NCBI RefSeq assembly: GCF_026151205.1
Contig: NC_087081.1
Span: 15,042,340 to 15,102,339, forward strand
DNA from: Bolinopsis microptera
Taxonomy: Eukaryota > Ctenophora > Tentaculata > Lobata > Bolinopsidae
Reading direction: 5' to 3'
DNA length: 60,000 bases
This document shows positions 1-60,000 of this stretch, one piece after another. A program made the position numbers and the translations under genes. The notes below the pieces were generated by a model that saw only the letters and a list, made by a program, of their open reading frames with translations, did no database searches and was not told where the DNA came from. The stretch's first letter is position 1. The number at the start of each line of letters is the position of its first letter.

Positions 1-117
1 GGGTTGGGATTAGAGGAAGTGGGATTAGAGGAAGTTGAAGATTTCATGACCAAAAAGGTTGGCACGTCAGTAAAAATGTATAAAAATACATAAAATATAA
101 AAATGTAGAAAATTTAC

Positions 118-3100
118 CAATTTGATAGCCTCGTAGTCACTGCCAGGCTGGGTGAATCTCTCCGGGAAGAATAACTTGAGCAGTCTGACCTCCTCCTCAT
201 TTGACACGATATCTATCTCAGCGAAATCAACATCGTACGACTCCTGGTGAGTGGTCGACTTGCTCTGTTCCAGCAGCTGGAGGATTTTATAGCAATTAAG
301 TGAGGTGTGAGTAAATGTTTGGTGAATAATTTATCTGGATAGTTTCTGGCTGGAGAAATTTAATACATTTTAACTTCTGATTCGTCAATGCTGCAAGCTG
401 ATTGGTGATAAATTCCAACATCTTAGTGGGTGGTCAAATCGCTCTGTCCCAATACAACAGCTTGAGGGTAAATATATTGTAAGAATATTCTGTACTTTGT
501 AACTTAAAATACAGATTTGTAATGTATAAACCTGCCTGAACAATGAACATTGTAATATTATACCGAAGTTCAACTCGATACAAATCATATGACATACCCT
601 CAGATCAGCTCTGGTCTATTTTTAACCTGACCAAACACTGCCGGGTTTGTTTATGAATAATAATCCGTACAAAATCTAAGAAAAACTTACTAAATGACTC
701 GATGAATAAACTACAAAATTGAAAAAGCAACCATACCACAATAGTTTAATAATAACACGTGATATGTAGGCGTTCATGAATCCAGATAGTTTTCAAAGAT
801 AACATTACCTGTGCAACACCTAATAAAAAAAGATAATAATAAATTATAGTTTTGACTCCAGATAGTTTTGAAAGATAACAATTACCTGTGCAACACCTAA
901 TAAAAAAAGATAATAAATTACCTGTGCAACACCTAATAAAAAAAGATAATAATAAATTACAGTTTTGACTCCAGATAGTTTTGAAAGATGACATTACCTG
1001 TGCCCGCATTTGAGCAAGTTGATGAAGTTTCTCGTCATCTACTCCCTCCGTCACTTCCTTATCTTGGGTCATTTGAGTCTGGGTATCCTTCAGTTGGGCC
1101 TGCAGGAATTATGGTTTGTTAGTTTTAATCAATTATAATTGTTCTCGACATTCCTATAAAGTTGTCAATATGGTTGTCAAAATAGTTGTCAAAATGGTTG
1201 TAAAATGTCAATATGGTTTTAAATATCCTTATAGTTTTCAATAAAATCATATCATACCAATGGACTAGGCTGCGCTTGACTGATAATGTGTTAAATGCAC
1301 TATTATGATCGATTACTATCTGACTATCATAACAATATCGGTCATGTAATACAAGTAAAGTGATTAGTTAATGAGATAATCACATGTAATTGACTCCAGT
1401 GGAGTAACGTTACTTTGTGCCGCCCCCCTGCTAATTGAAATTTGCCGCCCCTATCCGGAGCCGGCAAATTTCCTGCGAATGAGTTGGTAAAGATCTACCA
1501 CAAGGACTTGCAGCCATCATTGGCAGACGAGTTAATTGACCTGAAGGAAGATTACGGGAGTGACCTAAGGACCGAAGATGTGACAAGTCCTCTCCAGTTG
1601 GTCAACTTTATCTTCGAGAGAGACCTTCCGCTGTTGTGTCCGCAGTTGGTAGCAGCCTTGATGCTTTTCATAGCTATACCAGTCACTGTTGCATCGGCGG
1701 AACGGTCCTTCTCGAAGTTAAAGTTAATAAAAACTTATCTAAGGTCGACTATGTCACAATCTAGACTTAAGGATTTAGCTCTCATCTCAATTGAGAACAG
1801 TGAGGTTGACAAACTTGATCGCTCGAAGCTGGTACAGAAATTTGCCAGTGCAAAAGCAGGGCGCATCAAGCGTTTCCACTGAACATTTATTTATTTTTTT
1901 GTATTTTGTAAATTGTTGTAATTGGGTTGACTTGATCTGTGATCATGATGTTTATTTTACTTAACATAATTTATAAGTGTATCTTGAAACGGTTGTTTCT
2001 ATTTGTCCTACTACGATAACTAACATGGCCAGAGCCCAGGAGCCGGATTTAAAATTATTGAAAAGTCACAAACTGCAAACCTCGAAGGTTAGAGTTCACA
2101 CAATTACCGTCGTATAAACTTTAGTCACACCGCGCATCATTAGAAATTGGCCTCCGCGCTAAAGTATTAACAATGAAAGTGTAGTATCGTTATCACTTTT
2201 TGCGCAACTTTCAGCGCGTGGTTAAGTTGCGCTATAAATTCGTGTAGAATTTTGGAGTAGTAGACACGTTCAACTAATTTCTTTACTTTTTTTACTTCGG
2301 TATGAAGAGTCACGGGTCATCACCGGCTACAGGGGGCGGCAATATTGTGTAATGGGGCGGAAAAATGCCGCCCCCTAAGGTGCCGCCCCCCTGCTAGCAG
2401 GGTTAGCAGGGGCGGTCGTTACGCCACTGATTGACTGACCTGTAACTGATTAACGTATGCTCTGAACTGCATGATGACATTTTGGAGGTCGTTATTCTGG
2501 GCTGACTGATCTTCCACCTTCATGTTCAGTTGATAGTGGGTGTTTCTGGATATCTCTAGCTCCTGTTAACATTAAACTGTTCGAATACTGGAACTTTAGG
2601 ATACGATATTATATGATTTCCACACAATATAATGTCCATCGCCCATTTACCGAAAAAAAGGAGTAAAATGGCCAATACGTCAAATAATGAATCATATAAG
2701 TATAATTTAACCTATAACCTGTTCTAAAAACCCACCTCTCTAAGCTCAGCCTCAGTCACCATCCTCTCCTCCTCCAGTTCCTCATTTAGGTCTCTCAGTG
2801 CCTCTAAATCAGCCAGATCATCTGTCAGGTTCTTCAGTCTCTCCTCTAGATCCAGATTTGTTTCTGTTAACTTCTCCACCATAGTCTCAGCCCCGATACA
2901 ACACTCAACCTGTTAGGAAGTTGTATTATGATGTTTTTAGTACTTTACTAAGTACTAAAAGTGTGTATTATCACCTTAATAACACCAGAATGTGTGTGTG
3001 TATGTGTGTCTGTCTGTCTGTCTGTCCGTGTGTAATTTCCGGTCGGTTATACAAAAAAAACGGTAAGAGTTACGGGACTGATTTTTTCGGTATAGTGTCG

Positions 3101-6100
3101 ACAAAACTCTGATGAAGCCCATAGGAAACTTTTTTTTAAATCGGCCGATGGTAAGTGGTTTAATTGATGGTTTTGTACCACAAATGTTACATAAAATTGC
3201 GTGAGCAGAACGGCAAGAGTTACGGGGCTTGCTCTCTCTCATTACTGTGTAATATGTTATAGCTGCATTTAAGTAGCGTCATAATTGGATTGGCCCGGAA
3301 GATTCGCTGTAATGTTATACCTTAAGCTTATTAGAGGAGGGGGGACTGTTAGTGTTTGGGGTCTGTTTGGACTGCAGAGAGAGAGAGAGAGAGAGTTCAT
3401 ACGACAATGTTATGCGTGTTTTCAAATATAATATGCGGGTGTGGTGCGGAGTTAACAAGGGTTAATTTCTATAACGATTTAAATAAAAATAGAAAGCGGT
3501 TCAAGACGGGAGTGATGAGGTGTAATACTCGGTGTTCAGACCTTATGATCATGGAGTGTGGTGCCTCATGGCTAATAATGACTTAATTATCCACAAGAAA
3601 TAACTGATTATGAGATTATTGTTTAAGAAACTATTGGGTCACCTAATGCGGGTTTTGACTCAGCGGGTAATTACTCCTACCCTTTTTAACTGCGGCAGTG
3701 AAATCCCGGCCGTAGGCCGGGTTACACTAGTATAATATATAAAAGCAAAACTTATTATATATACTTTTATAGTGAATTTAAAAATCTGATTAGACTGATT
3801 TAGGACAACTTGTTGTTTTTTGTTGTTTGTTTTGTTGTTGCAACTGCTTCATGAATATTGAACTGTTATTCTAATTAATTAGCGTTAATTAGCATCATAA
3901 ATTACAGGCTTTTGATGATATCTCCTAAAACATATAACTTCAATTCCCCCCTCCCATTTTGAAAAGATAAAATACCTGTTCAGTAAGTTCTCCGACCATA
4001 ATCTCGTGCTCTTCCAGCTCCTCTTCGAGGTTATCCTTCAGTTTAGTCAGTTCAGTCACCTGACTCTCTTCCTTTGTCAGCTTTGAACTCAGAGACTCTA
4101 TCTCTTTTCTATCTTGTGTGTTTAACTCTTTCAGCCTGGTGGTAAAACAATTAAATTCACAACATTTAACAGAGTATCAGTTACAATGGTAAAGTGTACC
4201 AGAATCATCAGACTGCCAAAAATTGGAATATTATCCTGAAAAACTTAAAGTAGAATCAGGGATAATACGGCTAGATAATATCTTGACGAATACCTAAAAT
4301 CAAAATACCAATACATATCTTAATCTTAAAATATCAGGGTACAATAATTAGCGACTAATTATTAATTACTTGATAACAGCAGCCTTGAGTTGGTTGGTCT
4401 GCATCTCCAACTGTTTAATCCTAACATTATCCACACTTCCTCCTCCACTACCACTACTTATCTCCTCCTTCATCAGGTCCAACTCTTGTTTAATTTCGTC
4501 GTGTTTTTCTGTCATTCGCTCAAGTTCTGATAATGGGCATTGTAACGTCAGGGGACACTACATAACTTGAGGGGCAAATTTCAAGACGGGATGTTTTTAT
4601 GAGGGCCAAGACGGTATTTCAAGAAGGAGAATTCATATTTACAACTACTTGCACCAATCATTATCTACCTAATTCAGCACATTCCTTCATCTCCTCCGCC
4701 ATCTCCTTGTCCAGTGCCATTTCCTCTACCCTATCCCTCAGTTCCTCCAGCTCTGCTTCAGCTCTAGTGCGCGCCTCTCCACTCTCCTTCGCTTCTTTCT
4801 TCGCTGTCTTCAACTGCTCGTGTAGGTCACCCTGAGGTAAGGTTTTATATTGCATTTGAAGAGTATCTGGTTTTGTATTATCACCAAGTAATGTTTATAT
4901 TTTCTCCAGAAGGAGCATTACAATCTTTTAATCGCGACAATTTACGTTCAATCGAGGCCAGATGATAAAGGCCCCGTTCAATCTTGTATCCATCACTCTT
5001 ATACCCTAAAATTATGAAGAACTCGATGAATATAATAGTGAAATTCTCAAGAACCCAACGGGAAGTAACCTCATAGCAATAATAGTTAACTTACACAAAG
5101 TCTACAAGTCTTCTCAGGGACACTCATTTGTAGAAATTAATCAAGAGAGTGTGCCTTTTGGCTATTTTCACTCTTGTGTGATAAACATGTTACAAAAACA
5201 GACCCGGGTATTATCATGTGACACACCTCAAATCTTACTCTGAGTAACTCCGACAGTTTTAAATTTTAACATTACTTCATTATCAGAGTCGGAGATATCC
5301 ATTAGAGATACCATGATATATCCAAAGATACCATGTAAGTAGGACACAAATATTGCGATAGTTCACTAAGGCACTACTATACATTAACACTTGCCAGGCT
5401 GGTATTAACACTTAATTTACTAGATTCTAAAATGACGTTCCATAATAAATAATCAAAGCTGCAAGCTGGTTAAGGTCCAAGTCACGTGACTGAAATATAT
5501 CCACCTTAAACAACACGCCAACACCTATAATATATAATCTAAAGCTGGGTAAACAGTAACTACATCGCAAGATCGCAGTAGTCAAACACACATAATATTA
5601 TTTAATCATTTAAGGCAACTCTCCACGAACAGGCATTCTATGATGTAGAGATGTAGCTAGAGATTTCTGAATTGAGACAACTAATTTTCCTTAATGAGAC
5701 ATTTAGTGACCTTCTGGCTAACACCTGGTGTAAGATGGATCTTCCAACGATTAATTATTTTACGTAATTACACGATTAGTTGATTAATTAATTAGCTAAG
5801 TTCAGGGTTTTTTCCTTCACTTTATGATAATATGTTTATGAACGTTTTTCCGTGAGCTTTTGCTGGAGGGTGAAAGCAAACCGGCAAACGATTCTTCTTT
5901 GCATTGGTAATTTAGTTTTACATACATTACATACCTTTAATGCTTTAAGTAACATATGAATTCGTGTAAACTGCATAATATGAGATAAGAGCACACATAA
6001 TCAATAATCATATAATCATGATAATTATACTCAATGGTAATTAGGGAAACTACTAATCAGTGCTATAACACTCCATATTGTACAGCATCAATCACAGGCT

Positions 6101-9100
6101 CCAGGGTGCCATAATGTACCCCAAATCGATAGATCTAGCTGACACAGGGCACTGTCAGGTATTTACCCACCCAGCAGCACAGGGCAGGTATTTATCCAGC
6201 CCTACAGATCTCATATCTCAGGTTGGGCTGGTGGCAGGTGGCTATTGTCATAGTGAACACGGTTGTTTGCGGTGTAGGGTTACTCGAGTTTTAATCGGCT
6301 CAACTGTTTCTTAAGTTAGCGTCCCACACAAAAATGAAAAGTGTTCAACACAGTTAGAAATCTGTTGGTACAGCTGAGGATGAAATTGGTGATCGATATG
6401 TTGCGTATCGTCACGTCTGTGGCTTTTCAAAAATTAAAACAATTTGTTTTATTGAGTTTAGTAGGAGCAATGTGTTTTATTTGTACCTGAGCTGAGGTCC
6501 ACTGTGCTTTGTAGTCAGTGAATTGTGAGATCTGAACTTTGTACTTTTCCATTTCCTTTATCTTAGCTTTGTCATCTACTCGCTTGGCAGTCAGGAATTG
6601 TACCTTAAATTTATAGAATTCATTGAAGTGTAATCGCTTAAATAAAGATGAGTTTTAATATGAAACTTCAGTAACACTTAATAACGCAACCTACTAGCAG
6701 AAAACAAGTTATGGGTTTTATAATTGTCGCCCATCTCTAAAACCACAGTTAGGAATTTAATTCACCTTAAGACAATAAACTAAGAATGTTATCAGCAGAA
6801 CAAGTATTCTGCACTCAAATTTAATATATTATATAAAACTTCAGCACTGTTTTGACTGGGTCTTTAAAAGAACACCCCCTATTAGTATTACCTTTTCCTC
6901 CATGTCCTTAAGAGAATCTTGCAAATTAGCGATCTCCGCGTCTTTTTTCTTCAGAGATACATCATCATTCTTCTTACCGGTATCAGTAGAAACTCCTCGA
7001 CTGGGTGTCTCTGAGACGGGATCTTGTCAGCTTGTTTTCACAGGAAACATGTAGGTACCTAGTATCTATTAGGTACTACTAGGTACCAATCACACTATAG
7101 ATCACACAATATTATCAGAGTATTAGAAATATTGTACAACTGCCAGCTTGTCAAAACAACATTTAAAATCTCGGAACTGAAGATGCAGAGTCTAAGAAAG
7201 TGCTGAATGTATGGGATTGATAGTTTCATATAGACGTGTGTAATGGTGGGAAAGTGGCCCAATTTGAACAAACTTTGAACACACTTTGAACAAACTTTGA
7301 TCAAACTTTGAACAAACTTTGAACAAGCTTTGAACAAACTAAATGAACAAAGTTGCTCCGCCTCCCCACAATCACCCATATCAATAATCCATGATAATCA
7401 GCATCATGCGAATCAAGATTAAATAATCAAGAGTAACACACACACATCTCTTATGATAATTCCGCTGTATGTATCAAACCCGTTTAAAATGTGCTTAGAT
7501 TATAATGTAAATGAAGAAAACGTTTAGTATAATGTAAGGAAGATTTGCATGATATGTTATTGTGTGGCGGAGTTATCCATTTTCATGGTCTACTGGTATT
7601 ACTACAGTAAAATCCCGATTTACCACGGGGTTTGGGGGAAAGGAGATGGCCGCGGTAAATCGGGGTTTGCGGTAAATCGGGGTGCGGTAAATCGGGGATT
7701 TACTGTATATTGTCCTGTGTCCAAAGTGTAAGCTAGTTGTAGTTATTGTCTCCAGGTAGGGGTAAGGGGTGTTTTAAGAAATTCATTATATGAAATAGAA
7801 CAGCGTATTAATAATAATGCTAAAAAAATGTAAATGTGTCAAGAAAACGGTGGATCGCATTTTGCTTCAGCGCAGCGTGAAAATACCAGCAATCAATCCC
7901 GGTCTGTATAAAAACTGTACAAAATCAAAACATAACGGCTTTAAAACGGCAGTGTGCTGTGCCTTGTTTTGCGCTCTTCAATATAGCACAACAACGGCAC
8001 TGCAACCGTAAACTCAGGTTATCTTACAAGAAACAGTTTCAAAATCTATTACAACAGACTCTTTTGAAGCGATGTTTATTCTTTTTCTAAGAAAGTATCA
8101 CCCCATGAAAAATCTGTTTTAATAGAATGATCTCTATCAAAAATTCTCTAATAAACGTTTCTTATGAACGCTGTTTATAAACGTTCATAAAAAAATGTTT
8201 CCTATAAAATAAACCGAGTTTACACAAGACTGCCATCAAGCCAAACTACAAACATGCCTCTCAAACAGCTCACTTCTAACGGGTGTTTTGGCGGATGATG
8301 GGGATGGACCTGTCGAACCTTGGGTTTTTTAGCTATTATTCTTTGGAAAATTCTAAGTGGAGTCTAAATTAATTCTGGGAAGAGTGAGGTTAATTGTGCA
8401 CAGTATGATTCAAATTAGTAGGTTTGGTGTTAGGAGGGTGATTTAAACAGATAAGTTATGGGAAGTTTGTTTCAACGTGTGAATTTTTATTATCTTAACA
8501 ATAAACTAAACTTCGCAAGGCGGTGGGAATGTTGGGAAAGGTAGTGGTGAACTGAATATTTTAAGAATAAATATAGGATTTTCTATTTGGCTGCATGTTC
8601 GGGAAGTTTTTATAAAAAAATATGGCGCACGGTAGTGGTTCCTATTCCACGATTGTATTCTTGAAATAAAGACTTGTGTATCATTTTAAGATAATGTGTT
8701 AGGAAATAACCAAATTAAATATTAGAAAGTATTGCAATATTCGATTAATAGGTATTGTAAGGGTCATCAACTCCCAAGTACCAAAATGATCCAGTACCTA
8801 CATTTAAAATCAAAGAAAGAGCCATGGAAATAATTAGTTGAAGTGCTAAAGAGGAGTTAAGTGGTCGTGTTCGAGGTTATAATCTGAGCCTGAATCCTCG
8901 TTAAAAGCCTTACAAGGGTAAAGTTAATCTCAGAGATGCTAACACTATTTGCATTATCCCACTGCTTAGCTCACTTTTGTTGATCTTTAAAGAACCACTT
9001 CGGCTGCTACCGGAAGAATCTCCCGAGTATGACCGGCGATGGGAACCTGTCTTGGAGGAACCTTCTGTGGGTACCTCAAGAGAAGTAGGAGGCTGTCTGG

Positions 9101-12100
9101 TTGAGTCCTTGACTGGAAGAGCTGATAGTTTAGGAGCTTGTCTACTAGGTGCTATGGAGAGGAGCTCATCAAACACTCCATCATCAACTGTTTCATCAAA
9201 GACGACATCGTCTTGGGTTATAGTTGACACAGAAGTGACGCTGCTTAGATCTGTTGCTGTTGAAGTTGGCTCCGGGGTTGTCTTAGGGGTCCGTTTGGTG
9301 GGACTGGAAACTCGAGATGTTCTTGGAGTGGTTTTAAGAGTGGACCTTGGAGTTGTCTTTGATGTGGTCCTTGGAGCACTTCTGGAAGTCCGTGGTAATG
9401 TCTTTGTAGAGGATGTTCTACCAACGCTGGGGGATGATCTACCACTTGTTGTACTGGCTGGTTCACGTCGTCCCAGCTTTGGAGATCCCTTGGGGGAGTT
9501 CAAGCCCATTCCCCGTGGTAAGGTTTTTGCTTTTCTTTCTGTCCCCGGGGATGCCGGTGTCTTTCTGCCGTACGTTTTTTTCAATGTTCCAGACTTTGAA
9601 TATGTCATTCTAGTAGAAGGACTAGGACTGGACTTTCCTGAAACATTCGAAAATGCTGTATAATTATATATAATTGCAGACATTTTTAAACACAGAGGTT
9701 GGTCATAGCACAATAAACACACTCCCAAGTTGTACTGTTCATTAATTTGACCTTCAAATATTTGTCAGATTTGGTGAGGTCATGTTTTCAGAGAGATTTC
9801 ATCCATCGTAACTTTGATCTCTAGGTATTCACACTTACTTTCAGGGTTAGCCAACTTCTCACATATTTCATTTAGCTTAACGTAATTTAGTGTAAACTAT
9901 ACATGTATGATATATCTAGACATAGCGAATATTATACGTAAATAGATTAAGTAGTATACATTTTGGCTTCGAATTGAATATTTGAGATTTTCATTTAAAA
10001 TATATCTTCTCGCAGAGGCTGAACCATTTAACTTTAAAACAGCAGCAGCAATGCTGCTATAATGCAAATGAGATTGCATCAACCTAAATGCAGTGCCAGC
10101 ATTTAAATAGCTATTTATTATAATATGATATAATATTATAAATGTTACTATTTTTAAATATGAACTGCTTAAAGAGCCTACTCAACCACATGTCTGAGTA
10201 ATATTTTGCAAATGCGGCTTTTTGATAAACAGCTGCAATGATAGGTTTTAACTTTTTGAATGCTATAAAAAGCGGGTTTTAGCGTTGATTCGTTAAGAAG
10301 CGGGGAATTATGCAGCGGTTAAGCGGGCTGGAGCCCATACCTTCGTAATAAAAATACTCCTCTCCTGTTAAAAATAAAATAGAAACTAAAAGTAAATTTA
10401 CTAGGTTTGCTATGTAGATAATTTTAGATATTGATTAAGCACGTTATCAATGAGGTATAATTCGTTCGGGATTCCATTTGGAACATTGGATATTTCTAAT
10501 TTGTAATTTTCATCTTTTTCCAGTCTAAATATCTGAAAGATTTTCTTCTTACCGTCAGCACTGGAAGCATTGGACACAGACGATGGCGATTTTGACAAAC
10601 TGCCCGAATTTTTAGACACGTCATCAGTGGACCCCCTCAAAGAAGAACCTTTAGCAGAAGGAGCAGATAATCTCGAACTGGATCCTTTGGCACTTGTCTT
10701 GGTAGCCGTCCCCTGAGAAAATACAAGTCTGAGCTTGAGATATCAGCTCGGATTTTTTAGCTGGCAGCGGGCTGTACAAAATCAGAGGGGGTAAACAGAT
10801 GATTGCTTCACTTTGTTACGCAGCACATGACAAACTTACCGTGCACAGCAGCTGCAGTAGAGTAACTCGCCTACCTGGGGGCTGGGAGTGGGGAGCAGTG
10901 CACATCTCAGCTGGGTCTAACAATGTGCTTTAAGCAAGGAATGTGTAACTTTTTAAACATTAAAATGTGTTTCAACTGGATACCCAATACATTTACAATA
11001 GCTTTGCGGTGTTGTGTTATGTTGATAAGTTGATATTATATGATAGTGGGGTTGACAATTATGATTGAGAAAAGTTGGTGATGCAGTGAACGGGTGAGTT
11101 AAAGGCTGAGGGAAGTGTGTAGCTTGGAATTGGTTTAGAACATAGCAGCACGGTTTGTGCGACATTTCATACGTTGTAAGGTTGAAATAATTGCTCGAGC
11201 ATTCCGCTTGAAAGATGAAAAACGTGGAGTTGTGTGAAAACCATGCTCGAATGATAATTTCCCTGCGTTTAGAAATGCAGTAATAATGCATTATGTTCAT
11301 GGTAAACATGTGACTTAATACCCAATACCCATGGACAATGGACATGCTATTTAGCTACCCTAATAGGATCTAAACACTACCGAATAAATCAGTGAATTGA
11401 CATCATGGTTTCCTCAGAGGTGAAGATGAGATGAACCACAAGATGAGATCATGCTAGTGCAACAATTATATGATCACGTGATCGTAGTCTGATGTTTACC
11501 ATCATGGAGAGCCTCGATCGTGGAGCCGGGAGACCGGAGAGCCGGGACTGGAGGTTACTGTTCCTTGGGATGCCGAGGGTAGGAGGTTCGGTTTCTCCAT
11601 CATCGCTCTATAATCAGGGGTTGTAAAGAGGAGTGCTTTAAAAAGAGTTTAGAGGGTTAGAGATTTAGAGGGTGGTATTCAAATTAGGGAATACAGTTTG
11701 GTAGTTAAATTTGTATTAAAAAAGGGGTTGAAAATGGTAAATTCGTAAAGTAAGTCATCAAGGTATTGAATCGAATAACGTGTTATTAAAATGTTTGCTA
11801 TTTTATCGCAAATTCATTGCATAATTTTTCTAAAATGCAGTTTTATAATGATCAATCATGCATCATAGCCTAAAGTAAGACCAAATGTTGTGTGGCAAGT
11901 TGACGCTTGACATCATGTTGCAGTGATGACTTAACTGATCCGCACACGCTAAAATATCCCCCATTATGTAACGGCTAATTTTGGGAGAAATTATAAAATC
12001 TGGTGGTTTGTGGTAACTATGATGAATATAAGCATTCATTATCAAACATTCTGATTAACTTACTATCAATTATTAAGGCTTCATCAATTTTGAATGCTTC

Positions 12101-13052
12101 AAAACCCATAACATTGACATAGAACAGATAGATTCAAACCACAGTGGATCATACAAATCCCAAATCAATAAAATCAAACGAGAAAATGTGGCCATGCACT
12201 TTTAAATCAATCAGATAACTTGCTTGGTAATACCTTACGCCAAATCTAAACGTAACTTATAATTAAAAGTAAACCTGAATTAGGGTTCAGAGAAGAAAAG
12301 ACAAGTTATCTCACGTAACCCAATGAGACAGATTTGAAATGTTGTTTGTCAACATTTTGTGCTATTCAAGCAGAAGGATGATAAGAGAAAGTAATACCGG
12401 AAAGTTCATACCTTGGGAGTGGACGTGCCAGACCGAGAAGTCCCTTTACTGGTTACAGAGGTCTTCGGCTTGGCGGGGCTTTTAACCAGAGCCACCTAGG
12501 TCATGGTGGTTAAAAATTCAAAATATTGGTCGTGTTAATAATATGACATTTTCTACATAAAGGTTTTGGAGACCGTAAATAATACTTATTATGTATATAT
12601 ACGATACATAAAAAGTTTTACAAAAATATATATATTTTTGTAAAACTTTTTTTGTAAAACTTGTAAAACTATTATGCTGTATTAGGGATGCTTAAATGCT
12701 CACCTGGTTTTGACGCACGAAAATACCATGATTTGGTTTACATTTGAAATAAGACTTCCCTTGCACCGTACCATCGTTTTTACCCTTTGCATCAGGTAAA
12801 GTTACCCCTGAAATTTTAAAATTAACTGACCTCAAACGATTACATCAAACTTTTATTTCAAGTGATTGACGAACAAATCCTTTTACCAGTTCAAGAAAAC
12901 CGGCAACAACAACATTCGGTAACTATCTAGCGACCAAACTCACCGATCCATTTGCCCTGAGCAAAGTCAGTGTTGCCGATGAAAGATATCTCACCCTTCA
13001 GATCCTTCCCAATCACCTCAACATTGTCACCAACTTTAAACTCTGACGCCAT
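118..13052 (-). CDS. DCTN1: Dynactin subunit 1 (p150Glued), N-terminal 14 coding exons, partial
   Basis: p150Glued is the large dynactin subunit; it binds microtubules and dynein intermediate chain. Exons, read from high to low coordinate: 12944-13052, 12704-12807, 12412-12495, 10553-10712, 8975-9637, 6892-7022, 6487-6603, 4669-4831, 4370-4526, 3976-4135, 2736-2909, 2440-2562, 998-1099, 118-276. All junctions are GT-AG and phases agree. Exons 1-2 give a CAP-Gly domain with [14 protein letters not shown], the diagnostic GKNDG, and HGIFVRQNQ. Exons 3-5 form a basic Ser/Thr/Pro/Lys-rich linker of about 300 residues. Exons 6-14 are coiled coil and match dynactin rather than CLIP-170 ([35 protein letters not shown]). 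The start is the first ATG, just before the CAP-Gly domain. Exon 5 has a second in-phase acceptor at 9655. The C-terminal half lies outside the window. The family call is very secure; single exon edges are slightly less so. Confidence 0.93.
792..997. repeat. Imperfect tandem repeat abutting a DCTN1 splice donor
   Basis: Partial copies of a roughly 70-bp unit run up to the donor of the exon at 998-1099. Each repeats CCAGATAGTTTT, a GATAACA-like stretch, TTACCTGTGC and CACCTAATAAAAAAAGA. On the minus strand each copy carries GCACAGGTAA, the same context as the true donor at 996-997, so three decoy donors follow the real one (near 804-811, 891-899 and 918-925). Confidence 0.75.
1397..2429 (+). 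mobile_element. hAT-family DNA transposon remnant, with TIRs and 8-bp TSD
   Basis: The left end CAGTGGAGTAACG (1397-1409) is an inverted match of the right end CGTTACGCCACTG (2417-2429). Both ends are followed inward by GCCGCCCC-type sequence and CTGCTAA. Flanks are ATTGACTC (1389-1396) and ATTGACTG (2430-2437), an 8-bp target-site duplication with one change, as expected for hAT. It is 1033 bp and keeps only the end of a transposase, so it is a deleted, non-autonomous copy. It sits in a DCTN1 intron, antisense to the gene. Confidence 0.9.
1442..1882 (+). pseudogene. hAT transposase C-terminal fragment (dimerisation domain)
   Basis: The frame is open for 146 codons but has no ATG at its beginning; it opens at a TTG inside the transposon. 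The C-terminal half shows the hAT dimerisation signature: [20 protein letters not shown], then [17 protein letters not shown] and LALISIE. This region closes hAT and zinc-finger-MYM-like transposases. The N-terminal zinc finger and most of the RNase H-like catalytic core are missing, so no active enzyme can be made. It lies wholly within the TIR-bounded element at 1397-2429. Confidence 0.85.
2971..3730 (+). mobile_element. Non-autonomous Helitron-like element, copy 1
   Basis: Comparison with the inverted copy at 52553-53199 fixes the ends. The element starts TCACCTTAATAACACC after an A (2970) and ends CTAG before a T (3731), giving A/T-flanked insertion with no target duplication. A 7-bp stem hairpin CCCGGCCGTAGGCCGGG (3705-3721) lies 5 nt before CTAG. 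5'-TC, a subterminal 3' hairpin, CTAG and A-T insertion are the Helitron hallmarks. Inside are a TG/TCTG microsatellite near the 5' end and a GA run near 3377. No Rep/helicase coding is present. It lies in a DCTN1 intron. Confidence 0.85.
7264..7342. repeat. 11-bp tandem repeat
   Basis: About seven copies of an 11-bp unit close to AACTTTGAACA, with small changes (ACACACTTTG, TTGATCAAAC). It lies in the DCTN1 intron between exons 5 and 6. The open frame across it on the minus strand is a by-product of the repeat. Confidence 0.8.
7605..7705. mobile_element. Tigger/pogo-like MITE with TA duplication
   Basis: It starts CAGTAAAATCCCGATTTACC, and its right end is the inverted form GGTAAATCGGGGATTTACTG. 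TA dinucleotides flank both sides (7603-7604 and 7706-7707). About 101 bp, with the GGTAAATCGGGG motif repeated internally. CAGTAAAACCCCGATTTA-type ends with a TA target are typical of pogo/Tigger elements. Confidence 0.85.
12611..12650. repeat. Perfect 40-bp palindrome
   Basis: The left arm AAAAGTTTTACAAAAATATA is followed directly by its exact reverse complement with no loop. A shorter echo of the arm (TTTGTAAAACTTGTAAAACT) follows. It lies in the DCTN1 intron between exons 2 and 3. Confidence 0.9.
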
Positions 13053-14587
13053 AATTTACACGTCTTACAACATACCTAGATAATATAATATAGATATTAA
13101 TTTAAACGTGGAAATTATCATAATAACGATATAACACACCGGTATAATTTTCTACATAACTTTGTATTATTATGTACTTGAGCGAAATAAAGTATGTTTT
13201 ATAATATGCCCACATGGATCACAACAATAAACAGGATAAGAAGTGTCAACTTTGTGTGAGGAACAAGAGTACAGCTGGTAATATTCAAGCAATATTATAT
13301 ATGAGAGTATGAGAAGGGAGACACAACAAATTATACACTAGCCATTGCACCGCACAGTAACAAAAGATCAGTAATTACATTTAAGTAATTAGCTGTTCCT
13401 GCACGGTGAAACCTTGCAGGACGGGAGTTTACTGATGTACATAATATTCTGACTTGAATAATAACTGGTGGTTGTAGAAACCACTGTAATTTGATATTGA
13501 ATTATTCAAAAAATTGTCAGTACGATCGTTTAAGATTCTGACTGTATTTAAAACTCGATTCAAGAACACTGCTGGTGAAATAAGATAATATTATGGTATT
13601 AACGTCTATTATACAATATACATGGAAGCAAATTTAGAATATTTTACAGATTTTAAAAGAATACAATACATAAAATATTATATGTAGCACTTTGGCGTCA
13701 TTTAAAATTAAAACTTGTTCATTGCACCGGGGTATGGTATTATTGGAAATTCGATGATGACTTCTTATCAAGTATGAAACTAACACGCGTTTGAGTTAAT
13801 CTAAATTACGAATTAATTAAAAATTAGTACTGTATGCATGCCTTATAAGCCAATATATCTGATAAACTGAACAGAAAAATTATGGTAATATCCGCCAACA
13901 TTGGTAAAACACATTCATCCAAATTCTGAAATACATTCCTATATTAAGAATTTGCATAAATCTATAAATCGATTAGAACCATTCGAATATCATTATTATT
14001 TAACTATTAAATGCTACTGATATGAGATCCCATTAAAATACTAAATGTGAAACAGAACCCCAAAATCAACACACACCCTACAGTCTACACTATAGGTCAG
14101 ATTCAAACCTAGATTCGAATTCACTTTAAAATCATCGACATTATGAATGATTATACAATTTAATAATATTTCGTTAATGTTCATTATATTTACACAAAAT
14201 AAAATTAACAATGATGACCAAAATCGCTAGCACAGTTTTGTCATCAATATTAACCAAAAATTAATGGAGCGAAGCTTTGGCTTAAATATGCACAAATTTA
14301 TAATTGACATATTGCATCACGTTAGAATGAATATGATTTGAAATGAGTTTTGATTAAATTTTTAATGATTGATGTTTGTAAGATCATAAGATAATTTTCA
14401 TAAATAACCCATCTGAAGCAGCGAACCAACATCTGCAACATTCAATATATTTTCTCCAGAAGTAAATCGTTTTTATCAGCCCAAGATCATAAATGATGTG
14501 TAGTGTATAGCAAATATCCATCCATTATTCCATTGTATATATTATTAATATAATTTGTATCTCTGATTCTAGGAAAGTTCTTCTTCT
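13053..14587. other. Intergenic stretch upstream of DCTN1
   Basis: AT-rich DNA between the DCTN1 start codon and the end of the next minus-strand gene. It must hold the DCTN1 promoter and 5' UTR, but I see no clear TATA box or coding exon. No repeat was recognised. Confidence 0.5.
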
Positions 14588-17500
14588 CTACATTAGTTGA
14601 AGTTTTATTATTTTCTGCTTTACTTCCCTGATGGTAAGGTAAGCAGCTGATTTGCATGAGAAAGAATCTCGGTGGGATGCATAAAACTCATTCACTTGCT
14701 CTTGCGTAGGATTCAATCCGTGCTCTCGGAAAAAGTTGTACACATGCCTGAAAAATGATAAAGTAAGTAAGAGACTTTTAAGCTGAGCTTACATAAAAGT
14801 TACAGTTTGATGACGATATTTCTCAACTTATTATCTGTATAAATGTTAGAATTTATTTTATTATTTATAATTACGGCGCAGTCCAACAATACCTGTATCT
14901 CGTATCTGGAGCAGTTTGGTGACCCGATGCTTGCGATCTTCTTGACGATTTCAATTTACATACTTCTGCACTTTCCAGTTCTAAAAATAAAATTTGAGTT
15001 AGTTATTACCTGAAGTGTCCACATTACATTGTACAATTATACTACAATACATCTTGTATTGTAAACGGCATAATACGTGGTGACTGGTGATTTTCATGAT
15101 GTTTAAAATTTTTTTGGTACAACAGCACAATATAAACGGCAGATAAAGTGACAATATGTTTTGTATAGATAAATTGTTTGATACATCCTACATTTCCTCA
15201 CCTGCAATTGCATAAGACAGCAAAGCTGAATCATTCAAAAGTTCCATTTTACTCGATTCACCAGATGATGAGCTGTTTGCTGACTTTAAGGAGTCCATTG
15301 AAGAACTAGTCACCATGGTGGCATCACTTGTAGCAGTTGAAATTGTAGGAGAAACTGATAAGCCACCCTCATTTCTCATGGTGGTAGCATGAAGCTGAAG
15401 GTTAGAACAGTTTGATGCTGTCTTGCTGATGTTGTTACCCATTGGAGTATGACTCTTCTGGTGAACCACTTTATGAACTAAGTTTGGGTCAAATTTTCCA
15501 CTTGAATGAACATTTTGCACAAAATGATTTTTTGTAAATTGTCTATGAGATGGCGATGTGCCCATATGAATTTGCTTGAAAGAAGAATCTGACATTGTTT
15601 GCTTTTCACTATTTCCACACCCACTTGACTTTCCCTTTTTGCTACAGTATTCCTGTCTCAATCTGTTCACACATTTGGATGGAATACTGTTCATCTTCTT
15701 GACAAAAGTTTTACGTGATGAAAAGCAAGGATTTACTGAGCTTGTTTTACTGGCTCCTTTAAGCAAGCTATATGAATAAGTCTCTGCTTTGCGCATATCC
15801 TCCCCATTGTATTCATCTTCAGGTTCTGTTTTGACGTGGACTCCATGTGGTTCAGATTTGAAGTCAAATATATCTGCTTCAATCGGAAGGTTTTTGTTCT
15901 TCTTTGGGGGCGATTTCATCATTGTGCTTGGGTCTGTATCAAAACTTGTTACAGATATATTTCGTTTTGGTGAATGAGTTGAGTATGTGGTTTTTGTATA
16001 GTCATTTCTCACCTTGTGAGGGCTTCTTGTGTAGCTTTTTGTGAAATAGGGGTTAATTTTTTCGAGAGCAGAAGTCAAGATACTATCGTTCATAGAATGT
16101 CTACGCATTCGCACCAAGTATTTCTTGTTGTTGGCAGTATTTTCTGGTGTATTGGGTTTGGCAAAATTGTCCTTGTTTGAAACTTCTTCTTGAGATACAG
16201 TTCTTCTGATATATATCCTGTGCATAGGTTTCTCTGATAAGGAAAGTGATCTTTGCTTTCCGCCTCTCACAGGCTTAGGTGTGGGGGAAGGTGATGGTTT
16301 TTGCTTAAAATTCTTGTCAGCACCTGAAATTTTAAATGTTCATTATATTTTTCAAAAAGTATTCTCTCATAATCCCAAGTTAAAGAATAAAGATTTTAGC
16401 TTTTTGAAGCTATCGTTAAAACAAGGCTCAATCACAATAGTGTTACCTTAGTCCTTAACTTAGTAAACACTGATATGCAATTTACATAACAAGTGCTTAA
16501 ATATTTTAATCATACTTTGTCAACTAAATACTTAGTTCCAATCAAGTACACACCCTCATGCTTTGAAGATTCAGTTGCCGCACACATAGGGTGTCTGAAT
16601 AAGGAGGGTGAACACTTTTCCATGCTCTGAAAAATTAGTTGCTCTAGTGAATCACAATCCAGTTAGTGCAGTGCAATTATTTCACTGACTCCAAATTGCA
16701 TAATTTTGACTGGAAGACTTTTAGAAAGAGCAAGTTCAAATATTTATAGTTTTATATTCAAAAGTTTAACAATAAATATTTGATGAACTTCGTTAAAGCT
16801 TTTTAGAAGCGTTCAATTTAATAATCTACCTGCTGGAAGATCTGGTTATTATCTTCTGCACATTGCTCTTCTTTTATGTGACTTTCACCAGAGGAAATGT
16901 CTTTGCCTTGCATCAACAATATCTCGTTTTTAGCCACTTTACTGTAGACAACTTTTTCATCGTCAGGGAGATGTGTCCACAATTGAACAAGTTTTTCATT
17001 CACCTTATCTGCAGTGAGAGCTGTAAATAATTGAGGAATATCCGGTTAAATTACTGAAGATATGCAAATAATCTTATAACATATTATAAAGAATGACACA
17101 ATTCTTAGTTCATTTTATCAGGGAGCTTATTTATCTAAACTTATTTGGACAACACCAGTATGGTCAACTAAAATCAACAACTTACAGGGGTTGTGTAGGA
17201 GTATGGTATCACGGTGTATCTGACAAAACTTCACAAATGCAATAGACATCTCTTTGTAACTATCGTTGTTCTGAATGAGTAGATAATATGAATAACCATT
17301 TCATCATAATCTATCGCATACCTATTACAATTTACCGTGTCTTAATTTGATTTCAGAGTTTTATCATCATTCATGTACCTCCTCATTCAATGGCACAGGT
17401 ACAAGTCGAACTGGGGAATTATACATCTGCAAATTGATATTGTAGGTATTGCCAGCATATGACAGGGAGGGGATGGCTTGAGTCCAGTCGTATATAGGTA

Positions 17501-19825
17501 TGTAGCCAGTTGTGTTCCCTGAGAGTAATACAGTTAATACTTTTAAAACAGAGTCGGAAGACATAGTTTCAAGGTTTAAATAGCAGCTTAAAATATATAA
17601 TTTCCGCATCAAACAAATTTTTATAGAAGGCATGATTTTGAATCATTCTCGTTCACTTGTCAAGCACCTCAAAGTGATTCATCCCTACATTGATCTCAAG
17701 CTACTGGGATATAATTAACTATATAATGCTACCTTCAGCAGCCTCTCCATTCACCAGTTGATCGTTAAATTTCTTTGGAAATGAAGGAGGTGTAGTCTTG
17801 AGAGAAAGCAAAATTGCTGCAGCATCAAGTTGGCTATGATCTTCAACAGTTGCATCACGAGATGTTTTCTTCATCGAACACAACTTTTGAAGATTACTTC
17901 TTATCCAGCCTTCAAGGTCATAATCGTAAGCTGATAAATAACAATTATGTCAATATTTTAACGAGTCAGGACCTTTTGGCAGGCTCCTCCTCATTTTACA
18001 TTTTTTAATCAATTTGCAGAGCTGAAGGTGCAATGAGACCTGCAGATACCCAATTGATTCTAACAACACCCATAGAAAGTCTATTCCTATTTAAGCAAAT
18101 GGAGGACCTAACAGAACAAAACTGCAGTGATAAATTTACTCAAAAGATTTAATTGCAAATTTTGACTATAATATACCACCTTATCATTAAAGATTATTAT
18201 TAAATCTAAAATATCTAATAATTTAACTGATTGTTGACCGTCCCCTTCAAGTGGACAATAACATATTATTTATAGTAACACGAATGGCGTGGGCCTTACC
18301 CGTGTAAGTGAGACTCCACAGCAAGGTATTCCAACTATATATAATATATAATAGTATAGTACTATTGTTTACAGTACTCAACAATTGAAGATTCGAACAA
18401 TATACACATAATATAGCAATGGCCCTATATAAAAATTCTATAAAAATGTAAAATTGTAATAATATATAAAATCCACAAATTCACATCACAACAAAAAGCA
18501 GTTTAGACCCTCATCCAAAAAGCACTCCATGACCTTTTAGGGTTTAGGAGTGTTGATCAGGTTAAGGTCCAAATCACTTATCGCTGTGGGTGGAAGAGTT
18601 CTGGTACCTCTGTACCCCCTAATAGAGATTATACAGGTTCTGAGTAGATCAAAACGCAGTCTGCGTCTGACAAATGACATCACATCACAGTACCGTTGGT
18701 CTTTCTTAAGGCTGTTCTTTTCAGCGAGATGTTTTAGGAACTCAACAATTTATGTGCAATGAAGAGTAGTGGATAAGGATAGTAGAAATTACATCAGTGT
18801 ACACTCTACAAGAGTATATAAGTTTGCAAAGATAAATCAAAAGAGTCTTTAGGGGTCGTTCACATGTTACATAATCAGCCGAGGGGAAGGGGTTTTAGAA
18901 TGATTACGGGTGATTACAGGGGGCTTGGTTTTTTCAAATGCCACAAAATTAACTACATACTATGTGCAGTGAACGACCAGTGTTAAAAATCTTAAATTTT
19001 CAATTAGTTTTGTCAGTATATTTTTGACGGCTCCAACGTTAATGTGGCTCTTGCTTTGTGTTGGTTCAGCCGAATTAATTATTATGTAATCAAGTTTATT
19101 TTTCTCTTTTAGTTAGTTGTCATCCGGCCAAACATTAAGCAACTTATATTGCAGTACCTTTTATCAATTAGTTTATCAAAATATGTCATTGTAATTTTGC
19201 ATGGCTGAAATGTAACGCTTGATTTATATATTATATAATAATTAATTGAATTTTCAAATAATAAAAAAATACTCTAATGTATATTTCAGAATTTGCCTTC
19301 CTTATATGACTAACAATCTTACATTATGACTATTGACTAACAATCTTACATTCAGGAGCTTTTGACGGTGCCCTTCTTCATTCGCAAGGATCGCAAAAAC
19401 CTTAACGGGTGATACTTGTAAAATATCTGTTCCAATGTCGACGAGTCCAACTCGGCGCGCGTCCTGGTAGGTTGTAAACCTACAACAAAAACCCTATTGT
19501 GTACAAAGTTGGCTTTAATAGGTTATCAAGAAAACAACAATTTACACATCACAGCTAACCACAGCGCCAATTTCAAAATGTTAACATAACATTATAACAT
19601 TATAAATAATGCCTCTCTGGGCATCTCAACATAGAAATTCGCAGACAATGAACAATTTACGTTTGAAACCATATAATTACAAACTTTTTAAAAATTCAAC
19701 TAAATACCTTTGATATTAACCTTCTTCCTCTTAGCTACCATTGGATTCTCTTTCATATAACTTACATAACTATTCATATTAGACACAGACACATCTATCC
19801 TATCAATGATGTCATATGACAGTTC
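14588..19825 (-). CDS. HMG-box-like nuclear protein, 5' end missing
   Basis: Nine exons, high to low: 19708-19825, 17733-17930, 17379-17518, 17186-17270, 16830-17020, 16554-16626, 15202-16323, 14893-14980, 14588-14747, with the stop at 14588-14590. Phases agree at every junction. The exons at 17186 and 16830 together encode an HMG-box-like helix set: AFVKFCQIHRDTILLHNPSL, then KLVQLWTHLPDDEKVVYSKV. The large exon (374 codons) is rich in Ser, Lys and Thr, without a clear fold. The last exons carry a compact charged module, HVYNFFREHGLNPTQEQVNE, then LTIREVKQKIIKL. An ATG at 19777 could start it, but the frame stays open upstream to an acceptor at 19826-19827, so an earlier exon is likely, hidden beyond or within the LINE nest. 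HMG-box proteins bind DNA; I cannot assign the family. Weak HMG similarity is the main doubt. Confidence 0.7.
18853..18978. mobile_element. Short MITE-like element with GGTCGTTCAC ends
   Basis: The left end GGGTCGTTCACATG and right end CAGTGAACGACC are inverted repeats about 126 bp apart, with G-rich and T-rich filler and no coding. No target duplication is clear, so the superfamily is open. Confidence 0.55.
19407..19488. repeat. Dispersed ~85-bp repeat, copy 1
   Basis: It shares GGGTGATA, GTAAAATATYTGTTCC, GTCGACGAGTC, GGCGCGCGT and TGGTAGGTTRTAAACCTACAA blocks with 27664-27752. A second dispersed copy argues that this is a repeat and not an exon of the surrounding minus-strand gene. Confidence 0.7.
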
Positions 19826-19876
19826 CTAATAGTGGCCAAGCTTATTTTCCTGATATCCATGAAGCCGAAAGGCATT

Positions 19877-20038
19877 TTATCCACTTTTAAATCCAGTAAC
19901 AGACTCACTAGTTTTCACAAGTGGTGGTAGACTGTTCCAGTAGCGCAAGACCCTTTGGGCAAAGAAGTCAGTTTCATTTGTGGTAAATCTGTGTGGCTTT
20001 GACCTAGCCATGAGTCTACGCCTTCAGCAGTCGCGTGT
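19877..20038 (-). pseudogene. LINE reverse-transcriptase C-terminal fragment, antisense
   Basis: The minus-strand frame reads MARSKPHRFTTNETDFFAQR, then VLRYWNSLPPLV, ending FKSG and a stop. 'F..R....WN.LP' near the C-terminus is characteristic of CR1/Jockey-type LINE proteins. Only the last ~50 codons are left. It lies head to head with LINE-A (from about 20040). Confidence 0.7.
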
Positions 20039-20625
20039 TACTTTTATTAGAGCAAGTTGCGAAGTAAAAATGATAATTTGCAAAGTACAATTGATAGTTT
20101 CCTCATTGGGAGGACGGTAAGCCTCCTCCTAAATGGTTTCATTGGTCCTGTTAGGATGTGCCTTGATTATGGGCTGCCACAAGGCTCTGTTCTGTCACCA
20201 ATCCTTTTCAAATTTTATGTGTTCGACATGGAGACCCTGTGTCAACTGTATGAGCAGATTCAGGCCTTCAAATTTGCAGATGATGGAACCATCAAAGTAA
20301 CTGGAAAAGATCTTGAAGAATGTCTCTTTTACCTAGAGCTGGCGATGGGATTCATAGGGGAATGGACTTCTCAATGGAGGATGGTCATAAACTGTAATAT
20401 GAATAAAACAGAAGTTATATGTTTCCAATGCCAAGATGCTTCAGCTGTTCCCAAATCCTTTGATCTATGTGGAAACACCATCTATCTCACAGACAGCAGC
20501 AAAGTACTTGGTATAACACTTGACAGTAAGTTGAACTTCAAGCAGCACAGCCAGGATGTATACAACAAGCTAATCTACTGCTGGGTTTGTCTGAGCAGGT
20601 ATACAAACCGTAACTGGGGGATGAA

Positions 20626-23600
20626 TTTACCTGCATAATGATTCTTTTGTCAAGAAGAATCATTATGCAGGTAAATTAACTGACTGCTCTGGTGATAGTA
20701 AGAAAACGTGGGAAATCATAAACACTATTCGTGGAAAATCCAGGCGTGAAATAAAGCCATGTTTTATCCTTAACGATCAAAAAATAATAAATCGTAGGAT
20801 GATTGCTAATGAATTCAATAAATATTTTCAGTCGATTGCATCCAAACTAAATGAAAATTATTCTGAAGATTATATAACCCTGGATGCAATTCCCTCATTC
20901 TCAAACTTCTTACCTAAAACCTGTGAGTCAAGTATATATCTAAGTGATTGTACACAGTATGAAATTATAGATATTATTAATGAGTTCACAAATGGTAAAT
21001 CTAGTGACATTCCAATTCACGTTATAAAAAAGTCTGCTAGAATAATATCTCCCTTTTTAGCCAAGCACTTTAACCATTGCATGCAACAGGGGATATTCCC
21101 AGATGAACTTAAATTAGGAAAGATAAGTCCCATCTATAAAAAAGATAATCAGGAACTATTTGAAAACTATAGGCCAATATCAACCTTACCAGTATTTGGA
21201 AAAATTTTAGAGAAACTTATTTATAAACGTATGTACAGCTTCCTAATTGCTAAAAGAATCATTTATGAGAACCAATTTGGATTTAGAAAGGGTCACTCAA
21301 CAAGCCACGCACTGAACTTATCTGTTAGCCATATCGAATCACACTTAAAAGACAGGAAACACGTTCTTGGCATTTTCATTGATTTAAGTAAGGCTTTCGA
21401 CACGATATCTCACGAGAAGCTTTTATTCAAATTAAATAATTACGGAATTAGGGGCAACGCACTGAATTTGATAAAAAGTTACCTGTCAAACCGGAGCCAA
21501 TATGTTCACGTCTTAAATGAAAACTCCGATAAACTTCCTGTTGAGTGGGGAGTTCCCCAAGGCTCTGTTCTTGGTCCCTTACTATTCCTCCTGTATATAA
21601 ATGACCTATGCAACGTATCTAATAAAGGCAAGTTTATCTTATTTGCTGACGACACTAACCTATTCGTTTCTGCAGACTCGAAAAAAGACGTTTATAATGT
21701 AGCTAACGATATTCTTTCGTCTATTTCTAGATACATGAAATGTAATCTACTACATATTAACGCTAAGAAGAGCTGTTATATGTATTTCTCCCCAAACAAA
21801 CGTGTAAATGAATCGTCTACATGCAGTACACCCGATGATTTAAATCTCTCCATAGACGGCTCCATAATAATACGTGTTAAAACAACTAAGTTTCTAGGTG
21901 TGCTGATTGATGATAAACTGAACTGGAAACCTCACATCGAATCACTAAATAAGAAACTAAGAAGTGCTTGTGGACGTATTTACCGCATAAAAAACTGTCT
22001 ACCTATAAAACTGCACAAGCAGATATACCACACACTATTTGAATCACACCTTACGTTCGCCATCTCAGTATGGGGTGGTGTCTCTAACCAAGTTATCAAC
22101 CCTGTATTCTTAACACAGAAGAGATGTATTAGAATAATTTTTGGAGATGCAAACTCATACCAAAACAAATTCAAAACATGTGCTCGTTCTAGACCTATTC
22201 AATGTAAAATACTGGGTAAATATGAGTCTAATGTTAATAACTCTGTTAATCCACGTATTAAACCATGTGCAAAGTGTGTCCGCTCTAAATCGGTAGTTCA
22301 TAATAAACTTGTTAGACCCTTATGTTGTCAAAAACTAGGAGCTGAATTCTATTCCAAGGAATCAACCAAACCATTATTTAACAGTCATAAACTCCTTACT
22401 GTTCATAATCTTTACAAACTTCGTACTATAACTGAACTTTTTAAAATAGTGAAATATAGGGTACCCATATCTCTCTACTCTTTACTTAACATGTCTGAAC
22501 TGAGGGATGACCGTCTAATACCACCAAAGCCAAGCCATAACTTTATTTATAAATCTTCTTGGCTTTGGAATCAATTCAAGGACTCCAATCCACAGAATAA
22601 ACCTGACTTTGTGAACACATCCTGTAACTCAATCAAATCAAGGTTAAACCGATCTCTTCTAGATGCCCAAAGCAGGTTCGATAATGAGTGGCATAATGAC
22701 AACTTTAACAGTTTTGGACCATGCTAGATTATTGATAAAAACGTGGAATTTATGTAAACAAATACTCAATTACTTAAATATTGTCGTTTCCGTACGGCGC
22801 TATACGTAATATATGTTAAAAGCGCGCCGCAGCTACTCCCTACCTCAACATTTGCGCGGGTTTCTTAAGCGCGCACGTACGTTTATTCTTGGCCGTTAAT
22901 CAGACCCATGACATAACGCTATAGGTGGCAGTGACTGTAATTTTCTTCAACAATTACTGAATTATCCATCCATAAAGTGATTTACAAAATGACACCTAAA
23001 CCTCGTGTTTCGGTGTTCACTTAAACGGTACTTGGCGGCTGAACTGTGGTGTCTGACGTTTGCAGCTAGATCGGACTCTGCATGATATTGTATTAGCAAA
23101 TTTGTATAGTGTATAATTGTTTAGTGTTTATAATACTCTGCAACCTGGTAGCACGGCTGACACAAAAACAAAATGTTGGCCTGGCTTGTGCATAACCAAG
23201 TAAATAACACGCACTCCGATAAAAGCCGTCTGGAGAAACTCCGCAAAATGTTCATTGTAGTCAACGGGCACAAAGAAGCACTACTAGCAATTGTGTCCTT
23301 TACCCTCCTACATAATTTGAACATTTTTGTGGCTAACTCATTGAACAACATCTGAATTAAAATGTGTCTAGTATTAAAAGATTCAGTAAGTAATTTTTTC
23401 ATGTACGCTGTACACTGTAGTTAGTAAATCAAATCAAACTTTTTCGATCAGCCGCGCGCTGAACCAGTGTTGCACTAGGTAAAAATTGTGTATATTTTGT
23501 TCATTTTTGAGTGTAAATTAATTTATTAATTTATCACAAATTATTTTATTATAATATAACCACTTATGTGAAATGGTTATTTTGACTTTAAATATTTGAA

Positions 23601-23664
23601 CTAAATATGAATTGATTGTGGGTATAAAATAAAATTTGTTTTACTAAAATTTGTTTTACTAACC
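20626..23664 (+). mobile_element. LINE-B inserted into LINE-A
   Basis: It starts with a 21-bp inverted duplication (20626-20646 against 20655-20675) of its own leading sequence, carries one long RT frame, and ends before LINE-A resumes. The last bases contain two copies of AAAATTTGTTTTACT (about 23634-23663), a likely 3' tail. The 5' end is truncated, with no endonuclease domain. The stretch 22728-23660, between the stop codon and the tail, is noncoding or unrecognised and may include other insertions. Confidence 0.7.
20652..22727 (+). CDS. LINE-B reverse transcriptase, 5'-truncated
   Basis: An uninterrupted reading frame; the first ATG is at 20799, but the frame is open from about 20652 (KKNHYAGKLTDCSGDSKKTW). 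RT motifs in order: NYRPISTLPVFGKILEKLIY, NQFGFRKGHSTSHAL, GIFIDLSKAFDTISHEKLLF, WGVPQGSVLGPLLFLLYIND, FILFADDTNLF, and TKFLGVLIDDKLNWKPHI. It ends with WLWNQF and a Cys/basic C-terminus. The pattern is that of the CR1/Jockey LINE group. Intact RT motifs and the lack of stops suggest a fairly young copy, but with no endonuclease or 5' end it cannot move on its own. Confidence 0.85.
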   Translation, partial: KKNHYAGKLTDCSGDSKKTWEIINTIRGKSRREIKPCFILNDQKIINRRMIANEFNKYFQSIASKLNENYSEDYITLDAIPSFSNFLPKTCESSIYLSDCTQYEIIDIINEFTNGKSSDIPIHVIKKSARIISPFLAKHFNHCMQQGIFPDELKLGKISPIYKKDNQELFENYRPISTLPVFGKILEKLIYKRMYSFLIAKRIIYENQFGFRKGHSTSHALNLSVSHIESHLKDRKHVLGIFIDLSKAFDTISHEKLLFKLNNYGIRGNALNLIKSYLSNRSQYVHVLNENSDKLPVEWGVPQGSVLGPLLFLLYINDLCNVSNKGKFILFADDTNLFVSADSKKDVYNVANDILSSISRYMKCNLLHINAKKSCYMYFSPNKRVNESSTCSTPDDLNLSIDGSIIIRVKTTKFLGVLIDDKLNWKPHIESLNKKLRSACGRIYRIKNCLPIKLHKQIYHTLFESHLTFAISVWGGVSNQVINPVFLTQKRCIRIIFGDANSYQNKFKTCARSRPIQCKILGKYESNVNNSVNPRIKPCAKCVRSKSVVHNKLVRPLCCQKLGAEFYSKESTKPLFNSHKLLTVHNLYKLRTITELFKIVKYRVPISLYSLLNMSELRDDRLIPPKPSHNFIYKSSWLWNQFKDSNPQNKPDFVNTSCNSIKSRLNRSLLDAQSRFDNEWHNDNFNSFGPC

Positions 23665-24370
23665 AAAAGGTCCTAGTGAGGTTGGCCAAAACTGTGATGT
23701 TTTCCTCCCTCTTCTATGGCTCGTTTATCTGGCAAACCAATGCCAACATGCTGGAACTGAACAAACTTTGGTACAAGGTTGCAAAATCTGCTGTGGGAGC
23801 AGTCTTCAATGTTCAAAATGCTATACTAGAGACCAAGCCTCATATCTTCTCAGTGTTGGTAACGAGGTCTCCAGTCTGGAAGATCTGGGTACTCCATACT
23901 TGGCGATCCTAAACTGCTCCAGAGATCCAAAGTTCATCCAAATCTGCAGTGAATGTGTGAATAATGATGACCTCAAGCTAAGAAGGAAAATCTGTATTTC
24001 TACAGGGCCCACCCACGCCTAGCTGGGGAGTCTAGTCCCTACATTAGACGGCCAATGCTCTATCCATTGGTATGTACGCGGCCTTACCCAGGCCTGTAAT
24101 AAATGGGGAGTCCCTCTTAGGACGACCAGTGCTAGACACTGTTTACTACTGACTGAATGGAAACCTACTTTACTCTTTGGATTGGTAGAACCTGTCTGGT
24201 TACATGAACATTGGAGCTAGTTTTATATTAACTCACATGATATTATTGTCGACTTAGACTGCTTGGATGTATCACATCTCAACCATTGTTGGATGTGTTA
24301 CTTTGTTTTGGGCTTCACTTTTAAGCTTTATTGACTATTTATCCACAGTGCTGCTGATATAGCCTTAAAA

Positions 24371-26815
24371 GTGAAAAAGCCTCCCAAAAATTCTGCCCGT
24401 AAGAAATGGTTCGACCCACAAGTCAACTCCTCACGGCGGAACCTAAATAGGCTAGCAAACCGGCTTGGTAGTAAGCACTGTAACTGTATCCTCAGACGAG
24501 AATACTTTAAGCAACGCAACAAGCATAGCAATTTTGTAAACAGTAAGAAAGTAGCTTTCCTTAAGAAGTTAAATGAAGCTATAGACGAAGGTCACATACT
24601 CGACTGGAAAAAATTTAAACGGCTTAAACAAGAACATGACACTAGCCCCTTACTTGACAAATTTGATTTAGCTAGCTTCCATGACTTCTTTGCATCCCTT
24701 TATAAAAAACCAGACCAGGAGCCAGATCTCACTCACCACAATCACAAACATTACCCTGAACCACCAGATCTGGATATCCTAAATAAGCTCATGTCAGAAT
24801 CTGAAGTGACCTCTGCCATCAAAAATCTCAAAAAAGGTAAAAGTTGCTCAAACGACTTGATATCCAACGAGATGCTTCAGAGCGTAACTCCGCTTTGTCT
24901 CAAAGCCATCCTCAAAAACTTCAACCACTCACTGGTCTCTGGTTACTATCCATGGCACACCAGCATCATTACTCCTATTTACAAGTCTGGCAACCCTTTC
25001 AGCCCGGACAACTACAGAGCAATAGCTGTTGGTAGCTGTATGGGTAAACTATTTTCTAGCATCTTACTTGAGCGTCTCCTGCACTTCAAAAAGCTCTACT
25101 GCCCTGACCCAAAAGAACAACTAGGGTTCTCGAAGGGTGCTCAAACAAATGACCACGTTTTTACCCTTAAGACAGTCATTGACAAATATACCAAGGTTAA
25201 GAAAGCTCGCCTCTATGCATGCTTTGTTGATCTAAGAAAGGCCTTTGACACTGTATGTAGGGACCTCCTTCTGCACAAAATCACATGCCTTGGAATAACT
25301 GGAAACTTCTTCAATTGCCTAAGTGATATGTATAGAAACTCAATAGCTCATATAAAAATCTCCAAACTCTTGTCCCCTAATATTGACATTGGAAAAGGAA
25401 CAGAGCAGGGACACCCCCTATCACCGGACCTTTTTAAAATCTATATCAACGACTTGTCATCTCTCCTGAAATCTGTTGGTGATTATCCTATTCTAGCTGA
25501 CGTCCTAATATCACATCTGCTCTGGGCTGACGATCTTGTCCTACTTGCCCTAAGTCCCAAGGCCTTGCAAGACAATATAAACATCCTATTCGACTTCTGT
25601 AACTCTATGGGCCTTGAAGTAAACATTAAAAAAACCAAGATTCTCATATTCTGCCCTCCTAAAAGAAAACAATCCTATGAAACATTCATTTTGGGAGGCC
25701 AGCCCATCCAACACACCGAAAAATACTGCTATCTTGGCATTATATTCCACAGAAATGGATCTTTTACAGCAGCAAATACTGAACTGAGGGCCAAGGCTCT
25801 CCGTGCTCTCTATGGCCTCAAAGGCAATATCGTCAAAGATGCCCTCTCTCACCGTTCCCTAAACATTCTATTTGACTCTCTAATAAAACCGATACTGCTC
25901 TATGGCTGCCAAATCTTATGTCCTCACTCAAAAACCATGAGATACCTCTCCAAAACAGATAGCAAAGCCAACCCCCAGCATACTCTCAGGTACATCTCAC
26001 AAGACCACTATGAAAGATTCCACCTTAAGTTTATCAAGTGGTCCTTGTCTGTCCATTCAAAAGCATCAAATATAGGCTGCTGGGGCGAAAGTGGGCGCCA
26101 CCCCCTCTTCTTTGAAGCCTGCAAACTTGCAATAGATTTCTATAGTCGTCTTGAAAGCACTGAAAATGAACTTCTCTCCGCTGCATTTCACGAGCAGATT
26201 ATGCTGGGCCTTCCTTGGTACACCAACATCTCTAATCTTCTCACCAAATATAACTTCCCCCACTCATCCTCTTCAAAATCCAAGCTCTCTACCCAAATCA
26301 GTCACAACATGAGGGAAGAATTTGTGGATACCTGGAAATCTGCCAAGGCATCCTCACCTAAATTAGAATTCTACAATCAAATTAAACATGATTTTGAACC
26401 AGAAACATACTTAGGAGTGGTTAAGATCCCCGATGCTCGGAAAAGCTTAACAAGGTTTCGTATTAGCTGCCACAATCTTTACATTGAGAGGGGCCGTTAC
26501 GAAACCCCCCTAGTACCAAGAGAACATCGATGGTGCACTTTTTGCTTTCTCAGCAAGGGGCTTAAGCCTATTGAGGACGAAATTCATGTTCTAACTGACT
26601 GTTTACTCTACTCCTCAGTTAGAGAAAAATTTAACTTCCATCCCAAAAATATTACTGACCTAGCCGGTTTGCTATCCGATAAAACACTAGACCCTACAAA
26701 ATTTACTGCCACAGCAAGAGCAATCCATTCAATTCTCTCTGTGAACGAACATTTTACAGCCTACTATAAGAGCCCAGATTTCCACTCAAATACTGGCCAA
26801 TGCATAATGCTATAG
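24371..26815 (+). CDS. LINE-C reverse transcriptase
   Basis: About 814 codons without a stop. The first codon at 24371 is GTG, and the frame opens about 11 codons earlier, so no true start is kept. RT motifs: NYRAIAVGSCMGKLFSSILL, EQLGFSKGAQTNDHVF, YACFVDLRKAFDTVCRDLLL, GTEQGHPLSPDLFKIYINDL, HLLWADDLVLLAL (WADD catalytic pair) and KYCYLGIIFHRNGSF. A Cys/His-bearing C-terminal part follows, with HRWCTFC and EIHVLTDC, like the C-terminal zinc-knuckle-like region of many LINE proteins. This is a LINE clade different from LINE-B. Confidence 0.88.
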   Translation: MKKPPKNSARKKWFDPQVNSSRRNLNRLANRLGSKHCNCILRREYFKQRNKHSNFVNSKKVAFLKKLNEAIDEGHILDWKKFKRLKQEHDTSPLLDKFDLASFHDFFASLYKKPDQEPDLTHHNHKHYPEPPDLDILNKLMSESEVTSAIKNLKKGKSCSNDLISNEMLQSVTPLCLKAILKNFNHSLVSGYYPWHTSIITPIYKSGNPFSPDNYRAIAVGSCMGKLFSSILLERLLHFKKLYCPDPKEQLGFSKGAQTNDHVFTLKTVIDKYTKVKKARLYACFVDLRKAFDTVCRDLLLHKITCLGITGNFFNCLSDMYRNSIAHIKISKLLSPNIDIGKGTEQGHPLSPDLFKIYINDLSSLLKSVGDYPILADVLISHLLWADDLVLLALSPKALQDNINILFDFCNSMGLEVNIKKTKILIFCPPKRKQSYETFILGGQPIQHTEKYCYLGIIFHRNGSFTAANTELRAKALRALYGLKGNIVKDALSHRSLNILFDSLIKPILLYGCQILCPHSKTMRYLSKTDSKANPQHTLRYISQDHYERFHLKFIKWSLSVHSKASNIGCWGESGRHPLFFEACKLAIDFYSRLESTENELLSAAFHEQIMLGLPWYTNISNLLTKYNFPHSSSSKSKLSTQISHNMREEFVDTWKSAKASSPKLEFYNQIKHDFEPETYLGVVKIPDARKSLTRFRISCHNLYIERGRYETPLVPREHRWCTFCFLSKGLKPIEDEIHVLTDCLLYSSVREKFNFHPKNITDLAGLLSDKTLDPTKFTATARAIHSILSVNEHFTAYYKSPDFHSNTGQCIML

Positions 26816-26944
26816 GACCTCAAAAATAGTATTATAAAACATTTCTATTTTATCCCTACACATTTGTAAATAACTAGAATTGTGTAACCTTAAATTATTT
26901 CAGAATTATAACTATTGTGAATTCAATAAAATAATTATCACTTT

Positions 26945-26987
26945 TGTATCCTTGTATCCTTGTATCCTTGTATCCTTGTATCCTTGA
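26945..26987. repeat. TTGTATCC microsatellite (LINE-C tail)
   Basis: About five tandem copies of TTGTATCC directly follow the AT-rich 3' UTR of LINE-C and end at TTGACTTTATC. It marks the 3' end of the element. Confidence 0.85.
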
Positions 26988-27356
26988 CTTTATCTATAAA
27001 ATTGCATCTCCATTGATATTTATGTAACTCGAAAAACTTTTTCTACCAAAAACGTTTTTGATCGGGAATCGTCTTTAAATTATTTTGGGGAATATTTTGA
27101 CTTGATATAACGACGTCGTCGTAATGACACAAGTGACTGATCAACCACCTTATTTGATAGTGTTTTTAAAAATAAAGTATTTATATTTTTAACTTGGGGG
27201 TGTAAATATTTTTAGGGTTTTTATTTTTTAAATTTCAGATCTTTCCTACTATATGTTACTAAAATGCTCATTGTAGCCTATAATATTTAGATTTTCATCA
27301 TCATCATCATGCAAAGTATAAAAATGTTTTGTTTGTTTTTGTCGTTTAAATATTTC

Positions 27357-27475
27357 TCGTCTAAATTTCTTCGAAGTAGCGCCCGGCGCACGCCGCTTTC
27401 TTCTCGAAATGGCCCGAGGCAAGTGCTATGAAATAGCGCGCGTAAGGCTAGTTCATTAACAATGGAATAGGCTTG
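27357..27475. repeat. Short GC-rich dispersed element, copy 1 (divergent)
   Basis: It shares CTCGTCTAAATTTCTTCGAA, GCCGCTTTCTTCTCGAAATG, GGCAAGTGCTA and CATTAACAATGG with 28825-28947 and 56337-56415. This copy is the most diverged, and its flanks show no clear target duplication. Confidence 0.7.
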
Positions 27476-27663
27476 CCGTGAAGTTTTAAAAATTAAATAC
27501 TTTTAAATTTTACAAAGGGGGAAACCGGAAACGTTATTTTTTCAAAGCGAACATTTTGCAAAAAACCGGAATTGAAGTCTCTATAGCTCTTTTACTATCG
27601 AAGTTAGGCCCCAGCCAATAAGGTTTCATGGGTACCTGTAAGGGGAGTCCATTCCACATGAAC

Positions 27664-27752
27664 GGGTGATATATAATTATAACTCGTAAAATATTTGTTC
27701 CGTCGACGAGTCTAACGGCGCGCGTTTTGGTAGGTTATAAACCTACAATGTA
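27664..27752. repeat. Dispersed ~85-bp repeat, copy 2
   Basis: It matches 19407-19488, with an extra ATAATTATAAC-like insertion after GGGTGATAT. It ends in TAGGTTATAAACCTACAA, a near-palindrome. Confidence 0.7.
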
Positions 27753-27825
27753 CTATGACGTGAGACGAGCGAACAATTAAATAAACTAACAATTGCTGGG
27801 TAAGTGAATACATTTTCCATTTTCC

Positions 27826-27900
27826 AGGTAGCGCAGTTGGTTAGAACGCCTGTCTTACAATCGTTAGGTTGCGAGTTCGAAACCCACTGACTGCCTGGTC
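27826..27900 (+). repeat. tRNA-like SINE head or tRNA pseudogene
   Basis: It has an A-box-like TAGCGCAGTTGGTTAGA and a B-box-like GCGAGTTCGAAACCC at tRNA spacing, so it looks like a pol III promoter. CAGGTAG and CTGCCTG at the ends could pair. The anticodon and T stems pair poorly, so it is not a working tRNA. A longer noncoding body follows to about 28160, which would suit a SINE. Confidence 0.5.
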
Positions 27901-28227
27901 GTGGGGTGAGCGTCGTCGACGTTCAGCTAAGGATCATGAGTGGTCTATGCAGCCCCCCGGTCTACTCAGCCGAATACTCGAGAAATCGAGTGTGAGGGTT
28001 AAATGAGGAGCTGCACATTGCCGAGCGTACTAAATCACTCTACAGTCGATCTTCGAGATTGTTCTAAAAGGGCCCCCGACAGTTGAAACCAACTACAATC
28101 GATGTATTTTCGGACGCTGATTCCGAATCACCCCCCATGACATAGGGTTAAAATGCTCCCCTGACGAGATATAGGCGAAAAACTGTCTCGATCACGTGAT
28201 ATGTCCGTATAAGGAAGTTAGTCTAAT

Positions 28228-28312
28228 TTCTCGTTAGGGTTAGGGTTTCAGCATATGCTTTTGTTAAGGATTGGGTTAGGGTTAGGGTTGGGATCAGATA
28301 AGAGGGTTAGGG
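28228..28312 (+). repeat. Degenerate TTAGGG interstitial repeats
   Basis: Several clustered GTTAGGGTTAGGGTT blocks separated by unrelated bases. TTAGGG is the common animal telomere unit. The array is short and interrupted, so it is interstitial and not a chromosome end. Confidence 0.75.
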
Positions 28313-28824
28313 TTTCGAATAGTCGTTCAGGACCAGCTAGAGAACGGGTTGAAAAAGTCACGTGACAGTCGAGTGTAGAGTGATTAATTATCATCCGCAC
28401 ATTGCAGCAAAGTCTCGGACGAAGAAAGTATGGTACACACTACCTTAACCGTCACTGGCCAAAAAGATCCTTCGGCTTCCTGTAATTGGCTGGTTGCACT
28501 TGTGTAACATTGTGGCTGTTGGAATACACCGAAGTAAAATAAGTGTCTAGATTAAAAAAAAATTTCCAAATTTTCGCCCGAAATTTCGCTTCCAGTACCT
28601 CATTCGTATTTTAGGCGATTTGAAATTACATACTAATTGAATTTTTCGTTATATAATTGGGCTTTGTACAAACATTCTTTTAAAACACTTATATTTTACT
28701 TTAGAAAAGCTCCTATTTGAAAAGCTTTCTCTAGCATGTAGCAACGTTTTTTTCTTCGCACATAATTAAAAAATATAATTATCAACCTTGGCCTTCCAAA
28801 TGCTTAACCACATGATATTAATAT

Positions 28825-28947
28825 GGCTTGACGGATGTTACTCGTCTAAATTTCTTCGAAGTAGCGCGCGCCGCTTTCTTCTCGAAATGGCCCGACGGCA
28901 AGTGCTACGAAGTAGCGCGCGCCGGGCCAGACCATTAACAATGGTCA
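28825..28947. mobile_element. Short GC-rich dispersed element, copy 2, with flanking duplication
   Basis: A ~120-bp element with GACGGATGTTACTCGTCT, GAAGTAGCGCGCGCCG (twice), GGCAAGTGCTACGAAG and CATTAACAATGGTCAAT. AATATGGCTTG occurs on both sides (about 28819-28829 and 28948-28958), which looks like an 11-bp target-site duplication. It has no coding and no obvious pol III boxes. Confidence 0.65.
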
Positions 28948-29011
28948 ATAATATGGCTTGTGCCATCCTCAATTCTTCATTCTTGGTTATTGGTCATTGG
29001 TGAACTCAATG

Positions 29012-30515
29012 CAGTAAAACCCCTATTTACTTTAAAATTCCGATGTAACGTACCGCAAATCTTGATTTATCGGGACCATTTTGATTTACTTCCCCCAATT
29101 CCAAGTACTAGTAGAATTTAACATATGCGTAATAAAATAATATATAATGTGAACAAACCAGGCACGTAGCCAGGGGGGGGGGCTAGGGGGGCGGCAGCCC
29201 CCCCCCCCGGAAAAAATCGAACCCCAGAAAAAAGATAAGCCCCCTAGTCCCCATGGTCGCCTGGTAACTGGGCTGTGTTTATGACTGCAGTCAGTCAAAG
29301 ATTTGAACTGTGGATTAGTAAATATATGTCATTAAATCCAAGCAAACATTCTAGAAGACTTCTATAATTATAGTCAATAGTGTCCCCTAGACCGTAGGAA
29401 ATGTAAAAATCTTAAGACGATGAGGCCTGAGTAAGTCGTAAATTCTGATTGGAGAATGCAGATTGCTGTTGTGAAGTTACCAAATTTACGTGAGTACTTG
29501 ATTCTTTTCAATCCCAGTTTATTGCTGTCCTACAAATTTCTTTAATGCCAAATGTCGTCTAAAACACCCTGTTTCGCAAAAAATTTCCGGGGGGCTGCGC
29601 CCCCCTAGCCCCCGCCAAGGGGCTCCGCCCCTGGACCCCGCTGGGGGCTGCGCCCCCAGACCCCTGCCACAGCTTGCTCGCTTCGCTCGCTGCGCAGCTT
29701 GATTGGACGCGTCGGCTCGCTTCGCTCGCCGACAGCCCCCCTCAAAGAAAAATCCTGGCTACGTCCCTGGAACAAACAAATGCACGATTTACCGCGGCTG
29801 TTCAGTGTTCCCCAAACTCCACGGTAAATCGGGTTTTTGCTTGTTACGTGATCCTTTGAAATATGGATTATAAATGGGTCCCAAGCAAGCTTGTCAGGCT
29901 AGTTACTTAAGCTCTCATCACACTTTACTTGACTATTTGTGAGCCATAACCACTAAGTCTAATTGGGAACCAACTAGAACTATGTGCGAAGAAAAACCAT
30001 GTGAGTGTGACCCGAGGGGGACTAATTCAGAAAATTATACCGGCTAGGCTCTATGTCAGGAAGTGAATGGGCTAGAGTCCTCCGGTTTTTGCAAATTGTT
30101 TGTATCGTTACACTTACAGTTAAAATAATATAGTTATATAACAGATTATTTTTAACATTGTAAATTGCAGCGATGTAACGTAATTAATTGTAACACCTCG
30201 TCCATGACAAAGGCGTGGGCCGAAACATGTGGACAACTATTTCAATTTGTTTGGGACTGAGTGAGTGGAGACTCTCACTTTTTTCCCCAAAACATCAATT
30301 ATATGATCGACCCGCTCAAAAGAGCGAAAACAGATTATTAAAATAATATAACGTTTAAAATTAAACGTTAATATAAAGTTCATATAACGTTAATATAACG
30401 TTATCGATGATTTAATTGATATGAGGATCTCAGCCCTTTTGAACTATATAAAATGTTTAATTTTGAGCCAAATTAAATTGTTCAGCCAACTGTATAGTAA
30501 ATCGGGGTTTTACTG
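29012..30515. mobile_element. Tigger/pogo-like element carrying a nested MITE
   Basis: The left end CAGTAAAACCCCTATTTAC and the right end GTAAATCGGGGTTTTACTG are inverted matches. Flanks are TG and TA, so the left TA target has probably mutated. Further GATTTACC and GGTAAATCGGG motifs lie inside (29783-29840). A hAT MITE sits within it at 29159-29769. No transposase frame was seen. Two separate Tigger-like copies are an alternative reading. Confidence 0.55.
29159..29769. mobile_element. hAT-type MITE with perfect 8-bp TSD
   Basis: The ends CAGGCACGTAGCCAGG and (inverted) CAGGGACGTAGCCAGG are terminal inverted repeats. GAACAAAC flanks both sides exactly (29151-29158 and 29770-29777). The inside is G/C-homopolymer-rich with GGGGCTGCGCCCCC-type palindromes and no coding. 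The CAGGG.CGTAGCCAGG end is typical of hAT MITEs. Confidence 0.92.
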
Positions 30516-30656
30516 TAAGTGTAATTAGTCGCTTGACACAAATTACGTAAATATGGTATAACTCTGGTTCTATAAATAAAATAATCAAAACTTTTACGAA
30601 AAATGAAGGTTTGAAACTTAACTACCTTACGAGAAGTATTTAAATGGTACGAAAGT

Positions 30657-31147
30657 TGGTGGTTTTTCGAAAAAAATACCGTATTTTCGGACTACCTGCA
30701 AAATTTAGGTCACCACATGATTCATCAAACAATTAATTAACACTAGTATTCGATCATGAATTGCTTTAAAAATGACTTTGGACACGTTCCATTAAAAATA
30801 AGCAAGCTCTGTCACTACTTTAATGGCCACGGCGGTGAAATTTCGGGAGTAGTGGAAGATAACATACACACTGTCGGTCTCCTAATCCTATACCTTCTGC
30901 AGGATTATAAGTTAAGTTGAGGCTAACTTTTAAAGGCTCCGGAGAAACTGTTTACAAGATGAAACAGCTGATCAGAGAAGGGGGAGACAAGGTTTTTGTA
31001 TTTCATCTTCTCGAATATTGGGTTTCATGTTTGTAAAATAAGGAAATGAAAAAAATCCCCAAATACCATGATTTAATTTGGGGTGCGAAATGTGGCGGTT
31101 TTCGGAAAAAATTCCCATATTTTCGTTCCCAAATCATTTAGGTCACC
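30657..31147. repeat. Two diverged copies of a ~60-bp motif
   Basis: Blocks at 30657-30716 and 31091-31147 share GGTGGTTTTTCGAAAAAAAT-like, ATTTTCG and ATTTAGGTCACC segments, about 435 bp apart. The DNA between has no recognised coding. Confidence 0.55.
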
Positions 31148-31302
31148 GGAATGATGTCGAACATAAATATGTCTTGTAACTGTAAGGTATATCTGGCGTA
31201 CCGTCTAGTCAAACATAAAAGTACGTCAATCATCAGAACATCGTTTATTTTTTAATAGTTGAGATCCTGGAGAGGTTCGCTGTTTATCAGTCTCATGATA
31301 AG

Positions 31303-31556
31303 ATAATGATTCCAGGGATAATATCCGGTAGTAGAGACTAGGTAGGACAAGTGAAACTACTGTTTAGGAGGAAACGCGAGCTTTCAGTGTGCTACACTTT
31401 CATCAGGCTCAAATTATTTGTTATATAGTAGTGTTGAAAGTATTAAAACTGATGAAAGTGTAGCACACTGAAAGCTCGCGTTTCCTCCTAAAACAGTTAA
31501 GTAGTTTCACTTGTCCTACCGTCCTAGTTACCGGATATTATCCCTGAAATCATCAT
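31303..31556. mobile_element. Foldback element with ~105-bp inverted arms
   Basis: The left arm (31303-31406) and right arm (31449-31556) are inverted copies with few differences, separated by a 42-bp AT-rich loop. Outer ends read CCAGGGATAATATCCGG against the reverse of CCGGATATTATCCCTG; inner ends meet at CTTTCATCAG / CTGATGAAAG. It would form a long hairpin in RNA or single-stranded DNA. Confidence 0.85.
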
Positions 31557-32476
31557 TTTTAATAGTTGTTCCTATGTTTGACTCTGTGACATTTTATGTT
31601 TACAATTATATTTCGTACACTAAATTGTGCCATCATCCAAATTTTATAATTTTAAAAGCAACATAAGTTTTTCAAAACATGTTAAATAGTTAATAATCTG
31701 GCGTATCCAGCCACAGACGGGACAACGAAAAATGGGCATGTCAATGAGAGGGAAAATGTTGATTGTTGAACTTGATAGGAGTTTCCTAATATCGGTTAGC
31801 GAACAGAAAATGCAGTTGATATAAATCAAATGAACAACAGATTTGGTGGCCAGTTACCTCATCTATAACAGTTTAACATACTATAGATCATAAAATTGAG
31901 AATCGTTTTGTTGTTACCAAATCCAAAATCATATCTATAAATCACTTTACTATCGTGAGATCATAAAGTGAATTTGCTTTTCATAACAAGTTTGGGTGTG
32001 GCTCAATCTAGATCATACCCAATAAACATGACCATAAGGAACCATAGTATTAGTAATCACTAATCACCGTATCAAAAAGCTGTTCCTACAATTTACGTCG
32101 CACGTCGATCAAAGTTTTCTGATGCTATGGTATGTGGTTGGTAGTTAGAGAACATTCACTTGTTCTCCAGAGATTATTCCACCCAAGTTGCGAAGGGTGT
32201 GTCCACCTCCACCTAAATCTCACAATAAATGATACATTTCTCTGACCACGTTCTTGTAAACTCTAAATTTAATAAGATCAGATTGGCGGGGCTTGTACGC
32301 TCTCCCCTCAGCTAAAAACCGTGCCTAAAACTCATTTACTGTCCCCATCCACCAGGAAGAAAGTAGAGACAAGACAAGCGGCCTAAGTCGTCATGGCAAC
32401 ATTCCGCACATGAGCTGCTCCGAGATCAGGAATGGTCGGAAGTATCCTTGAAGTGTAAATATTCTCACATTGTAAT

Positions 32477-32526
32477 CCTCTCTCTCTCTCTCGCTCTCTC
32501 GCTCTCCCTCTCTCTCGCTCTCTCTT
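32477..32526. repeat. CT-rich microsatellite
   Basis: A run of TCTCTC interrupted by TCGCTC units. It is simple sequence, with no gene nearby. Confidence 0.85.
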
Positions 32527-33060
32527 TTGCACTTTTAAATTGCAGCTGAGACACTCAACTAGTTGCGGTGACGGGGGCAGGCAGGTGACAAATTTTAAAT
32601 TTTACGCCGGATTTTAATTCCTAATAAACACATTAGCACTCCTATATAGCGTTTGTTTACATAAGAAAGAAGGACATGGTGCTTGTTTGACGACTCGGCG
32701 CTAAGTTAGCACTTGAACAATCACACTTCCTTAACAAATACAGTACTGCTTTGTTGAATTTTCCCACTTTCCGTTTCGGGGAATGTTCAGTGCGTTGTTT
32801 TAAACAAAGCAGCTGAAACTTGTTTACTTTAGCGGGAGCGATGTTGTTTGTGGGTTGGACGCATCTCCATTTGAAATGTAATCGCATTTCGGGGACGTTA
32901 TCTGCATTCTATATTCTCTCTATTTCTTCCGCCGTATGTTCACTTTGTAGATTTTCAGTTATTTTAACGTTATTCATTCTTTGGCTCGCTAAGTTTTCTC
33001 AAACTTAATCAGTGATTTTCACCGCATGTTAAGCACTTGATCATGATGGCACGGTAAAAA

Positions 33061-33104
33061 CCGAAACATATGTTTCGGTTTATATAAACGGTTTATATAA
33101 ACCG
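33061..33104. repeat. Cluster of short perfect palindromes
   Basis: CCGAAACATATGTTTCGG (33061-33078) is an 18-bp perfect palindrome. It overlaps GGTTTATATAAAC, which is repeated at once as GGTTTATATAAACC. The position, 2.7 kb before the first zinc-finger exon, could be regulatory, but nothing else supports that. Confidence 0.7.
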
Positions 33105-35785
33105 TCCATTGTCACATTGTCCATAACTAAAAATTTGCATAGTCACGAACACAAATATGTCTTAATTCACACACCATTTCCAGTCATTCCCTCCAGAAAT
33201 TTTATATCTTAGCCCTAGTAAAAGATGCAAATTGAAAAGTTAAGTTTCGCTAAGATTCGATCCTAGTCGTACAATAATTTAAATGATTGTCAATACTACG
33301 GTGCGTGAGAACATTTGTCGACTATTACATTAACTGGTTTGTTTGAAGAGTGCGGATCAGCTAATTTACCGGTAAAAACTCCCAACTAATTGAATTGACG
33401 GCGAGAAGTGGCCTGCAATTAAAGAGGGCAAAGTGAAGGTCCCAATTATTTGCTCCACTGCGCTGTTTGGTACCTACTCCTTAAGTTCCTATCGGAATAA
33501 TAATTGCTTCGGCAGAGGTCTTTGTGAGTCCATATTCAAATCAGATCCGGGCCGTTAATCGGCGAGAGTATTTATTAAATCTAGTAGTTTGTTCATTACA
33601 TCTAATTTTATTGGGAGGTGTCGGAGGTGTATTCACAGTACGTTACGATTCGGTGAATCCCAAGTGAATTTAGTGCATCTGGTTTACTACCCTTCGCTCC
33701 CGAATTCACGAATTACGAAAATTACATGTTGAATTCCTTCATACTTTTCCCGGCATTTATCATTTATAATTTGTGGTCACAGTGCGAGTTTATGCGACTT
33801 AAGCGCTTGACATAATGATGAGCATTAAGGGGTATAACTAATACTATTATGGGGAGTAACTAGCTGGGCCCTCTGAGAATTTGAGCTCGAATAAGTGGCT
33901 AGAATTTGAAAATGAGTTGGCTAGTTTCAAAGTTTCAAGCGAACTTGACCTAGATTTGGTGGAAATGTAGAAAGTAAATGGATATATTAAAAAAGGGAGA
34001 TAAGTTTGAAGAGAGCACATATAATGAGTTCAGACAAATGAGGAGTACTTGAAGAGCTAATACAGCTGAGCATGTCGGTGAGGGTAATAATTCTCTCCTC
34101 TGATGACAAAGTTGATTCGATGTAGTTGACAGGCTTCAGGCCTTTAGATGATGGGCCAGGAATCTGATTAATGGTGCGTCCTGACTCCTGGCAGCTGTTT
34201 TGTGGAGCTAACAAACAACCAGCCTGATAATAGTCCGATGAGCTGTAATCTGGATCCTTTGATTGAGACCGGACGCCAAATAAGAGGTCACGTGGTACAT
34301 ACCAAACCGTGTTCGTTCACACGTTGGACGCTTAACACCTGGTAATTGAAGTAGACATGTCCACATACCACTGGTACGACAGAATAATCCGAGTGCTGGG
34401 TGGTGGGTATCAAGCAACACTTCAAAACACGACCTCGCACCCGCGTCACGTGATGTTGTCCCCGGTGACACGTGGGTTTTCATGTGGGTATCACGTGGGT
34501 TGCCGTGACGCGGTGACTGCGCCGCGCACTCCTTGGCACTGTAGCACATGGCATCGTGATTTGGTTGAGTTTGATGGTGCGCTCACGCATGGAGGATGAC
34601 TTGTGTTGAACCTCTTTGACTTTTGGTTGGCACGTCAGCATGCGTATGAAGCTAACTATTTGGCTCAGAGTTAGATTCGTATTAATTCTTTCTTCAGTCA
34701 TGCATTGAGTTTTGCATTTTTTATCACAAGTGTGACTGAATCAATTTTATTACTTTTTCGTTACAAGGCATGATAAGACTCTAAACCCAGCAAAACAACT
34801 CGTCACATTTCTTGAGCTATCTTATTTATTCTGAAAAAATTTAGTCCGATTAACATTCATCAATTTCGTAATGTATTAAACTTCCGACCATATTACAATT
34901 AAAGGGATGTCCGATGTTGACCTAGTAGTGAAGTCCCATCATTGCTATAATTCTATCTGACGTAGTTCCGAGAATTTCTCGTTACAATGTTGCATTTTGC
35001 ACTCAGTCGATATGGACTGCACTGTCTCACATGACATTCAAACTACTGTTTTATTAATGCGAACAACTGTAATTTATAGCCTCGACACCGAGTTATAATT
35101 TTCTGAGATAGCTCTACTACTTTCTGTCGATTTCGATGGGAATCGCACCAGTTTACAGTTGTTACAGCAGGAGTTTAATTCTAGTGTCTGACATATAGTT
35201 TCGAACGAACTGTACTTCATTAACTTTGCAAATTCTCTTCGATTGTTTAGTTTGTTCGCGTTTTTTGTATGTGTTTCTCCATTTCCTCTGTGTATTTTCC
35301 TTGAGTCACTTTTAAATCCATCATTAAATTATTTCATCTTCGTTAAAATCGAGTACGATGTTTATTTCCTAATTTTTAAACTTTCCTTTAAGCTTGATAA
35401 ACGAGAATGGTGAAGGAAAGTTCATTCAGTAAGTTTTAATTTAATGCTAATAGATAAGCTTGGTAACGATGTGAAGGCGACGAAAATTAACTTCTATTTT
35501 GGAGGAATATCATTCCATTTGAAAAGAAAATTAACGCCTCTTTCCCACTGTAACCATTGTTTCTTAAATTTGAAAATAACTGCTAACCTACTCTTGCGGT
35601 AGTTTTATAGCATTTCCATAACAATGTAGCATCCATTTGCCGGTTTAAAAAATGTAGCACAATTGTACCCGGTACCAGTACAGTATCATTTTTGTAATTT
35701 TTTAAGAATTACAACTTTTAGAGTTGAAATCGTTTTAAGATCGTATTTTGTTTAAAAATATCGTTTTAAAATGCACTGTTCGCAG
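33105..35785. other. Unannotated stretch before the zinc-finger gene
   Basis: No convincing coding exon is visible. It should contain the first exon(s) and promoter of the plus-strand zinc-finger gene, because the exon at 35786 begins in mid-codon. CACGTG motifs start to cluster from 34289. Confidence 0.4.
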
Positions 35786-38700
35786 GTTCAGTTTCTACGG
35801 AAGATTCGCTGTGCGACCAGGATGAAGGTTGCCATGGTAACAACCTGACACACGATGCTGTCGTCAAGGAGGAAGCAAGGGAATGGAAGGTAAGACATTT
35901 GAGTATTTGCTGATTATAAAAAGGCCTGATTAGAAAAAGAAAAAGGCCTCTTCAAGATGTCAATCTGTCAAACTATCGAAGTTAATATATTAATAATTAA
36001 ATTAATATTAACTTGGATAATTTGACAAATTGACATCTTGAAACTTGATTATACTCCGAACCTGTTCAACTTTTTTTAAACAAGAATTTTGCTTGGAATA
36101 AGTCAAAATTCAAATGCATTGTTTAAAATCATTTTATCATTAGTTAATGATGTAACACCACACAGGAGTCCCATACCGTCCAAAGATCTCCAAATTTCCC
36201 TATTTCTCCTGTCACTCCAGTTGCTATGGTTACCCCTGTTACCATGGTAACGCCCATTTCAACCAGCACACCTTACTCGTAAGTATTCAAAATAAACCTT
36301 CTCCTAATTTATGATCAATCCCCTGATAATTCGAATTATCATCGAAAATGAAGTAATAAGAGAGAAGCTGTGTTTAAAATAACGTATACTCTTCAACTAG
36401 GGAAAGAAGCAGCTTCAATCATTTTAGATTGACGGACTCTGGATTGGTTTCCATGGAAACACGTCATGACAAGTCCCCAGATATTGCTAAAGAATTTGAG
36501 GTAATTTTCTGATTTCTTTTGTCCAGCTAATACCAAATTGTTTAAACCTTTGTTTACAATTCTTTGCCTGTCAAAACGTCGATCGATCACACCTTGTAGT
36601 TAAGAAACATGACGAACAATAAAAATAGTCGTATGATTCTGTGATTACATAATTATGTGATTAATCAATTAACAATCTCCCAGGAGTTGAGATGTAGAAA
36701 CTGCTACAAAACATACGCCACCCCGCTGTCCCTATCCCAACATCACTGTTACAAGTTCAAGTGCGCTCAGTGTGGATACAGGTGACTTATCATTATAATT
36801 ATATATGAATATTTGTGGGATTTTTAGATTAAACACTCATGCTGAGTGTAAGTTTTATCTTAAAAGTGGTGTTGTTAAACTTCAATTTATTATCATTATA
36901 AGTCCGTACCATGGCGATGTTTTATATCATTGAATTTGTTTACCTAATTTGCACGTGGGCGGTCGTGCGAAACTGAGCAGAAATAAAATTTCGAATTTTA
37001 AGTTAGTTTATCACAAGGATATATCAACTTACCAACATTTGTTTTGAGTTAAATTTCCAGTGATCTCATGGGAATATTTTATAATTATTTAACAAAACTA
37101 TATAAACTATATAATAGTCATCCGTTATCTTAACAAAACTGACTGTAAAACCTGTTTTCAGGAGCGTATCAGAGGAGACTATGTATGAACATGTCACCTC
37201 ACAGCATCAGGATGAAGTGTACAAGTGTGGTATCTGTGATAAAGGTTAGTCTTACCGCCCTGTTGTTATAATGTTGTTATAATTTTGGTATTTTGTAAGT
37301 CACTTAGAAATAATGTCAACCGGATTGGTTTCTTATTGGAGTCGATCCTGTTTAATTTATCTGTGGCCTCCTGTTTAATGTGGGAGCGAGTACGTGTCTG
37401 CAGCCTGAATTTGGTGTAAAGTCATGAATATGTTTTAATTTTCTTAATAACTTTTCCTTGAATTCGTACTTATCAGTTAAACATGTAATGGTGTAACTTA
37501 AAACGTACTTCCTTATGGAAAAGTGGACAAAAGTCAAAAGTACCATGCACCTCAGCACCTGCCACCTGTAATCAACTTTTTAACAATCGCCATTGCTCAT
37601 CTCCTACATTTCACAGCCACGTATTCAACTTAACTTCTCTCCGAAAAACAGTACTCCTTTTTTGAGGATGCGAGGGCTTATAATTAGCTCTCCCAGAGGA
37701 CCTTTAGTATCTAAGTTTGGCTTTAAGAGGCAATTCCATGAACAGTAACCATCAGAGAAGTAGGCGCATTCTGTAAATTCCATCTGAATATACGGGCAGT
37801 AAATCGGATTTTATAGAGGGGTTAAATACCACATGTATTCTGTAATGTCGTTTATTAATCAGGACTACACCTTGCTCTAACTAAACAACTCAATTGTAGT
37901 GCACTACATAGTGCATATATTATAGTGCACATATAGTGCTGTGTCGTCACGCAACCACACAGTGAGTCTATCTGTAGTTGTCAGGGTCAACTTTCTGGGT
38001 CAATATTTGGTGGAGTTTTCCATGGAATTAGATTACGTGACTTGAAGATTGAATTGTGGTGCGTATGGTCACGGTTAGCTGCATTTTGAATACAAATCAG
38101 AAACTGTAGGTTGAGCTGTTATGCCCAATAAACTAATAAACAAAAGAGTACAAAAAAAAATACATAATTTCCCACTTTTGATGTGGCCAAATTTCTTGAA
38201 TCTTTTGTTAATGAGCTCCACTCTGTTAGGATTAATATAGATTATTATTGTTAGGTACAATTATAACTGATTGTGATATAAAAACTGAAACGCACAAATT
38301 TGCAAATACTGATTGATTCATACAAAGTTTTATACTACAAAGGTATATTGTAAATCTGATCATTGCAAACATTTTGCCCTCCCTGTAAAGCTCCATATTA
38401 AGCTTCCCCAATTTACAACCGTTTCCAGAAAGTATGCGCCACCTCCCCACCCTTACCCACGTCAATTAAAACCCCAATCAAGTGATTGAATAAGTGATCA
38501 CGTGGCCGTGGGAACCTACCAAATCACTGATACTCACTTTTACACTTTATTCCTGAACAATCTCCTCATGTTAACAAGACGTGACCTTTTATACTCCCCA
38601 GTAAATCGTATCCCAGGGTGCTCTTGTAAAAATCACCACTTCCGTAAAAAGGATGCCTCTTTAAAATGGTTCCAGGGCTCCCCTGAGGGCGCCCTGGATT

Positions 38701-41700
38701 TGACCCAACTCCAGTGCTTCCAGCTCTACAATGTCACGTGACCAGCACACCACATGATTTGTCTGATGCAACTCTTGACAAGCACACCGAATTACCCAGT
38801 ATTACCATATTACCTTGGTAACATGCACCCTGCTGCCATTTTTACCTTAATTTGGGGGACCTGTAAATACTGGTCACTGATTGGCTGGGATTGTACAGGG
38901 CCTCTGCATTTCTCGTGCATATTGGTTAGTTACCATGGCAACCACTGGTCACCTGTTATTGGGTATTCTGTCTCATTGGACAGTTTCTTGTACAGGGCAA
39001 TTGTTTTTATAGCTAATAGCAACATTTGTGTGTCACGTGACAGCTGGGAATACACGTGACAGCTGGGAATGTCACGTGATGGGAGGTGTCCCAGAAGTGT
39101 GGAGCCTGCTGTTAAAGATGTTCCTGTCACGTGGACTTATTGTTCATCGCAGCTCATACTTTTCACTGTTGTGCGGGAATCGATAGGTCCCAGCATCAAC
39201 ATTGTCATGGCGCCTGCGCCCTGAATTCGATTTTCCATCACCATGTAACGAAGACTCATTTACTTCAAGTAACAAAACAGTCGAGCTAAAAATTGGTTAA
39301 TAATTAAAAAATCAGCCTTTAACCCAGTTCTGACAGAACCTGATTTCAGGTTTTGAAGGTTCGCTGTGTCTAGAGAGACACCTCAGCTCTGACCACGACA
39401 CCCCTTACAATTGTAACCAATGTGGACTGGTAGGTTACTCACAATCACTATTTATATACCTGACTAAGCATCTGTTAACTTGGCAATATGACAAGTTTTC
39501 CTTTGCAAAACGGTGTTAGAATCATCCAAAATCCCCTTTTATTATTCCTCCGCATAACTCTGACATTGTTCAGGTGTTTGTGAAGTTTGAAGAGTACAGG
39601 TCGCACTGTGCCGGACTCTGTTCCAATACTACTCGGTTGGAGTGTGGAGAATGTGGTAATTCCTTCTTGTCAGCTGACAAACTTCAGGTACTATTCAGTC
39701 ATTTTTTAGTGCTTATTTGGATTTGTTTGGAGAGGCGAATCATACACAATTTATAAGGCTCTTGAACCATCCAAATAAATCATCGTTAGCGCTGTCAGAT
39801 GAAATTATGTGATCACTGAAAATTACTCTTCTAATTCTCATTTTGTGTGTATATTTTGCACCTGCTGAAGCTAAAAGCAGTAAGCACCAATTTCATTTGA
39901 CAATATATCCTGTGATAATATAAACTATACTTTTATGAAAATTGTCTCAAAAATATATATCTTTGCTGGACGATTGTCTAGAGTATAATGAAGCAAGAAG
40001 GAACAAGCATTTATGATCCAATTTTTGCCGCGTGAGAGTAGGAAATTTACCATAAATACGAATATTAGGGCTCAGGGTATCAAAATAATGGAATTACTAT
40101 CGTGCATAATTTTAAATATCAACTTCTCGCTCTGTTTATGCTACTCTATTTGCTTTGTGGTACTCTATTTTCTTTCGGCATGTCACATCTTTATTAAATT
40201 TATGTAAAATCTATATCGTAGGTAATCTTGTTTTAGAGGGAGAAGTTAGGGCTAGGGGTACTCCGCACTTTTCGTGATGAAAATGTTTTAAAAAATGCCC
40301 ACCAACCCTTGGATCTAACGCATCCTGATTAACTTATTCATTGTTCGGTGCTTTTACTTATCTTTTAGTGTTTATCCCGCAGTGATCTTTCACTGTGCTG
40401 TGTTTCTCCACCTATAACGTAATTTTCCTAAATTCTTTAGACATGACCACTTCTCAAACCACTCTTTTATATTTAACCAATAATAGCACAGATTTAAACG
40501 ACCATGAGGCGTGGTCACTGTACAATGAACAGCAAACTAACTTCACTGAACTCTAGTTACCCAGTACCTCGTCTCACTGCACTTGATACCCTGTCCTGAT
40601 TGGTCAATCCTTGTCACGTGGCCTAACCCCAGCCCTCTGACCGGCCAGTTTAAATCTACTTGTTGTAGATTGGAAGTGAAATGCATGGTCCTGCGCTGAT
40701 GCGCATTTGACTGGGAATATTAAATTTAGTGTATTAAAGCTGGTTAGTGTCATTAGCTTATAACTAAATTAGTGATACTGGTATCGGACAAGGTGTGGTT
40801 ATACACAACACTTCATCTCACCACTGTACAGCTCCTCTTCTGGTTGGTTTACCTTGTTTGTCACATCACGTGACCTTGTTTGTCACATCACGTGATGTGG
40901 CAGGGCACAGGTCAGGGGTTTGGGTATGGGTTTTGTTGCACGTGTTACCTTGTTGCTTGGTAGCCATGCGGTCGCCATGGGAACCACTTCTTGGGTTGTC
41001 ACCATGGAACCACGTCTTATTGACCCCATAACACCACAGTTTATTTTCTCTCAATAAAACCAAATATTTTCAATAATTGTGTTTTCCTTACAAATGAATC
41101 ACATCCAGTTTTCCTAATATACGTCTCATCTTTTATCAATAAACCTGCATACATATAATATATTTTTCAATAAAACCACATATTGCAGTGCCTTCCAGAT
41201 AACCTAATCTCATATTGCCTCCATACCCAGCAAATTTCATCTCACACCTATTTTTGCATCGAGAGTCGTCTCAAAATACATGTTTCCAGTTATTACGAAA
41301 TGTTTCATCAGTAACGGATACTATTTATACTTGTTGTTCATCGCTTATTAAAAAGCTTTTCTTATACTTTAGGGTCACATCGACCACGCCTACATGCCTA
41401 TAAGAGTGTATCCTACATTTTTTCCCAGCTCTGTCTAAATTATTAATGTGTCTGCGAAAGCTTCGGACACCGTACAATAGGTACGTGATGATTTGAAGAG
41501 CTCTCAAAAAAGCCCGCAGATCAAGGGAGTGGACCCTGAATTATTAGGTTCCATTCGTCCCCTTTCTCCACCACCACCACCTCCAATCCTCCTATACCTG
41601 CCACTCTTGGTAACAAAAAGATAGAATCTATTAAAGTATTAATCAGTGTCCCCCTCTGCACGGGACTCCCTCTCTCTCCACAGTTATATCTAATGCTTGT

Positions 41701-44700
41701 TACATTCTAATTTGTTCGCTGATACCTGCTCTTTGTACCTGTACTCCCCCCAGAATATTGCCGCCCTGTAAAACTGGATCAGCGTCACGTGGGTTGCCTG
41801 GTAACGAGATGATTGGTTGAATATGATCACGTGGTATCGTGAGAAGATCTGATTGGACGAGGGAGCACTATCAAGCTAAATGTTGAACCCTAGGGGGTGA
41901 AATCCAGGTGCTCCAAATTAACATGTGAACCAGACTCCGTTAATGGATCCGACCTGCTCAGCCAATCAGGTGTCTTGTCTCAAGTCACGTGACGTTCAGC
42001 AACCAATTAGATTGCAGATCCAGGTTAGGGGATCAACAGATCGATCTCTTCGTCTAATAGACACTTGTTACCTGGCCACTCAGTTTTACCACGCGGCACT
42101 CCAGTCAGTCATTCTGCAGGTTCACTATTCCAGTAGCCTCCGGAGCCATTGCGTCTAAGTGTATCATCCCTTGAGGTGCACTCCAGTATCATGCATTTCA
42201 ATGGTAATCTTACTCCTTCCTGTTTTATTTTGTGGTGTCTTTTCAAAGGCACTGTCTGAGATACTTTCAATTGCTGATATCGACTTTTAAAGAATTTTCG
42301 GTGAAGGCTTTGATTGCGGTTTAATTCTCTCCGTACAAAGTTTATTTGATATCATATTTTGAAGGGGGCTCCTAACTTTATACATTTTGAATAATATAGT
42401 TTTTTGTTACTTTTGTGGCGCACTACTACTACCAAAGTATTCCATTGTTTGTTTTGAAGAAACGACGTATGTCCAGGTTTCATAAAGTCCAATTTTAATG
42501 ATATCAATACTCAAGAGTAATTTTGGATATCCATATATTCTAATCACTCGTGTGAATTCTTATCACATCATGGTGATTGCTGAATGGGTGATCTGTTCGA
42601 GATCTTGATAGCTGATACCCAATTATTGAAATGTTGATATGCCCATTACCCATTTTACTTACTAAGTGGGCCATGCTTATCCATCAAAACCCAATCAGAC
42701 TGTTTTGACAAGTGATTGACTGAGTGACCCTATCAAATTAGGATAAAGGTACCCAGCCGATCTGTACACGTCATCGTCAATAAGATTGTAACTCGTTTGT
42801 CTCTGCCATGCCCTTTATTTCTTTGAAAAGGGTCTCACCACTCACCAGTGAGTATAGGTTTGGCAAATTACTAAGGTCTTTCATAACGTGAAAATTGTAA
42901 GCTTTATTGCTGTGGTCGCCAGAATATATTCACTATTTGCTTGATCTCTTTGTTGAAAACGATATATAATTTGTACGTTCGTGATTTCAAGGGAAAATCC
43001 GAAACCTTGATGACCTATACTTTCAAAAATTGAAACTGTATTGAATCTAGGGTTTCGAATTGTGTGCCAGTCTATCATCGATCAAATAATTGACCCAATT
43101 GGTTTGTTGTCCCGAAAAATATTTTCAATCACAGCAGCAGTCTGGAATTCAGACCGCAAAGCCGAAAAGAGGTGCAGAACCTGCATTTGTGTTCCTCTAA
43201 GCTGTGTTTTATCAAAGGTGCACAATTCCCGTAAGCCAGGCCTAATTACCCGTCGCGCCATCTGTTTATTTTAAAGAGTACAAATTGGAGGAGGATCGAA
43301 GCTGAAATTGTTAGTGGGGGTCAGGGAGAAGGACGTGGGACCGCAGCGGCCCCCTTGTAGTCATGGTAACTTCCCCCGGTACGGATCTGTAACACCTGTA
43401 CAAGCAGGCCCTCCTATCATATCGGCTCACACATAGTACTCATCTCATCCAGGGGGCCGGGGGAGCGGGTATAACCTGGTACTTTTGGGCACTTTAGAGG
43501 ACTTGTCCCACACCCCCCATGCTCCTCTTATCCAGGTCTCACTCGCTACTCAGGTCGTCTAGTACGATTACCAAATTAACAGGGCATCATAGGCTGCAGT
43601 GCCTGGTGATCTCTGTCACAAAACACTAACTCACCCTCCAATCACAGCTCGTTTGCCCAGATCCTCGTCCTCTGATTGGCTGAGACCTGGGACTGTGTGA
43701 ATTGGTATAGCAGGTGCCAATTGGAGGTAGGTTATTTGATTAAAGGGGGGAGCTGGGAGAGAGTTTGGAGATTAGTGTAAAGATTACTAACACGGCGCAC
43801 TGCACATTACAGTGGAACTACAGTGGAACACAACCCGACACTACTTGCCACCAGATCCCATCTAACGTCATCCCGTTCACCTTCTCTCTCCCGGGGCTGT
43901 AGTTTGTAATGATACTTCTTATTTGTAAACAGTGAGGGAGGTGAGCGGGGTTATAGGTGAGAGGTCTGTGATGTCATGCTCTTTTCTTGGCTGTTCTTCA
44001 CGGCTTGGTGATATGATGATACTTGGTGTGTGTATTTGTCTGTGTTTAAATGCCCATTTCAAATCGAGTGATCTACCCGGATCACTTAAATGGGGCTTCT
44101 TGATTGTTCTTTTGTCTGGTCACTCTGGCACCATCCCTCTTACATTGCCTCCAAATGTTTTAGTGTGCATTTTCTAATTGTATCATTTTCACTTGTTGCT
44201 TATTCATGGCTCTGGGAGATAACACTTTTTACTTTTGGAAACCCTTTATTAGCCAGTACAGATTTGGCTCTCGACAACTTTAAACTGTAACCGCTGGTCC
44301 ACAAATCACATTATGCGATTACTAGATATGCAGTGATCACAGCACAAAGCACAAAACTCACACCTGCACCAAGGGAACCATTTCCAGTCCCATATGGTGA
44401 AATGTGTAGGATAAATGAGTAAGTGAAATTTGACTCTAACACGAAGCCCCAACGTTTGGTAATGTATTCGGTTGGCCCCACCCAAGTCCCAGCTTTTACT
44501 CGTGACTCTATATTATCATCTCCAAGATATTGGTTCACAAATATGATTTTTTCAATTATCTAGATCGGTTGTATTTTCGTCCAAGTTTAGCAGGTTTTGG
44601 TTGGGTTTTGATTGGGACTGTATTCGATTAGAAAGTATCGGTCGTGTTTAAAAAAATACCTGAGTTCCCAACCAACATTTAACTTATCTCAAGGTGTTTA

Positions 44701-47700
44701 CTGCATATCCCACTTCTTTCCTATCACGTGACCTACCCCTCATGGTATTGAAATTAATTTGTGTTTACCTAGGAGCTGCAGTCGGCTCTAAGTGCATATA
44801 TTGGTTGCATGACAAAAGCATTGGATGCCTGTTTTTCATTAACCCTCTCACAAGCATCAATAAATCAGGAGGGGATGGAGTAATGGGATGTTTGATGAAG
44901 GAGTAATGGGGGGTAGTGTAGTAAATGGGTGGGGAGGAGACTGCATTAGTGTGATCTGTAATTAGTTTACGTCACGTGATGTAAGACAAACTACCTTCTA
45001 ATCCATCATGTCCTGACTATTATCGAGCTCATCTGTTATATTAGGTAATGGGTTAAATGTTTCTCCCGTGCCTCAACCTCAGCCAGAGTGATAATCTGAC
45101 AATTTTCAAGGATGATGTGCATCATAGATTTCAGCAAAATACGAAACATTTCTGATCTTCAAAGACAGATTTGTGTCCCACGAAATTTTCTTTCCTTACA
45201 ATAATAAAACTATATATTTCCTCTACTAACACAGACTATCCAATAGGAACACATGACAGCTAAACATTTCGCAACATCCCACGTCTCCATGGCAACTCCC
45301 ATGACGTCACTGAACATGGGTAGTTTCCAGAGCAACCTGGATCTGACTCTCTCAACCCAAGCTCTCCTCCTAAAACACTCCTTTCTTCAGAAACTTGTGT
45401 CAGATTTACAGGTTAGATAATCTATTGTGGTAAAATATCGGTATAGTCAGATAAAAGTAATTGTATACAAGTATTCGCAAATGTATATATCATCCCTATT
45501 TTGCCATCGGACCTCATTGTTAATGAGTATGAATCGTATTTTCCAGCTCCAAAAAACAAACAAACTCTATTTAATCGTCAATCAAATTACTTGAAGATGT
45601 ATGATATCTTTACAAAGTCTTAAAGATGATATCAGATATCACTTTTACAATAATACTTCAATTTCCTCTGTCAAACACGAATCTAATCTTTTAACGAGAT
45701 AATATGATTTTAAGTATTGTGGTAATCAGACTCCACCCTTTGACTCGGTGACTGAGAGGAAGCAAGTTGGTCATGGACATCACATAGAATATTAATATAG
45801 CTGGACTCTCAAATATTGTGTAGAAGTTATCATTTCAATTATTTAATCCCTTCAGACTGGTTTGGAAAAGAGCAAGCAACTTCCTAAACCAACTCCTCGC
45901 TTCCCTGCAGCTGCTCGGGTAATTATATCATTATTACCTTGTTAGTTTCCTAATTATGTCACATTGCTATGATTAAGTGGATAGTTTACTATTTTTCCTC
46001 TTAATCAACTTATTCGTTTATAATAAACTTAGATTGTATCATAGTTTCTCCGGTTAAGTAACTTTGTTTATTTCAGTGCAACAATCTGCTCAACACATCT
46101 CCACTCTTCTGTCCGACAGCACTGAAACCGTTCGATCTGACCAAGTTCGGAGGTGTGACGTCACCTGACATCATTAAATACAGTCCTTTAACCTCCCCCG
46201 AGATTGCCAAATATGGTAAAAACATAACCTCACCAGACTTCGCCAAATATGGCAAAGAAATGACGTCACCGGATACCTCCAAATATGGAGAGAAGATGAC
46301 GGAGTCACTTCTCAGGTGCAACCAGTGCTCGGTTTCTTTCGAGACGTTTGGTGAGCTTCACTCCCACTTGCTCCTTCACTCGGTAGCTGTGACGACTGGA
46401 CTCGATCAGCACTCGATGAGCTACTGTAACGAGTGTGACTCTCATTTCAACAACAAGTTAGTAAAAAGTAAAATTAGGGTAAAATCATAATATACTTTGA
46501 AAACATTGATCTAAAATCTGGGGCGATTTGGAAATTTTGATAGGGTGATTGCAAATTATATTATTGCGGCTTTATTTTTTAAATCGCTCGAAATATTTTG
46601 TCAGTTGGCTTATGAAATTCTTTCTCTAACCCATGTGTTATTTCAGGTCCTTATTAGACGAACACATAAAGTCAGTCCACGAATCAGAGCGCCCTTACAA
46701 GTGCACTCATTGCGACAAAACATTCACACGGTGAGATATTGATACCATTCTTCAATATTATAATCTTAAGTACTTTATTAACGGGGGTTTAGTCCGGGAA
46801 AATGGCACTTAAGATTTGGTTTCTCCTGAATGTTGAGCTGTCCAATCTGTCAGAAGCAGCGGGGAGATGCCTTCTAACAAAACTGGACAATAGTATCTGT
46901 AATAGTGCCAGTCTCTATTATTTCCAGTCTATAGATCAACCAGAAGAGCGCCATCTACCATGATACTTCCACCTTCTCACTTCTCCTCGTCCATTCAATA
47001 TCGCGTTGTCATGGAAACCAATGCCAGACGGTGAGGATTTATTTTCTGCAGCTCACCTCCCGGTCCAATGTTCAGTCAGTCTCGCACTTCCTGAAATCAA
47101 TCTCCTTAATTCCCTCGGTGCAGTCTGCAGACATTGCTTTTTGGGGTAAAATCCGCTAATTTCTCCCACTTTCTTTCTACCAACCCCTGGTTCCTCTTAT
47201 CCCTCGCTCCCCCAGTGCAACGAAACAATTTGTCGCTGGCAGTGCGACCGACCCCGATCTCAGTTTGGGATGTCACGTGATTGGGAGTTGGCTTCTGATT
47301 GGCCGGAGTGAGATGAGGCTGGTCTGTGATAGGTGGATTTTACCATCCCAGCACTATCCCCTTTCGGAGCGCATATGTCAATTTAGCAGCTGTGAAATTC
47401 TAATTACATTTCGTCTAGGCATTTGTTTATCTTACCGTCCGCAATTCATTACCTGTAAGCACACTTCTCATTGGACCCCGGGAACCACGTGATCGGTGAA
47501 CTGGTCTGTGATTTGTTACCCAGCAACGCACGTGTAGCTCTGGTTGTAAACACGGTGATCTGCGGATCATACTCACTGTGTACCCAACACCACCAACCAA
47601 CCATCTTAATCACGTGATAAAAATAACCGCGTCTGATTGGCTCACCCGACTGAAATACTCTTCTCATCAGCACCGGTCTGGAAATTAGTGCTGGATGAAT

Positions 47701-49258
47701 CGGCTGGAAAATATAATTCAAATTTTCGACCATGAAATTTTGCAAGAAGTTTTCCTCAAATCTCTATCTTATACCTAAAATTCTTTCGAATATGATCATA
47801 TTTTAAAACTTTGAAGGCATGCACTTCAATAATTCGGCTGAAACTATGTTTGAGGTTATTATCTGCTCAAGCCACTTTCCTTTTAAACTTTTAACCAGAT
47901 TTTGACTTAACATACCTTTGAAGTATAACACGGTAAAAACCCGCAAGTTTTCACACCCCCATTCCCACAGGTCCAACAATCTACAAGAACATCTGAGAAC
48001 CCACACGGGAAGTCGACCCTACGTGTGCTCATACTGTGACAAAAGTTTCGCGAGATCCTCCATTCTCCACATTCACATGAGAACCCACACCAAAATCAAA
48101 CCCTTCCAGGTAACTGAAAATCTCATTTTCATGGAAACTTGTTTTGAACCGGTATATTTGATAAGGGGCAAGGCTTTTAGAACATCGATTATCCCTAGGT
48201 ACCTAAGCAATAACAAGCTTAGAAAGATGCGTGAACGAGCGGTGATTCTTTCAAGTTCTGCCTATATGCATTCTTGTTAACAAAATATTTGAGCAGATTT
48301 ATGCCATTATATTTAAATATGTGTGACCTTTAAAACACGCCCTCTTCTCCAAATGTGTGGTTTTAAACACACCCTCTTCTCCAAATGTGTGGTTTTAAAC
48401 ACACCCTCTTCTCCAAATGTGTGGTTTTAAACACACCCTCTTCTCCAAATGTGTGGTTTTAAACACACCCTCTTCTCCAAATGTGTGGTTTTAAACACAC
48501 CCTCTTCTCCAAATGTGTGGTTTTAAACACACCCTCTTCTCCAAATGTGTGGTTTTAAACACACCCTCTTCTCCAAATGTGTGGTTTAAAACACACCCTC
48601 TTCTCCAAATGTGTGGTTTTAAACACACCCTCTTCTCCAAATGTGTGGTTTAAAACACACCCTCTTCTCCAAATGTGTGGTTTAAAACACACCCTCTTCT
48701 CCAAATGACGTACTAACCACCCTCCTCTTCACAGTGCAGCGTGTGCCCAGCCGCGTTCAGCCACAGCAACAGTTTACAAGCTCACTTGAGGCGACATACT
48801 GGGGCTAAACCTTACGTCTGCCCGGTCTGCTCCAAAGCTTTCCGACAATCAGGTAATATTTCAACTCCATTTCTGATTTTTATATTTATTGCGTAGGCAG
48901 CAGTTGCAGTAGTTTAGATCTACAAATTATTAGCTAGCTTGCTATTACTAATCGTCATTTGTTATCTTTAAGATTAAATGCGACAGTGATCTATGAAAAG
49001 TGTGACGTCATGCATCAGCATGTGCACTTTGTTACCATGGAAACTAACACCATGTTCATTCAAGGTACCCTCCATCGTCATATACGGACTCACAACAAAA
49101 CCAAACGATCCGACCAACTCAAACCAGACCTGCCTGCATCCTTTCCCGGTAACCATGGTAACTACACCAACTTGGCCCTGAAACTGCTTGGCCAACTGAG
49201 CTTTCCAGAGAACAGGAACAAGGAAAACCTCCCGGAAATGGAACTGAAGCAGATCTAG
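35786..49258 (+). CDS. Multi-exon C2H2 zinc-finger protein, 5' end missing
   Basis: Exons: 35786-35889, 36166-36278, 36401-36500, 36684-36781, 37162-37244, 39350-39429, 39574-39687, 45247-45411, 45856-45918, 46077-46456, 46647-46730, 47971-48109, 48735-48852, 49065-49258 (stop TAG). Phases agree at each junction. After a Ser/Thr/Pro-rich start come about eleven fingers: one degenerate (CRNC...HHC), then CAQCGYR, CGICDKG, CNQCGLV (a C2HC type), [56 protein letters not shown]. The last four are consecutive, with TGxRPY-like linkers ([18 protein letters not shown]), so they should bind DNA as a block. Exon 46077-46456 has four copies of a TSPD..KYG repeat. Most fingers are cut by an intron between their Cys and His pairs. 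It is a probable nuclear transcription factor; I do not recognise the orthologue. The first exon is unknown. Confidence 0.85.
35951..36048. repeat. Imperfect inverted repeat in a zinc-finger intron
   Basis: TTCAAGATGTCAATCTGTCA on the left pairs with TGACAAATTGACATCTTGAA on the right, extending to GAAGTTAATAT / ATATTAACTT around an AT-rich centre. Each arm is about 40 bp. Confidence 0.75.
39033..39079. repeat. CACGTGACAGCTGGGAAT tandem pair
   Basis: Two ~20-bp units, each with CACGTGACAGCTGGGAAT, followed by a third CACGTG. Three E-boxes lie within about 45 bp, next to CAGCTG, another E-box core. Confidence 0.8.
40848..40893. repeat. Tandem ~21-bp repeat with CACGTG
   Basis: ACCTTGTTTGTCACATCACG followed by TG is repeated twice in tandem in the long zinc-finger intron, giving two E-boxes 21 bp apart. 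Confidence 0.8.
41372..41438 (+). CDS. Possible alternative terminal exon of the zinc-finger gene
   Basis: After a pyrimidine-rich CTTTTCTTATACTTTAG acceptor, the phase-0 frame reads [20 protein letters not shown], then V and a stop. Joined to the exon ending ...SADKLQ (39687) it would finish that finger as C-x2-C-x12-H-x3-H. The main-form exon at 45247 (EHMTAKH) finishes the same finger as H-x4-H. If used, this exon gives a short protein lacking the last six fingers. Chance is possible, because the exon is small. Confidence 0.35.
48331..48706. repeat. 32-bp tandem array, about 12 copies
   Basis: The unit is CACCCTCTTCTCCAAATGTG followed by TGGTTTTAAACA, with near-identical copies (some TTTAAAA). 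It ends 28 bp before the zinc-finger exon at 48735, so it includes most of that intron's pyrimidine-rich 3' part. It is a minisatellite. Confidence 0.95.
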
Positions 49259-50110
49259 AGGAAGTTGGCAGGAAAAACCAAGGTTACTGTAACTTTGGTA
49301 ACCGAAACTTTGGTAACTGTAACTTGGTATTACGTGGGACAGCACCGATGTATTTAAAGCTAAGACTAAGAGCAAGGCGATTATTTTGGACGATTTGTAT
49401 CACCAATTTGGGTTATAGTTGTCAGTAATTTAAATTAGGATTATCATTATCAATATCTGTTAATGTTATACGTTTTTACTAATAACAGACAGTGACTGTT
49501 ATAAATCCGTGGTTCCGCGCTCTTATGGTCATGGTGTATTACTGTAAACCTAAACTGGTTATGGTAATTCAGATTTCATTAGAAATAAGCGGATTTATAT
49601 TTCATCGTCAATTTATAATTATACTTTTTTCAACAAATTATAACATTATAACATAATATATCATTTGTACGACTTGTACTATTTTGTAGCTTTCTAAAAG
49701 TTTTTACCGTTTTTAAGATTTTATATTTGACGTGCTTATCTTTCTCATCGATAAGGAGTCAAGTAAAACTTCTTGAAAACTTTATGTTATATATTGAGTG
49801 TTTTGATATTTTGTTATAAATCAATGTTACTTTAATCATTATGTATTTCATTTAATAGCATTCTATTCGCTGGTTTTAATTGTGAGTGCTTAAAATCTCT
49901 CATCAAAAATATGTAAAATATCAAAAGACAGAGCGTAGTGTCCCGAGGATACGCCAACCAGTCTAGTATAAGGGGGGCCCCCCAGTATAATGGTCCATAG
50001 TGAGGATTATCTGTAGGATGAGTAAGGCCAGGGGCTGTTTATATATTTCTGTTATATATTTCAAGTAGGAACGGTGGCGCCAAGCTGTATCAGTGGCGCC
50101 ATTGTTCTAC
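48887..50110 (+). repeat. Segmental duplication, original copy (terminal exon and 3' flank)
   Basis: It matches 58692-60000 base for base over long stretches, from TTATTGCGTAGGCAGCAGTT through the terminal zinc-finger exon and about 850 bp beyond. This copy is in frame with the gene. Small indels separate the copies: here an AAGGGGGGCCCCCC block (49972-49985) and a TAGTGTCCCG insertion (about 49936), both absent from the other copy. Confidence 0.95.
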
Positions 50111-50411
50111 AAATAATGTAGTGGATCCAAAGATATTTTATCAAGGATTACAAAGTTTTATATTACAATCGTAATAGTTAAAATATTATAATATTAATAG
50201 TCGTGTGACGTATAATATAGTAAAATATTAGTGTTGAGTAGTTTTGACCTGGGGACCCCAGGCTATTACATTTATGTTCATAATCATAATAGAATAGAGA
50301 TTCGGCGGAATGACAGGCTGAGCGTCGCCCAGTGAAGTAGTTTTCGAGCAAATTCTGTTCGTTTTTGATCTAGTTTGGGAGTAGAAAAAGTGTAAGACGT
50401 GGTAAAGGAAA

Positions 50412-51224
50412 GTGACTATGTCTATGGTGGAAGATTGGTCTGAGTTTAAAGCGAGTCGAGAAAACGCTGACTATTCTGGTCCTGTCACTAGTCTACGACC
50501 TCTATGTCTATCAAATGGTGCTCGTAAGATATTATCCATGATTGTACTGAATAGAATTGAAGACAAAGTTGATGCTTTCACTGGTAGCACGCAGGCGGGG
50601 TACAAACATGGCAGAAGTTGTGGTGATCTAGTGTGGGCTGAGCGGATGTTGATATCGGTTGTCACGCGTAAACACTTCCAGTATCACAAGATGGGCATAG
50701 ATATGTCTCGAGCATTTGACACAATCAAACGCCAAACAATACTTGACCTTCTTGTCAAAGCTGGTTGCACAGACGAACTATCTGCTGTATTCGAGAGTGT
50801 TCGAGAGTCTTCTTGGGTCCTTTCAACTTCAAGGTGACAGTCTCTCCGGCAAGCTTTTCACTCTTGTCCTTGCAGGAGCTCTTATAGAACTACGCCATCG
50901 ACTAGCAGAGTCTCCCCCACACATACCCAATCCCCCTATTTCAAAAGAAGGTATGCCACTGGAGTCAGCGTATTCAGATGATTGTAACTTCATGAACGTG
51001 GAAAAAGAATCCTTGGAAGCTATCCTACCAATAGCTAAGGAGGTCTTCAAGGAGTTTAACCTGTTCATTAACACAGAGAAAACAGAATTTACCCATGTTT
51101 TCCTCGCTCCTGTTGGGGAAACAATCCCTGGTCGTGATGATACCATGTTACGTGGAAATGAAGATTGGCGGAAGAGTAAGATTCTTGGGTCATTGTTGTG
51201 TAGTGAAAGTGATATAGCTGCTCG
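50412..51224 (+). pseudogene. LINE-D reverse transcriptase, 5' half, frameshifted
   Basis: RT motifs: LCLSNGARKILSMIVLNRIE, STQAGYKHGRSCGDLVWAER, KMGIDMSRAFDTIKRQTILD; then, in another frame, LQGDSLSGKLFTLVLAGAL, ESAYSDDCNFMN and KILGSLLCSESDIAARC. The frame shifts where TGTTCGAGAG is duplicated (about 50788-50810). The catalytic pair reads YSDD in place of YADD or FADD. The protein stops making sense at about 51225, and its continuation is found at 54080. Confidence 0.75.
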
Positions 51225-52552
51225 ATGCATTGTTTTGTTTGTTTGGGGACCGGTTTTTTATACCCGGCCAATGTTTACAAAATCACAATGCTGGCAAGCA
51301 TTACCGTCGCCCTTATATTCACAATACTATTTACCCCCTATACTATTATATCCCCTTTATTGTTTTCCAGGCATTAAGACTTTTTCGAAAGTAGTTCAGC
51401 AGGTACATTTAAGTTCAAAACATTCTAATTCAATGTTAAAGATGACAGGAATAAGAAATAGTTATATGGAGGTTTTTAAGAAATTTGCGCAAAATACGCG
51501 CCAGCATGTTATACGAAATTAGGTAAAAAACCCAAAATCGCCATATTCAGGTGCCTTAAAAACCATGTTAAAATTGAGTTAGAGATCTGAAACTTTGCAG
51601 GGCGTCTAGACCTTGTCCAAGTCGACAGTAAAAAAATTTCATGTTTCAGGAGTATCGGGAAGTGGGTTTCCTGGAACCCCTGTTTTACAACAGATTGTCG
51701 TGAAGATATATATATATGATAGATATATATATAGACGCTTTTTGCAGTCAATTGTAGCCTACATTTAAGTGTCCGTAGATTCAAAAGAATAAAAGATACA
51801 GTCATTTTGAACCACAGGTTTTAAAGATAATCGTTTATACCTCAGTTTACTTTATATTGAAAAATAATTTATCATCATCATCATCACTTGATGACGTCAT
51901 CAATTTAAGTGTTTTTAAAACTTGATTTTTGACAAAACAACAACTTTTCAAATCGATTTTACACCATTAAAGAGTAATCTTATTCAAAATCTGAGGACAT
52001 TTTCACCTTAGATAATTGTTCAAGCATTCTAAAAATCTACCGGAAAAGTTTCCTACCTTACTCCTTCATAAAGATATTTGCTATTGAAGTTAGTGCTTTT
52101 TTGAAGAATAATTTTATAAAAACACAAAAGTTGTGAATTAGTATTCTCTGGTGTTGGGCTATCCCTTGGGTTGTGGAGCTCAATTTTGCTTCTTAAAGGT
52201 GTAAATTGTGTTATAGGCTAGTTTTAAAGTTAAAAATCGAAAAGTTGCACACGTGGGGACACGCCCAAATTGATTTAAAATAGCTAAAATCACTAAAAAT
52301 TTTGATTTTCATGATTTTTATCAACTTTGGAGTCCCGTTGTGATCCAAGTTCTTTTTGAAATCTTCTGAAACTTTGCATGCTTATCAAACTATATATTAA
52401 ATACCACTATGCAAAAATTTACGGTGATTCAATATTGTATGCGCACGCAACGTCCGCTCAAAGTTTGCACGTGCGAAAGGTGAGAATTTTGCTCATTCGT
52501 GATTTCGAATATATTCTGCTTTCCACGATATTTAAATGGCATTATATATGAA

Positions 52553-53199
52553 CTAGTGTAACCCGGCCTACGGCCGGGATTTCACTGCCGCAGTTAAAAA
52601 GGGTAGGAGTAATTACCCGCTGAGTCAAAACCCGGATTAGGCGAGCAATTCGGAGTGCCCTCACGTATCCAATAGTATGCTTAAAAGATAGTAATTCTTA
52701 ATCAATAATCAATAGAAATTAACCCTTAACACCATGCACCACACCAGCCTATCATATTTGTGAACATGCATTACATTGTCGTATGAAAGTATGAACTCTC
52801 TCTACAGTCCAAACAGACCGTTTGAGCACTCCCTCCCCTAATAAGTTTATCTAGTATTATATGACCATGTAATATATACGCCATGTAATATATACGCTAC
52901 ATAATATTATGCAGAGAGAGAGAGAGAGAGAGCAACTGCAAGCCCCGTAACTCTTGCCGTTCTGCTCACGCAATTTTATGTAACATTTGTGGTACAAAAC
53001 CATCAATTAAACCACTTACCATCGGCCGATTTAAAAAAAAATTTCCTATGGGCTTCATCAGAGTTTTGTCGACACTATGCCGAAAAAATCAGTCCCGTAA
53101 CTCTTACCGTTTTTTTTGTATAACCGACCGGAAATTACACACGGACAGACAGACAGACAGACACACACACACACACACATTCTGGTGTTATTAAGGTGA
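52553..53199 (-). mobile_element. Non-autonomous Helitron-like element, copy 2
   Basis: The inverted relative of 2971-3730. Read on the minus strand, it starts TCACCTTAATAACACC after A (53200) and ends with hairpin CCCGGCCGTAGGCCGGG, TTACA, CTAG and a following T (52552). It is 647 bp against 760 bp. The difference lies inside, around the GA run and the 3' half. Ends and A-T insertion sites are the same in both copies. Confidence 0.85.
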
Positions 53200-53382
53200 T
53201 TTAATGCCAACTTGAATGAGTAAAAAGTGCCATATTCAGTCGGTTATCGACAGATATACCTAACTAAACACAAGGAAACGTTTTCAAAGGCAGAATTTCG
53301 AAATCGTCGAAATTACCTCCTTGTTAATGAAGTTTCGACTAGCTGTGTAAATTATCCTGACATTATAATCAAAAAGAGATGA

Positions 53383-53713
53383 TATTTGACCAAAACCCAT
53401 AATCATGGGTAGAGTGTACCGCTGCCAGTGTCTCTCTTTTCCAAACAAAAGGAAATGATATTAATTCGAGGAACAGTCCGCTAATGCAAATTGATACCGA
53501 GAATGAAATCGGTCGCTCGCTTTTTCAATTCGATCACGGCTCACGAATTGTAATAAAGCTTATTGATTTGAAAAAGCGAGCGACCGATTTCATTCTCGGT
53601 ATCAATTTGCATTAGCGGACTGTTCCTCGAATTAATATCATTTCCTTTTGTTTGGAAAAGAGAGACACTGGCAGCGGTACACTCTACCCATGATTATGGG
53701 TTTTGGTCAAATA
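53383..53713. repeat. Perfect palindrome with 146-bp arms
   Basis: By eye, the left arm 53383-53528 and right arm 53568-53713 are exact reverse complements over 146 bp, with a 39-bp spacer holding ATTCGATCACGGCTCACGAA. Outer ends are TATTTGACCAAAACCC. There is no coding and no clear target duplication. A transcript would fold into a long perfect double-stranded hairpin. Confidence 0.93.
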
Positions 53714-54079
53714 ATATAATACATAACAATATAATTTTATTTAATATGCGTGAATATGAAAATTGAAAATGTTGATTACGTCTCGGTCTATTCATTAAAA
53801 ACAAAAACAGAAACTTTAAAAATTAAAACTTGTATATCATGATTTATTATCATATAGTGACAAATAATTTGATTTGATACGACAGATGATCACACGCACT
53901 GTTTTATAAGCTACTTGAGGTTAAAACAAAAAAGAATAACTGAGCCCATGTCTTATCAGCACCTGCTAGCGCTATCTATATGATGCTATTAATATGACAG
54001 TGAATGGGCAGTGAAAAAAGTGGCATATGGTTGATAGTGACTAGTGTGCTAACCGTCTGGTTTTATTTATTCCTTAGTT

Positions 54080-54634
54080 TATTCTCGGTAGTTGATTTGT
54101 TGCTGGGAACAATGCCTTCTATAAGTTCACCAAGATCTGGTCTCAGCAGAATATCTCCGTTACCAGAAAGATAGCAGTATACGAAGCCCAAATTGTATCA
54201 ATCATCATGTACAATTGCAGTAGTTGGTGTCCTACTGCAAAGTCACTAGAAAAACTAGACATTTGCCATAGAAAACACCTTAGATCATTACTAGCTGAAC
54301 ATTTATTGGCCTCATGGAACAATATCCAATGCAAACTTATACCTAAGATGCAACTCAGTAAAGCTATCAGATCGTGTCCCTAAATAAAATCAAAGTGGAA
54401 GCTCCTAGGTCATATCTTGCGTAGTGCTGATGACTCCCCCGCTGCATTAGCGTTAAAGTTTGCTGTCACAACAAACTGTAAAGGGCGCGTCGGTGCGCAT
54501 CGTAAGAATTTTTTCAAGATTATTGTGAATGATTTGACCCGTAGAGGTTTAAAACTTAACTCTTTGAATGATCTTAATAAGCTTAAGATATTAGCCGATG
54601 ATAGAGTTGCTTGGAGAAACAAATTTTTACTCTA
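54080..54634 (+). pseudogene. LINE-D reverse transcriptase, 3' half
   Basis: The frame reads NAFYKFTKIWSQQNISVTRK, AVYEAQIVSIIMYNCSSWCP, RKHLRSLLAEHLLASWNNIQ, then a stop, then KWKLLGHILRSADDSPAALA and a basic C-terminus ending WRNKFLL. 'RK....W.....LLGHILR' is the usual C-terminal part of this LINE type, so it continues the fragment at 50412-51224. The in-frame stop near 54380 confirms decay. Confidence 0.75.
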
Positions 54635-55124
54635 GCTGTCTCAAATCTGTACTGATCACCATTTTAGGATGACTTGATTTCTTTTAGAGGTTTTGAATAT
54701 TTTAATGGTGTAAACAGTTTCTTAATAATAATTGCGAAAACTTCTGAAAAAGAAATCTTGCGATGATTTGATTAAAAATAAGATATGTATTAGGTATGGG
54801 CTTCAATTTTATAAAATTGTAGGATGGATTGGTGAGATGGATGGTTTTATTGCACCAATAGGCGATTATGTCTTGCAGTCTTAATTCTCAGTGCAATAAC
54901 CGTACTCGAATGATCAGGTGACTGTTGACACCAGTTCAAGATAAACAAGCATCTGAGTCTCGGAGGTGATTGGTGATGTTTAGAGAGTGAGGTGCTGGCA
55001 ATCCCATCCGTGAACATATAACTGGTGTCAAGGCTTGTTGGTATAATTAATGGGGCATTGGGGAAGGTAACCCCCAAAGTATATAATGCAAGCCAGATTT
55101 AAGTAAGATATCAAGTATTTCTAC

Positions 55125-55133
55125 TATATAAAT
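55125..55133 (+). promoter_or_regulatory. TATA-like box before the SIX-like gene
   Basis: TATATAAAT lies about 35-40 bp before the ATG at 55167. If used, it would give a very short 5' UTR. Position and sequence only. Confidence 0.4.
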
Positions 55134-55166
55134 CAAATTCAATTGCTACTAATTTCGATTATAACA

Positions 55167-55934
55167 ATGGAATCCTTCATTTACCCCTCTTACCAAGATG
55201 TTACCAGTTTGGACCACCTACCAGAACCGGAACCAGTGAGCCCTTCCTACCTCTCCTGGACCATCCCTCTCTCCTTCAACTTCACTTTCCCTGAGCTGGA
55301 ACTTCCTTCCCAATGTCGAGATAATTCCACTTGCCCCACGAATATTTTCACTGTTCCAGCAATGGAGACATTCACTGGATCTGACACTTCCTCTTCGGAA
55401 GTTCTGACTCATCTTCCAGCGAATCCTGCTGTGGATATGTCTATCCTACCTCCTCTCAAGAGTTCACACAGATCTCCCTGTCCTTCTCCGAGTACTTCAC
55501 CTGCTAGCTCACCGACTTCAACAAACCTGTCCGACCAGGCAATCACTGCACAGTCCCTGTACGATGAACAGCAGTTCGACGAGCTTAAGTCTTACCTCTC
55601 CGTCAGCTACTTCCCTTCCTCAGACCATCCTCACCTCCAGAAACTCTACTACAATTCTCTTTACGAGCTCTATAAGATCTCTTCCGGCAAACGACACCTG
55701 ATTCCCACTACTAAATATCGATTGAGAAAATCAAACCCTCTTCCCTCTACAATTTCGTCCGTGAAGTTCCAGAGCAACAACCACTTTGACGACAATGTCA
55801 AATCCCTACTTCTTTCTGTTTTCAAGAAAGAGAGAACTCCCTCCCAGGAAACTATTCAGATGCTGAGCGAGAACACTGGTCTGACTGAGAGACAGATCAG
55901 AAACTTCTTCAAGAACAAAAGATGCAGAGCTTAA
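55167..55934 (+). CDS. Divergent SIX-class homeobox protein, single exon
   Basis: 255 codons. I chose the ATG at 55167 for its good context (ACAATGG); the frame opens upstream at a TTG. Residues 1-125 are Ser/Pro/Thr-rich and unlike known domains. Residues about 128-195 resemble the second half of the SIX domain: QQFDELKSYLSVSYFPSSDH for the usual F.ELY.IL......HP, then HPHLQKLYYNSLYELYKIS and KYRLRKSNPLPSTI for KYR.RRK.PLP.TI. Residues 201-255 are a homeodomain ending at helix 3: LTERQIRNFFKNKRCRA. The SIX-type Lys50 and the Asn51 are kept, but the nearly invariant Trp48 is Phe, and the protein stops right after helix 3. The first half of the SIX domain is missing or unrecognisable. SIX proteins are nuclear DNA-binding factors. 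The lack of introns suggests a retrocopy; the open frame and flanking signals suggest it is used. Confidence 0.8.
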   Translation: MESFIYPSYQDVTSLDHLPEPEPVSPSYLSWTIPLSFNFTFPELELPSQCRDNSTCPTNIFTVPAMETFTGSDTSSSEVLTHLPANPAVDMSILPPLKSSHRSPCPSPSTSPASSPTSTNLSDQAITAQSLYDEQQFDELKSYLSVSYFPSSDHPHLQKLYYNSLYELYKISSGKRHLIPTTKYRLRKSNPLPSTISSVKFQSNNHFDDNVKSLLLSVFKKERTPSQETIQMLSENTGLTERQIRNFFKNKRCRA

Positions 55935-55978
55935 ATGATTATTTGATATTTTATTGTGTGAATATTACAATTTAAAAA

Positions 55979-55984
55979 AATAAA
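55979..55984 (+). terminator. AATAAA polyadenylation signal
   Basis: AATAAA 45 bp after the stop codon of the SIX-like gene, in an A-rich run. It is the right distance for a compact 3' UTR. Confidence 0.6.
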
Positions 55985-55994
55985 TTTATGAAAT

Positions 55995-58260
55995 CATTTT
56001 GTCCCATTCTCTGTCAGTTTTTGAAGATGAAATTTCCATGACCAAAATTTTACAGTTTTGACTGGATTTTTCACCCACATTCCGCAACCATTTAGTAGTT
56101 CAACTATAATAGATGTTAAGTGACACGATTGATGTGCTAGAAGTTTGATTGAGGTCGGAGGAAGCTCACAGCAGAAAGCTTTATAACAAACAAATTGAAA
56201 AATCATATTGTCCCATTCTCTGTCCCATTTTCAGTTTTTGAAGATGAAATTTACAGGACCAAAATTTTACAGTTTTGACTGAATTTCTCACCCGCAACCA
56301 ATTATTCAGTCAACTATAAATGTTTTTGGTTTTGACGGATGTTACTCGTCTAAATTTCTTCGAAGTAGCGCGCGCCGCTTTCTTCTCGCGCGCCGGGCCA
56401 GATCATTAACAATGGTCAATAAATGTTAAGTGACACGATTGAGGTGCTAGAAGTTTGATTGTGGTCGGAGGAAGCTCACAGCAGAAAACTTAACAAAACG
56501 AAAATTCATATTTCCAATTTCTGTCCCATTTTCAAATATGAAAATTTCTAAACACAAATTTGACAGATTGGATGAAATTTTTGCCCAGAGACCAATTAGT
56601 CAGTCAATTGATTATGGTATGAAACCAAATTGAGGTGCTAGAAGTTTGATTGTGGTCGGAGGAAGCTCACAGCAGAAAGCTTAAAAAACGAAAATTCATA
56701 TTTTCCAATTTCTGTCCCATTTTCAAATATGAAAATTTCTGTCCCATTTTCAAATTTGACAGATTGGATCAAACTTTTGCCCAGAGACCAATAAGTCAGT
56801 TTATTAATGATGGTATGAAACGAAATTGAGGCACTGGAAGTCAAAATGCAGCGGAAAATTGAAAAATCATATTTTCAGTTTTTGAAGATGAAATTTCCAG
56901 GACCAAAATTGTACAGTTTTGACTGAATTTCTCACCCGCAACCAATTAGTCGTTCAACTTAAGATGTAAAGTGACACGATTGAGGTGCTAGAAGTTTGAT
57001 CGAGGTCGGAGGAAGCTCACAGCAGAAAGCTTAACAAAACGAAAATTCATATTTTCCAATTTCTGTCCCATTTTCAAATATGAAAATTTCTGTCCCATTT
57101 TCAAATTTGACAGATTGGATCAAACTTTTGCCCAGAGACCAATAAGTCAGTTTATTAATGATGGTATGAAACGAAATTGAGGCACTGGAAGTCAAAATGC
57201 AGCGGAAAATTGAAAAATCATATTTTCAGTTTTTGAAGATGAAATTTCCAGGACCAAAATTGTACAGTTTTGACTGAATTTCTCACCCGCAACCAATTAG
57301 TCGTTCAACTTAAGATGTAAAGTGACACGATTGAGGTGCTAGAAGTTTGATCGAGGTCGGAGGAAGCTCACAGCAGAAAGCTTAACAAAACGAAAATTCA
57401 TATTTTCCAATTTCTGTCCCATTTTCAAATATGAAAATTTCTGAACACAAATTTGACAGATTGGATGAAATTTTTGCCCAGAGACCAATTAGTCAGTCAA
57501 TTAATGATGGTATGAAACCAAATTGAGGTACTGGAAGTCAAAATGCCGCAGAAAATTGAAAAATAATATTGTCCCATTTTCAGTTTTTGAAGATGAAATT
57601 TCCAGGACCAAAATTTTACAGTTTTGACTGAATTTCTCACCCGCAACCAATTAGTCAGTTCAAATATGAAAATTTCTGTCCCATTTTCAAATTTGACAGA
57701 TTGGATCAAAATTTTGCCCAGAGACCAATAAGTCAGTTTATTAATGATGGTATGAAACGAAATTGAGGCACTGGAAGTCAAAATGCAGCGGAAAATTGAA
57801 AAATTATACTGTCCCATTCCCAACACAATCATTCTCTGCCATAGACCACAACTAGCCGATCAAAGACAAAATCTCCACGGATGAAAGGCTACTGTGTAGT
57901 AAATCTCCGTCAATAAGGTCGTCACTCGTCAGCCTTTCGAGTGTATTAGCTTGTGATATATCGCCACATCTTTTACAGTTTTGACTGAATTTCTCACCAG
58001 CAACCAATTAGTCGGTCAACTATAAATGTTAAGTGACACGATTAAGGTGCTAGAAGTTTGATTGAGGTCGGAGGATGCTCACAGCAGAGAGCTTAACAAA
58101 ACGAAAATTCATATTTTCCAACTAGCCGATCGAAGACGAAATCTCCACGGATGAAAGACTACTGTGTAGTATGTAGTAAATCTCCGTCAATAAGGTCGTC
58201 ACTCGTCAGCCTTAGAGTGTATTAGCTTGTGATATATCGCCACATCTTTCAAATGCAAAA
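55995..58260. repeat. Complex satellite, including a 351-bp tandem duplication
   Basis: Many copies of blocks such as GAGGTGCTAGAAGTTTGAT, GTCGGAGGAAGCTCACAGCA, AATTTCTGTCCCATTTTCA and CAGTTTTTGAAGATGAAATT in varied order. The stretches starting near 56824 and 57175 are nearly identical at a 351-bp offset. A ~120-bp block with AATCTCCACGGATGAAAG occurs at about 57855-57975 and again at 58130-58260. Minus-strand open frames across it follow from the repeats. No gene seen. Confidence 0.88.
56337..56415. mobile_element. Short GC-rich dispersed element, copy 3, inside the satellite
   Basis: It shares GACGGATGTTACTCGTCT, GAAGTAGCGCGCGCCG, CGCGCGCCGGGCCAGA and CATTAACAATGGTCAAT with the copy at 28825, lacking the middle part. 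TAAATGTT lies on both sides (about 56308 and 56422). Sister satellite units (58022-58034) read CTATAAATGTTAAGTG without the element, giving an empty-site comparison. Confidence 0.75.
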
Positions 58261-58319
58261 ACTCTCAATTTCTATAAGCTGCACAATCTGAACGTACGTG
58301 ATCAGAAAGTTTCATCATA

Positions 58320-58680
58320 AAAGTTCCCCAAAATTCCCCAAAATTATTCAAAAGTATTCAAAATTATTCAAAATTATTCAAAATTTCTCTAATATACATT
58401 AATACCCATTAATGTTAACATGTATGTTATTATAAAGTATAATCTTAACTTACTTGTCGATACTTGCAGCATGATAATTTTTTTGGCATGATAATTATTT
58501 TGGGGAACTTTGGGGAATTTTGGGGAACTTTCCGAAGTTCCCCAAAAAAAAGTTCCCCAAAATTCCCCAAAATTATTTGTTTCATTGATAATTTTTTGGG
58601 GAACTTTGGGAAAGTCCCCCAGGTTTCCTGAAGTTCCCCAAAAAAAGTTCCCCAAAACTCCCCAAAGTTCCCCTTGGACC
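58320..58680. repeat. AATTATTCAA microsatellite and GGGGAA/TTCCCC hairpins
   Basis: 58337-58384 has about five ATTATTCAAA-type units. 58500-58570 and 58594-58672 are inverted-repeat hairpins built of TTTGGGGAA and TTCCCCAAA blocks. They end in a C run (58679-58690) that directly abuts the duplicated zinc-finger segment. Confidence 0.85.
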
Positions 58681-58691
58681 CCCCCCCCTTT

Positions 58692-60000
58692 ATTGCGTAG
58701 GCAGCAGTTGCTGTTTAGATCTACAAATTATTAGCTAGCTTGCTATTACTAATCGTCATTTGTTATCTTTAAGATTAAATGCGACAGTGATCTATGAAAA
58801 GTGTGACGTCATGCATCAGCATGTGCACTTTCTTACCATGGAAACTAACACCATGTTCATTCAAGGTACCCTCCATCGTCATATACGGACTCACAACAAA
58901 ACCAAACGATCCGACCAACTCAAACCAGACCTGCCTGCATCCTTTGCTGGTAACCATGTTGATTCACGATGTCAATCCTTCGCAGCTCGGTGAGGCACAG
59001 TGGTGCATCTCGCCGATCTACCGAAGTGGTTGCGAGAAGCATTATTTGATGCGCGCGCGACCCAGTAGTGCATCGCGCTACAAGTAACCATGGTAACTAC
59101 ACCAACTTGGCCCTGAAACTGCTTGGCCAACTGAGCTTTCCAGAGAACAGGAACAAGGAAAACCTCCCGGAAATGGAACTGAAGCAGATCTAGAGGAAGT
59201 TGGCAGGAAAAACCAAGGTTACTGTAACTTTGGTAACTGAAACTTTGGTAACTGTAACTTGGTATTACGTGGGACAGCACCGATGTATTTAAAGCTAAGA
59301 CTAAGAGCAAGGCGATTATTTTGGACGATTTGTATCACCAATTAGGGTTATAGTTGTCAGTAATTTAAATTAGGATTATCTTTATCAATATCTGTTAATG
59401 TTATACGTTTTTACTAATAACAGACAGCGACTGTTACAAATCCGTGGTTCCGCGCTCTTATGGTCATGGTGTATTACTGTAAACCTAAACTGGTTATGGT
59501 AATTCAGATTTCATTACAAATAAGCGGATTTATATTTCATCGTCAATTTATAATTATACTTTTTTCAACAAATTATAACATTATAACATATATCATTTGT
59601 ACGACTTGTACTATTTTGTAGCTTTCTAAAAGTTTTTACCGTTTTTAAGATTTTATATTTGACGTGCTTATCTTTCTCATCGATAAGGAGTCAAGTAAAA
59701 CTTCTTGAAAACTTTATGTTATATATTGAGTGTTTTGATATTTTGTTATAAATCAATGTTACTTTAATCATTATGTATTTCATTTAATAGCATTCTATTC
59801 GCTGGTTTTAATTGTGAGTGCTTAAAATCTCTCATCAAAAATATGTAAAATCTCAAAAGACAGAGCGAGGATACGCCAACCAGTCTAGTATAATGGTCCA
59901 TAGTGAGGATTATCTGTAGGATGAGTAAGGCCAGGGGCTGTTTATATATTTCTGTTATATATTTATGGCGCCAAGCTGTATCAGTGGCGCCATTGTTCTA
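58692..60000 (+). pseudogene. Duplicate of the zinc-finger terminal exon and 3' flank
   Basis: A second, same-direction copy of 48887-50110, cut by the window end. The acceptor and first part ([15 protein letters not shown], from about 58866) are intact. A 125-bp insertion at 58959-59083 changes the frame, so the exon would end early (SFAGNHVDSRCQSFAAR, then stop). Beyond it the original sequence resumes, including the old stop. It could act as an alternative last exon with a shorter tail; otherwise it is dead. Confidence 0.85.
58959..59083. mobile_element. 125-bp insertion with 9-bp TSD
   Basis: GTAACCATG stands on both sides (58950-58958 and 59084-59092) but occurs once at this point in the original at 49149. 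The ends TTGATTCACGATG and (inverted) TTGTAGCGCGATG agree at 9 of 13 bases, a weak terminal inverted repeat. A 9-bp duplication would suit a Mutator-like MITE. Confidence 0.7.

What the first reader, a model, noticed from the sequence alone, without database searches (positions are those of the whole stretch)
55167..55934. Intronless, very divergent SIX-like homeobox gene with Trp48 to Phe
Seen: a 255-codon frame whose second half aligns with the end of the SIX domain and a homeodomain that stops right after helix 3. Lys50 and Asn51 remain, but Trp48 is Phe. Known: W48 is nearly invariant in homeodomains, and SIX genes normally have a complete SIX domain for partner (EYA) contact. Inference: a lineage-specific, fast-evolving SIX paralogue, perhaps born by retrocopying, with altered partner and DNA binding.
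Basis: partly seen in the sequence, partly recalled or inferred. Interest (0 to 1): 0.78.

Follow-up and report, generated by a model that had tools for sequence, protein, structure and literature searches.

The report
Comb-jelly truncated SIX homeobox gene
This is a real, selected, apparently single-exon homeobox gene from a comb jelly, one of a small family already described in another comb jelly in 2010, and the new detail is that the part of the protein which in relatives grips the partner EYA could not be found.

Summary
55167-55934 encodes 255 aa with a homeodomain (Pfam 1.3e-10) and only the last 58% of the SIX domain (5.9e-10, profile 48-113 of 113). Position 48 is Phe, Lys50 and Asn51 are kept, and the stop is homeodomain codon 57. 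The genome is a ctenophore, probably Bolinopsis microptera. Ryan et al. 2010 (PMC2959044, passages) described MlSIX59a-e of Mnemiopsis with the same signature, so this is a new member of a known group. Here five copies share 65-100% identity, one 5.6 kb downstream, plus a distant sixth. SD-HD is under purifying selection (dN/dS 0.10-0.16 in five pairs, a sixth saturated). Retrocopying is not supported for the copies: the tandem one includes 436 bp upstream of the ATG, and 12 of 16 SIX genes tested share a TATA box at -79 to -101. Not mentioned in the passages read: the SIX-domain match lacks its first 34-52 positions, which hold the EYA-binding helix, in 15 of 17 single-frame SIX genes, although one EYA gene is present. 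EYA-independence is inferred; no expression data.

The parts
55167..55934 (+). apparently single-exon SIX-class homeobox gene, 255 codons plus stop
   Evidence: no stop inside any of the five closest genomic copies
55167..55538 (+). codons 1-124: Pro/Ser/Thr-rich N-terminal region, low-confidence and without helix in the model, under weaker selection (dN/dS 0.21-0.46); SIX-domain helices 1-2 not found here
55548..55748 (+). partial SIX domain (residues 128-194 = Pfam SIX1_SD positions 48-113 of 113)
55764..55931 (+). homeodomain residues 1-56, ending directly before the stop codon
   Evidence: helices 209-221, 227-237, 241-254, block pLDDT 92-94 over residues 211-250
55905..55907 (+). codon 247 (TTC) = Phe at homeodomain position 48
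55080..55085 (+). TATA-like box at -87 from the ATG, position shared with most paralogues tested (a second one lies at -42)
55979..55984 (+). AATAAA polyadenylation-like signal 44 nt after the stop
54731..55992 (+). DNA unit duplicated 5.6 kb downstream, just outside the window (60362-61613 in window numbering), 97.6% identical; gives paralogue L002

Best explanation
It is a functional gene of the ctenophore SIX59 group: a DNA-binding protein with a normal homeodomain fold and SIX1-like residues at 47, 50 and 51, whose SIX domain lacks recognisable helices 1-2 and with them the EYA-binding helix. I think it most likely acts as a sequence-specific transcription factor at SIX-like sites without EYA, with its disordered Pro/Ser-rich N-terminus making contacts of its own. 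Shown by computation: homology, family signature, selection among paralogues, limits of the detectable domains, presence of one EYA gene, DNA-level tandem duplication. Inferred: single-exon transcript, expression, DNA binding, loss of EYA binding, regulatory sign. About 0.9 for the identity as a SIX59-group gene, about 0.5-0.6 for EYA-independence.
For: Pfam and SIX1 matches. The signature equals that of MlSIX59a-e: no W48, homeobox truncated at codon 57, SIX domain upstream (PMC2959044, passages). Five copies at 65-100% and a sixth at 38%, all six F48 and ending at homeodomain residue 56. SD-HD dN/dS 0.10-0.16 in 5 of 6 pairs, the sixth with saturated dS, and 0 of 1000 bootstraps at dN>=dS in each of the 6; codons 1-124 0.21-0.46. 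SIX1_SD matches start at profile 35-53 in 15 of 17 single-frame SIX genes and at 1 or 12 in 2. The profile-profile alignment with the two full-domain genes begins at residue 131; no helix is predicted before residue 128. One EYA match, 2.6e-99. V17E in the first SD helix of SIX1 is reported to abolish EYA interaction (PMC7063838, passages). MlSIX59b is listed under 'Gene isolation via RACE PCR', which suggests a transcript in Mnemiopsis.
Against: No transcript or protein data for this gene. Loss of EYA binding rests on an undetected helix only; the same source reports that R110W in the sixth SD helix also weakens EYA binding, and its own V17E cells still showed some nuclear Eya1. Helices 1-2 could be present but too divergent to detect: the model came from one sequence with mean pLDDT 49. 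The MlSIX59 sequences could not be aligned here. L001 and L002 differ by 8 nonsynonymous and 2 synonymous changes, so recent constraint on the N-terminus is not shown. Ryan et al. found only six Mnemiopsis homeodomains without W48 against 11 of 21 SIX loci here, so the two genomes or surveys do not match in full.
Confidence: 0.7

Rival explanations
1. Dominant-negative or repressor version: binds SIX sites, cannot recruit EYA, and so blocks the full-length SIX proteins.
For: Helices 1-2 not found while residues 47, 50 and 51 are kept; EYA and full-domain SIX genes are present in the same genome.
Against: The N-terminal region is under selection of its own (dN/dS 0.21-0.46), which suggests a further role; residue 54 differs from SIX1 (Cys or Ser against Gln), so the sites may not be the same.
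Confidence: 0.25
2. Retrocopy: a processed SIX mRNA reinserted, giving an intronless gene.
For: One open frame, a short gene, a polyadenylation-like signal just downstream; a conventional paralogue, L022, has its SIX domain and homeobox split.
Against: The tandem copy carries 436 bp upstream of the ATG; a TATA box at a similar position in 12 of 16 genes tested, 0.65 expected (range chosen). The full-domain genes L014 and L018 also have SD and homeobox in one frame, so one frame is not peculiar to this group. An ancient founding retrocopy cannot be excluded.
Confidence: 0.1
3. Decaying pseudogene or chance frame.
For: A fast-changing N-terminus; part of a domain and W48 missing.
Against: No stop in any of the five closest copies; SD-HD dN below dS in 6 of 6 pairs, 0 of 1000 bootstraps each; no difference between L001 and L002 in the 131 SD-HD codons.
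Confidence: 0.03
4. L001 and L002 are two alleles misassembled as a tandem pair.
For: 97.6% identity over 1262 columns.
Against: The shared unit is short and the DNA on both sides of it differs.
Confidence: 0.1

Closest known systems
MlSIX59a-e of Mnemiopsis leidyi (Ryan et al. 2010, PMC2959044; passages read)
   Same: SINE-class homeodomain without Trp48, truncated at codon 57 at the end of the gene prediction, SIX domain upstream, five paralogues in the genome
   Different: Another ctenophore genome, probably Bolinopsis microptera; here two copies are in tandem 5.6 kb apart; identity to MlSIX59 and the residue it has at position 48 could not be checked
Human SIX1 (PDB 4egc)
   Same: SIX domain from about helix 3 on; homeodomain residues N47, K50, N51
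   Different: SIX-domain helices 1-2 not found, W48F, residue 54 changed, no region after the homeodomain, QSNN at homeodomain positions 3-6
Zhx/Homez homeodomains
   Same: Ryan et al. report that MlSIX59 homeodomains group with them in their superfamily tree
   Different: The SIX domain places the window gene in the SINE class; Ryan et al. point to divergence; no Zhx sequence was compared here

Membership tests
SINE/SIX class | homeodomain with Lys50 | tested here: met
   K50 and N51 in helix 3; Pfam Homeodomain 1.3e-10
SINE/SIX class | SIX domain directly before the homeodomain | tested here: met
   SIX1_SD 5.9e-10, over the curated cut-off
Conventional SIX protein with a complete SIX domain | all of the SIX domain | tested here: not met
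   only SIX1_SD profile positions 48-113 of 113
SIX1/2 family | ETSY at homeodomain positions 3-6 (as stated in PMC2959044) | tested here: not met
   QSNN
Ctenophore SIX59 group | no Trp at position 48 | tested here: met
   Phe48 in 6 of 6 genes L001-L006; for MlSIX59a-e
Ctenophore SIX59 group | homeobox ends at codon 57 at the gene's end | tested here: met
   last residue is homeodomain position 56 in 6 of 6 genes L001-L006
Ctenophore SIX59 group | sequence clusters with MlSIX59a-e | not testable with these tools
   no Mnemiopsis SIX sequence was at hand
EYA-binding SIX protein | first SIX-domain helix, site of V17E in SIX1 | tested here: not met
   not found by Pfam, profile comparison or model; role of the helix from PMC7063838
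EYA-binding SIX protein | physical binding to EYA | not testable with these tools
   -
Processed retrocopy (of a sister gene) | copy lacks the parent's upstream DNA | tested here: not met
   436 bp upstream of the ATG shared with L002; TATA position shared by most paralogues tested

The most novel reading that the evidence does not exclude
Ctenophores evolved a separate class of SIX regulators that dropped the EYA-binding part of the SIX domain: here 16 of 22 SIX loci by the start of the profile match (15 single-frame genes and L025; for the split loci L021 and L024 I judged helices 1-2 present by eye). The class would run mostly from short TATA-box genes, has in part given up Trp48, and would work as an EYA-free network, perhaps in rapid early cleavage as DUX genes do in mammals (an analogy recalled, not tested).
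Probability: 0.25. Interest if true: 0.6.

Novelty: new member of a known kind. Interest (0 to 1): 0.33.

Why it matters
[quoted passage not shown] A genome that holds one EYA gene and mostly SIX proteins without a recognisable EYA-binding helix would show SIX uncoupled from EYA on a large scale, and would caution against counting ctenophore SIX genes as members of that network. The W48 loss itself has been in print since 2010.

Tried and rejected
Retrocopy birth as the mode of copying: not supported, given the shared upstream DNA and the TATA box. Pseudogene: rejected on dN/dS. A single unique gene: rejected by the genome search. Two independent losses of W48 (L001-L008 and L015-L017): the tree needs 2 changes, but one loss is not rejected with position 48 masked (p-AU 0.059), so it is not claimed. 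The tree left out L002, L013 and L017, which are identical or nearly identical to kept rows; both trees left out L021-L024, for which no whole SD-HD frame was at hand. L018 and L019 were flagged as long branches (L018) and the only outgroup is a SIX1 fragment.

A hidden SIX helix 2 in the N-terminal motif SWTIPLSF (L006: NWSLPPSF; compare FLWSLP of L014) was considered by eye; the profile comparison did not align it, so it stays open. Fold search with the single-sequence model gave homeodomain chains in the 50 listed rows, none at E <= 0.001, DUX4 first and 4egc at rank 14; it adds little. Paper searches on W48, on zygotic activation in Mnemiopsis and on ctenophore SIX genes showed nothing on SIX59 in their listings; only listings were seen for most of these papers. 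Beroe ovata (PMC11184263, passages) reports an aboral-organ 'SIX homeobox 1', whose relation to SIX59 is unknown. For the species, a first receptor frame (L009) gave only non-ctenophore receptors at E <= 1e-60; the second (L010) gave ML032222a first.

Full report
Observation. The frame 55167-55934 reads 255 codons from ATG to TAA. Pfam finds a homeodomain (1.3e-10) and the SIX domain SIX1_SD (5.9e-10), the latter only from profile position 48 to 113. Among solved structures the best match is human SIX1 (4egc, 5.2e-9), aligned from query residue 131 on. Helix 3 is IRNFFKNKRCRA: Phe48, Phe49, Lys50, Asn51, and the stop falls on homeodomain codon 57.

Source organism. The window is C10:15042340-15102339 of a genome of 264,652,675 bases in 232 contigs. 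One glutamate-receptor frame of this genome (L010) has as its best solved relatives the ML032222a receptors (6.3e-62), then 4zdm (4.4e-54), then kainate receptors from 5.1e-47; that ML032222a is from Mnemiopsis is recalled, and fits the ML gene names in PMC6278862. Another receptor frame (L009) gave kainate-type and other receptors only at E <= 1e-60. Bolinopsis microptera is listed with 265 Mb but 346 scaffolds (PMC11797021, passages), and with 13 chromosome-scale scaffolds (PMC10232365, passages). I take it as a ctenophore with high confidence and as B. microptera with moderate confidence.

Family in the genome. A protein search gives 18 matches from 28 candidates. The best five are the window gene, a copy 5.6 kb downstream at 97%, and copies at 82, 78 and 65%; a sixth follows at 38%. 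The SIX-domain search gives 24 matches from 36 candidates, which I count as 22 loci. The FKN[KR]R motif of helix 3 was found in 21 of these 22 (not in the stretch fetched for L023). Position 48 is Trp in 10, Phe in 9 (L001-L006, L015-L017) and Tyr in 2 (L007, L008). L001-L006 all end one residue after position 55.

Known in print. Ryan et al. 2010 (PMC2959044; 12 of 19 passages shown) list 18 SINE-class homeodomains in Mnemiopsis. [quoted passage not shown] 17 of the 18 have a SIX domain upstream. The passages shown do not say that the SIX domain is partial. MlSIX59b is listed under isolation by RACE PCR, which suggests a transcript. A full-text search for 'SIX59' returned 3 papers, of which this one alone concerns the gene, to judge by titles. 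Fortunato et al. (PMC4083861, passages) note that many ctenophore SIX genes lie on long branches. So the W48 loss, the truncation and the expansion are known; the window gene is a member in another species. Ryan et al. report only six Mnemiopsis homeodomains without W48, against 11 of 21 SIX loci here, so the species or the surveys differ.

Selection. Codon-bootstrap dN/dS over SD-HD (131 codons) among L001, L003, L004 and L005 is 0.10-0.16 in five of six pairs; in the sixth (L001-L005) dS is saturated and the printed 0.04 rests on an arbitrary cap. In each of the six, 0 of 1000 bootstraps reach dN>=dS. For codons 1-124 it is 0.21-0.46, with 0-2 of 1000. L002, nearly identical to L001, and L006, mostly saturated, were left out of this test; their pairwise values are. 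L001 and L002 differ at 10 coding sites, all in codons 54-101, 8 nonsynonymous and 2 synonymous, and at none in SD-HD. These are comparisons of paralogues by a simple counting method, not of species.

Origin of the copies. The L001-L002 unit is 54731-55992 against 60362-61613, 1262 columns at 97.6%. It includes 436 bp upstream of the ATG. A TATAWA box lies between -79 and -101 of the ATG in 12 of 16 SIX genes tested, against 0.65 expected from shuffles; the four without it there are L006, L008, L014 and L018. L007 and the split loci L021-L025 were not tested. The range was chosen after seeing the positions, and several of the 12 are close copies of each other, so they are not independent. This points to DNA-level duplication with the promoter. 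One open frame over SD and homeobox is also found in the full-domain genes L014 and L018, whereas L022 is split.

What is missing. In 15 of 17 single-frame SIX genes the SIX1_SD match starts at profile position 35-53; in L014 it starts at 1 and in L018 at 12. L007 has no ATG close upstream in its frame and may have another exon. Among the split loci, L022 and L023 have matches from positions 4 and 10, L025 from 40, L024 from 60 and L021 from 67. In L021 and L024 I see helix 1-2-like stretches by eye in nearby frames, untested. The partial-domain genes, L025 included, form one group with support 99/99 in the 19-row tree, falling to 94/99 in the 16-row tree with position 48 masked. L001-L008 (L002 absent from the second tree) group at 100/99 in both. 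The profile comparison of L001-L006 with L014+L018 aligns from residue 131 on, and the single-sequence model shows no helix before 128, while block pLDDT is 92-94 over residues 211-250 of the homeodomain. The mean pLDDT is only 49, so the model speaks for the homeodomain fold and little else.

Mechanism. In SIX1, V17E in the first helix of the SIX domain is reported to abolish EYA interaction; R110W in the sixth helix is reported to weaken it, and the authors' own V17E cells showed Eya1 in both cytoplasm and nucleus (PMC7063838, passages). The genome has one EYA domain match (2.6e-99). A protein with a normal homeodomain and without that helix would bind DNA but not EYA in the known way. That step is inference. 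Phe for Trp at 48 keeps an aromatic side chain in the core position (recalled), which fits the confident helices. N47, K50 and N51 match SIX1; residue 54 does not.

Verdict. A sound gene of a known, odd ctenophore group.

Noticed in passing
window 56438-57663: Tandem satellite with 191- and 351-bp periods about 0.5 kb downstream of the SIX gene; related repeats begin near 55971.
   Followed up: partly
window 53383-53713: Long hairpin: two 152-nt arms, 99% complementary, 27 nt apart, about 1.45 kb upstream of the gene.
   Followed up: no
window 20799-22727 and 24371-26815: Two long frames (642 and 814 aa) that look by eye like retrotransposon reverse transcriptases; further fragments near 20057-20638 and 50412-51522.
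   Followed up: no
window 48329-48707: 11.8 copies of a 32-bp unit, 98% matches.
   Followed up: no
window 50000-50061 and 59903-59964: 62-bp exact repeat pair 9.9 kb apart, cut by the start of the searched stretch.
   Followed up: no
L015, L016, L017 (C6:9842889-9850067): Three nearly identical F48 SIX genes within 7.2 kb, one in opposite orientation.
   Followed up: partly
L012 and L013 (C9, 7.5 Mb apart): Two nearly identical SIX genes with the same 130 bp upstream sequence, far apart on one contig.
   Followed up: no
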